Below are positions 1-64,000 of a stretch of 64,000 bases of DNA, in pieces. The translations under genes were made by a program, and so were the position numbers. This DNA is from Dioscorea cayenensis subsp. rotundata (Eukaryota; Streptophyta; Magnoliopsida; Dioscoreales; Dioscoreaceae). The notes under the pieces were generated by a model that ran no database searches, had not been told where the DNA came from, and saw nothing but the letters and a program-made list of their open reading frames with translations. Numbering within the stretch: the stretch's first letter is position 1; each line of letters begins with the position of its first letter. The stretch covers positions 25,977,016 through 26,041,015 of the forward strand of contig NC_052475.1 of NCBI RefSeq assembly GCF_009730915.1, written 5' to 3'.

Positions 1-826
1 CAACCCCCGCCCCAAACCCCACCGCCCTACACTTTATCTCCACCCCATCTTCCACCCCCACCGCCGCCGCCGCCGCCGTCATACCTCCGGCGTTCACCGT
101 CCGGTTGTACGGTCCCGTCCACTTCGCCACAAAGTACCTCCCCTTCCTCCACGGCGGCACATACAACCTATTTCTTTTCATCGACCTCCTCGCCGCATCC
201 GCCACCACTCTCACCACTCGCCGTAGCTCCTCCGGCTCCGCCACCATCACCTTCGGCAACTCCGTCACCACCTTCTCATACTCCACCGTCGCCCTCGCAA
301 TCTCAAACTCCGCCTTAAAATCCAGATCCACTATGTACCTCACCTTCTCCCCCACCACCACATCCACATACTCATAGCTCCCCGCCGTGAGCCCGCCGGC
401 GCTCTCCCACCTCGTCGTGCAAACCGCGGCATTGTACCCCCACTCCCTCAACCTCCCCACCACCGCTCTCCTATACAACGCCGGCGGCATTCCATCAAAC
501 ACCTTAGCGGCATCGCACACATCGGAAATCACCCTCCGCCGGAGCCCATCCGACGAGTTCACCAGCTCCGATACCATCCCCGCCACGTGCGCCACGCATG
601 ACTCGTCCTCACCGGAGTCTTCATCGTCGTCGTCGTCGCCGGAGAAGGAATTTTCCTCTGGCCCGGCGTCGTATGTGTCTAGGAACGCGTGGACGAGGCC
701 GGAGAAGCAAGAGGGGTCGGGTGCGTCGTCGTGTTCCTGCGTGCCATCGTCTCCTCGGATTCGGGCGCGGACTTTCTCGGCTAATGGATCCGAAACCCGT
801 TTAGCTCTTCTGACGAACCAGGCCAT
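1..826 (-). CDS. DUF506 / PDDEXK-like family protein, copy A (3' end beyond window)
   Basis: Single-exon gene read leftward from ATG at 824-826; 275 codons lie in the window with no stop, so the last few residues are off the edge. The protein opens MAWFVRRAKRVSDPLAEKV, has an acidic Ser/Asp-rich stretch, then the conserved core: DVCDAAKVFDGMP, the Cys/Trp segment AAVCTTRWES, GSYEYVDVVV, IVDLDFKAEFEIAR and the VPPWRKGRYFVAKW box. These are signatures of plant DUF506 (PF04720), a predicted PDDEXK-nuclease-like fold of unclear biochemistry. In Arabidopsis some members (RXR proteins) restrain root-hair growth. It differs from the copy at 5760 by a longer acidic linker and an alanine run near the C-terminus (codons around 62-79). 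The start is fixed by alignment to copy B. The family call is firm; the function is not known. Confidence 0.9.
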   Translation of the reverse strand, partial: MAWFVRRAKRVSDPLAEKVRARIRGDDGTQEHDDAPDPSCFSGLVHAFLDTYDAGPEENSFSGDDDDDEDSGEDESCVAHVAGMVSELVNSSDGLRRRVISDVCDAAKVFDGMPPALYRRAVVGRLREWGYNAAVCTTRWESAGGLTAGSYEYVDVVVGEKVRYIVDLDFKAEFEIARATVEYEKVVTELPKVMVAEPEELRRVVRVVADAARRSMKRNRLYVPPWRKGRYFVAKWTGPYNRTVNAGGMTAAAAAVGVEDGVEIKCRAVGFGAGV

Positions 827-867
827 TAATGCGTGGAGAAGCGATGAATATAATTGAGGACGTGACA

Positions 868-900
<33 letters not shown>

Positions 901-1000
901 AATGAAAGTTAGAGAGAGAAAAAAGGAATTTACAGAGAATATTCCGCGGATCACAGTTTCATGAAAGCGGTGAGCTGCTTTTTCTTTATATATTTTTCTT
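827..1000 (-). promoter_or_regulatory. Core promoter and 5' leader of DUF506 copy A
   Basis: A TATA-type box TATATAAA reads on the minus strand at 992-985, about 160 bases upstream of the ATG. An (AT)n run lies in the leader at about 867-900. Copy B likewise has an (AT)n run just upstream of its ATG. The box is seen; its use is inferred. Confidence 0.4.
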
Positions 1001-3225
1001 GCCATTTTTAAATTTATTTATTTATTAAATATATTTATTGGGATTTATTGGGAATATGGATATGCTGGAGCACCACCAGAGATTAGAGGGGATTGGATTG
1101 GGTGGTGGCACGTGCGGTTGGAGTGGTGTGGCTCTTCGTAACGGGAGTCGGGTGTTTTTTTTTTTTTAATAAAGTGGATAAACGTCTTATGAGCTTTTGA
1201 ATAAGCGCAAGGACTAAGGTTAAAGACGTGTGGAAAGTATTGTTATATATGTGGAAAAAATTTGAAAAAAAGATAGCATGTTTTTCACTTGGGTAAGAGG
1301 AAAGGTCTCTCTCATGGAGGACTTGAATATTTAGGAGTTAGGGGACCAAAGTGAAAGGTCATTGCAAGACTTTATTAAATGTTTTTTTTTATATGATTTA
1401 ATTTGTGTTAGTGTGGAATGATGGATTTGAAATTAAACAAAGTTTAGAGGAGGTTTTTGGGAGTAAATTGAATTATTCACCACACAAACAATAGAAGATT
1501 AGTAGGTCATTTTACTTAGGAGTGAAAGACGGAAAGTTCGACACCCTTGTAACTCAATGATTAGGATTCATAATTTATTTATATTTATCAAATAAAAAAT
1601 TAATTGAAATCCTCCTTTTTGTTTGAGGTTTGAGGTTGATAGTACTATTAGAGTTGTGTATTAGCAATTTTTTTTAATAATCAAGCACACACCAGAAAAT
1701 TTAAGAGAAGAGCACACATGAGTTTTGTAGCGCAATTTGACACCTATATTTATTGGACTGAACACATAGATCAAATCCACTATAGAGGCAAATATAAATA
1801 CAATGACCATAGACAAATATTCTCAGCGAAGCATCTTGTGATAAAAAAATTTTATTCATAAGAGATGCCCATAACCAACCTCCAGTCGACTTGACATGGT
1901 TTCACAAGAATCTCCCTATAATTGCCACAATTAATGAACTCCATCTTACAAGATTGACCATTGCCATTGCGCATTCCTCCTTAGTCTCTCTCTCTCCATC
2001 TTAAATCATTGAGACAAACTTATATAGATTTCCATGTAATTCACATCTTAAAACCTTCTTTCTTAATTTGTTTACACATTCTAAATATAATGTTATGAGA
2101 TTGATTGAAACGTGACTTATGATTTGACCTAGCACACATGTTAGAACTAGTTGAGTTACAACTCCAGTTTACAACATAACCTTAAAACACCATCAACCCT
2201 CTCAGTTGAGTTCAAGTCAAACACAACCAAATCTCCACCAATCTTGGCTAACCTACAACTAATTGTACGCGTCATGCAAACCCAACCTTAGGTCTTAGCA
2301 CTTCTCAATCCTTCCGAAATTGTCTTCAAACAAATCTTTAATTACCCTTCAAGTAATCTCAAGCTCACTAAACATAGTTTTCAATTATCTTCAGCTAATT
2401 ATGAACAATTAGAGTCCTCAGTACTCACCGAATATATCTATGCCAAAAATAGCTCCAAAGAATCTTCAATCACTCCCACATGATCTTTATCAATCCTTAA
2501 TTTTTTTTTTAGCTTAGGCTCTAAGTTGTTCGACCCATACATAATTTGGTTCCATAAAAAGTTCTCCATATATGATTTTCACCATAAATACCATCAATCA
2601 AATATTTACTGCTTTACTTAAGCTTCTCCAAAAATAGACTTCAATCAACTCTTTGAGCACCTCCCAAAAACAACCTATTCATTTAGCTCTCAATTTCCAT
2701 ATAACCAAATTTGGTCTCTAATTGAGCATCCAAATTAGTCTTTTCTTAATCAGGTTTTAAATTTAAATTGTCCTTTATTAATAACTCCTTACTTGGAATG
2801 ACTGTAATTTAAATTTAATTGAGGCACCATATGAAGCCGCCTCACAATCATATTGCCACATCATCGTTTGCCACTTCAATAAATTTGTATGACAAATAAT
2901 GGCAACTGACTAACATACTAATACCAACACTGACAAAAGTTGTTTTCATTTCATAATTTATTTATTTTTACATATATTCAAGGTTTGCAAATTTTGTTAT
3001 TTTATTTTATTTGTCGTATGAGACTTAATATTTATCATGCGCCTCCGAAGTCAAATACGGTTACATCAAATTGTCCTAAATCTGTTTTACTAATATGCCA
3101 CTAACATTGATAATTTTTCTATATAAATTCAAGTTAGAAAGGTTCTTTATTTGATTTTAATTGGTAAAGATAAACACTTTATAATTATGTTTGTTTTCTC
3201 AATCTAAAAGATAATAGTGGATGAA

Positions 3226-3265
<40 letters not shown>

Positions 3266-5205
3266 TTTAATGCACTATTAATATAAATAAAAGTTATTCT
3301 CTTTGAAGTTAATGAAAGTAGGCTGTTTGATTGGAAAGACCATAAAAAATGTGATAAAATTAGCTTGTTAGTTGGAAAATAAGGGGAGAAGAATAGATTT
3401 GAAATTACTTAACTAGGAAGTGAATGAATCAAGAATAGTTTATTTCATATTAAATATTATCTTAGAATAAGACACTTCAAACCATGATAAAATACTATAA
3501 TCTTTTACTTATATATTATTTTATTTGAAAATTTAGGTGACAAACCTAAATTGAGACTACATATATAGATGCACTAATTCACTTCAATTCTTTATTGGAA
3601 CACATTATACAATGTTTATGATGTATATAATTGGAGATAAATAATAATTTATTGTAATTTATTTGATATAATTCCAATACGATAAATTAAATATATAGTA
3701 TTTTTAATAGTAAAAACATATGATAACTATAAAAATATTTTCATTAATTAGATCAAAATATCTAGAAATCCTTCTAAGTGCTATGTCCACCATCAAGATT
3801 ATTGCCGCAGATCCACAGGAAACATAAACAAAAAGATAATAGTATATTATCTTTAATATGCATATTTATAGTAATATATTATAAATCTATTACATTTTTT
3901 TTTAAAAAAAATAAACTATTACATATGTAAATAAAATATTTGATTGTATATAAACCACATATAATAAATAAAATGAACAATATAAATGATTTGACTATTA
4001 ATAATTAATTATATAAACACTAATCAGACTAAAACGAAGAAATCGAAATCATATATAATTTTTTACTAATTTAATTATAAAAATCAATAATATATTTTTA
4101 AGAAAAAAACATGTAAATTAAGTTACAATTTCTAGAAAAAAAAATATTCTTTGCAAGACAGTTGGCACTATATCACGTTCAAAATTATTGTAGTAGGTTG
4201 ATAAGAAGCACACATTGGATGAGAATTATATGTTGCCATATCATGTTTTGCTTTAAATGACAAAGATATATAATGGAGTGTTGGAGTCGAATAAATATTG
4301 AAAAAAGACACGACAAATAATTCATTGAAAACATGACAATGCACTAGTTTCATTTTGGGACCATGTAAATATCAAGAGTTATTTAATTATAATAGCAGAG
4401 CTTTCATTATATATCTATATACAATATTGCTTTAAAATCCTAACGTGAACGTAAAAAATTTGTCTGGCTATTATATTATCTGTGTGTATATATATTGATA
4501 AAACGATCATTATTATTGGTGGCTCAAGGATAACAAAAGAAATATATACTCTTAATTACTTGGAATAATTTAGAATAGTATGAAATAGGTTCTAAAATAC
4601 TAGTGCGCAAATTGGAGCTGGCGGACAATTATGAGAGCACTGTGCTACATTGTATATTTTTGAGAATTGAGATATCTATATATCACTTAAATCAGCTCAT
4701 TAATTTTAATGTTTGTTTAATGGAAAGAAAAATCATTTCAGTGCATTGAATCTGGACACTCATCACTAATTATTATAAAACCAAACAAATAAATTTTACA
4801 TGCATGTTTTGTTTGTCTAAAAGGAAAAATTACATATTTAACTTTATAAAAAAAACTAACGTTAAATTCGTTACAATTTTGTGTACATATTTACATGCAT
4901 CCTAAATTATCATTAGAGTAAAAAAAAAAAAATCAGTAACAAAATAAAATAAAAAATTTCAATTGAATATTTGATAAAACTTATTATACACATAAACGCA
5001 TTAACAAATACTATTAGTTATGTGAACCTAAATTAATAAATAACACCATTAACTTTTTTGGATGACGCAATAACAAATACCAACAAAATTCAATATTCAT
5101 TGCATCCGCATAAGAACCTGCATAATTAATAGAATTTTTTTACTCATTAATTCGGGAAAAAAAAGAAAAAGAAAGAAATCTTCAAATTCATTGAACGCAG
5201 ACATT
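1001..5205. other. AT-rich intergenic DNA between the divergent DUF506 genes
   Basis: I see no supported gene here. It is AT-rich with homopolymer runs and an (AAT)n microsatellite near 3227-3263. The stretch 1680-2830 is less AT-rich and has the texture of an old repeat, but I could not assign it to a family. Distal promoter elements of both DUF506 genes may lie here. Confidence 0.5.
3227..3263. repeat. (AAT)n microsatellite
   Basis: About twelve uninterrupted AAT units can be read directly. Confidence 0.9.
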
Positions 5206-5264
5206 ATATAAACAGATACATTGAATCAAGACATACTTAACTCTCTCTCTCTTTCTTAATATAA

Positions 5265-5450
5265 ATGCTCACTGCCTTTCATTTCCCCAAGAGCCACTCC
5301 CAAGTCTCATATCGCAAGCCCGAACCCGAAACCCACAAAGCGTGCGTGCAGACCGGCAAATCACACGTGCCGAAGCACGCCATCCAGAATCATTCGCGTT
5401 CCGCGGCATATCCCGCCACGTGCAAGGTTCGTGCTAAATCACCAGTTTAA
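5265..5450 (+). CDS. Candidate small ORF or leader exon upstream of DUF506 copy B (uncertain)
   Basis: A 61-codon ATG-to-stop frame sits in an island clearly richer in G+C than its surroundings (about 5280-5440). A TATATAA box lies at 5206-5212, and a CT-rich initiator-like tract at about 5240-5255 sits just before the ATG. The frame is basic and Ser/His/Lys-rich, with no signal peptide or domain I recognise. CAAG/GTTCGT near 5427 could be a splice donor, so it may be a first exon or an upstream ORF of the DUF506 transcript rather than a separate gene. It also contains two CACGTG G-boxes and so may simply be promoter. Coding status is unproven. Confidence 0.2.
   Translation: MLTAFHFPKSHSQVSYRKPEPETHKACVQTGKSHVPKHAIQNHSRSAAYPATCKVRAKSPV
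5364..5422. promoter_or_regulatory. Pair of G-boxes (CACGTG) upstream of DUF506 copy B
   Basis: Perfect CACGTG hexamers occur at 5364-5369 and 5417-5422. G-boxes bind bZIP and bHLH factors and act in ABA and light responses. They lie about 340-400 bases upstream of the start codon at 5760. Their role is inferred. Confidence 0.45.
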
Positions 5451-5676
5451 AAGAATATTATTCTTCTTAATTTTTTTTTTTTTTTAAAAAACCCACACCT
5501 AATCTGCCACGAATATTCTATTTAATTCCCATTTGTTTAATTTAAAATAAATAAATAAATTTAGCATCTGCTTTTTGGGTTCCTAGCATTTTCCCTGATT
5601 TTCCGAAATCCTGATCACATAATGACCTCCAGATGTTAACATCTTCCTCCTCTCAACTACTCTCTCTCTCTTTCTT

Positions 5677-5686
5677 TATAAATATA

Positions 5687-5718
<32 letters not shown>

Positions 5719-5759
5719 ATATCAGTATATGTTTCTAAAGTAATATCTATCACAGAGGC
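5677..5759 (+). promoter_or_regulatory. Core promoter and 5' leader of DUF506 copy B
   Basis: TATAAATA at 5677-5684 follows a CT-rich tract (about 5660-5676). It is followed by an (AT)n(GT)n microsatellite (about 5685-5720) and the ATG at 5760. Spacing allows a transcription start near 5710. Confidence 0.4.
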
Positions 5760-6581
5760 ATGGTTTTCATAAGAGCAAAACGGGTTACGGATCCTTTAAA
5801 CGAGAAGGTCCGCGCCCGGATCCGCGGAGATGACGGTCACTACGACACGAGCAGCAGCAGCGGCAGCGACCACGAAGGGACCTCCTTCTTCTCCGACCTC
5901 GTCAACGAGTTCCTCGAGAGCGACGACAACGCGCCACCAGACGACGCCGGCTCCGCCGAGGACGAGTCACCGGAATCACAAGCTGCTGAAGTGGCGGAGA
6001 TGGTGAAGGAGTTGCTCCGTTCGTCGGATAGGCTCCGACGGAGGGTGATCTCTGACGTTTGTGATGCCGCTAAGGTGTTTGATGGAATGCCAGCGGTGTT
6101 GTATAGGAGAGCGGTGATGGGGAGGTTGAGGGAGTTGGGGTATAATGCTGGGGTTTGCACGGCGAGGTGGGAGAGCTCCGGTGGGCTCACGGCGGGGAGC
6201 TATGAGTATGTGGATGTGGTGGTGGGGGAGAAGGTGAGGTACATAGTGGATCTGGATTTTAAGGCGGAGTTTGAGATTGCGAGGGCGACGGTGGAGTATG
6301 AGGATGTGGTGAGGCAGTTGCCGAAGGTGATGGTGGCGGTGCCGGAGGAGCTCCGGCGACTGGTGAAAATGGTGGCTGAGGCTGGGAGAAGGTCGATGAA
6401 GAGTAAGGGTTTGCATGTGCCACCGTGGAGGAAGGGGAGGTACGTTGTGGCTAAGTGGTTGGGGCCGTACCGACGAACGGTGAACGCCGGAGGTTTTAGG
6501 TACGGCGCCGGCGAGGTTAAGAGCCGTGCTGTTGGGTTTCTCGCCGGTGATGGTGATAGGGTTGTCAAGGTGGTGGTGTGA
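5760..6581 (+). CDS. DUF506 / PDDEXK-like family protein, copy B
   Basis: An intact intronless gene of 273 codons plus stop. Residues 1-30 (MVFIRAKRVTDPLNEKVRAR) match copy A. A Ser/Asp-rich acidic region follows, with FFSDLVNEFLE near residue 42. The DUF506 core starts near residue 95 (ISDVCDAAKVFDGMP), then VCTARWESS, GSYEYVDVVVGEKVRYIVDLDFKAEFEIARA (two segments joined) and VPPWRKGRYVVAKW near residue 220. IVDLDFKAEFEI fits the acidic/hydrophobic pattern expected at the PDDEXK-like centre. It is divergent to and inverted relative to the gene ending at 826, so the two are likely local duplicates. Third codon positions are GC-rich, unlike the AT-rich flanks, as usual for this family in monocots. 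The biochemical role is unknown. Confidence 0.93.
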   Translation: MVFIRAKRVTDPLNEKVRARIRGDDGHYDTSSSSGSDHEGTSFFSDLVNEFLESDDNAPPDDAGSAEDESPESQAAEVAEMVKELLRSSDRLRRRVISDVCDAAKVFDGMPAVLYRRAVMGRLRELGYNAGVCTARWESSGGLTAGSYEYVDVVVGEKVRYIVDLDFKAEFEIARATVEYEDVVRQLPKVMVAVPEELRRLVKMVAEAGRRSMKSKGLHVPPWRKGRYVVAKWLGPYRRTVNAGGFRYGAGEVKSRAVGFLAGDGDRVVKVVV

Positions 6582-7195
6582 TCACGCTCAGTTTGTTTGT
6601 TGTGGATAAGATTTTTAGTATTGTTAATGAATTTTGTGAATAAGTTGTAATTTTTTTTTCAATTTAAAATTATATAATTAGTATTATATTTTGTTAATAA
6701 GTTGTACTTTTTTTTGTTTTTGAATTTAAAATTATATAATTAGTATTAATTTAATTGATAGGATGTGGTTTTTAATGGTGATGGGTGTGGAAGATGTGAG
6801 TTGTTGTAAGGATGAGGACAAAAGTTTAGATAGAGGGGTCTTTGATAGGGTTTTGGAATGTCATTTCATTGTTATCTTTAGATTTGACTAATTTTTCTTT
6901 ATTTTATTTTAATTTTTAAGCAGTTAGTGGAATGTTTTAATATTTTAGATTAATGAATGATTGTCAAGCAATTATTTATTTATTTATTTATTTATTTTTA
7001 GTTAATTGACTTGTCAAGCAATGAATAATGGTTGTTTATTTATTTATTTATTTATAAATAAAAATATAAGCAAGTGATTTGAATGGCTATTTATTGTTAA
7101 AGTGATTAATTATTATAATAATTTTGGTGTAATATTTCATATTTGTTGCTTGCATACGATGGTTTATTGCATACGATGGTTTATTGAGTTGAATA
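6582..7195. other. 3' flank of DUF506 copy B, no gene seen
   Basis: AT-rich sequence with (ATTT)n runs near 6974-6998 and 7034-7055. No coding signal seen. Confidence 0.5.
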
Positions 7196-7766
7196 TCGGC
7201 CGTTTGGTTAGCGATAATGTTTACACATTACCGTTTGTTACGTGGGAATCTTTTTATATTACCAGGTGATGGTAATATTGATGATAATCTGTGATTACTA
7301 ACCTTGAAAGGTGATTACTAACCTTGAAAGATTACCAAAAAATTTGGTAATCCTATTACCAACAAAATAGGTGGCTATGTTAGATTACCAAGTGGGTGGT
7401 AATCTGAAATATTTTTTGAACAAATATGCTCTTTGTTTAAATATAATAATTTTCATATCTTATTTGTTGGATAAAAAAATTAAATTTAAATAACATTATT
7501 TTTGGAATATGTTTAGCTTCGAAAATTTAATTTTTATCCAAAATTTTATTTTTTAAAAATTTAAACTTGCATAAAATAGTAGACTTAAGAGTATTTTGGA
7601 AAATTTAGAATATTACTAAGTTGATTACTATGTAACATGAGTTTCCAACCAAATATAGTTATCATGAATTACCACAACATTACTGAGCATATAACATTCC
7701 CAATCTTATTGCCACGGTAATCTCGTTACGTGGTAATATATCATTACCGCGAACCAAACGACCCCT
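7196..7766. mobile_element. MITE with about 25-bp terminal inverted repeats
   Basis: The left end reads GGCCGTTTGGTTAGCGATAATG. The right end, reverse-complemented, reads GGTCGTTTGGTTCGCGGTAATG. That makes near-identical TIRs about 570 bp apart with no transposase ORF. Internally there are many short GGTAAT/ATTACC palindromic motifs and a 20-bp tandem duplication at about 7291-7330. G-rich TIRs carrying GTTTGGTT are common in PIF/Harbinger-type MITEs. A target-site duplication is not clear, so the superfamily is tentative. Confidence 0.7.
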
Positions 7767-10700
7767 TAGAGTTATTCACAATAGGTTTATCTCAAAAAAA
7801 AAAAAAAAATACTTGAACCAATGAATCACATAAATTCATTAAATAATTTTACAATAATAGTAGCATTCATTAATGAAATTCACCGTTTTAGGTTTAATTG
7901 TAGATCATTTAATGTGGCCAACATATTATTATATTAATTATACTTTTTTTCTTTTAAATGTATGTTGTGCATTTAATGGTAAAAAAAATCAATATATAAA
8001 TAAATGGTGGGATATTAATTCATTTTCTTTAGCATATTCCTTCTCAATATTCACTCTCAGAAATTTAATGGAAGACTTAAATCTATAAATTAGAAGACAA
8101 AGTTCATAATCTACCTGATTTTTGTCACTATCATATTGGGAAGACTTAATGGCATACTAGTAAAGGTCATTGCCCATATGATGCATTTAAGACTAATGAC
8201 AATAAAAAATGATTTAATTTCCATTAAAAGTGGTTTAAATCTTCTCAAAAGATTGGCTCCGTTTTAATATATAATATATGGTAAAAAAAATTAATTGAAT
8301 GTTAGATTGGTACGCATAGTACATAATTCCAACTAAAATTATTAGTCAAAATTAGCTAAGGATTATGTTTTAAACATAATCATTATTGTAGTTAATGCAT
8401 GGTAGATGAACAAATTAAAATCTATCATCTAAGAATTAATAGTTCAAGGATGAAGAGTAACACAATAAAATTTCCACATTTCACCAAACTAATTAAAACC
8501 ATGAATCTTCTTGTTTGATGATTACATTTACATCCTCCATACTAAATCTTGTGAAATAGAATACCAATAACATGCAAAATCAGTACAGACATACAGATAT
8601 ATGTATATATAAATATAAAAGCCAGCCATCCATCCTTTTCCAAGCCAACCATGCATGCTGAGTCACTGCCAAGAAAGCATGCCATGACTCTGGACACATA
8701 TATTAAAAGTAAAAACTTAAATACATTCATACAATCTTCATGGAAAACAATTTCCTTGTGATGACTAAATTAAACTGCTGTCTAAAAAAATGTGTTGAAA
8801 CTTGAGCAAATGATTTTAGATATTATTTTAATATTGTGCTTATCTCCAATATCATTTTACTATCTCTCTATCTCTTTCTCTTTCTTTGTCCATTCCATGT
8901 GAGGGATTCATTCAAAGTGAAGCCTAGAGAGAGTTTGAGGAGGGTGAAAGACAGAAAAGGATCATCACAGCTCTTCATTTCATGTGGAGCCAGTCAACAA
9001 GCTAAGCTTATCTCCAAGGAAAAGAAAGCACAACCTTATCCAATCCTCTTTGTATATATATCCATGTTATGCCATTAGCTTCACCATCTTAAATTATTGA
9101 CACTTAACCTGCTCGTTCATATTTAAATAATTAGCTGTTTACACCCCAAAAATTATGTTTAATTCTATAAAATAGTTTTTTTTTTGTTTATTTTATTATT
9201 TATTGTTATTTATTTATTTTATATTATGGATAACACATTAACTATATCTCAACCATCTATTGAGAGAGCTAAACGCTCAACTTTTTACATGGGAGTCAAG
9301 TCTCTTACAGCTCATTTATTGTAACTTTGATTGTTTGGTTATTTTTATTTATAAAAATTATTATATGTCAATCCCAAACTCTTTTTAATAACCTTTCTCT
9401 TATTTAATCAAATAAATAATTTAAGATTTATTGCAATACAAAATTATCATATGATAATCTTTTTTACTTATTTGTACAGCGCTGAAAATTAATGATAGAT
9501 TGAGGTTAAATGACAGGATTCAAAACTCGAATGCTAATTTACTTCAATTTTTTAATACACGCAAACGATATCCATAAGTTGATATAAATATATATATAAA
9601 ACAAAAAACTCTCATGTGTTGTGGAGGATATGCGGAGAGCAGACAATGAAAAGAAGAGTCCAGCGCATGCGATTTATTATTATGTTTTTTTTTTTAAAAA
9701 AAATCCAAATCAAAAGCATGAAGTTGATTGAGCATGCATGTGTATGTTCTCTATATCTTACAATGGCACTTGTGAAGCTAGAAATCCAAATCAGTACATA
9801 AATAAATAATATATATATATATATATATATTTGAAAAGTTGAAGGTGGCGGGGGTGCCTTATTATTGTTTTAATTATTTATTGATTGGATAACCTTGGAG
9901 CTATGCTAGAAAGATGACACTTGGCCTCCTTTTCCTTTCTCATGGACCATTATTGGTCACCACCATCTAACTATTCATTTCGTTATCCGCGCCCACTGAA
10001 AACACCATGATTGGCCTTTATTTTTAATCAAAGAAAGTGACTTTGACATTTATACCCCTGTATTTTAATCAAAGTTAAGTACTATGTATGTTTGGTTTCC
10101 TACTTTGTACGTTCTCCTTGTTTGTAATTTTTATTTTTATTGTTTTTGAAATATTTCATATTTTTATTACTAAAACAAATTTTCATGTCATAATTGTAAT
10201 TAGCCGATGATAGTTTGGTTTATCAGTATCAAGTCTCTTATCTAAAGCTTCATGGCACTAAAAAAGTGAATTCAAATCTCAATTTTTAGCGTGTGTCCAT
10301 CTCTAACACATGGTTTGTCCATATTTATAAAAAAAGATTATATATTTATGACAATATGAATAAGCCACCCGCATATACTCTAAATTTTTAATTTTACTTT
10401 GAAAGCTAGTTAAACCTCCAATTTGCTACATACCAACGGGAGTATAGTAATTTAGTTATTATAATATTATTTATAAGCATAATAACACTTATAAGAAAAT
10501 TTCTCTTTACATGAGATGCGGTCTCTCTCTTTATAATGGAAAAGGCCGGCCCACGTCCATGTTGTCAGGTCGCTGGATTTGTGAACCCAACCCATTTATT
10601 GATGTAATGTTTTAAGATGTGATAAACCTTGTCGTCTTGCTTTCAATGGAGATTGGAGAATCAACAACCTTTCCTCTTTAACCTCTTCATTATTCATCTC

Positions 10701-11212
10701 TATTCATTTTCCTCAAAGTCTAACTTTGCCATCATATAAAGTATAAACCCTTCTATAAAAAAGAAACACTCATTTTACCACTTACGGGTGAAGTAGGTAC
10801 ACCACACATTTCATCACTTTTGTCTTTTATGTGGAAGCTTTAAATAAAAATAAAATAAAATCCAAAAAATGTTTAATTTACATTCAAAGTGTTTTTTTGT
10901 TTTGTTTCGTTTTTTAATGGTTTAATTGTTGTACAAATTCTTGTAATTATGTACTTTATGCCATGTTAATCATTGTAATATTTTTAGGCATAATTAAATC
11001 TTTATATTTAGTCGAGTTAGGTTATTCTAGGTAGCGGTGTAGATGGGCAAGTGTAAATTGTAAAGATTTAATTGTACCTAAAAATATTTCCGTGGACTAC
11101 AACGACTTAATTCGACTAAATATGAGGACTTAATTAAAAGGACTAAAAATGCAGAAAGTACGGACTTGTACTGCAATTAAAGCTTTTTTAATTTAGAAAA
11201 ATCTTATCCTGG
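7767..11212. other. Intergenic DNA, no supported gene
   Basis: AT-rich sequence with only short unsupported frames (the longest, 8836-9078, is 80 codons with no recognisable domain). An (AT)n microsatellite lies at about 9807-9830. No tRNA, miRNA hairpin or transposon end was recognised. Confidence 0.5.
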
Positions 11213-11301
11213 GGCTCGGCCCATTAAACCAATTCGAGCTGGGCCCTTGAAACTTCTCCCCTCTCAATATCTCTTTTTCTTCTTCTTCTTCACCTAGGGT
11301 T
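11213..11301 (+). promoter_or_regulatory. Site II / telo-box promoter of the mL41 gene
   Basis: GGCCCA at 11218-11223 and TGGGCCC at 11240-11246 are site II-type elements. TAGGGTT at 11295-11301 is a telo-box core. Site II plus telo-box is the known arrangement in plant ribosomal-protein and mitochondrial-biogenesis promoters. A CT-rich tract (11272-11290) marks the likely transcription start region. Confidence 0.65.
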
Positions 11302-12765
11302 CCGAAAAACAGCGCCGCCGCGAGTGCCGCCAGAGCTACCGGAATAGCTGAACCTCTCTGCGGAAGTTGTGAGCTTTATCTTAAGGTATTATTTCCGTTC
11401 CTTGCAACATTTCTTCACTGCAGTGCTTGAAGGCTTTGATCGTTTTGGATGATTTCTCTTTGTGTGTGTGTTTTTTTTTATTCTATCCATTTTCGTTTTA
11501 GTATCCAGTTTTGTTTTCATTGAATATAAGTGTAACAGTTAGTACAGAAGAGGTATATGGAATCTCAAAGTAGTTGCAATGTTTGTGTGAATGTGTTAGA
11601 TCCTCAAATTTCTGAAGGAAAACATAGCTGGCGCATGGGAATTTTTTTTTCTGTTGTTATTGAATGTAGAAAGTTTAGGAAAAACATGGAAAATGGAGGA
11701 GTGGCTGAAGAATGTAAAGTTTATGATGTGAGAGAATCATTAGGGGGAAATTGTAGAAGAGATTTATTTTCTTGGATAAAGGATATTGTTCGTTATCATA
11801 TTGCAATTTCTTAACTTTGAAATTCCTTTTAATTTTTTGAGCCGTGAGAAACTAATGATCTATTACTTCATGGATATGTTGAGTTTGTGAACCACAGAAG
11901 GTACTTCAAAAGTTCACAGTTAACTCTCCTATTGTTAGTAGTCTGGTAATCTTTTTCCTTTGTCTTAACTTTCTTTGCAAGTATGACTTGATAGTGTGCT
12001 CCTCATAATGTCTAGGGCAAATGTAGTGTTTAATTGCTCATTCTGTTCAAAACCACTCTTCAATTGAACTTTTCCTATTTATCAGTGTTTTGATATTCAA
12101 TTATATGTTTCAATTCCTTTAGGTGAGAGTGGGACATAAATCTCATAGCAATTGCATAAGGTGGATGGATTTTCTGTAGTAATTGGTGCTGGGAAATGTG
12201 CCCTTTATTTACACTTTTCTCTGCAACCACTGAAGAAAAGCACACTTGGCATGTTGATTTTTTGTTTTCAATTTTTAGCACTATGTTCACATAAGGTGGT
12301 GACTGTTCATCATGGATAATGTTTATTTACCAACAATACTTACCAACAGCTTTCAACCAAGGAAACAAAGGATTAATTTTTCATTAAGCTGCACATATGC
12401 ATATATGAGGTTATATCAACTCCATCAATTTGAGCCCACTTGGTGGGCCCAAAATGATGTCAAGGTACTAGACTGCCACTGCTAATTTCACCCAATTTGA
12501 CGTTCAACTGAAATAAAAATCTGAATGTGACTGTTGCCATTACTCAAACTCTGCTTTTCATTTTTTTCCTGGCTTTTGCAGCTTTCATTTTACTATCAAT
12601 CTTGACCTCTATGTTGTTACTGAGCATTACCCATTGGCGTCACTTAAACTCCTAGAATTTTTGGAAAAAAAAATTAGTTGCATATCTTGTCTTAACCAGT
12701 GCTAGATATATTTCTGATGTGGTTGTTATGTTCTCTGTGTCAAATATTTATTCTCTAATAGAAAA

Positions 12766-14266
12766 ATGCCACTGGGGCTCATATTGGGGCTAGGCAGGGC
12801 CATGAGGAGGAAGAGGACTTCATCCCTGAGCATATTATCTTCTAAAAGAGGTCCAAGAGATTATTATAAGGGAAAGAATTGCAAGTCTACTGGTTTTCAT
12901 ACACGGAAAGGTGATCTACCATATTATTTTAAGCAGTTGTTAAATTGTCCTTTTTCGGTAATATCAGCAAATTGTTGCTTTCTTCTTTCCTTTTAATTAT
13001 ACAAGAGCTATCTTTTTCTTTGTTTTATTATTTATGGAATATTTTACTTTTTTAATTTATTTGCTTGATCACTGTGTTTTTTGAGACACCTTTCTACTTA
13101 ATGGTTCTTGAGGGTTTATTCTTCTCATAAAGATTCATGCCAATAGGCTCATCTACTTTAGGTTCCTAAGTGATTGAGACCCTTCAAATAATTACCATTC
13201 TAAGTTCTTGTATCACACGACCACTCTAATTATGTTTGAAAATGCAACATTTTGGGGCAGGTGGGTATGTCATAGTGGATGAAAAGTTGCCGCGGTATAT
13301 CGTCCCAGATTTGACCGATTTTAAGGTAAATTTTTTTAAGCAGCCATTGCAAATCAAAATTCATACATTTTTACCTTGCTCATGTTGTCTTGATTGCAAA
13401 TAAATTTTCCGCTATTTTCTCATCTTTTTATGGCAAGTGATATCAAGATTTTCATATTGTGTTGAGTTCGCCTACTGACTACACTGCTGGTGCTTGAAGT
13501 ATTTCTTAAAAATTGATAAGCTTTTATTAGTTAATTACTGGCATGGATGCATCTCTGAAGTGTTGGTAACTCTACCTTCTCTCTAGTTGATTCCTTGCTT
13601 TCTTTCTTGTTCTTTTCATTGTGGCAAAACAAGCACTCTGTAAAAGATCATTGCTTTCTTATGCAGTTTGTAAATTTTCTTCTACCTTTATTTACTAATT
13701 ATTAAGCCCATGCTCTTTCCAACAAATCACCATGTGTTGGATCAATCTGATCTTCTTGGATTACTTACTATATACTCTGTGGTGTAGTTAATAGTGATAT
13801 GGATTTATTGATGCCCTCCATGAGTAGGTATTAACTTGGAATGAGTGTTAATTAAAACAAATTAATGTTGATGAAAGGAATATCAATAGATTTTCATAGA
13901 TTAATTCTTTTCAAGTAAGAATATGCTGCAGAAAAATGAGGCATCAGCTTGGGATCTTTCTTTGGGCAATTATCTAATTATCAATTTTTTTTTGTTCTGC
14001 TATACCTTTCAATGTGCTAATATCTACATAATGCTGTCACAGTTTCCTTTCATTTGTAAGGCTTACATCCCCTTGCAATTTTCCTTGTATTATCTTTGCT
14101 CATTGCCTGCTTTCTACTTCCATGACTTCTGCATTCTTGCAGAAATATTTGCTACCGATGCAGATTTACGGGTTTTTTTTTTTCATGCCAGCTAAAGCCT
14201 TATGTTTCCCAATGTGCGAGAGACGCAACTACCTCAACCACGGATACTGCTAATGCTTCCAAGTAA
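12766..14266 (+). CDS. Mitochondrial large-subunit ribosomal protein mL41 (MRP-L27/L41 family)
   Basis: Three coding exons: 12766-12910, 13261-13325, 14192-14266, giving 94 aa. All introns are GT-AG and the joins are in frame. The product opens MPLGLILGLGRAMRRKRT, then RGPRDYYKGKNCKSTGFHTRKGG, YVIVDEKLPRYIVPDLTDFK and LKPYVSQC, closely matching the plant MRP-L27 (mL41) family of about 90-95 aa. It is a nuclear-encoded protein of the mitochondrial large ribosomal subunit. The basic N-terminus without a long presequence fits a family in which targeting is part of the mature protein. A non-coding first exon probably ends at 11385 (AAG/GTATT), so the leader intron would be about 1.4 kb with its acceptor at 12760-12761. 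The site II/telo-box promoter at 11213-11301 suits this role. Confidence in identity is high, in the first exon moderate. Confidence 0.93.
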
Positions 14267-15410
14267 GGTAAAGCTTTGTAGATGTTCTCTTTTCTTTCTT
14301 TTATGTTTTTTTTGTAAAAAAACATAAACAAACATGCTTCAACGGATGGCAGGGTATGAGGCTGGGTGAACTTCTACCTTTCAAAGGGTTATTACCAATA
14401 GTAATAAGCTGTTGCTTCTGAAGAGTTGCAATGTCAGATCAATGAACTTAGATTTGTACCTGATGGCCTCTCCTGTGATCTTGGTTGAAGTTGAACATTT
14501 GTCAATGTGGTTGTTTTTCTTCTTTTAGTTTTACCTGTTCTGATTTTATTATATGGTTGGAGGTTTTAGTTGCGTTGAGTATGTATTCAGATTAAGTGGG
14601 TGTTGGCTTATTCTTTCTCCCATGTGTCTGGCCTTATTCGAACATGAATGTATTAGCTTATTCCATAATTGAGTTTTTAGCTTTAATTCTTGGATTAAGT
14701 GTAGGCTTGTTTTCCAGATTACAAGGTATTATTACTATCGAAATTTGCATTATATATGGGACTCTGAGTGTAAACTTTTTGAGTTTAGCTTGAGTTTTCC
14801 AAAAGTATAGGTTTGATTTGTCAAGGAACTGAGCTTTATCAGTGGTATGTTTTATCAAGGTTCATAGTAAAAAATATACTTTAAAACAAGTATATATATT
14901 AAAAATACAATTGCAGACTCGTATAGAGTGTAGATGCATTACACTGCTCGTATGATGTCTTTTTTTATCTTGTATGTCTTAATATTATAAAAAATATACT
15001 TAGTTGTGTGTTACTATATAAGGCATGTAAAGACATGTTTTATTACTCTCGTCAACAGTATATTGGAACTTGTTCCAGAAATAATTATTCTTTATTAATG
15101 AAACAATTTACAGATACTTACCAATATTTGCTATAGAACTTGTTCAAAGTCAAACGTTAATTTGGCTGGATTTCATCTCTGCTATATATATATATGTATA
15201 TATTTCTTCTAGAACCTGTATTATGCTGAAATGCCTGTTTTTTTTACTTTGAATTAAAAAAAAAACTGAATTAAAAACAAAAAAAAATCTAAATGATGAA
15301 GTATTCCCTTTCACTCATGTGAAACAGGTATTCAAGTAATTAAAATGTTTTGCAGTGGAAAAATGCAATTATGAGAATTCATGGGGGTATAAACACAAAT
15401 TTCTTAAATT
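14267..15410. other. mL41 3' region and spacer to RPS8
   Basis: A GTAAAG follows the stop codon directly and AG acceptors lie near 14352, so a 3'-UTR intron is possible. The rest is T-rich spacer with no coding signal. Confidence 0.4.
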
Positions 15411-15415
15411 CAAGA

Positions 15416-15507
15416 TGGGCCTTAAACTTTGTGAGCTAAGACATTGGGCCGAATGGCTCTTTGTAAATGACCAAAATGACCTTAACAGAGCCTAGGGTTT
15501 TATAAAG
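15416..15507 (+). promoter_or_regulatory. Site II elements, telo-box and TATA box of RPS8
   Basis: TGGGCC occurs at 15416-15421 and again at 15445-15450. TAGGGTTT (telo-box) lies at 15493-15500, directly followed by TATAAAG at 15501-15507. A further AACCCTA lies just inside intron 1. This is the classic plant ribosomal-protein promoter arrangement, linked to TCP and telo-box-binding factors. Confidence 0.75.
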
Positions 15508-15601
15508 ATGCAAAGCAAAGGGTTGGCAAGAAGAGATAACCGGTTCGTAGAAGAGGCGGCGGCGCGAGAGAGAGCTTGGCGCGTTTACTCTCTCTGCAAG
15601 C

Positions 15602-18085
<2,484 letters not shown>

Positions 18086-19013
18086 GTAAAGCTTGCGTAG
18101 TTGCACTCCTGTTTTTTTAATGTTTTGTCTATTTATGCGTATTTTCTTTAGATTTTATATAATTTGAACTTTACTTTTGCTGGTCGTGTTCCAGATTTTG
18201 GTATGCATTTCACCTCAGAAGAGACAACTCATTATTTGTGCTTGTTTTCTATATAATCAAACTCTTTGAACTATTATTGTGTGTTCTCTGAAAACTGTTA
18301 CCCCTGCCCGGAGGGTTTTATTTGTTGTCAAAATCCTTGTCGCTGGTTTAATGAGTTGTGTGCTTAACCGGATTACAAAGAGAATTTTGAGCGGACCTCA
18401 CCTTGTGGTGCTTACAATAGTAAATAGGATATAATTGTACGTTGCTTCATAGCCTGCATTCAAGCTCTCCTATTCTGGATTTTAGGTGGTTGATTAACAG
18501 AGACCCTCGAGTTCCTTTGCGTTCACACACTTAGGACAATCTTTGATAAACAGTGACAGCTGCATCCGTGCTAAAATTGAGAACGAACCTGGTTAAGGCG
18601 GGAATCACAATTTGTAGATTTTACGGACGTTTGAGAAATCACTTTAGATATCACTGCCATAATGAAGAAAAGCTTTTATCGGAAAGAGAAATTGGCACTG
18701 AACTCTTAACAATGTTTAAAACAATATCATGTTGGTATGCACATATACATATAATGATACTCAGGTAATACAAGAGAGTATGAGTCTAGTTAAAGTAACA
18801 AATCTCTCGGCGTTTTGATGATTTATAACTCAAAAGTCTTGCCGCGGCAAAATACGAAACAGCAATCCTATAATAACCATGTCAAACGGCCTCTCCTTCC
18901 GCACTGCCAAACGCTCAAACGCAGAACAGTGCGCCATCTGCAACCTACAACACAACCCATTTTCCTATTGTATTTGGATACTGCCTTTATTTACAAAGCC
19001 TATTTTCTATGAA
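18086..19013. other. Convergent 3' regions of RPS8 (+) and SEC (-)
   Basis: The untranslated ends of two convergent genes meet here. No other gene is seen. Short open frames inside are not conserved with anything I recognise. Confidence 0.5.
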
Positions 19014-22000
19014 TCATCTGTCATATGTAAACTCGGAGTCATTTTCAGTAACTTTGAAGGGTTGGGGATGCTTGCCACTGCAGTACAAGTTCCACATTTT
19101 GAAATATGCTCGATCGAGATTCCTCACCTGAAAGTTTGAAGCATGTACAGAAAATAACAATAGCCCAAATTACTCATTCAATGACGGAATCAGATGATCG
19201 ACAAAGGACTCACCCATCGAGCTGTATCAAAAAGTGGGCAGGTCATCCGTGCAGCCTTCAATTTATTTCTCAGTGTTTGGAGCCTTGTTGGATTCTCAGC
19301 CAGAGCAACAGCCTTCTCTTCATATTCTTTCATACTATGCAGAGTCACAGTATGAGAAACTTTAGTGTCGATTTGTCAAGGCTTCATATTACAATCAAGA
19401 GTACACAAAAACTCACCTATTCACAATCATCTCCTCCCCAACTCCTGTCGCTAGGCACAATGAACCAGCCACTCTAGTCGCCATTTTCTCTAGTGGAAGG
19501 GTAATCATTGGCAAACCAGCCCAAAGAACATCAGTTCCAGTAGTGTGCGCGTTACACAGAGGCCTGCACATCCAAAATAGAAAAACATTGAAGGCCATGA
19601 CAAATGCATACATATTACTCAGGCACATTGTAGACATGCTCACGTATCAAGGAAAAGATCCGCTAAAGCACTGCGCCTTATGTGTTCATTCTTCATAGCA
19701 ACATCAGTGAATATGATCTGATCTGGCCTCACTCCTTGAGCAGCAGCATCTGCATAATCTCAGGATAAGTCATACCACTACACTATGCATATAATACCAG
19801 GTGAATGCCTCACTACAGCATTACAGGCCAGTTCATAACTATAATTTGTATTCAGGTATCAAAGCGTAATCCTCCAAGAATGTAATAGCATAGTATCAAG
19901 GACCAAGATGCATCAAATGTTGGTCTTACATGCACGGAGTCTTGCTTCACCAGCAGCAGGAAACCTCAGAAGCCACAGTGCACTTTTTGGAACACGTTTC
20001 AGAATGTTGCACCTTAAAAGAGTAGGATTAAGCAATAAGAGATGGATAGGATGAAGGGATCCAAATCCTGAGCAAGCACAATACAAGAATCTTGACTTGA
20101 AAAATAAGAGAATTATTGGCCTACCAACTATACTAATATTCAGCAAGGAAGTATTACCAGGTATTAAATATATCAGGGTCCATCTTGTAAAGTTGATTAA
20201 AGCATGCAAAGATGAATTTATCCTCAGGCAATCCATAATCAGATCGTTTATGGCGAGAGACTGGTTCTAGGACATCACGGTTTTTCTGATAAAATGGTTA
20301 GAAGAGATGACGGCAATAAGATGGTTATTATGCACAAGAAAGACTACCAATGCATGCATATAAATACCATCAAATACCTGTTTGTAATCATTTACAAAGT
20401 AGCAATGAGGTAGGTGCACAAGCTTTTCTGAGTAAATATGAGCAAATCTTGTGGGAGAAACAAACTGTCAAGAAAAAGACAACAGGTCCGTAAAAATTAC
20501 AGAATATCAACAGGAATAACCATGTAGAGGAGATTGTCCAACCTCATCTGTAACCAAGTAGTCAATGTAAGTTGCACCAGTGGTCCCGGGGAAACCCATG
20601 TAAGAAACCTGGATGGGAGCTGGTTGCATTGCAAAGATTTCATTTCTTGCGCCCTGTCGAACAAAATAGAAATACATTTATGTTGTTAAAAAACAAAAAT
20701 TCCTATCTTTTTTCTTCAGAATTCTATCATATTCTTAAAATTCTGAATCTTGGAATTAGAACAATATAGTTGGTCTCAACTATTTTAGATCAATAGGAAT
20801 CCATACAAATTGATCCATTCACACACATGGTTAAATATGAAAACCATGTAAACACATATTTCTTTAAACTTATGTGTGTTGCACACAGATCGAGTCAAAT
20901 GGCCCCTTCTATGCCCATCCCAATGTTGGGGCTCTAAATAATGGTTGAAGAGATAAGAAATAAGAACATGTTTTTAAAATTTATGATATGATGTAGAGCA
21001 CCTTCAACGGCAGACTAAGCCTTTTCATTATATATTCATATAAATCTTTTAAGGTTTGTATGAATTGCATGCAGGTATTTTTGTAGGATGTGGAACTGAT
21101 GAGAAAGGTCACCCTTACAAATATTGTGGAACAATTAGACAACGCAAAAAAATAGAGGATATGAAGTTAACAAATGTGAAAGAGGTAAATCCTAATGCCT
21201 TTTCATATTACATAAAAATATTTACAAAAGATTTCAAAATATAATTTACACATTTTAAATAATCTCACCATGTCAATAAACAAAGCAGGAAACTTTATGC
21301 CTACCTCAACAATATTAAATAATTGAAATAGACATCGCAAACTTAGTGTTAATACCTTGGTGTAACCGTTGAGGTTTATCAGGATCTGTATCCTATCTTC
21401 ATTAATCATTCTTGCAATCATATCAGATGACATGGAAGATACATCAATAAAGTGTTCAGCTTCTCTTTGGGTGCGTTGTCTCCACTCACTCCCATCATTT
21501 TGGCTCAAGGCGTAACAAAAGACCTGGAGTTTCCACTTGGTTAATATTTCCAAAAGAGAAAATACAGAAAAAACAGAACAAACAAACAGAAAAGATGGAT
21601 TGAAAACCTCAATATTATCACGATTATGCATTCCAAATACTGAGCCCATTAAATGAGACAGAGGATGGTTACCGAAGTCACTGCTTACATAGCTGCAAAA
21701 TCATACAGATAATATGACAATCAGACAAGAAATGGCTAGGCCACAATTACACACATAATACCTACCCAATCCTAAGCCGTCCTTGACCTTTTTCAGATTT
21801 GACAGGAATAGGGGGAGGATGTACAAATGGAGGAAGACCGTAACGTGAACCAATCAAAGAGCAATGAGCAGCATATTTTCGACTAAAATAAAAAAGAACA
21901 GTTAAAAGCATAAATTTATAACTCCACTCAACAAATCCAACTAATTTACTAAAATATATATTGGATATAGCATTGGTGGAACCTGATTTCCAAAGCAAGC

Positions 22001-25000
22001 ATAGGATCAATGGGGTATGCTATAGCATGAAAAGGTTGCACACTTGGAAGAACCGACATCTGCCAATATACAGATTACATAAGAAAATGATAACAGCTAA
22101 ACCATAGGAATATCAAGAATGAGTAAAGCATTGATGACCTTAATCTGCCTCCTAATGATGCCTTCAACTTCAATAAATTTGTTCTCCCGATCATCCCAAT
22201 TGCAGACACACTAAAATAATCAAAGTGAAAAACGTAAGATTTGTTGTCCAAGAAAAAGAACGATGAAAATAAGGCTGAATAAATATCAGCATTTTCAAAC
22301 TAGCATGATTAGTGAAGCTTCAACCACCTTTCTTACATAAACAAGCAACACTGCCTCAAGTCCATGACTGACCAAGTCATAGGGGTGAGGTCCCATGGGC
22401 CAAAAAAAGTTTATTTTAGGCAGATGTTGATGTCTAAAGCAATAAATAAGAATCAAAGCTTCTACCAATTCAAAATCTTAGTTTGCAAACTCGCCTAACA
22501 ACATCATCAAGGTCACATTTGGAGAACTGACTTAGCAATGTAGCATGGAATAACATAGCTCGTTTCCTTTCTTCTCTTGGGCCTCTGAAATTGGAAATTT
22601 GTAGAGGTCCAAACCTCATAAAAACAGTGTTTTACCTGTAAGGTATGCAGAAGATTACAAGTTGCTTCTGGGAAGTCTGGCCGTAATAACAGTGCTTGCT
22701 TATAACTCTTTATTGCTGCTTCCACATGACCACTGCAAATCACCCAATCAAAAAAAAAAAAAAATGACCAATGCAACATGAGCCAAGAAAAAAAAAACCC
22801 GTAGACATGTATCAAATGAATGTAAGTTGAATCTGAGAGAAAGATGTCTTTAGGTATTATAGAACAGTATAACACTAGCAAGTCCAGAAGACCTTATTAC
22901 CTGTCCTTGTAAGCTGAAGCCAAATTTGCATGAGCTTCAGCCATAGTTGGCCGCACAGTTACAGCCCTAAGATAATCCTGAATTGCTTCACTTACTCTAC
23001 CCATCTCCTTGAATGTGTTCCCTCTATTCACTAGCCCATCTGCGGCCAATGGATCTATTCGAAGCACTTCATTGTAGCAAGCTATGGCCTCACCATAGTT
23101 TCCCTATAGGAAAATAAATCAAACCAGCATTTAAAAAGCATCATTCATATTTAAATCTTTGGAAGCTAGAAATAACAGGACATCTAGAGATACATATAGA
23201 TATATAGAAGTAAAGAACACATTGAACCTGTTGTTTGTATATTAATGCTAAATTACTGTAAGGGGCAGATAATCCAGTAGTTACAGAAAGTGTGGCCTTA
23301 TAAAAGGTGGCAGCAGCACTCATCATATTCCTGCATGCTCACAAGTAAATAAAGAGGGATCACAAAAGCCTTTATGAATACTATAAATATAAAAAACACA
23401 GCACAGGATACATAAAACATCAGACCATCTTGCAAAGCTCACCATTCCATATATACATTCCCAAGGTTTGTAAGAGCTTGTGGGTGGTTAGGTTGAAAAG
23501 CAAGACAAGACTATATGCAAAAGAAAAGAAACATGTTATGGCATATACAATGAAATTTTTTAGTGGTCAAAAACATAAGCACAAGTTGGCTTACTCTATA
23601 GCAATTGATAGCCTCTTCCACTTTGCCAGCATCTTTCAAAGCATTTCCCTTCAGACAAAGAACATAAAGTCAAAACACATTTTTTCACAGTGGAATCCCT
23701 CCCCCAAATGGCAAAAGACACAGCTCTCGAACTAAAATTTAAAATAAAAATGAAGCAACATTACCAGATTGTTGTACGCCTCCACAAAACCTGAATCACA
23801 GGCAATTGCTTGCTTAGAGTGAAGAATAGCCAGGTCAAGCTGCCCTTGTTCATAGTATGTGGTACCAAGGCTTCCTGCAAAAACAACGCATTTCACTTTT
23901 TGGACAGGCTGCCATTTCTATTTCCTTGATATTTTAGACTTATCAAGTGTAACAAGGTACTCATGGAGCATATCCCCTCTACCTTTATAAATTACTACAG
24001 ATACACATATTTTATCTAAAGAATAACACAATTGAATTTCAATATGAACATGTAAGCTGTTAAAGCCTTCATCCTATCAACAAACAAACTATAGCTGTTC
24101 GGTAATCATATTAACATCTGCAAAATTATTCAGCAGGTGATACACTGAGAAGTATTGCTTCAAAAGGGCAGAAGCTACTAAGAAAACCTTAGTACAAATC
24201 TATCTGAACTTGTGCAAAATCTCTCACCCTAAAAGAATATAATTCCAGAAACTCGATGTATTTGCAAAATAAACTCGAAGATTATTAACTGGTAATATGT
24301 CATAACTAAAGCATACACCACTGATATTCTCCTGTAAATAACCAACAGAACTCACCATAAGCCATGCTATAATCTGGACGAGCCTGGAGTGCACGTTGAT
24401 AGCAAATAATGGCCTCTTGAGGCATTCCCATAGCCTGGAAAAGCCAAAAGAAATATCTGTACTCCAGAAGCCTCTCCGGCAGATGTTGTCACCAGACCTT
24501 ATTGTCAGTTCATGAACACTTACCTTGTAAATGTGCCCTTGGTTCAGGTAGGCATCAGCGAAGGTTGGCCTATGCTTAACTGCTTCCTGCATCATTAAAA
24601 CATCGATGCTTAGATGAAAAATATCAAATCTAGTCCATCAAGAGGAAGAGGCCATGACCAAGATGACAATTTAACATACAAATCAGTTTTCCCCTTGTTT
24701 CTCTAGACAACATTATTCTTGTGAAAAAGGGAAGGGCTGGGTAGCACTTCCCGAGATAAACAAACAAAATTGGTATCCTAGAAGACTGCAATTTTGAATT
24801 TTCAGTTAGACAACATACAGCAATTTAAATATAACAATCATCCTAGCAGTTCCCCACTGAGAAAAAGCATGTCGCAATCATAAAAGGAACCCTTCCAATG
24901 GGAAGAATAATACACAAGAAACGGGCTATGAACTCAAACTTTCTTCCTGGCTAAGAGGCTATTCCCAGAAATCACATCTCTTTTACATAATATGCTCACG

Positions 25001-28000
25001 TTTGTGATATCTTATACACACACACAGTTATATATATATATATATATATAGCATACAATTCAGAGATTTTTCAAATCTCCTTCACAAGATATAGAACTAC
25101 AATGCCAATATAACAGATTTGAGTCAAACTCTGCACAAAGTTCTTAGGTTCTGCCGTTTTGGCAAGCTTATTAAACCATTTAAGGATAGTTAATTCCAAA
25201 TGCAGGGTTGACCATTCCACATCCAAATGCCACCTATTAATTCTTGGCCAATCTTGGACAATTTAAACAGTCTTCATCTTTAAAGTCCAATCATGAATAA
25301 ATGTCCCGTCAAGATGATGTAAACATGAGGCAAAATGTCCATTGACAACCATAGTGAATTAAGAGAAACATTAGTTTGAGAAATATTTATGAAAACACCA
25401 ATATTATTACCAGCAAGATGATGAGACAGTAGGAAAATAGGACTATGAAATATACCTTATAATACAAAAGGGCCCTGGGAAGATCTCCTGCCTCCATGAA
25501 GAGCCCAGCTAGATTGGACCAAGCAATTGCAAATGTAGGCTGTATGCGCAAAGCTTCAATGTAACAGTTATAAGCCTGCATAGACAAAGCATGTTATCCG
25601 CATCATCCAGTAAGTATTTGGTCCAAAAACAGGACCTTGTGCAACCAACAGCGATACAGTATTATGTTAATCACATTTAAGCAGATTATATTAAATTACA
25701 TAAACTTATGTAAATCCAACATTGCCAACAAGGCATGTTTACTTGGGAATGGAGACAGTGGGACTAAAGTTTGCTTGTATGAATTACTTTTGGGAGGAAA
25801 ACTTTATTTGGAGTGGACCAAACTTTGGCTTAATTAATACTAACCAAAACTAAATATTTTAAGATTAATGCCAAGGATTTACAATGTGAAATATTATGAT
25901 ACTTCTACGGAGAAGTTCAACTAGAATGGAGTGAATTCCTTACTATGGTGCATACACTCATTAAACACTTGGAAGAAGCAGCAAGAAGATGCATATGAAA
26001 AAAATGATATCCCAAGGCTATTTGTAGCAACCATGCACCTGAAGTCAAAGACCATATTATTATGTATTAATAGGCCACATCTACAAAGTATCACAATGTT
26101 GAATATAATGCAAAGGTGAGGGAAGGTCTCCAGTTCAAAATTGGCATTTTTCTTGTGTTTAGATTTAAGACTAACCATTAAAACTTTGTACAACATTCAG
26201 ATTGTTCTGGATGCTTGAGCTTTTACTTCGGTAAATTAAAATTTCCTACAACTTACTATTTTAACTTATCAAACCCTCCATTGCACAAAAACCAAATTAC
26301 AATTAGTAAAAGGATGAACTCATCCCCAATATTGTTTATCAGAATTTGTCTACAATGACATAAATAAACTTTTCTATGACCAAATTCCACCCAGACAAAA
26401 CCTACTCTAAAACACTGGCAGATTCAAGAGGAATGCACATAGGTTGCTAATAAATAAGGAGCATCTAATCAAATGTAGGACAGAAACAAAAAGGTATTCA
26501 TTTTAGCTTACATCTTGAACTAAACCTTGAGCTTTTAACAAATTTCCGAGGTTACTGTGGGCGTCAACCTACATTGTATTAAAGAGAGATGTTAGGATGC
26601 GAATTATAAAAATTAAACCAATAATACATCAAAAAGATTCAAAAAAGTGCCACTTACCAAACGAGGATTCAAAGCAAGAGCTTGGCGACAACATTGAGCT
26701 GCCTCGTTAAGTCTTCCTTTCTTAGTGTACGCGCTCGCAAGATTTGACCATGCATCACAAAAATTAGGTCGAAGCTACAAAAAGATGAAGGTAAATGGCA
26801 ATTAGAAAAAATAAAGCAAACTTCAAAAGTAACCATGCATCACAAAAATTAGGTCGAAGCTACAAAAAGATGAAGGTAAATGGCAATTAGAAAAAATAAA
26901 GCAAACTTCAAAAGTAACCATGCATCACAAAAATTAGGTCGAAGCTACAAAAGATGAAGGTAAATGGCAATTAGAAAAAATAAAGCAAACTTCAAAACTC
27001 TATTTGATTGTGAAAGAATCAACCTCAACAGAAATTTGTAACACAGTATATTTGTATCAGTTGTTGCATTCCAAAAAATATAGTCAATACAAAAATAAAA
27101 AAAATAAAATAATTCAAAGTTCTTTTTCCCCATCTCCTATTTTCGCATGTTTGTGCAAAAAATACAGAGCTTTAGGATTTTTTTTTTCAGATTTCTTCTT
27201 CTTTAAGCAGTTTGTGTTTGTGCCTTTCTCTTAATACTGTTTCATATGTGTTCATGCCTTAATTGTTGCAAATTTCCTTCACCATGTCAACATCTACCAC
27301 CAGCCGTGAGTTGGGGGAAGCCATGGGGGTAACAGAGGCCTAAAAGTACACATAATAGAGCAGCCTAAGACCGAGAAAAAATCCTTAACATGGGCGTTAA
27401 CCAGTGAAAATTTTGATAAGTTAAAAATGTTGTCTCTTAAGAAGCCTTTCGGAGCTTGTTCTTTGGCTTTTTCAAGTAAATCTTCATTTCCTTTTTGCAT
27501 GAATGCCTCATACAAAATGTATGCAAATTCTTGGACAATAGACTTTGGTGCCACAGACCATATGGCCCCCATAGCACAACTCTCCAACACCTATGCACCA
27601 TGCTCGAGTAACAGAAACAAATTTTTAACTACTATTGCAGGATTCAACAACATATATATCTCACCCCTACGCTTATCCTCAAAAATGTATTCCATGTACC
27701 AAAATTATCAGTTGTATTTCCATTCACATGCTCACCCATGATTTTAAATGTTATGTTATTTTTTTCCCTTCTTACTGTGCTTTTCAAGATCAAGGGAGGA
27801 GAATTAGGCTTGCTAAGGAAAGAAATAGCTCATCTAAGAAAAGTGTGAGCAATTTATCTTTCTTTTTTCTCTATTCCTCAAACAAAGACGTCATTTGATT
27901 TGTATCAAATACAACCAGGTTGTCTATGCTTTAGGGTTTTAAAAGTCATATTTCTCATTTATTCAAGGGTTACATATTTCCAAGTTTCATTGTGATATTT

Positions 28001-31000
28001 GTGAATTGGCGTAACATACTTGTGTATATTAGCAATAAAAGAAACTCTCATCCTTTTCATTTAAATAAAAGTGGCATATGCAGCCCTGCTACACCTAATG
28101 TTTCTGGGCCCATTGATTTGTATACTTGATTGATGATTGCACTCAATTTACATGGGTTTTCCTTCTTAAACAAAAAACTGATGTTAGCATTGTTATACCT
28201 AATTTCCACTTAACAATTCAAAACCAATTTGGGGTTAAAATAAAAGGTTTTAGGGCAAACAATGCTAGAGACTACTTCGACCAGATTTTGCCCCCTTAGG
28301 ACTTGCTTGGATGCGGTGTAGTGAGGGTTCATAAAGTAAAGTAGAGTAAAAGAAGGGAATGGAAGGAAAATGGAGGGTTGAACACATATTTTGTTTGGGA
28401 CAAAAGTAAAGTAAATGTAAGTTATCATATTTTTTTTGTGTTTGGTTTGAGGGTAATGTAAGGGACGGAAAGGTAAGGGTAAATACTAATATTACTAAAA
28501 TATCCCTTGAGAAAATGTTGTATAATGAAAAATAAAATAAATATATTTTTTAATTATATTTGGCAGATTAAAATTATGTGATACATCATAATTTAAAATT
28601 AAGAGATAAAAATTAAAATTAAAACCAAATATAAATATAACTTTATTTCATTCAAAATAAAAGAGACATATTTTAAATTAATTTTATCAAATCCAACAAT
28701 ATCAATGGATCCTGGTAACTGCAAAAAGAGGAAGTGTAGTTTTAGGTTGTCATTAAACAATTATAATAAGGGTAAAATTGCCCAATGAAATACCAACACT
28801 CCTTAACCCTCCGATTTAGAGGGTTGAGAAGTGGAAAAAAAATGGGGCATTTTCAACCCCCATTTACCTCTTAAACCTTTGCCCCTCCCCCAACCCTTCT
28901 TCCCAACCAAGGGTTACGAGAACCCTTACCTCCTAAACACTCAAAAACCCCTCCCAACCTTTCACCCTAAGCAAGCCCTTACTTTCAATCACAGGGCATT
29001 ATCCATGATTAAGTACCACACCTCAACAAAACATGGAAGCTGAAAGGAAAAATGGGTTTTACTCAACATTACCCGGGCTTTACTCTTTCAGGAGAATCTT
29101 CCCAAGTCCTATTGAGGATATACTGTTCTCACTGCAAATACATGATAAATAGCCCCCACACGTGCTAGACAACAAGAATTGTATATAAATCATTAATAAG
29201 TTTTTCCTTTATTTAAAATCTCTAATGGCCTCATACCTAGGGTATTTGGGTGCTTTGCCTTTGTTAACATTTATAACATAAAAGCAAGTTGAACCCTGAG
29301 CCATCAAATCTGTCTTCCTTGCTTACTCATTCACACAAAAGGGATACAAGTGTTACAACTCTTCATCCAAGTAATTTTACGTTGCTGCAGATGTCATTTT
29401 CGATGACAAGTCACCTTTTTTTCTCCAAGTCTTATCTTCGGGAGGGAATTCCAATGGGGAAAAATAGTAATTGTGAGTCCTTTGAACCCCTTCAAACCCG
29501 TGATCTTCCTAATGTTCTAGCTCACGCTCATGCCAAGTAGGCCATTCTAGAACTGACATAGATCTAAGAATCCAAGTCAAACTGTGAAGATGATATCATG
29601 GCAAGATTTGACTCACCTTTATGCACACAATCTATTGAAACATCTAGGGCCCAACAAATGACCTCGACATTCCCATTGCTATTAGAAAAGTTACCAGAGA
29701 GTGCACTAAACACCCATCCTATCCACTATCACACACTGTCTCTCTTACGTACTTACCACCAGCTCACTAAAAGATCATTATGAGCTTAAACACCATTCCT
29801 ATCCCTAGCACTACTTTGGAGGTAATATCATAAAAGAAATAAAGGGATGCTGTGAGAGAGGAGAGGAGCGCATTCAGGGAAAAAAAGAGAAATTGTTGAT
29901 AAATTAAAAAGAAAACATTGTTGATTGCTAGTGAATTTTCACACTGAAATACAAGGCTGATGGATCTTTTGAGAGATATAAAGCACATTTGGTGGCCAAA
30001 GGAAACACCCAAACTTATGAGGTAGATTATCTAGAAACTTTTTCTCCAGTTGCAAAAATGAATACTGTGAGAATTATGATATTGTTGCCGACTGACTTCA
30101 ATTGGCATATGAAGTTGAGAATGCATTTCTCCGTCACTTAGATGATGAATTTACATGAACAACCCATCATCATTTGAAAAAGACCTAAGTTACAAAGTCA
30201 ACAACCTTAAAAAGGCCCTTTATGGGTTAAAACAATTTCCTAGAGCATAGTTTGGGAGATTTACAACAGTCATGAAAGATTTTGGGTATAAGCAAAGTCA
30301 AGGTGATTGCACTCTTTGCATTAAGCAATTTGGAAAAAGGAATCTTGTTCAAGAGGAACAATAATCTTACTATAGGAGATTACACCGGCGCTAATAACTA
30401 TGCAGACTCCCTCATGGGTAGAAGATTAACTGCAGAGTATTGTGCTTTTCCTCAAGGCGATTTGGAGCAAGAAGCAGAATGCAATCACAAAGTCATCTGT
30501 AGAATAGGCTATTGCTCAAGGATCACGTGAACTAATGGCTCAAGATTATCCTAGGTGACTTAAGAATCAAGTGAGAACATTTTATGAACCTCTATTATGA
30601 TAATAAATCAGCTATCAATATTGCTCATAATCTTATACAACATGAAAAGACAAAGCGTGTTAAAATTAAGAGACATTTCATTAAAGAAAAATTAAAGGAA
30701 GGATTAATATATATATATGCCCTATGACACATCAGAGCATCAATTAACTGATGTTCCGACAAAATAGCTTCAAAGTTCAAGATTACATGACCTTGTATTC
30801 AAGCAAAAATGGAAGACATCTATTTTTCAGCTCAAGAAGGAGTGTGGATGTGTGAATGAGCTATAAATAGATTAGGAAAAATAGGCTAGATAGATTAGAA
30901 AGATTGGTTTAAAATCCCCATGGACGGGTTCAGTTAGAAAGTTTCCAGGTTTAGAAATGGTTTAGTTTCTTATTAGGAGTCATTTAGTTTCCTATTTTCC

Positions 31001-32655
31001 CTCTTGTAAATTACTATATAATACTGTGTGGTATCAATTCATATGAAGTGAAAAATTCAGAATTCTCTTTCCCAACTCAGAATGTTTTTATTTTACATCC
31101 TTTCTCCAATGTATTGCCATTTTCACAATTAGCAAATGCAAATAATCCATTTGTAAATTGCTACCACAAATCAACCAATATTGCCTAGCTTTTACAAGTA
31201 TTAACCTCCTAGCTTAATAAGAAAGGTGTACCAGGAACTGTGTGGGACACAAAAATGGTAGGGGCAGGACTTAAAAAGCAAGAAAGACAAGAGATATACC
31301 CAATAATTATTTTCCAAGGACATTATTACTATAGAATTTTACAGCAGTTAATAAAGAGTATCTATATATCAGATTCTAGAACCTCACATGATTCAAATTA
31401 ACTGGAGTTAGCTGTTTAGCTAAGCACCAATTTAAGCAGAGAACATAATAGGATGGAAAGAAAGTTCCATGTGAAGCAGTGGAAGTTTTTTGGCAAAAAG
31501 AAAAGGACACTGCAGTGAACAAAGGATAAAAGAAACCACAACCATATGTTCAGAATTTGAAGAAAAACTCAGGAAAAAAATCTATGTCCAATAATTTTTG
31601 TGATGTGCCAGTGAACATAATTTAAACATTTTGTGCTAAAAATAAGTAAAATCAAATGTGAACAAACTAGATTTCAAGGGTTAAATAATTCTGCAGAAAA
31701 AAAGGCAGTCCACTCCATTCAATTTCCAAATATGCTACCCATACATATTCAACACCCTTAAGATTGCTATATAAATGCAAATAGATGTCTAATAAGGGCA
31801 ACTTGATGAAATTAACTTGCCATTAAGAAATCACGTAACTATCGGAAAATGATACGAACATTTGCCAAAAAGGACAAAAATAACGATATGCCAAGATGAT
31901 AAAACAACTCTCACAAGTTAAAATCACAAAAAAAAAACACAAACAAAAATGATATTCATAATTGAGAAAACAGAATAATTTCCTTATTGGATTTCTCCAA
32001 CGACAAAAAAACAAAAAGTGCCAGTAATTTCGATACATACCTCTATAGCAAACAAATAATAACGAATAGCAAGATCAATGTTGCCTTTTTCCTGCAGCCA
32101 AAAAATGGTAAAATATGAAAAAATACACTTATCTAAGTAATCAAACACAATTGCAATTTTAAGGAAAACAGTTGAATTGTTTTCCCTGGCTTGGCAATTC
32201 ATTCATTCTACTTAATGATCACCAATACATGTTTCAATTCCTCTTAAAAAAAAAGACTTACTTTCCAAGCATTTGCCATGTTGCCATAGCACTCTGCAAA
32301 GTGGGGATCAATGGAAAGAGCTTCCTCATTTTTCGCAATACACATATCATAATCGCGCAACTGAAGGAAGAAAAAGAGAAATACAGCTAGTATTCAGTTC
32401 ACATAGGTCAATCAAATAAGAACATCCGAACATGAAGAATGCATCATAGTAAGATTTTGAACAACAATTTCACATATACCCTTGCACTTCAAACCCCAAA
32501 AGAATCTCAATCAAAATACGTAAACATTATATACATATATATATATCCAAACATGCAGAATGCATCATAGTAAGATTTTGAACAACAATTTCACATATAC
32601 CCTTGCACTTCGAACCCCAAAAGAATCTCAATCAAAATACGTAAACATTATATAC

Positions 32656-32688
<33 letters not shown>

Positions 32689-33525
32689 AATTGTAGTTGC
32701 TGAAAAACCTGGAAATAAATTGCTCCAATAAGAAGGAGAACATCAGTCCGTCGTGGGTTTTTCTCATAAATAGCTTTGCAGTGCTCCAAAGCTTGTTGGT
32801 AGTTTCCAGCTTTATACAACTGATGTGCAATGCTCAAGTAAACATCTCCATCAACTTCAGCATTAAAAAAAAGCCATCAGAAACACAGGAAAACAAACAC
32901 TTTCTTCCAAACAAAGAATACTGAAAAGCTTAGTTCTGTAATCTGAAAATTTACTCTATTTAAGCAATAATACATTTCAGATTAAATGCCCACATCAGAT
33001 CAATACCATTCCTCAACTGGTAATCATTTCCCATAACGAACTTAGTGAAAGCAAAATTTGTAAAACAATCCTTTTGAAACACAAACACCACAAAGGAAAA
33101 GCAGAATTAATGGTAGAAAAGGCAAAATTTTGAGTCAATGAAATCAAATTTTTGAAACCGTTTCAACAACCAGATCTGAGCCAAATAGTAGAACTTTACC
33201 CCAAAAATATGACAATTTTCTATCTCAAACATTAAGTCACTTTGATATTTCAGTCACCTGAGACATCAATTTCCAGTGACCAATGACATAAAATAAGAAG
33301 ACAGATTTTCAAGATCAAAAGGCAAACTTACAAAATTCACCCATCCATCAAAGAGTATAAAACCAGGAACATCATTGAAAATCACAATCTCGGTACCCTA
33401 CGCTCCGACTCTTTTGGGACTGACTATTGTGGATTGCAATGCAATATAAGAAATAAGCAGAAAAAATGCACAGAAAACTCAAACTTTAGGCAGCTTAAGA
33501 ACAACACAAACTGGGAAAAGTGAGA

Positions 33526-33556
<31 letters not shown>

Positions 33557-33813
33557 CCAAGCAAGCATAAACCTTCAATGGACTTCACAGGCTGCAAGGG
33601 CTTGACTTCCGTGGAGGCATCAAACGGTGGAAGCAGATACCCCGCCTCCTCTGGATCCGCTCCACCAGAAGGCCCCGCAAGAAACCCTAGATTCCCAACA
33701 CCACCTGGCCCAAACATCATCGGAACAGCAGCAGCAGCCGCAGCCGCAGCTGCCGCACCAGCTTGCTGTTGCTGCTGTGGCTCCCGACCATCACCCTGCA
33801 ACAAAAGCATCAT
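19014..33813 (-). CDS. SEC: SECRET AGENT-type O-linked N-acetylglucosamine transferase (OGT)
   Basis: Twenty-eight coding exons, all GT-AG and frame-consistent, 1007 aa: 33573-33813, 32709-32854, 32262-32360, 32041-32091, 26658-26774, 26512-26568, 25456-25575, 24524-24586, 24356-24434, 23765-23874, 23595-23648, 23443-23510, 23228-23330, 22901-23103, 22636-22732, 22139-22210, 21983-22059, 21766-21882, 21608-21692, 21356-21523, 20543-20653, 20378-20464, 20158-20285, 19930-20012, 19644-19749, 19417-19563, 19214-19334, 19014-19127. The product transfers GlcNAc from UDP-GlcNAc to Ser/Thr of nuclear and cytosolic proteins. Residues 1-80 hold Gln and Ala tracts, about 81-536 TPR repeats, and 537-1007 the GT41 catalytic region. 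SSDFGNHPLSHLMG places the catalytic-type His near 634. FNQLYKMDP gives Lys near 809 (human OGT K842 equivalent). HTTGTDVLWAG starts near 887. The ATG at 33813 is the first in frame after an upstream stop. The related SPY differs at these motifs. Confidence 0.97.
26747..26998. repeat. Three tandem copies of an 85-bp unit spanning a SEC splice acceptor
   Basis: Units start at 26747, 26832 and 26917. The first two are identical over 85 bp and the third lacks one A. On the minus strand each unit carries a TTTTGTAG acceptor followed by the first 28 bases of SEC exon 5. Only the copy at 26774 continues into the full exon. Confidence 0.95.
27250..31080 (+). mobile_element. Decayed Ty1-copia retrotransposon in a SEC intron (antisense to SEC)
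   Basis: Copia pol domains appear in order, broken by stops and frameshifts. A protease-like DFGATDHM is at about 27538-27561. The pre-integrase/zinc segment KFHCDICELA is at about 27980-28012. Integrase pieces flank the MITE at 28299-28978. The reverse transcriptase motif ETFSPVAKMNTVR is at about 30033-30070. GYKQSQGDCTLF is at about 30287-30325, and the RNase H segment YDNKSAINIAHNLIQHEKTK at about 30596-30655. An LTR-like stretch follows a purine-rich tract from about 30843. No matching 5' LTR is seen, so the element is truncated at its 5' end. It fills most of the 5266-nt intron 26775-32040. Outer limits are approximate. Confidence 0.8.
28299..28978. mobile_element. 680-bp MITE nested in the copia integrase, TSD TTA
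   Basis: The left end is GGACTTGCTTGG. The right end, reverse-complemented, is GGGCTTGCTTAGG. It is flanked by TTA at 28296-28298 and 28979-28981. A 3-bp TTA duplication with such TIRs is the PIF/Harbinger (Tourist-like) pattern. Sequence on both sides belongs to one continuous copia integrase segment, which proves a later insertion. Confidence 0.8.
32431..32672. repeat. 121-bp tandem duplication in SEC intron 2
   Basis: Two near-identical copies start at about 32431 and 32552 (the first starts CATGAAGAATGCATCATAG, the second differs at one base there). They are separated by (AT)n. They lie wholly within intron 32361-32708. Confidence 0.9.
33533..33552. repeat. (AT)n microsatellite just inside SEC intron 1
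   Basis: A TA dinucleotide run about 20 bases downstream (in SEC sense) of the exon 1 donor. Confidence 0.8.
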
Positions 33814-34240
33814 ATCTCCCCGGACTGATCCCAATCCTCAACGACAGAGACCGATCCAGATATCAACCACGCCACCAGAGCGCAGCGATTCCCCGAGAAG
33901 GGAGAGTATAAGGATCAACGCCAAAGACAACGAGCAAGAATAGCGATCGAATTGGAAACCCTGGACGAAATCGCCAGAGCAGCTGCTCCCGATTTAAGCC
34001 ATCGATGTGTTTTCTCCTGCCCCCCCTCAACTAAAATGGAGACGAGGGTCTTCTCGATTCAATCCTAACCGTCCACCCAATTCCCTCGTGTTCGCCGATG
34101 ATCGCGACGCGTGTCTAAATCGCTGTTGATCAACAGCCCAAACGCGTTACCAATCCTGTGTTCGCAGTAGCACAGGAGGCTTCTTATGGACAAATTAAAA
34201 GGAAACACGTGTCAATAATTACTAAACACACCACGTGGCG
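33814..34240 (-). promoter_or_regulatory. SEC 5' leader and promoter with two G-boxes
   Basis: The leader is GC-richer than its surroundings up to about 34160. CACGTG occurs at 34206-34211 (within ACACGTGT) and 34232-34237 (CCACGTGG). No clear TATA box was found. Regulation by bZIP/bHLH factors is only inferred. Confidence 0.45.
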
Positions 34241-35704
34241 TTCATTCAGTGGGTGTTGAAAAGCGAGGGGTGGAAAAAAAGGTGCGTCGAGGAGGCTCCA
34301 AGAAAGGTATCTCTTTCTCTCTAAAGTAAACGTTTTTTTTTTAAGGATTTTGACTAGTGCTTGGTGTGTTGTCACAATTTCAGAGTTTTAGACAAATTTG
34401 AAAAGAAATTCTTGGATTAGATAAGATTTTATTTGCCTTTTCTTTTCATTTGAAGATCAAGGATGAAAGATTAAAAATATATATATATATATATATATTT
34501 ATTTATTTATTAATTTTTTTATGTTTCAAGTAAAACTTGAACATGTTGCAACTTTTGATCGGATTAAGAGAATATTAGACAACTAGTTGCTTCAAAATAG
34601 AAAAAGTTGTTGGCTTACATCCACACTATAATATCTCTTGGGTTTTTGTTGGATAGCCTTCTCACCTTGTTGTCCATAAACTGATCTTCTAGCATTATCT
34701 ATTTTATAAGATAAAGTTTGCAATCTAATCTAAGAGCAAACATCTAGATATAAGTGTAAATAATTTACTTTAATTATAGAAAAAAATGAAAAAAAAAAAA
34801 ACCACTTCGATTAAAAAGACAACAAAGTACAACATGGAAGGAACATTTGTGCATAAATTAGTTCTAACTCATTCATATTTATAAAAAATATATATATATT
34901 TTATAAATGTAAAAATCTCAATCTCAATCAACACAACAAACACAAAAACAAATCTATAAAATCAAAAATTCTGAAATGGTTAATTCAAAAGAAAATTAGC
35001 TACACTTCATTGAGATATTTCACCTACATGGATTCCTAACAAGTGTTCTAATGATGTAGAATATTAACTACTTGGCAATATGAGGCATCTTATGTGTAGT
35101 GTCTGATTCTAAGATGGTCTAGTGAGATTACAGTAATAGTACCATGTCAGTGACACCATGTTATATGTGATGCCAAACATCAACAGTTTAGTAGCATAAT
35201 TATTAGTTGACTCAAAAACTGATAAAATTAGAGAAGGTTCATGGAGAGTTGTGCTTCAAGACAAATTAGTGCCGACAAAACTCTTGATAAGGATGGTTGA
35301 AACTGATACGCATATGATATTGCTACATGCACAACTTCTGCCAAATAATAGGTAGCAATATAAGACCTTGCTTTTGATGCATCTGAATTTTGGATGAAAT
35401 ACATAAGTCAATGCACGCGCACAGTTAAACTGTGCATTAAAGAGAAATTGAAAAAATACACATATTTTAAGAGGTAACTTACCATATTGAACTCTCAATG
35501 TGAATTCAAAGGTTATAGTCATAAAAAGGAATAGTAATGCATATATAGAAAAAACATAAAAATTAACTTCACAAGAAGTTTTGATTCATCAAATACTATT
35601 GCTTCCCTCCAACCTAAATTCCACAATTTTGATTATAGATTCAACTCCATGAACTTTTATAGCATCAACAACCATAAACATCAAAGGCAACAAACACGGG
35701 TTAC
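34241..35704. other. Intergenic DNA, no supported gene
   Basis: AT-rich spacer with (AT)n at about 34478-34497. No coding or transposon signal recognised. Confidence 0.45.
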
Positions 35705-35914
35705 CTTATTGCAACCATGAATTAGATCCTGCAAAATCTTCATCCTTTCATTGACGATCTCTTTTCTAATCCCTTTTTTAATCTGATAGATTTTGATAGA
35801 CATGTCAACTAAGGACCATCTATAGCTTCAAACAAATGTAAGGATATAAAAGTAGATTGAAAGCTGAGTCCTTGCTTTCACCATTTTAGCCAAGTTGTGG
35901 CTATCAGTAGCTTC
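35705..35914 (-). pseudogene. bHLH transcription-factor exon relic
   Basis: Read leftward, the segment at about 35873-35914 encodes EATDSHNLAKMVKA, resembling the RGQATDSHSLAERVRRE start of a plant bHLH domain (CIB/BEE/HBI1-type). The open segment 35705-35782 gives 26 codons ending NERMKILQDLIHGCNK, matching the helix 1/loop segment SERMKLLQDLVPGCNK of that family. It is followed by a GTAACC donor at the GCNK position. In-frame stops precede the first segment, key basic residues are lost, and about 90 non-coding bases separate the two segments. I found no helix 2 exon. It is a decayed fragment and not expressed as a DNA-binding protein. Confidence 0.6.
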
Positions 35915-36116
35915 TCAATCCATCTACACAGTCCCCTCATCTTGGATCTAACCACTATTTCAAATATCATTCACAGAGCCCACAACATTAACCTATGGTT
36001 TTGACTTCATGTCATCTTTCTGCTCCATTTGTCACCTCGAACTTGTATTGTATTGCATTCCATGCACAACCACCTATAGATAAAAGTTCTAACTCCAATA
36101 AAACATGCATTAAGGC

Positions 36117-36290
36117 CCTGTTTGGGTACCACTAAATTCCATAGGGAATGGTGGTAGTTCCTATGAAATTTAATATTATGTAAGAAATTACAATAATGGT
36201 TGTTTGGACATTCTTTTTACAGTATAAAATTACTATGGAATCATATAATTTTATAAAGAGGTGGAAACCAAATTTTTTTTATCATGTAGA
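36117..36290. mobile_element. Possible MITE fragment, left end only
   Basis: GGCCCTGTTTGGGTACC at about 36115 resembles PIF/Harbinger-type MITE termini. I found no inverted partner, so this is a truncated or chance match. Confidence 0.3.
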
Positions 36291-36954
36291 TAGTCATGGA
36301 GACATCTTCTGGGGAAGGGGTGCAAAAAAGAGTCTCTTAATCTAATATGCTCATATCTTTCTATTGCTAGCATTACTACAAAATTCAAAAACCGTTGGTT
36401 TCATCTCGATATGAATCTACCTTGAGTAGGCACCGCACTAACGTACTGTTTTATGACCCGATCAAGCATTACAACTTACCCTTACATCCCTGAATCCATA
36501 TGTCACACACAAAAATTCAATTCTTGAACATTGAGAATCTACTAATTCACCATAAACATCTGCTTACTAATTAAGGCCGACACCAAATCCTAGAAAGCTT
36601 CACTCTATCACTACTTTTTCTCTTCTAACCCGATCAAAATTTATTTTGAGGGTTCTTTGTAGCAAGTAAGAATTTTGTCTTCCTAACTTTTTCGCTTTTT
36701 CTCGAATGTGATATCAGCTCATTTTTCTTTTCTAATTTACATATGGAATCATGATAATCTCTTTACATTTGAGAATTTGCTAGAGTGAAAATTCTTATAT
36801 TTGCATCTTCATGTGGAGGAAAATATTTTATTACTTGGAAATACTTAGATTTGCCCCCAATAAGCTTCAACATTCTAGTGAAGTTTGCAACATCATGCTA
36901 CAACATAAGAATATTTTGAAAGCATGAGTGATAAAGCAAGAATGTCATCATGCC

Positions 36955-37954
36955 NNNNNNNNNNNNNNNNNNNNNNNNNNNNNNNNNNNNNNNNNNNNNN
37001 NNNNNNNNNNNNNNNNNNNNNNNNNNNNNNNNNNNNNNNNNNNNNNNNNNNNNNNNNNNNNNNNNNNNNNNNNNNNNNNNNNNNNNNNNNNNNNNNNNNN
37101 NNNNNNNNNNNNNNNNNNNNNNNNNNNNNNNNNNNNNNNNNNNNNNNNNNNNNNNNNNNNNNNNNNNNNNNNNNNNNNNNNNNNNNNNNNNNNNNNNNNN
37201 NNNNNNNNNNNNNNNNNNNNNNNNNNNNNNNNNNNNNNNNNNNNNNNNNNNNNNNNNNNNNNNNNNNNNNNNNNNNNNNNNNNNNNNNNNNNNNNNNNNN
37301 NNNNNNNNNNNNNNNNNNNNNNNNNNNNNNNNNNNNNNNNNNNNNNNNNNNNNNNNNNNNNNNNNNNNNNNNNNNNNNNNNNNNNNNNNNNNNNNNNNNN
37401 NNNNNNNNNNNNNNNNNNNNNNNNNNNNNNNNNNNNNNNNNNNNNNNNNNNNNNNNNNNNNNNNNNNNNNNNNNNNNNNNNNNNNNNNNNNNNNNNNNNN
37501 NNNNNNNNNNNNNNNNNNNNNNNNNNNNNNNNNNNNNNNNNNNNNNNNNNNNNNNNNNNNNNNNNNNNNNNNNNNNNNNNNNNNNNNNNNNNNNNNNNNN
37601 NNNNNNNNNNNNNNNNNNNNNNNNNNNNNNNNNNNNNNNNNNNNNNNNNNNNNNNNNNNNNNNNNNNNNNNNNNNNNNNNNNNNNNNNNNNNNNNNNNNN
37701 NNNNNNNNNNNNNNNNNNNNNNNNNNNNNNNNNNNNNNNNNNNNNNNNNNNNNNNNNNNNNNNNNNNNNNNNNNNNNNNNNNNNNNNNNNNNNNNNNNNN
37801 NNNNNNNNNNNNNNNNNNNNNNNNNNNNNNNNNNNNNNNNNNNNNNNNNNNNNNNNNNNNNNNNNNNNNNNNNNNNNNNNNNNNNNNNNNNNNNNNNNNN
37901 NNNNNNNNNNNNNNNNNNNNNNNNNNNNNNNNNNNNNNNNNNNNNNNNNNNNNN
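36955..37954. other. Assembly gap (1000 N)
   Basis: Exactly 1000 N, likely a placeholder of arbitrary length. Open frames running through it are meaningless. Confidence 1.
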
Positions 37955-37980
37955 GAAAAGTGGTTCACCAATATGCATGC

Positions 37981-37982
37981 AC

Positions 37983-38017
<35 letters not shown>
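37981..38017. repeat. (GAT)n microsatellite next to the gap
   Basis: About eleven GAT units only 27 bases right of the gap. Repetitive DNA may have caused the assembly break. Confidence 0.9.
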
Positions 38018-38272
38018 GGACAGTTGCATTTGGGACACAGCTCATGCTTCATAGTAAAGACACATACATTAATAGCTAGAAAGACAATGGGGAGGGCCTA
38101 GTTATGTTTTAGTTGTCTGTTCATTCCTTCAATAGTTAATAATGCTTCCAAGATGAGAATGGTTTTGTGGACCATCCCTTATCTTCTTCTTCTTCTTTCT
38201 TAGAGCCCACTCTTCCTGTCACTAGTTTGAGTTTCATGAGTTTTCATGTCATTGAGCTCAGTAAAACACTCA

Positions 38273-39138
38273 GGATCTGTTTGATAAAAAAAAAAATAAA
38301 AAAATAAAAAAAAATAATGAGAGACAGAATAACACAAACTCTTTTATTTCTTATTTGATTTGCAAATATGTTTAGGGTACAACACAACAACGTATTTAAG
38401 TACATCACAAGTTGGGAAAAAAATTATCCCACCAAAACCATGGTATAAGTTTTAAGTTATGGGATAGCACAACAAAAGTCAATTTTACCACACTTTAAAT
38501 CCAAATATTACAATAATTAACTAAAAATGCATCCCATCCAAAAATTTACAGTTGTTATTCAATACTCTACCCGATCTAATCCACGGCCGTGAACCTCCTT
38601 CCCCGGACCTCCCTCCGCAGATCTTTCCTTTTCAAATCTCTCTCTCTTCTCTTGCCTTTCCCCTTCTTACTTTTTGAGAATTCTAGGGGTTTCAGGCATC
38701 CAATTTTTTAAATTTATTTATTAAATAAAAAAAGATTATTATGTTAAGATTCTTCTTATATTTAATTATAATAAACTTATTTAATTTTGTGAATTACAGT
38801 TAAAAATATGAAGATAATTAATTTTTTTAATAAGATAAGAAATGTTAACAAAATTTATAATATATTTTTCATAAATAATTATTAGTTAATATATTTAAAA
38901 TTTTAAAAATATATTTGTGCCAAGTAATTTTAAAATTTTTTTGTTAATTTTCTTATTCCACAATATTATAAGAATATATAAAGAGTATTATAGTAATTTT
39001 ATATTTAATTGTGTTATATTAATTTGTGTTGTCTTTTGAATATCAAACATGGTACAAGACAAATACTTGTACTGTATTACAAGCACTTGTGATGTGTTGT
39101 ACTCTTATGCTGTACCTTTGTGCAAATCAAACGGACCC
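38273..39138. mobile_element. 866-bp MITE, TSD TCA
   Basis: The left end reads GGATCTGTTTGAT and the right end reverse-complemented reads GGGTCCGTTTGAT. It is flanked by TCA at 38270-38272 and 39139-39141. The interior is AT-rich with no transposase. TIR style and 3-bp duplication suggest a PIF/Harbinger-type MITE, though TCA departs from the usual TTA/TAA. Confidence 0.7.
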
Positions 39139-40399
39139 TCAGACTGTGCATAAGTATATATAATTAAAGTTTGTGATTTTAGACTTCTAGGCTACATGTA
39201 TATAATTAAGGATTGAGAGTAAATGCGTACATGATGAACAAGTTGAAATGTGTTAATGACTAACTTTTAACTTGATGTTTATGTAAAGTTTTTTTTTTTA
39301 AATTTTTTTTAATAAAATGAACAAGTACTGTTCATATTATTCGTAATGCTCAGACTATATATATATACACCAACATTGACTGTAATGATTTTTTTTTTTT
39401 ATTTTGTTATTTTTGTTTATGAGGTTTTATATCCAAATCACTTTATTTGAATTATTTATCCACCTTATTCAAAAAAAAAAAAAACTTTATTTGAATTAAT
39501 AATCATACAAGTTGAATTATGTGAGGGTATTTCATAAACATGTGATTCGTAAAGGTCATATGTTTAGCTTGAAAATAGATAGAGGCTGGTAACTACCAAT
39601 GGAACTGAGATGTTGGAATTTTAGTTTAAAAAGAAGTAAATAACATTTTTTTTCAAATCCTTTAGTGTGCTCATATAAAATTAGAAGTTTGAGATTAAAA
39701 AGAAATATCAATAGCGTTTTTCCTTTTCTCATGAGTAATATATACACCTTAAAGTTAAAAGATGTGTCATATAATAAATTATGAGCTGTAGTGATGTTAT
39801 ATAATTGGTTTGCATCAACAAAATGGCATTTAATGATAAATAAATTTCAGATTGAGAGAAAATATTAAAAAAAAAAACATATCAACAAGCAAGCAAACAA
39901 ACAAAGAGGTGCCACATTTGGGGCTTGAAGAAGAATAATTGGAGTCCTATTAGTAGGGCACATCACATGCATGTGCATAACTTGTTCACTGCACCATGAA
40001 TCCTCCTGAAGCGTCGGTACATATGTATTGTGTTAGAAAAAATAGATAATTTAGAGGGGAATTAAAATAATAATAATAATGACGCAAAAATACAAAAATT
40101 ATGATATTCCGCAATATGTTTAGCAGTGGAGTGGTCGTATATATATTTCTTATCCATGATCTCTCCTTACATCACAAAAGATTAGGATTAAATGAATTTA
40201 TACATAAAAACCTAATTCTACCCAAATACAAATCATATTGATATTTATTTTACATGCACTCTGAAAAAGCTAGCGTATATTGCAAAAAATTATCTATAAT
40301 CTTCCTCCAATAAAAACTACAATAATACCAAGAGGTTCATTATTATACATTTGTTTATAAAAAAATAATCTGAAAGCAATAGTGTGGATTGGTGGTTCC
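39139..40399. other. Intergenic DNA, no gene seen
   Basis: AT-rich spacer with poly-A/T runs. No supported feature. Confidence 0.5.
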
Positions 40400-40959
40400 T
40401 TCTTTCAGGACTTTTGTGGATTTATTAGTGAAAGCTATTGTGTGGATAATCTAGCTTGATAGAAATGATATTATTTTTAATGCCAATATGCCTGTGCATA
40501 TTCTCATTATTAAAATTGTTCATTTATTATTGTCTTGGTACGATAACTGTGCAGAGGGTGACAAGGGGAAACTTGAGGAGGCCATGGGGAGTGTTCGGAG
40601 GAATCTGGAGTTCTTGGGTTCCCGTGCTGAGGTGGAGCACTGCCCTGAGATGGATCTTGAGATTACATTGGCCGAGGAGGCGCCGGGACAGCATACGGAG
40701 TAGTCCACTTGCTGGGTTGTTAGGTGGGGAGGAGGCCCCTTTTTTCTTCCTCCTTTATTTTTCTTGTATGTTCTCTGTTGTTTTGGTTAGTTGGTGTGTT
40801 TCGAGTTGTTGATACCACTGCTAGTGGTTGGTTGTCCTTTCCCCCGTCTGTGTGGGGGGAGTATGTGGTTTTTGTACTCTCTGTTATTTTATTGAAGTTG
40901 TTTATCAACCTTTTCAAAAAAATAAAATAAAAAAAAATAAAAAAATAAAATAAAAAAGA
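40400..40959 (+). mobile_element. 5'-truncated L1-type LINE, ORF2 C-terminus plus 3' UTR and A-rich tail
   Basis: One frame from about 40408 to the stop at 40701-40703 encodes a plant LINE ORF2 C-terminal pattern: VKAIVWII-stop-LDRNDIIFN, then IIKIVHLLLSWYDN and an acidic tail KLEEAMGSVRRNLEFLGSR. One TAG interrupts it where Trp is expected. A G/T-rich 3' UTR and an A-rich tail (about 40914-40958, AAAATAAAATAAA type) follow, as in a retroposed LINE end. No target-site duplication could be fixed. Confidence 0.65.
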
Positions 40960-41159
40960 TTCCTTGTCAAAATGAAAATTTGGCTAAAGAAAAAAACTTA
41001 TATTTTCCAATAATAAATTCCCCACTTATTTTTTAATTATTGTTAAAATCATTTATATGTTTTTAATATAGCAAGCCTGAAAAGCATCATATTAACAAAC
41101 TCGGCTTTGTTAGCAAAATGCAACCTAGATTTCTTTGGATAACATACCAACCAAGCGAT

Positions 41160-41400
41160 AAAAGAAAGAGGACAGATAAGAGAGGGAGCAAACGCTGATG
41201 AACTACTCATATTTCACTCTTTGGGTCCCCCAAGAACTATTCTTTCTGTTCTTTAAAAAAAATTTTGTTCTCTTTTATGTTTGTAAATTTGTTTTAACAA
41301 TTATACTAGTTTTCTTAGCCTCCAGTTTTAGTGAACCGTCTTATTTATTTTTGTTGTAACGCTCTCTGCTCTTGAATAAATGCCATTTATCCTTTAAATA
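41160..41400 (+). mobile_element. Possible second LINE 3'-UTR fragment
   Basis: The stretch ends TGTAACGCTCTCTGCTCTTG, then AATAAATGCCATTTATCCTTT. This resembles plant LINE 3' ends with a polyadenylation signal. There is no coding part, so the call is weak. Confidence 0.3.
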
Positions 41401-41418
41401 TATATATATATATATATA

Positions 41419-41422
<4 letters not shown>

Positions 41423-41452
<30 letters not shown>
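41423..41452. repeat. (AT)n(GA)n compound microsatellite
   Basis: About fifteen GA units, preceded by (AT)n at about 41400-41420. Confidence 0.9.
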
Positions 41453-41455
<3 letters not shown>

Positions 41456-41629
41456 CGCAATATATTAAACAAACTTTATTATACTATTCAACACTATACA
41501 ATACTTACATAAAATATTGTTTGAGTATATAAAATATCATAAATAATAACTTTAATTAATATATAAAACATTCGAAACAATAATCAACTAAAACACACAC
41601 GTAAATACATTCCAATAGATCGTTAATGG

Positions 41630-42034
41630 TTAATTAGTCGTAGGGCACTTATGTATTTGCTCGCAATTTCTTTTACCTTTGTTCACAATAGTATTGCATG
41701 GTCCACCTCCTTGAGTATAAGGCTGGCCTCCTTTACCATCACAAGCAGCCAGTTCCGGAATTGTTGCCTTAGGTGCAATTGGATTCGTCCCTCCAGCGAG
41801 CATTCTCCGGGCAGTCTCCGAGTCAAAGGACCATTCTTCTTCCGCTTCTATCAAGCATTCTCCTACTGAAGTACCATTATTGCATGCCACCTTCTCCTTC
41901 ATTTGCATTTGCATTTGCATTTGCATTTGCATTCCTTCAACAACAACCAAAGACAAAAGAAATACAAACATTAATGCTAGCAGTGGAAACAAGGCAAGGG
42001 AGTTAGAAGACATGCTCCCCATTCTTTTTCTCAT
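41630..42034 (-). CDS. RALF-like secreted peptide precursor, divergent (copy 1)
   Basis: Intronless, 134 aa, ATG at 42034. Residues 1-34 form a signal peptide with a long hydrophobic core (LALFPLLALMFVFLLSLVVV). Residues 35-45 are five Met-Gln repeats plus Met from a hexanucleotide microsatellite. The prodomain has the RALF-type Cys pair CNNGTSVGEC (51-60), DSE, and the RRML site (76-79), a subtilase S1P-type RRxL cleavage site. The predicted mature peptide (80-134) has four Cys in RALF spacing. It lacks the YISY receptor-contact motif: NPIAPKATIPEL stands there, and the arginine-rich block between Cys 2 and 3 is poor. RALFs act through FERONIA-type receptors and LLG proteins. The missing YISY suggests altered or weaker receptor binding. 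The family call is good, activity uncertain. Confidence 0.85.
   Translation of the reverse strand: MRKRMGSMSSNSLALFPLLALMFVFLLSLVVVEGMQMQMQMQMQMKEKVACNNGTSVGECLIEAEEEWSFDSETARRMLAGGTNPIAPKATIPELAACDGKGGQPYTQGGGPCNTIVNKGKRNCEQIHKCPTTN
41900..41933. repeat. (CATTTG)n hexanucleotide repeat inside the RALF copy 1 coding region
   Basis: Five units plus a partial. On the coding strand they read as Met-Gln codons, so length changes stay in frame. Confidence 0.95.
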
Positions 42035-43341
42035 CTTCAGCTTTGAGCCTTAATTTGAGTGATGTTTAATTGCTGCTATAGGATGCCTTTGAGAAGGGCC
42101 TCTAGCTCTCTATTTATGCTTTTGAGGACCCTTCAAAAATTGATGTTAGGTAGGCTGGTAGCTGGGCCATTGATTAATGTTTGTTACTTATCTTTTAATG
42201 CTCCATGTGCTAAGGATACATATGATAGAACTAATGAATTATTTTGTTGTTATTGTACGTGCATGGTATGTATCTGTTGAATTGTAAACGGGGTAAAAAC
42301 ACAAATGTGTATGTTAAATATTGATCTTAAAACAATGTTATAGCAATAATTAAGAATCTAGCTAGCCCCAAAAAGAAAATATATCTCATTACGTTTTTAA
42401 TAACACATTTTGGCTTAGCCTCACATCTGTTTCTTTTTTCTTTTTTCTTTTTAGTTGAGTTACCATGGAAATAACATTAAAGTTACAAGCATAAAAAAGA
42501 AAAAGAGTTTCTTAAATTTACTATTTGAAAATTTGGATGAATTAACATTGCCATCTGGATTTCCATGTGCTTTTATATATAAAAAAAAAAAAAACAATTA
42601 AAGCTTTTTACTTAATTAATACCATATATAATTCAAGTTAATAAGCAATTTACTTCAGGATAATAACAAATATGAGACAATTAATTTTCGGGATAAAATA
42701 GCACTTTATTTTGTGTATATATAATTATTTTAATTTTTTTAAATAAATCAATAAATTCCATTGGAGGATTAGAAATAGTACAAAACTGCTCAATCTGATC
42801 ACGGGAAAGTGGCCTTTAGCGAAGACACCACCACCGACACTATTAATTTTTCTTTTCATTTTAAAAATTATATATATATATATATATGTCTACAGGACCA
42901 CGAGAATAAAGCAATAGAATCTGACCAATCACAAAAGACATGAACTAAAAGGTTCCGCCAACCCACTAATACACAAAACCCTTCATCATCAACAACTTGT
43001 CAATGATAACCTTTTTATTTATTTTCATCTCTTACATTTTATTCAATTTTTGTTTGCTTTTATGAAAATATAGAGAATTAAGCATGGCAAGAAGCCAAGA
43101 ACATGCATAAACATATGCATGAACTGAACTCCAAATCTGTCTCTCCAATAAAAAACACAAATTAATACTTCACCGATTCCAATAAACAACACAACTAGAA
43201 CAACTGATTGACATGAAAGAAAATGATTTGAACATAAACATATGTAGTAGTAATTAAAACGATGAGTAAAAGAAGATCAAACAAGAAGAAGAAGAAGAAG
43301 AAGAAGAAGAAGAAAGATTACAATGAGAAAATAATTAATAT
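42035..43341. other. Spacer between the two RALF genes
   Basis: Promoter side of copy 1 and 3' side of copy 2. It contains (AT)n at about 42870-42888 and an (AAG)n run at about 43283-43314, immediately 3' of copy 2. No other gene. Confidence 0.5.
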
Positions 43342-43716
43342 TCAATTGGTGCGGCATTGCTCGTAAGGCCTACAACCACGGCTGGGTGGATTGCCATTCC
43401 GACGAGGGGTGCAGTCCGAGTAAGACTTACCATTACCTGAATCACAAGCAGGACGGTCAGGTACCAGAGCACCATAATCAATTTTCGTACCACTTTGTTG
43501 AAGAAGGCGATGGTGAATCTCTGAGTCCATTTCAAACTCACTGTTCTCTGCTTCACACTCTGCTATGGTACCATTACATGTTCTTCTTATGAACTTTGTA
43601 TCTGCTGTGTTGTATGCATGAGAACTTACAACTGCTGCTGTTGCTGCTGCTAATGATAATATTACAAGAGAGAAACAAAGGGAGAATGAGTACTGTTTAT
43701 TTTTGGTGATCTTCAT
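43342..43716 (-). CDS. RALF-like secreted peptide precursor (copy 2)
   Basis: Intronless, 124 aa, ATG at 43714-43716. The signal peptide covers about residues 1-33 (hydrophobic FSLCFSLVILSLAAATAAVV). The prodomain has CNGTIAEC (47-54) and EFEMDSE (60-66). The cleavage region reads HHRLL (68-72), so the usual dibasic RRxL is degraded. The mature region has KIDYGAL in place of KYISYGAL, then four Cys in RALF order (CDSGNGKSYSDC, then RGCRPYEQC). It regulates growth or immunity as an apoplastic ligand by family analogy. It lies on the same strand as copy 1, 1.3 kb upstream of it, so the two are likely tandem duplicates that have diverged. Processing at HHRL is doubtful. Confidence 0.92.
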   Translation of the reverse strand: MKITKNKQYSFSLCFSLVILSLAAATAAVVSSHAYNTADTKFIRRTCNGTIAECEAENSEFEMDSEIHHRLLQQSGTKIDYGALVPDRPACDSGNGKSYSDCTPRRNGNPPSRGCRPYEQCRTN

Positions 43717-44804
43717 GTCTTTTTGCTTTTGATCTTGCTCTCTTTCAAGTTTTGGTTTTCTCTTATGTAATAAGGGATATGTGATATGGTGAAGGAGAAG
43801 TTGGACATTTTTTTTTTTTTTTATTAGTAGTATTATTTTTTAGCTAATTATTTTTTTAGTAGTGGAGATTGAAATGAGGTTGGTGGGGTTTGGAGGACCA
43901 AGTGGAGATAGAACATTGCTAGAACCCATTATTATGCTTGGATGCTTGCTTTTGGAAAGGTCCTACATAGTAATCATTTTGTATCTTCTTCATGTTTGGG
44001 ATTTTTACAAGAGATAACTTTATGTGATTGAGCTTTGAAGGAAATGATATTTTATATGAACATGTTAGTTTAAAAGTTCAATGAAATATATAATTTTTTT
44101 TAATTATTTGTTGTTTACTTTAATTGTATTAAAAATGAAAAAGCAGAATACCAAAAGTCTATATATCAGGTGTAGATGATTGATTCATATACCGGTAAAA
44201 ATTAACTAGAGGAGGACTTTTTTTGGAAGTTAAATGCAGTTCTTCTCTCTGCAGTGTGCATCGGTCATGATGGTAGGAAGAATGATAGAGGAGAAAATGG
44301 CTGGCTATGGATCTTTCCTTTGTGTAAATTAGTAGTGGAAATTGGAATAAGTTTGGTGAAGATTGGACAATATATATATATATATATATTATTATAATAA
44401 TAATGGGGAGTTGGCCTCCTATGATGACTCTAAACTGGTAGCCACTATTTTTTAATGTTTGTTTGTGGAGGAGGGCCCCTGTAAAGTTCTAGTGGTCTTA
44501 TTCCCGGGAGGAGTTTGATGATCATGGCACATGATGATGTTTCATGAAAAGGACTCTTTTCAGAGTATCACTATTTTGATTTACATTAAAATCAAAGTTT
44601 TACATACATATATCAATCCACAAGACAAGTAAAATACAATCCATGAATTTATGGATTTAATTTGGATATATAAATCACCCAATACTTTCCAAGAACAAGT
44701 CTTGAAAATACACATGGTTTACAAATAGAAAAATGACCATGAATTCAGCATATGTGAATGACAAGCAGATAAAATCATCGATATTCATCGGTAGTAGATG
44801 TTTA
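43717..44804. other. RALF copy 2 promoter and 3' flank of the receptor kinase
   Basis: AT-rich with (AT)n at about 44371-44389. No further gene. Confidence 0.5.
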
Positions 44805-47550
44805 TTAAACCTCAATAACCTCCAGTGATCTTGATCCTGAAATAACTTCAGGTTGTGCAGCCACTGTCGATGGTGATACGCTTGGTTGATCATTCATTGG
44901 TGAAACATTCTGAAACACAGAACTAAGCAGTCACTTTTCCAAGAAATATATAAATATATGAAGTTTATAGAAGAATTGAGTTTGATCAGACCTTGTCCTG
45001 AAGTGTATTCTTGAAAGCTTTATTCATTTCATCAAAAACATCTTTAATTGTCGGCCGGCCTTTGCTTGAGCTAGCAACAGAAAGAACAGCAATTCTTAAA
45101 ATGGATTCAAAGTCCTTTACATCTAGTTCTCCGTTGAGGCGCGGATCGATGAAATCTTCCAGAGGCCTTTTACCCATCACGACATCCTTAGCCTGCATTT
45201 GATACGCATTCATATAAATGGAAAACCTCATTTTATCAATTTCTGTAATACACAAATTAAAAGATTCAAGTACATAAACCTTCTTTGTTAATCGGTCTCG
45301 CGCATTGATATCCAATTCTATAACTTTCCTCCCTGATAAAACTTGCAATGTAACAATGCCAAAGCTATAGATGTCACTGGCACAAGTAATCTTAGCATTA
45401 GTCATGTATTCAGGATCCATGTAGCCTATGGTTCCTCTAACATCAGTAAAAACTTTGCTTTCCTCCATCCCAATCAACTTAGCCAATCCAAAGTCCGACA
45501 GTTTCGGCTCCATATCCTCAGTCAGTAAGATGTTTGTTAGCTACAACCAAAAGATATATTCTTCAATTATGTTTTTGCAGGCTCAAAACTATAAACATAC
45601 AAGTCTAGATGAACATTTAATGCATACTTTGATGTCTCTATGAACAATACAACCATCAGGGTGAGTGAGTAGAAACCTTAGAGCAAGAGCACAATTCCTC
45701 AGTATCTTGACTCTTGTATCCCATGGCAGAACAGCATCGCCTCCTGTTATCAGTAAAAAAATTGATTCATTAGTTTGTGCAGAAGAAATTTGTATTGTAT
45801 TATGTATGTATTGAATAATGTTTGAAAATTACTCAAGAGGTTGTGAGCAAGATTTCCATTAGAACAGTACTCATAAACCAAGTACTGCTCCCCATCTTCG
45901 ATGCAGCAGCCAAATAGAGAGACCAGATTTGGATGGCGGATTTTCCATAAGCCTTCGACTTCCCTATTGAATGAATCAGGCATGGCAGTCTTGTAGATGT
46001 GCTTAACTGCCACAAGCTGGCCACTGGGGAGAACACCTTGGTAGACTCTGCCAGCACTTCCTGCTCCAAGACAAACCTTGTTATTGCCGTAATTTATTGC
46101 TTTCTCAATCTCCGCTTTTGAGAACCGATATAGGCCTGACCATTTGCTCACAATTTTGCCTTGTACATTGTCAGCATGAAGATGCAATGTGTTAGTTTTT
46201 TTTGCTTTGCATGAAAAATTCCTGAGTTGAAGTTTGTTGCATCAAATTTAATTTTGATAATATTACCTTTAATTGGCTTGCCAGAGCTCTTGACCACATA
46301 TTTGATCAGGATAATAAGCAAAACCATTCCGATTATTCCAACTATGGCCACCAATACTGCCTTTATATCGCTATCTGATTTTTAGAATCAATCAAAGAGG
46401 TTGTGTTAGGCTAGCCAATGTTACTCTTGTTTCATGAAATTAGATACTATGTATGTATCAAAAACTAGCACTTACATTTGATTTTCAGATATTGATCATC
46501 TGCATGTGGATCTAAGAAAATATCAAAATAGTCAGTAAAAATCCATATGATGATGAAGCAATTGAAGAATTAAGATGATGAAAACTTTTCGATTTACAGA
46601 ATCAGTAAGAACTGATTCGATGATCTAATCAGGAATTCTCAAATTAATCAATAGTAGGCATGCATCTGACAAAAGATAAGACATTCAACTAACATAGTAG
46701 CAAGATAACATCATTATCAGATGGCCAAGTCAGTTAATGATTTTTGTAAGCTTGGATAAAAACATTTGGCACATAAAGAAACTCGTCTTACCTCCTGTAC
46801 CCATAGCCGGCAAGCAAGTATAGAGGTCTCTAACCCATGTATCATTTGTAATTCCACTTGAAACAACGGCAACGATAGTTGCAATGCTGCATATCCCTTC
46901 TTCAAAATCATTTCCCTGAACCTGAAGGTCTGAAGTGACATGATCTATCAAGCTAGAAATCCCTTCAACACAGCCAGAACATTGGGTGTAGAAATCCAGC
47001 ATATTAAACTGAGAACAGTTCTCAAGAACGGGGTTGTAAAAATTTCCATACTTAATCTTGAAATAATCAAGAGTGAGGTCTGAGCACTTGCCCTTCCCTT
47101 GGTATAAGATATCAAAGCCACAAGAACTAAAGGAATAATTGCCTTGAGAGTGAAACTGAGACTCGCAAGCTAGCCATTGATCTTCAGGGAGAAAAATGTG
47201 CCGGTTTCCAGTGGAAAATAGAGCAAGAGCTTGTGTTATAGATTCGAGGGAATTCCGGCAGCACCTTAACGTTTGAACATGCTCCCATACTATTATTTTA
47301 CTATCCTCCTTGTTGACACACTCCCCAGCTGGAATATAAGGATACCTTCCAAAATTTACACCACAGACTGCAGGCAAAAGAAAGTCCAATGCATAACTGA
47401 AGAAAATTCACTTCATTCAAAAGATAACACTAATCAAATCATATTTCAATGGTAAAACTTACCTGTAGAATTATTCGGCAAAGCTTGCAACTTGCTAATG
47501 GCTATGATAAGAAAAGTGAAGATCTTAAAAATCCACCTTGAGACTATCAT
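44805..47550 (-). CDS. Receptor-like protein kinase with SPARK-like extracellular domain
   Basis: Nine coding exons: 47463-47550, 46792-47367, 46476-46511, 46267-46374, 45833-46204, 45628-45743, 45280-45540, 44992-45192, 44805-44909; 620 aa. The signal peptide covers about 1-23. The Cys-rich ectodomain (about 30-225) holds CGVNFGRYPYIPAGEC, RCCRNSLESITQALA, a C-x2-C pair (QCSGC) and WVRDLYTCLPAMG. This pattern resembles the plant SPARK domain. The TM helix is at about 239-257 (VLVAIVGIIGMVLLIILI). The kinase has GAGSAG loop 316-321, VAVK Lys337, HRDIK 428-432 and DFG 448-450, so it looks catalytically competent. It would act at the plasma membrane with an unknown ligand. The exon 5 acceptor (46205-46206) was chosen because the nearer AG breaks frame. 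Other receptor-kinase subfamily names are possible. Confidence 0.88.
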
Positions 47551-48785
47551 CCCTACATCAGAGAAGATTAGTGTTAGGGGTGACTTAAGCCAGTTTCTTG
47601 CACATGGTCACATAGTAAAAGTTACTTATCAAGGATGCATTCCAAACTCTTTGGTTAACTATCAGAAGTGGAGAATATCCAGTGTCTTGAAGCATGAGTG
47701 AGTATAAGACTGCGACATTATAATGCCCGATAGAAACAGATTGGTTCTCTAATTTCTAATGCATGAACATTCTCTGGCTTTGTTTTTGACGTGCATCAGA
47801 CAAAGATGTGAGGATCAGACAAAAACATGTCCAAATCAACCAACCTGGATTCAAGAGAGGAAACCTGAAAACTTGAAAGCTCCCTTCCGATGTTCTTTGA
47901 AATCTACGTTTCCAGAATTCCGATGGCTAGAGGACAGCAGTTCAAATTAATAAAATACAGGGAGAATATTAAACTGTAGAAATCTCCCAAGGCTAATAAA
48001 AGCAAAAAAATAATAATAATAATAACTGTCTTACTTGTCAACAAAGCTAAGCAGCTTACCTGCAGAAGCCTGGTGCTAAACCAGTTATATTATTATTGAA
48101 AAATAGATGCATTTATCAGATGAGATTACATTACATAATACTACTACTACCACTACAACCACCATACATACAGCAGAAGTTAATACAGATCAGTATTTCT
48201 ACCAATTACTTTCATTTTCAGCAAAATAGCAAGGCGATAGCACTGCTCTTGAAAACATCATCTGCTAAAATACAGTGCAAAACTCATCACAATCCCTTTC
48301 ACACAAATTATTTCATGACACACAAAAATGGAAGATTGATTGAAGGGAAGCTTATGGAGAGCAGTCTAAAAAAACATGCAAAAGAGGCCCAAAACTTTAT
48401 TCACTACACAGAAAACAAATACAACTTCCATGACAAACTGACTATAGTCTATGGGAATGCATTCATCAGGGACCTTCCTCAGATGAGATTGATCCCTATT
48501 TTCCTTACTAAGTGTGAGGTGGTATGAAGTTCAGGCTACACAGACCAAATTTACACCATGACAACTAAAAGAGAAGTAGCAGTCCCGATAATAAAACATT
48601 GGTTTCCCAGACTCATATCATCCTCTACAGATATCCTCTCAATGGCTTTGGTTGCAGCAACCCTTCGAATCAACTTGATAATCAAATTATGGCTCAGACT
48701 AGGAAATCCATCAAAGCGATAGAACCACACAATGGATTCTGATCAAGTTCCAAGTTCTTTAGCCTGACAGATCACTTGATTTCAT
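47551..48785. other. Receptor kinase promoter and AP4E 3' region
   Basis: Both genes run leftward, so the kinase 5' side abuts the AP4E 3' UTR here. There is an (AAT)n run near 48010-48026. An open frame at 48096-48527 (+) has no recognisable domain and lies antisense to the likely AP4E 3' UTR. Confidence 0.45.
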
Positions 48786-51700
48786 TTAGCCAAACAAGTC
48801 CCTGAACAGGTTGGGATTCTTCCCTGATGGCGTGACACCAACCTGCCTTGCAAGAGCATCTTTCTCCAACGAGTCTTGAGGGTTTGGGCCCTTTTTCAAA
48901 GTTGAGACATTGGTAGCACCTTGTGGGTTTTTACTGACAGCATATAAGTCTGTAACCGTTGGATTGGTGGAAGTGCCACTTAGATTTGTCATCGGTATAT
49001 CACTATAAAGTGCCATAAGATCAGGTTCTCTGGGGCCAGCAACAACAGAAGAATCAGGAGTTGACTGAACAGGAGCTGGCCCGAGAAGCCCTTCCAACTG
49101 CTGAAATGGATCCACTGATGGTTTGGTTTCTGGTGCTGGTTCTCCTAAATCAAGCAAATCAGGCGGTGGTGGCACAGAAGTCTTCTCTGTCGGTTCAGAA
49201 GAAGTAACAGCTTTCACCATGATAGTCGGTTTCTCTACATTGCCAGCACTTCCCTTGATTGTTTTATGACTAGATGGTTTTTTCTCATTTTTTGATGATG
49301 AGGCACCGAATAATGATGCAGCGAGTTTTTGCTTTTCAGCTGAAACCTCAACCTGCTGTCTCCTTGAATCATACAAGTTATCACGTGTATCACGTGCCTG
49401 TGCACTCATTGAGCCTACCCCATCAAGATGGGTGGCCCCATTTACGGTCTTCTGAGATGTGGAAGACGTGCTAGGTGCTGCGGAAGATGAATATGTTGGC
49501 TTGCCCCATTTCTTCTGAACACCCTCAAGCCGAAGCCTAACCCCAACATCAGCAGATAAAGCATCCAATGAAGAAGGCACTTTTGGCGGTGGTTGGATAT
49601 CTCTGGCATAAGTTGCGTCAGATACTGGAACTAGATCTGTTGGTGGTGCAAAAGCAATTGGAGCACTTGCAGGAGGGGAAGGCTTTGGAAGCTGATAAGC
49701 CTCAAACCTGAGGGTATGACCAGAAACTTCATGTGGGTCTTGACTTCTAAAAATGTTAACGTGGGACATCCCAGATTGTTCACTTTCAGAAATGTAGGGT
49801 CTTGCTCCCTTTTCTAAGGATTGCTGCACAAAGCTGCTCAGGAATGGGAGACTTCTATCGACCTGAAATGACAAACAAACTTAAGAATACTAGAATAATA
49901 CAAAAACAAGGCATATACAAAATGGAAGACAATTTTTTCACAATATGCTGAGAACGAGAATTTGATTTAGATAATCAGTATTGGAATGTAGGAAAACCTC
50001 ATACCAATTTTTTTATACTCATCCAGAACGAAGCTGACCACTGAAAGTTATATATATATGACAAAATTCCTTGCCCATTACAGGCTCAAAAAAGGTATGC
50101 TCCAGTGTTCTATGGGAAAGCTAAATTTACAGACGGGAAATCTGAGGGAACTTCAGGGACTGATGATGATAAGTGTTATTACTACGCTATTGTCCTCCCT
50201 GGAGCTTGGATTTGAAGTCCAAAATCTCATGTTAGACTTATCACCTGACCTACTCCTCCATGCCCATAATCAAGGAGTATTCTACATGACTAGAGAACTC
50301 ATTTAAAAAAGCACATGTTTTATCACCATCCACACAATTTAAGGCAGGGTCAAAAAGTGAGGAGCATTACCACTGCAAAACAGTGTAGTATTAGCTGGTA
50401 TTCCAGTTAATTAACTTTCCATAATAAAACAGCTTGCTTCGCAATGAGGAAAGTGATTCTTAAGTTCAAACTTAAGCATGTAATAAACAGAATAAAAGTA
50501 TAAAGACTAAACATGATTCACATGTGAGGCTAGTGATGAATGTTGCGCACATACATATAGTTGGCACATGGAAAAAGAGTTTAATAGCTTATTAAAAGCA
50601 TTGGAATGGAAAATGAATGCTAGTTCTTAAACTTTCTATGCAGTACGGATATGAAAGCACTAGACAATTATTGTCATTATACTAAGATATTAACTCAAAC
50701 TAAGTTGTTTAACCATTCAAATCAACTCACAAAATAGAATTTCTATTGTAAATCACTAAATCCTGTTCAAATATGAGTACTGATTCCTGCCAAGAGTCTT
50801 AAAAACTCCACATAATTGCATATGTCACCACGTATTTGAGATATGATAAATATGTAAACCATTAATTATGGCATACTCCATAAGTATGCAATAGACCATT
50901 TCTATCATAGCACCACTAACAATGACTTCTCATAAATGCAAAACAAATATATAAGGAATTGGTAGGGTATATTCAAGATCCAGCTCACACATCGGCTAAA
51001 ACTCTGTAACCTTTAAGGCTTAATGTTCACCTCAATGTCTTCACAGCTTGCATCTAACGGCATTACACTTTCCACAGCATGAACATCTAAGCCCATCAAA
51101 GCCTGGAGTTCATACGCTCTCTGCTGCAAATCTGTTGAATGTGATGCTGATAGCTCATCAATTAGGGCCTGGCACTGCAATAAATAAAAGAGGTCAATAA
51201 CTTTAATGTTCAATTGGAAGCAATAAAAATGTTAACACTAATCATTAGATAAATATCTCAAGGATAAAATTAAACTCTTAGAAGGTATTTAGTTTGGAAA
51301 TAAGCCTGACCCCCAAAACCAAACACCTTGCAGAACTCTTTTAAAGAGATTTAAATATTCAAATAATAATTAATTTTATTGATATTAATGAACACTTGTT
51401 ATTATTTTAAAAATTAATATTAAAATATTTAATTTTGATTAGTATTAATTAAGTCAAAATGTGATCCACTAAAAAAACAAAAAACAAAAAAAAAATCCCA
51501 CTAACTCGATATTTGAAAAGATTCTTTTACCCTACACTCTAATTCCCTGACCAAACATCCTCTTAACAATGAGTACAGAGCTGGGTACTCATTCCAGTAA
51601 TTTTCATCTCCTTGTGAGACTCTCTTATTGGACAATCATATCAGAAAAATATAATTCACCATATTTGTTTTTATATTGCAATTTCTTTCATACTCAAAGT

Positions 51701-54700
51701 TTAATTGGCTTTCCAAATAAAATATTAAAGACTATTCATAACTGTGATTAGACTTAGCAAAATTGAAAATATTCACATCATAAATCATCCCAACCTGCAA
51801 ACAGAAAGTCGTTGCATACATCCCAGCAGGTTAAGTTAAACAGAAGTAATCAGGATCAAGTGCTGAAGAACCACAACCGTTACAACTGACAAGTTAGAAT
51901 AGTACATGAAATAGGATTTGAAGCTCAAAAGGACAAAATAGGTTCCAGACACTCCAATGACAAAGCAAACCCACAAATAAATAAACCGGTTTAAAAAAAA
52001 AAGGCTTGTAAATAAATTACCTCTGGCAACATTTCCACTTTTCTTCCAGCAGCAATTTCGTAGGCAAATATTTTCATGATAGCTGTTGTTGCATAAGCCT
52101 TCCAGCAAAGAAGCATAGGTAAGGTAAAAAAAAAACAAAAGGTTCATTGTACAAAATATATGCATTGACATTGTTTGAATTAAAACACACCGAACATAAG
52201 GGAGTTATACTTGTTACTCTTCAAAAAGTTCAAACATGGTGACACGGCAGTAACTAAATTCAAGCTTACCAAAATTATAATAAGAAAATCCACAAAAAAA
52301 TAAAATAAAATAAAATAAAATAAGTATGTGTGCATCAATCACATCATCTATGATAAACGAGCCTATACATGAAAGTAAATGGAAGAACCATTCCACAATA
52401 CAAATCTTGATAGCAAAGTCATGCATCAAACTCGTACCTTGACAGTGTCATCATTAGCATGAGCCTCTGCTACATCACATAACTTCCCTATTATATAGGA
52501 AGCAGAGCACTTCCCATCCATTGTTCCATATTCTCCAAGAACCCAGCAAATCACCTGCACTTAGCATTTTGTTACATACTGCATAGGAAAGAATTTTTAA
52601 GTACACATAAAGCTCCCCATGAGAAAAGAAATACCTGCAGAAATACAGATGGAAGCTTTGGCTCCCCAAGAATGCGCAAATATGACTCCACCTACAAGTG
52701 ATAGAAAGAAGGCCACCACATGGTCATTTATTAGAAGAGAAATACATTTATATTAAAAGAGAAGCAAAACTCAAGACCTCATGAAACAGATACTAAAATC
52801 AGGTTATCAGGAACAATTCATCAAGAGCTTTGCAGAAGCTTCAAAAAGAAATATGAAAAAAGGATCCTGAATAAAATCTTGGTGTCAATTATCATGTAAA
52901 TAGCCTTTAAATTTATTTTCACATTTATTTATAAACAGAATTTTGTACAGACAACACAAGTATAAAATTTCATTTGCATGCCATATGGGTACAAAATTAA
53001 ATCACGAAGTTACTGGAGAACAAATTGGCATCTAACATAAGAGAACACTAATGCAGTTAGTAATGATATCTAAAGCAAATTCCGATGATTTCTCAGTTCA
53101 AGTTAAAGAAGAAAATTCAAGTGATCCAAACAAGGTACATACAGCTGAGGACCTCAGTTGACTATCAGCACCTTCATCATCCTCACCAAAACCTTCAGCA
53201 ATCAGCCGCATTAAGTTATGTGCCACTCTCACATTTACAAGATCACCGGCATGCTCAAAGACTTTATTCATGGTCTGTAGAGTAACCAGTTAGATAATGG
53301 CAGCAGTAGTAGGCATATGAGAAAAGTTCAAATAGCACTCTCGCTAGTTATTCAGGTAATGTAACAGAAATACATCCACCTGGATAAACCAATGATTGCT
53401 TGGTGCATATTGTTCAGCAAGCTCAACACATCGAGATGCTATTTCTGTCTTATAGTGATGATCATTGATGTTTATCATGTAATCTATCATGCGATCAACT
53501 ATAACCTCCACATTTGTTGACTTTGTCATTTTGTAAAGCAACTCAAAGGTCTTTCTCTTCAGAGTATCATCAGGATCCTGAAGAAATGAAAATATTCCGA
53601 TCAAAACCAGATCAAACAATCACTTGATAATGATGTGTACCACAAGAGATAACTGCTTGGGAGCTCGAATGATCCCTTTTGTATTCCAAAATCAAAACTT
53701 TTAATGGTCTTGAAATGCATTGGACCAAAAAGCATAGCAACTAGAAAACGGGATTTAGAACTTGAAATATACAAGATAAGAATGACAAAAAAGATTAGTA
53801 CCAGAAGCAATATTGTTTGCCATGTCTATCTCATGCTCCTAAAACCTTACCTATCATGTAGATACCATACAGAAAAATATGCAGGATCCTAGATGGATTT
53901 AAAAAAGCAGAGATGCAGACTAAAGCAACACTTATCCTTTACAGTTTAATCAATAGGCTCATTTCTCTGTTGGACAAATTTTAAAACCAAAAGTAATGGA
54001 TTCTTACGACATTATCAGGAGATCAACATAACAGAACTGCATTCTCATGTATTTTCGTGCACCAAAGGAATTTTGTCCATAAAATCAAAAAAAGAATGTG
54101 AGAAAAGAATGTCAGACCTCTAGGCAATCAATAACAGCTAGCTGGTGTTCCTCTGCTATCTCCGGATTAATCTTTATTAGTCGACCAAGAGCATCGATAC
54201 CCATGTATCTGAGGTTATGGTTGTCACTCTGTTCATAATAGGTACCAAAGGCACAATATAAGTGCAGAAACAGGAAGTAAGCACACAACAACAAGCATAA
54301 AGTTCCTGTTCAGCTGAACTTTCCAGGGGCAACAGCAGCAGGTGGTGGCAAAACAAACCTTCAGAAATTTGGAAGTTGCGTCGGCAGCAGCTTCTAATGA
54401 CTTGGTATTTGGATAGATGGATGAAACACAGCAAATGCATTGATATAATATAGAGTTTCCTATATTGGAAGTGGATTCACCCTTCCTGAAAATGTCACTC
54501 AAAATTGTATACATTTGTTCACTAGCTTGCTTGTCACCACTACCCAGCAATGCAAGAATCTTCAGTAATTTTATCTGGATATATGAAAGGAACATCAGCA
54601 AATAGAAGAAATTGTTTTCATGAATCCTGGTTAGTGTTCAGTCATTCAGAACAGCTCGAGACAATGCACACTCACTTTGAGCAAATCAAGAAACCAAAAG

Positions 54701-56733
54701 TAATCAAGGGTTCTGCCAAAGACTTATATGGACCAAATCCGATCTACTTCATTTTATGAAAACTATGGCTAATCCCATAATTAAAAAAAAAAAGAAAAAG
54801 TAAACATGTAAATTAGAACGCTACTAAATAGCATAATTTGAATTAGTGTCAATGTGTTTATAAATCTGCTATCAGATTAAATGTGATATCAATGTAAATG
54901 AACATGCCACCTATGATGAAAGAAATAATTAAGAACTAGAAAGATTATCAGTCCAAATGTCATAATTTCCCCGAAAGGGTACAATGTTCCTCAAGAACCT
55001 AGGCCTGAACAGCAGTCATTAGTCCAGTTAAGAGTTATATATTTGAACTAGCTCCGAAGGTGTTGACCAAAAACAATATCAGCCTATGGCTCAAATACAG
55101 CATTTGCACTGCAAGTGGGAAACAGCATAAAACCAGTGCTGGGCCACTATGGAAACACCATAAGGTAATGAACACAGAAGTTGCTAGAAGATTATGAAAC
55201 ATACTTGTAAGATATAAGCATCAAACTCACCTGAATGAATGGAGCTGGCATTTGATGATAGTCATAAGATTTTGGAAGCCTTTTTTCAGCAACTTGTTTT
55301 AAGATGCTTACAAAACTCATGACCAGATCTTTGTAAGAGCTTGGATCTGCTGTTATAAGATCAAAAAGTGGACAAAGGGTTGCGCCCATCACTCCAGGGT
55401 CATTATCACAGAGCCTCTGAAACAACACAAGCAAAATTAGAAAATAAAAATTAAGAAAAATAGTCAATACAATTGCAAGGAACTCATGCATCTTGCCCAG
55501 AAGCGATAATTACAGGTCAAAAAATTTTCCTAAATGAACAGTATACACTTATATTACTGACCGAAAAAATTCTGATGAGAAATCATATGATATCTAAAAT
55601 CAATTATCAATTGATCTGACAGTATGTTGTTATCCTCCGACGATGCTATGCAATATCCTCATTCTTAACCACTGCCATTGTGATATATAAGATCAATATG
55701 GAGAAATGATAACATCCCTTCTTCAACATTTAAATTTGCAATTTAAGGCACTCGGTGGTCAGTCTTCATTTCCTTGGCACCTCAAGGAGGCTTTTACCTA
55801 AAAGTCTAAAACCCTTCACCACAGATCACAGGAAACAAAGCGCGCACTTACTTATATATATAGATATAAAAAGACCAGCTTTGCACATAGTGGGATCAAA
55901 TTATTCAGCAAAAATTTCAGTCACCAGGATATCAAGGCCAACTCCATAAACCATACAGAGACACCTAAAACGAGGAGGAAATTCTTAACCACAGAATAAC
56001 TTGAGTACAGAACTTTCTGCAGACCAAAATTTGTCCTGAATCAATAAAACTCAAGTAACAAATTTCACAAGAACACTATCGGTTGGTTTAAGAGCAAGTC
56101 TAACTACAAAAGAAAGAAGAACAACTTCATCATTCAAGTCACATTGGCAATAACACTCGAACATACCTTCCTGAAATTGGAGATCAGGTGAGACACTGAA
56201 CCCGGCGCTCGCTGATAAAAGCGGTGAAGCGCCATTACCGCCTTCTTCCGGATAGCTTCCTTCGGATGCCCCAACAACTCCACAATTTGGGGCAGCACCG
56301 CAGGGATGGTCTCCTCATTGATCAGCCGGCAAACAGCCGTCAACGCGGCGCAAACCACCAGATAGTTATCCGATCTGAGATCCTTCTGGATCGTATTAAC
56401 AATCAAGATGATGAGATCGTGATCCTCGTTCAAAAACAGCGTGACGGCGAGGTATCCAGTGCGCTTCAGCGACAGGGAATCATCGTGGGTCATCTTCACG
56501 GCATGGATGTAGCCGAATGAGGCGTCATGGCCGAGCATCTCCACATAGACGAGGCGGATGATATACTCCTTCATACGGCGGCGAGGGACATCAGGTTCGG
56601 CGATGCGTCGCTTCAAGGTTTCGATCTCGGAGAGGACGATGCGATCCTCCTCCGCCTTGGAGCGGGCTTCACCGATGGACTTCACGAGGTCCAGGAACTC
56701 CTTGGATTGTCCCCATCCGCCCTGGGAGCCCAT
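48786..56733 (-). CDS. AP4E: AP-4 adaptor complex subunit epsilon
   Basis: Eleven coding exons: 56167-56733, 55231-55416, 54359-54574, 54118-54228, 53380-53577, 53143-53274, 52635-52691, 52438-52554, 52021-52098, 51031-51174, 48786-49862. They give 960 aa and every join is in frame. The start MGSQGGWGQSKEFLDLVKSI and the adaptin trunk (RMKEYIIRLVYVEMLGHDAS, HLISNFRK/RLCDNDPGVMG, KSYDYHQMPAPFIQIKLLKI) identify plant AP-4 epsilon, the large subunit of the trans-Golgi AP-4 coat used in vacuolar sorting and immunity. Residues 1-602 form the adaptin repeat trunk. The last exon (603-960) is a low-complexity hinge/tail with PPPDLLDLGEP and VDPFQQL near 840, ending FRDLFG. No frameshift or missing exon. 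The leader starts near 56800; G-boxes lie farther upstream. Confidence 0.98.
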
Positions 56734-57405
56734 GGCGAGCTCCCTCCCGATTGTCCGTAGCTGCTCCAGCTTCGATCTCGGAGAAGACGATGCCCCAGAT
56801 CTGGATCTGATGATAATTTTGAAGAATTTCGAGGGGGGCTAAGTGAAAATTTCTCGTCGGATTACTTCGCTCTCGATTTCAGTGGTCTCTTTCTCTCTTT
56901 CTAATTCACTTCATCTACGAGGACTTGCGGTATGATGTCTCTTCCTTTCAGGATAATTATCAGTACTTCTGCGTTTTTGTTGCCACTGTTGCAGTGTTGC
57001 GTGGAAAGGATTGGGTTTATATGGTTGTTTTTATTTTAAGGTTTTGGATAAGAAAAAAGGTTGTGGAGGGATAGTGGAAACGGTTGATGGTGTCGATCAG
57101 AGCCGTTGGATTGGTCCCGATTGGGGGGACGAGTAATCACGTGACTCACGTGTTTAATATTGTTGTTCTGCGGGGCTGGCATCGTATGAGAAGCATTATT
57201 ATTCATAATTTGGTGGTCGTTTCCGTCCCGCAGCTGTACTGCATTTTCAGTGATTGAGGAACCTTTGAACGGTGGGAAAAATTACTAGAGTGAACTGATT
57301 TCCCTGATTCATATATTCTTTTGTTTTAAAATGAAAAAAAAAAATGATAGGAAAAAACTTTTTACAGCGTGGCACTTTTTTCATTTTTAACTAAGTTTAC
57401 TTTTA
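56734..57405 (-). promoter_or_regulatory. AP4E: AP4E 5' leader and promoter with paired G-boxes
   Basis: A GC-rich leader runs to about 56840, then CT-rich sequence to about 56910. Two CACGTG boxes at 57138-57143 and 57147-57152 are 9 bp apart. Left-right order places them about 400 bases upstream of the ATG. Function inferred. Confidence 0.45.
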
Positions 57406-59640
57406 GGGAAAATTACTGTTCACCTCTCGTAATTTTCAAAACTTCCCAAAAACCCCCTCATACTTTTACACACTCTGGACATGCTTCAGTTAGTGTTTAA
57501 CTTCCCTTTTACCCCTACCGTTCAGCTTCAAATGGGTCCGTGTTGTAAAAATCCCATTTTTGCCCTGAAAAATAATGGGAAAAAAACAGCCAAATCATAT
57601 CAGTATTCGACCTTTTCGAGAACTTTCTGCTTGGTTTCGATGAGACAATGCCTAGAGGTTGCATTACATCTTGTTCTTCTCCTCATTTCTCCTCATTTGA
57701 TTTGTTCGACTTCATTTCAGCGATTTCGTGTCTGGTGAGAATCTCTTCGTTCTATCGGTTTGAATATTCGCAGGTGTTTATTATAGCGACTTTCGTTTGT
57801 GGTAGTCCGGGTGAAATTTATCATACCCGAAATATATAAATCGGTTTCTCCAGAGAAAAATGAAGTTGATTTCCATCGGATTGGTCAAGTACACTCCATC
57901 TTCAAATGAGATGTAGTCGATTTTATTAGTCGAGGGACGAGGCGTATGTCGTTGTAAATCTCCGTTTAAAAAAAGCGAGTTCATTTCGTTGTAAAGTTCT
58001 TCTCGTTTATGGTTATCTATTTGTATATTTTTAAATCTTTGTTTAACTATTTGCTATTATCTGTTTAAATATATTACCAATATGTTTAATAATCGATCAT
58101 CTCCGTTTAACTTTATCTTTTACATGTATAACTATTCATATTAACGTGTAAATTCTCAAAGTCTCGCGTAAAAGCGGTGATCTTTTTCGTTTGATCCGAA
58201 TTGTTGGCACGTGGCATGTGGCGGGTGCGAGGTTATGGTATCCGTGCATAAGAATTAATGACGGCATTAATTCTTATGCACGGGATCTGACGATAGTCTT
58301 ATCGCGGTAACATAAATATCCGAACACCCGTTCGTTGTCATCGATCGATGTCGGTCCATCGTGCGTTTAACTTTTTTTCTCGGATATGAGCGTCGACCGC
58401 TGCATGGACTTCACACCATAAATAACAAGGAAGAACCCTTCCCATGGACAACCACTCCTCGTCAGTCCTCATCATCCTCCTCCTCTTCCCCTCGTCATCC
58501 AGCTTCACGTGTATGATATTCACTGGAGTCGGACGAAAGTTCGAAGATCGACTCTATCACGAAAGGATGTCTCGTGATCCTCCTTATCTTGAGAATCAAT
58601 CGGTAGTAATCACGCGACAAGTTAAACTATCTTTTTCGCCTCAAGTCGAAATACTCGCATAATTGCACGAATGCGGAGGATTCTCCAGTGATGGATGACG
58701 AGCGAGCAATTAAGCGGGCATTTCGACTTGGGTAAGAAAAGAAAGTTTTCACTTATTGCGTGATTGCGGAGGATTCTCTAGAGGAGGGAGATCAGGAAAC
58801 ATCCTTTAAGACGGAGTTGATATTTATCACTTGAGACTTTTTGTTACCGTTTAAGAACCTTATGTCAGTGTACAACTATTACTTTCTGTGTTTAACTATC
58901 AGGATCTTCGCTTAAGTCAGACCATGACACATTGATTAATAGACGTTTTCATGAATGTGTTTGTTTAACCTTTTTTAATGTTCTATGTTGTGCAGGTTCA
59001 AGTTGATGCGCATGTTATGCAACCGCCGTGAGCATTCGAATGTACAGACACTTGTTTCGTTCTACGAGGGTCGAGTCGTGAGTGTCCAAGGTCCGAGAAG
59101 ACGTTGTAAATGTTGTTAATGTTGTAAATGTTTTATTTTAAACGAAACAAGCTTATTTGAATGTGAACTTATGATATTTAATCAGATTCTCCATTGTAAA
59201 CGTTTAAATATTTTAAACAAACAAACCTATTTGAGTGTCTCCTTGTGATAACTTGTGAAATTTAAACAGAGACCTAGTAAAAATAATTTGGGAAACAAAG
59301 AACGGCATTGTAAACAATACAAAAAGTTAAACAATAATCAATTTACTCTTTAAACAATGACAACGGTGTTTAAGAAAATACATAAAGATGTTTAAACAGT
59401 GACAAAGGAGGTACCCATCTTCAATGCGATGTAAGTGAAAGCATTCAATTTAAACAATAACATATATTTTAAACAGCTAAATCACTATATTTAAACGGTT
59501 TACGTATTATTTACATGATATAGACTTTATTTAAACAGGTAACCGTTATTTTAAACACTATATGTATCTGTTTAAACATAGAAAGCTTGACGTTTAAACA
59601 GATACTCATGTCGAGCGATGACAATATGTCTTCATCGCGA
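57406..59640 (+). mobile_element. Deleted Mutator-like (MULE) element, fragment 1
   Basis: GGGAAAATTACTGTTCACC at about 57406 looks like a MULE terminal repeat. At about 57829-57906 a frame reads IYKSVSPEKNEVDFH then RIGQVHSIFK, matching the N-terminal region of monocot MULE proteins and the copy at 59858-60055. At about 58995-59040 FKLMRMLCNRREHSN matches the C-terminal MULE segment. The catalytic middle is missing. Between and after these lie many GTTTAA/TTTAAAC motifs. The right end is not defined, so this is a decayed derivative rather than a gene. Confidence 0.5.
58240..58285. repeat. Perfect 19-bp inverted repeat with 4-base loop
   Basis: CCGTGCATAAGAATTAATG, loop ACGG, then its exact reverse complement. 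It sits within MULE fragment 1. It would form a strong hairpin. Confidence 0.9.
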
Positions 59641-60056
59641 CAGTGACATATATTTCTCTTTTTGCCCTTGGGATGGAGGGAAAAATACCGCCCAATCACA
59701 TCACGTCTAGTCTAACCTCTATGCATACAACTGTGCACTTTTTTGTTTGCCTATCTGACTGCTGTTTGTTGTTTACATCTTCTTCTTCTTCTTCTTCGTC
59801 TTATTTTTGTTCTTCATTTCATTTGGTTTGTATGATTTGGTTTTCGGCCGATATATTATGGAGAGTTTTTGTGGTATTGCTAGAATCAACGGGGAGGGAA
59901 GAGTGTTAATGTTCACGGCTCAGACTTCTTGGGAGTTGGTGTTAGCTGAGATATGTGAGCGATGGGGTCTCGAAGTTTCTCTTGTCAGGGTTAAGTTTAT
60001 CACATCAGATGGATATAAAACGGTTTGTCCAATAGAAAACGATATTGACTTCCAGC
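59640..60056 (+). mobile_element. MULE fragment 2 with intact N-terminal frame, interrupted by hAT
   Basis: The start, TTTTTGCCC and GCCCAATCACATCA at about 59657-59703, matches 57555-57600 of fragment 1 in the same orientation. From ATG at 59858 a frame runs MESFCGIARINGEGRVLM, then WELVLAEICERWGLEV, VRVKFIT and YKTVCPIENDIDFQ. This is the same protein region as fragment 1 (IYKSVSPEKNEVDFH) and typical of MULE-encoded proteins. The match stops exactly at 60055-60056, where the hAT-like terminus begins; the frame then runs through it to 60238 by chance. Confidence 0.55.
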
Positions 60057-60943
60057 TAGAGGTGTCAAATGGGCCGGCACGGCTCGGGCCCATGGTAGCC
60101 CGGGAACTGTGCGTGTCCGGGCCGGCCCGGCCCATGACTTTGTCGTGCCGGGCCGGCACTGCCCGCAAATGGTGGAGGGTCGGCCCAGCACGAGACACGG
60201 CCCACTTTGGCCGGGCTCGTGCCGTGCCGGCCCGTTAGTATTTTTTAATATAAAATATTTAAAAAAATAAAAATATATCTAAAAAAATCAGAAAAATTTA
60301 AAAAAATTTGAAAATATAACAAACATTATCTAATAATATAAATATAAATTAAATTTTACTATAATTGAAAAACTATATTATCATTATCTATTTATCTTGA
60401 AATAAAATCCTTCTCCATTTCCAGATTTTCTAAATGACTAAATCCTTAGTTCAATTTCAATGACTTCAATCAACAGATTCAACACAAATATTCAAATAAT
60501 CCGATAACCATTTTCAATTTCCTGTAAAGAAGAAGTGAAGAACTATACAAGCAAAAGAAAATTAAAAAGAAAGAAAATCACATTAAAACTTGGGTCTCAA
60601 TGTCGCATAAAGATGAAGAGTTTACAGAATCATCAATCAAGAGAGCATGAGATTTATTAATACAAATCTAAATAAATCATGGGGATGAATTCTAAATAAA
60701 TCAAAGAAAAGCCATGCCATTATGCCAACAACAACAAGAAGAAAAAAACAGCAGCAACATAGATGCTTGTTTGTATGTTGTTTGCAAACAGATATACAAG
60801 GAATCACGGAAGTTGAGCCGTCCTCTGATTCCTGCATATGAGGTTAATACAGATGAGTTGAATACAGATATATATATATATATAGCAGAAGGTAAGGCAA
60901 TGCTTATAGTATAACATTCACAAACATAAAAACTAGTTGAAGA

Positions 60944-61206
60944 ATGGAAGTGATGTTGTTCTATTTACTTCTCTTCAGCTTCTCACTCTTGTTCCTGATC
61001 TTAATCAATCTTAGAAGCAGGATTAATAAGAACAAGTACTACTCAGGAGGAGCTAGACTACCACCAGGGCCATGGCGACTGCCCATCGTCGGAAGCATGC
61101 ACCACCTCATTGGTTCACTGCCACACCGGTGGCTGACCGAGCTGGCCAAAAGACATGGGCCGCTGATGTACCTCAAGCTCGGCAAGGTCTCCACCATCGT
61201 CGTTTC
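60944..61206 (+). pseudogene. Cytochrome P450 (CYP71-like) N-terminal fragment
   Basis: About 88 codons from ATG match a CYP71-clan N-terminus. There is a hydrophobic membrane anchor ([18 protein letters not shown]), then the proline hinge [20 protein letters not shown] and [21 protein letters not shown]. Similarity stops at VVSS near 61206. No heme-binding loop or other P450 region follows, so it cannot be an enzyme. The frame stays open by chance to 61552 across the antisense glycosylase relic. An (AT)n/TATA-like tract lies at 60868-60884, so transcription is possible. Confidence 0.75.
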
Positions 61207-61219
61207 CTCAAGCTCTGGC

Positions 61220-61807
61220 TCTTCGTTCTCATCAGTCCTCACCCACAGACAAGGCCCTCAAGTACTCCAAGCAAATCTCCCCCCTTCTTTCCATCACATC
61301 CTTCAAAATACTTCGTATCCTCGATGCCTTAGTCACCGCCAGGCCCCCATGGCATCCTCCACTCATTTCGGCTCAGCATTAAGAACCTTCAAAGCGGCAA
61401 CCAACCGATCAAGAACAAAGATAAGGATCAACAAAGAAGAATCAACAAGGTTTAGTAGTTTACATCATTCCACGCGTGGAATGCGGACTTCAAGGAGAGG
61501 AAAGCACGGCGGGAGTTGGAGTCAGTCGTGTTCTGGGAGAGAAGGATGCTGACGACGCCATCGAGGACGGTCTTCTCCGGAGGAGCTTCGTCGGAGGGGT
61601 CAGGATTGCGATACTTGGCGAGGTCTCTGGGGATACCATGGAGGGCAAGAAGGTCGTTGCGGACGGCACGGCATTGGGCCGGCGTGGGTTGGTGATGCTC
61701 CGGGAACAGATCAGGGGAGGTCCGGGAAGAGGAGGCTGGAGAGATTAGCAGAGGATTTGGGGGATCCGGGATTGTGTAGTCTTCTTCCGCTTAGGGTTTC
61801 GAGGCAT
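61220..61807 (-). pseudogene. HhH-GPD DNA glycosylase gene fragment (At3g47830-like), intron retained
   Basis: Reading leftward from ATG at 61807, MPRNPKRKKTTQSRIP then (after a 1-base frameshift) [47 protein letters not shown] and [20 protein letters not shown] donor at 61463 and an acceptor at 61387-61388 bound a 77-nt intron. Exon 2 then reads VLNAEPK, a stop where Trp is expected, VEDAM, a frameshift, and [20 protein letters not shown] then [12 protein letters not shown], near 61234. These match plant HhH-GPD glycosylases of the At3g47830 type up to just before the catalytic helix-hairpin-helix. Keeping the intron shows capture of genomic DNA, not of mRNA. Confidence 0.75.
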
Positions 61808-61947
61808 TGTTGCCCACTTGCCCACTTGCCCCAATTAAATAAAGTAATAAATTATAAAAATAACAAAATTAATATTATTTGAATTTTGAATTAAACCAAA
61901 ATACTTATTTTTTTTTATTTTAAATTTGAACATTTGAAATAATAAAA

Positions 61948-62012
61948 TCCAAGACTAATCTTTTTTATTTTTAATTTAAACATTTGAAATAATAAAAAAA
62001 ATTAGTCTTGGA
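61948..62012. repeat. Inverted repeat (about 23-bp arms) with overlapping direct repeat at the hAT gene 3' end
   Basis: TCCAAGACTAAT plus a T-rich run (61948-61970) pairs with its reverse complement at about 61990-62012, which includes the transposase stop codon. CATTTGAAATAATAAAA is also repeated directly at 61931 and 61981. Confidence 0.8.
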
Positions 62013-64000
62013 ATCTTGGCATCTTGCAAGCTTGAGGCTCATCAATCTATTTCTTCTACATCAGTATATATGCCTTCTCCGCCGTCATCAGGGGTGAATT
62101 GTTCTATTTTACCTTGTAATCTATCTTCAGCATCTAGCCAATCCTTCAAACATATGCACATTTTGCACTGTTTGATTATTCATTCTGCTCCTCCTATCAT
62201 CCAATACTCTTTTTCCTGCACTAAAACAAGACTCCGATGCTACTGTAGACATCGGTGGAGTTAACAGATCACGAGCCATGGCGGCAAGTACAGGATAACT
62301 ATGTGCATGTTGTTTCCACCATGCCAAAATATCAAAACCATCTATTTCTTCCGATGTAAGGAAATTATTAATATTATTATTTAAATAATGATTTATTTCA
62401 TGAGAAGTAGAAGAAGTGCTAGAAGAAGAAGAAGCACCTGTGGAAAATTTTCTTTTAATTATATTTACAACATAAGTGGCGGATCTATTTTTGGTGCTTG
62501 AAGAGGAACTTTCACTAGATTGAGGCATATTGAAAGTCCTTCTATCACCATATTTTCTATAATATTCATTATACATATCATAAAATAAAGAACGATAATT
62601 TTCTTTCAAAATAGAATGATCAAGACCCATATTATTATCATAAGAATCAATTATGCAAAAAGTGCCATCAATTTTAAAACGGGGGTCAGAAAACATAGCT
62701 AAAATAGGAAGTGGTTAAATTTTTCCAAAATATTTTTTAAATTTTCCCTCCATAGGAGCAATAATAGGAGCAAAATTAGGGTCTTCTCTATATTTTGCAA
62801 AAATCTCACTAATAAAAAATATTTGGTTAAAAATAATAGATGAAGTGGAATAATAAACACCGGACAAAATATTAGTTGAAGCATAAAAAATTTCCAAAAA
62901 TTCCTTAATAAATGGCTCACTTCCCAATCATAATTAGTGACATGATCATCGGGAAATCTCTCATTAACAAACATAGAAATAATATCTCTATCATTATAAG
63001 CACACTCCAACATTTCATAAGTTGAATTCCACCTATGCTCAACATCAATAATATATCTTTTACATTTTCTCCCCCTTTCCGAACAATAAGCTTGAAATCA
63101 TGTCTTCGGGTTGAACCATTTCGAACATATAAAATAGAATTTCGAACTTTTTTAATATGGGGCTCAATTATTTTTAAACCTTCTCTAACACATAAATTCA
63201 AAACATGACAAGCACAACGCACATGAAAAAAAGCCCCGGAAAATAAAGGCATTAAATTCATTTTTAAAAGATCGACCGCATTGTTATTTGCCGAAGCATT
63301 ATCCAAAGTTATTGAAAATATAGAACTCGAAATACTATACTCATTAATAGCCCGAGTTATATAACTTGCAATAACACTTGCGGTATGGCGGTGTTCTAAT
63401 TCAAAAAAACTTAAAAATACGCTTTTTGCAAAAACCCAATTATTATCAATATAGTGAGCGGTAACACAAAGATAATTTGTTTGAAATTGAGAAGACCAAA
63501 TATCCGAAGTAAGAGAAATTTTAAAAGAACAAGAAGATAATTCGGAAATTAATTTTTGTTTATAATCATCATAAATAATAAGACAATATTTTCTCATAGT
63601 ATTTCTTGAAACCGATTTAAAAATTTGGATTAAAACCTCGAATAAAGCATTTTTTTATAAAAGCGGTATTTTTCGGCAAGATAAAAAAAGGTTGCTCATT
63701 TTGAACAATAAATTTCGCAACTTCTTTTCTTGCATTTTCATTATTAAAAATAAAATTTCCCATACTCGAATCAGTAAAACTAATTTGCGTTTGTGTGGGA
63801 TCGTGTAGCTTCGCGGCATACTTGTCGGCATGTCTTTTTAAATGCCCCGTCCCCCCCGAAGTTTGGCAAGAAAAATCCTTTTTACATTTTTTACAAACCG
63901 CCCGAGTGCCTTTGTTCGGAAAATCAACAATGTCATAAAATTGCCAAACCCCGGAAGTTCGTTTTCTAGAGTTTTTAGGGTTGTTACTTGATGGCCCAAT
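62002..64000 (-). pseudogene. hAT transposase, broken by several frameshifts (5' end beyond window)
   Basis: Reading leftward: a BED zinc finger (GVWQFYDIVDF, CKKCKKDF, GHLKRH) at about 63790-63960, and the RNase H-like core (SLTSDIWSSQF, ITLDNASANNNAV, RCACHVLNLCVREGL) at about 63150-63597. The middle helical part is spread over several frames (62715-63050). The hAT dimerisation domain (FDILAWWKQHAHSYPVLAAMARD, LLTPPMSTVASESCFS) lies at about 62180-62340, and an acidic C-tail ends at 62002. Frameshifts occur in a T-run near 63622, near 63050-63090, near 62925, near 62700 and near 62150. In an active hAT enzyme this would cut and rejoin DNA at the element ends; this copy cannot be functional. 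Confidence 0.85.

Follow-up and report, generated by a model that had tools for sequence, protein, structure and literature searches.

A hAT transposon in the yam Dioscorea cayenensis subsp. rotundata with a broken transposase gene and fragments of two host genes

Introduction

How cut-and-paste transposons acquire host genes is still argued in the sections on capture of two reports (PMC3260210, PMC8277862): break repair at microhomologies has been proposed for maize Ds in the former, and repair with template switching for the Pack-TIRs of animals in the latter. Among hAT elements, the sections of PMC2528002 on grapevine Hatvine-6 describe a shared transposase and shared ends together with a variable remainder that often matches host exons and introns, and the pipeline set out in the corresponding section of PMC8903248 sorts out elements that match a transposase as 'autonomous'. 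A text search of a plant gene-capture review from 2026 gave no mention of hAT, and no report of gene capture by a transposon in Dioscorea was found in the literature searched. Capture of genes by hAT elements is already known; the present case is well resolved and bears a transposase gene.

The window (that is, the whole 64,000-nucleotide stretch analysed, C5:25977016-26041015 of G000) contains most of what we are highly confident is one hAT transposon (60057-64897), with a broken transposase gene and, between this gene and the 3′ terminus, two host-gene fragments as cargo. The element has both ends, an 8-bp target duplication, an interrupted MULE-like gene around it and two fragments with source homology; the same fusion stands in a second element and the glycosylase fragment alone in two elements, all at other targets.

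Results

The element measures 4841 bp with both ends read, the right end lying outside the window. The hAT 3′ terminus and a GC-rich subterminal block (60057-60236, minus strand) are followed by the 3′ region of the hAT itself (60237-60759, minus strand), which is common to family copies and which, relative to several of these, has lost 84-127 bp at position 60671. At 64897, in genome sequence beyond the window, the terminus of 60057 recurs in inverted copy and is followed by CTTCCAGC, so that an exact 8-bp repeat stands at 60049-60056 on the left and, outside the window, at 64898-64905 on the right. The terminal inverted repeats are short (18 of the first 20 bases agree between the ends), GC-rich blocks are present at both ends (about 180 bp on the left, about 300 bp on the right), and the 5′ terminal region runs from the transposase ATG side to 64897. 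With its 8-bp duplication, short inverted repeats and BED and dimerisation domains, the element has the features of the hAT superfamily.

An earlier note on this DNA had placed a hAT-like terminus at 60057, had seen no other between it and the transposase, and had proposed that an inverted copy followed by CTTCCAGC be sought to the right. The terminus is real, being found at at least 39 further genome places (40 of 132 first-look candidates scored, 41 rows), with 34 of the 39 matches starting at query bases 3-12 (query base 8 is 60057). No second terminus in 60241-64000 beat the best of 100 single-base shuffles, the closest approach being a score of 23 for the 184-bp terminus at two GC-rich positions in coding sequence, as against at most 24 in the shuffles, and the inverted copy with its CTTCCAGC was found at 64879-64905.

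Joined without the element, the flanks form a continuous reading frame across the insertion site, and the site is uninterrupted in 40/40 scored genome paralogues. We take this frame to be the N-terminal part of a MULE transposase; Pfam recognized no family in its left part. The hAT splits the MULE-like gene into window 59759-60056 and a portion beyond 64905, and the MULE family that it hit may be very large, given 2105 first-look candidates. Elsewhere in the window, an inverted pair of about 760 bp (65-824 and 5757-6513, 80% identical) possibly represents the ends of another element, short tandem duplications occupy 26747-26997 (99%) and 32424-32667 (97%), and 36001-38000 is very AT-rich (GC 0.168).

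The hAT transposase pseudogene claimed for the minus strand is present there at 62042-64000 within the window, with its start codon at 64111 outside it and its stop codon at 62044-62042. Pfam identifies a BED finger (PF02892, E 8.5e-06) and Dimer_Tnp_hAT (PF05699, E 1.3e-22), together with a DUF659 match below its cut-off (E 0.00051). Compared by eye with a D. alata relative (P0049), the frame is broken by about four frameshifts and one stop; the Ac group is suggested solely by the source name attached to P0150, a distant relative. AT-rich hAT sequence (61841-62041, minus strand) follows downstream of the gene. An imperfect hairpin with 25-nt arms (92% complementary) lies just downstream of the transposase gene at 61948-62012, where it overlaps two 42-nt direct repeats.

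The cargo begins with a fragment of a CYP71-type P450 gene (60756-61209, plus strand) that is 95.7% identical overall to its source on C15 (L060:5381-4918) and consists of 188 bp of 5′ flank (93%) and a coding part of about 88 N-terminal codons (98%), with the ATG at 60944. The source codes for a premnaspirodiene oxygenase-like protein of 506 aa (P0044). In the captured piece the P450 frame stays open for 88 codons and then continues into antisense glycosylase. A Logan protein, P0042, has the same P450-glycosylase fusion and is nearest to the window copy (94.8% identity over 135 aa versus 68% over 180 to C9); we do not count it as expression.

Next to it lies a fragment of an HhH-GPD DNA glycosylase gene (At3g47830-like; 61237-61815, minus strand), 92.7% identical, intron included, to its source on C8 (L069:2062-1496); past 61815, a 13-bp insertion is followed by 8 further source-like bases, to about 61838. 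Capture from RNA is rejected because the intron is retained in the element. L069 codes for residues 1-182 of P0001 (putative DNA glycosylase At3g47830, 265 aa), and the part of P0001 beyond residue 182 was not found within the L069 stretch examined. The carried copy has decayed, with frameshifts and a stop. At positions 79 and 132 of P0001 the captured fragment has V and S, as in D. rotundata P0001, and D. sansibarensis and D. zingiberensis differ there; these two residues suggest, if thinly, capture in the D. rotundata lineage. Neither source stretch (L060, L069) contains hAT core or transposase sequence. The earlier note was thus right about a plus-strand P450 N-terminus, which DNA homology extends into the 5′ flank, and about a minus-strand, intron-containing HhH-GPD piece, and its gap of about 25 bases between them measures 27 bp.

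Those 27 bp (61210-61236, plus strand) are the remnant of an older insert that matches the C7 element, window 61211-61246 being 91.7% identical over 36 bp to C7 element bases 786-821. Because the source loci are about 93-99% identical, breakpoints are readable base by base. At the left P450 join, the element (AGCAACA) and the source (AACATAGATG) have four bases in common; at the right one, source homology ends within TTTCCTC, whereupon the older insert resumes; and the older insert meets the glycosylase with GTC-TCACC on both sides. The capture mechanism is what we infer from these short matches: the joins look like break repair at microhomologies, of the kind put forward for maize Ds and animal Pack-TIRs. 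Pfam found no family in the older insert or in the third insert type (see below), and an LPPGP motif, seen by eye, would make the older insert a P450-like N-terminus.

Searching the genome with the cargo gave seven matches (7/7 candidates scored). Besides the window and the two sources, these were C9, which has both fragments (95%), C7 and C20, which have only the glycosylase (91%), and a weak P450 match (71%); no free copy of the fusion outside a hAT was among them. The search for same-cargo copies and parental genes that the earlier note had advised therefore yielded the C9 copy and the sources on C15 and C8. Exact and mutually different 8-bp repeats flank 9 of the 13 copies read (C5, C9, C20, C7, C14a, C3a, C18, C26 and C14b); in the other four no matching duplication was seen (5 mismatches in C19, 8 in C8; right end not found in C3b and C2). 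As all four glycosylase carriers (C5, that is, the window copy, C9, C7 and C20) have exact target duplications of their own, both fragments are mobile cargo. The C9 and window elements align over their full length at 94.5%, with a K80 distance of 0.0366 over 4797 ungapped sites; taking for rice 1.3e-8 substitutions per site per year, this corresponds roughly to a divergence of about 1.4 million years. The C20 cargo (L031:6268-6840) encodes an annotated D. rotundata protein, P0004 ('putative DNA glycosylase At3g47830', 162 aa), which is probably transposon cargo and not a host gene.

C7 and C20 have a left 1.3 kb in common with C18 and C14b (C7-C18 96.5%, C7-C14b 94.3%). This part holds an antisense PROPPIN/ATG18-like fragment (L035:4859-5376 and equivalents; Pfam PF21032, E 6.8e-13; structure matches are PROPPINs such as WIPI3) with a source at C9:2813252-2813991 that matches in two pieces (96% and 99%); about 218 bp between these pieces are missing from the element. 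Past the PROPPIN piece, the glycosylase follows in C7 and C20 and other sequence in C18 and C14b. The window and C9 copies are without the PROPPIN piece and keep 27 bp of the older insert, which is longer in C7 and C20, between P450 and glycosylase. At the left glycosylase breakpoint, C7 and C20 retain 25 bp more source homology, joined directly to the PROPPIN piece; the right breakpoint is identical in all four carriers.

At 7 of 48 variable glycosylase sites all four copies depart from the source; 6 changes are common to window and C9 only, 4 to C7 and C20 only, 25 are single-copy changes and 2 are three-state sites; the remaining 4 are conflicting or mixed (patterns 01010, 01001, 00101 and 01110, one each), by which the pairing of window with C9 and of C7 with C20 is partly contradicted. 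The transposase tree unites the four carriers in one clade (support 1.000; window and C9, 0.851; placement of C20, 0.261), and a trimmed core tree recovers the carrier clade at 0.985 but includes C26 on a long branch. Given the common right breakpoint, the 7 shared differences and the single transposase clade, the four fragments fit one capture of the glycosylase. C18 and C14b are near the carriers in the left part but not in the transposase part of the tree, and because they are close in the left part only, the halves of the elements have probably recombined.

All 20 family loci read match the family core; in four C26-type loci the match reaches no further than about base 633, and in C6 it begins at base 78. 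What follows the core differs among them: P450 and glycosylase (2/20), older insert with PROPPIN and glycosylase (2/20), older insert with PROPPIN and the third type (2/20), older insert with the third type (3/20), a C3-type insert (6/20), a partly C3-type insert in C16 (1/20) and a C26-type start (4/20). The transposase C-terminus was found at 17/20 of these short loci, for C7 and C20 in longer stretches, and was not seen at the C6 locus. C26 (L036) and C1:19020434-19021422 share a further insert that is 96% identical over 570 bp to C18:9197380-9197949, its likely source; Pfam gave one match for the C26 insert, below threshold (E 0.099). Four fragments, namely the P450, the glycosylase, the PROPPIN piece and the piece from C18:9.2 Mb, thus have separate genome sources. 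The starts of three inserts (P450, older insert and C3-type insert) fall within about 5 bp of one core position, near core base 783, window 60759.

Discussion

Most simply, the series inferred from these sequences would run from PROPPIN to glycosylase to P450, an order that rests on four carriers and two relatives. An insert with the PROPPIN/ATG18-like fragment would have been gained first (the state of C18 and C14b), then the glycosylase fragment (the state of C7 and C20), after which a deletion would have removed the PROPPIN piece and the P450 been inserted (the state of window and C9), the lineage continuing to transpose while cargo accumulated stepwise. Each capture probably occurred during repair of a break inside the element, through a switch of the copying strand, at short microhomologies, to a distant gene; thereafter the enlarged element would have moved by cut and paste, using its own transposase (while intact) or that of a relative.

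Seen in the window alone, with transposase and glycosylase both decayed, the locus is compatible with a chance pile-up in which the fragments and a separate hAT met by unrelated insertions or rearrangements, C9 being a segmental duplication. We give this next to no credence and reject it, as everything lies between one pair of ends that have an exact duplication, and C9 holds the same contents in an element flanked by different target duplications. Helitrons and MULEs often capture genes, and a Helitron or Pack-MULE might have made the fusion before inserting into the hAT. The cargo flanks do have a weak AT-rich similarity (shuffles as good: 3/200 inverted, 1/200 direct), but this consists of nothing but A and T over 32-38 bp, and beyond it no long inverted repeat was found at the flanks and none at the joins. 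The joins themselves have short microhomologies and no element ends (judged by eye for Helitron ends), and C7 and C20 carry one fragment without the other, so the two were not gained together; we consider such a nested carrier very improbable.

More room is left for another order of events, for example P450 and glycosylase first, with the form of C7 and C20 arising by recombination with a PROPPIN-bearing element, given that the relationships among the elements are not quite the same for their left and right parts. Even so, we regard it as unlikely: C7 and C20 keep the additional 25 bp of source homology directly at the PROPPIN piece, and the remnant beside the P450 in window and C9 is what a deletion followed by an insertion would be expected to leave. 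We therefore retain a single hAT with cargo gained in the order PROPPIN, glycosylase, P450 as the simplest series. The earlier note had weighed a Pack-type hAT against successive insertions into one place. Its cargo stands, whereas the published sense of Pack-type does not apply, as a broken transposase gene is present; successive gain is likely, but inside one mobile element.

More tentatively, and with slightly less than an even chance in our estimation, the site between the 3′ subterminal block and the transposase gene may be a fixed cargo bay where host-gene fragments come in, are cut back and are replaced again and again, with ends and transposase preserved. Some insert types, the older insert or the C3-type insert among them, may belong to the element itself. 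If real, the bay would be a hot spot of capture, perhaps at recurrent breaks or stalled forks. Within a single genome, separate insertions of this family apparently preserve the stages before, midway through and after capture, and pipelines that set aside transposase-matching elements would miss such carriers.

Compared with the systems described in the cited sections, the yam element resembles Hatvine-6 as a hAT with conserved transposase and ends and host-gene pieces (PMC2528002); that account traces neither where the pieces came from nor the order in which they were gained, whereas sources, breakpoints and intermediates are followed in yam. Like maize Ds2 and Ds-l4, it is a hAT with 8-bp duplications and intron-bearing fragments from genes on other chromosomes, but these Ds elements, as portrayed there, are short, lack a working transposase gene and hold one gene fragment each (PMC3260210). 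With the Pack-hATs of maize and rice it has in common coding-gene fragments, here from C15 and C8, bounded by hAT ends and 8-bp duplications, and it has more than one loaded copy (the fusion also on C9, the glycosylase alone in C7 and C20); Pack-hATs are defined in that part of PMC8903248 as non-autonomous, and the yam element, which contains a transposase pseudogene (62042-64111), falls outside this definition. It works like a Pack-hAT but, owing to its transposase match, is not filed as Pack-TYPE. As in the Pack-TIRs of animals, in the relevant sections of PMC8277862, filler is joined at microhomologies and multiple copies have distinct target duplications; unlike these, the yam case is one of serial capture within one plant hAT lineage.
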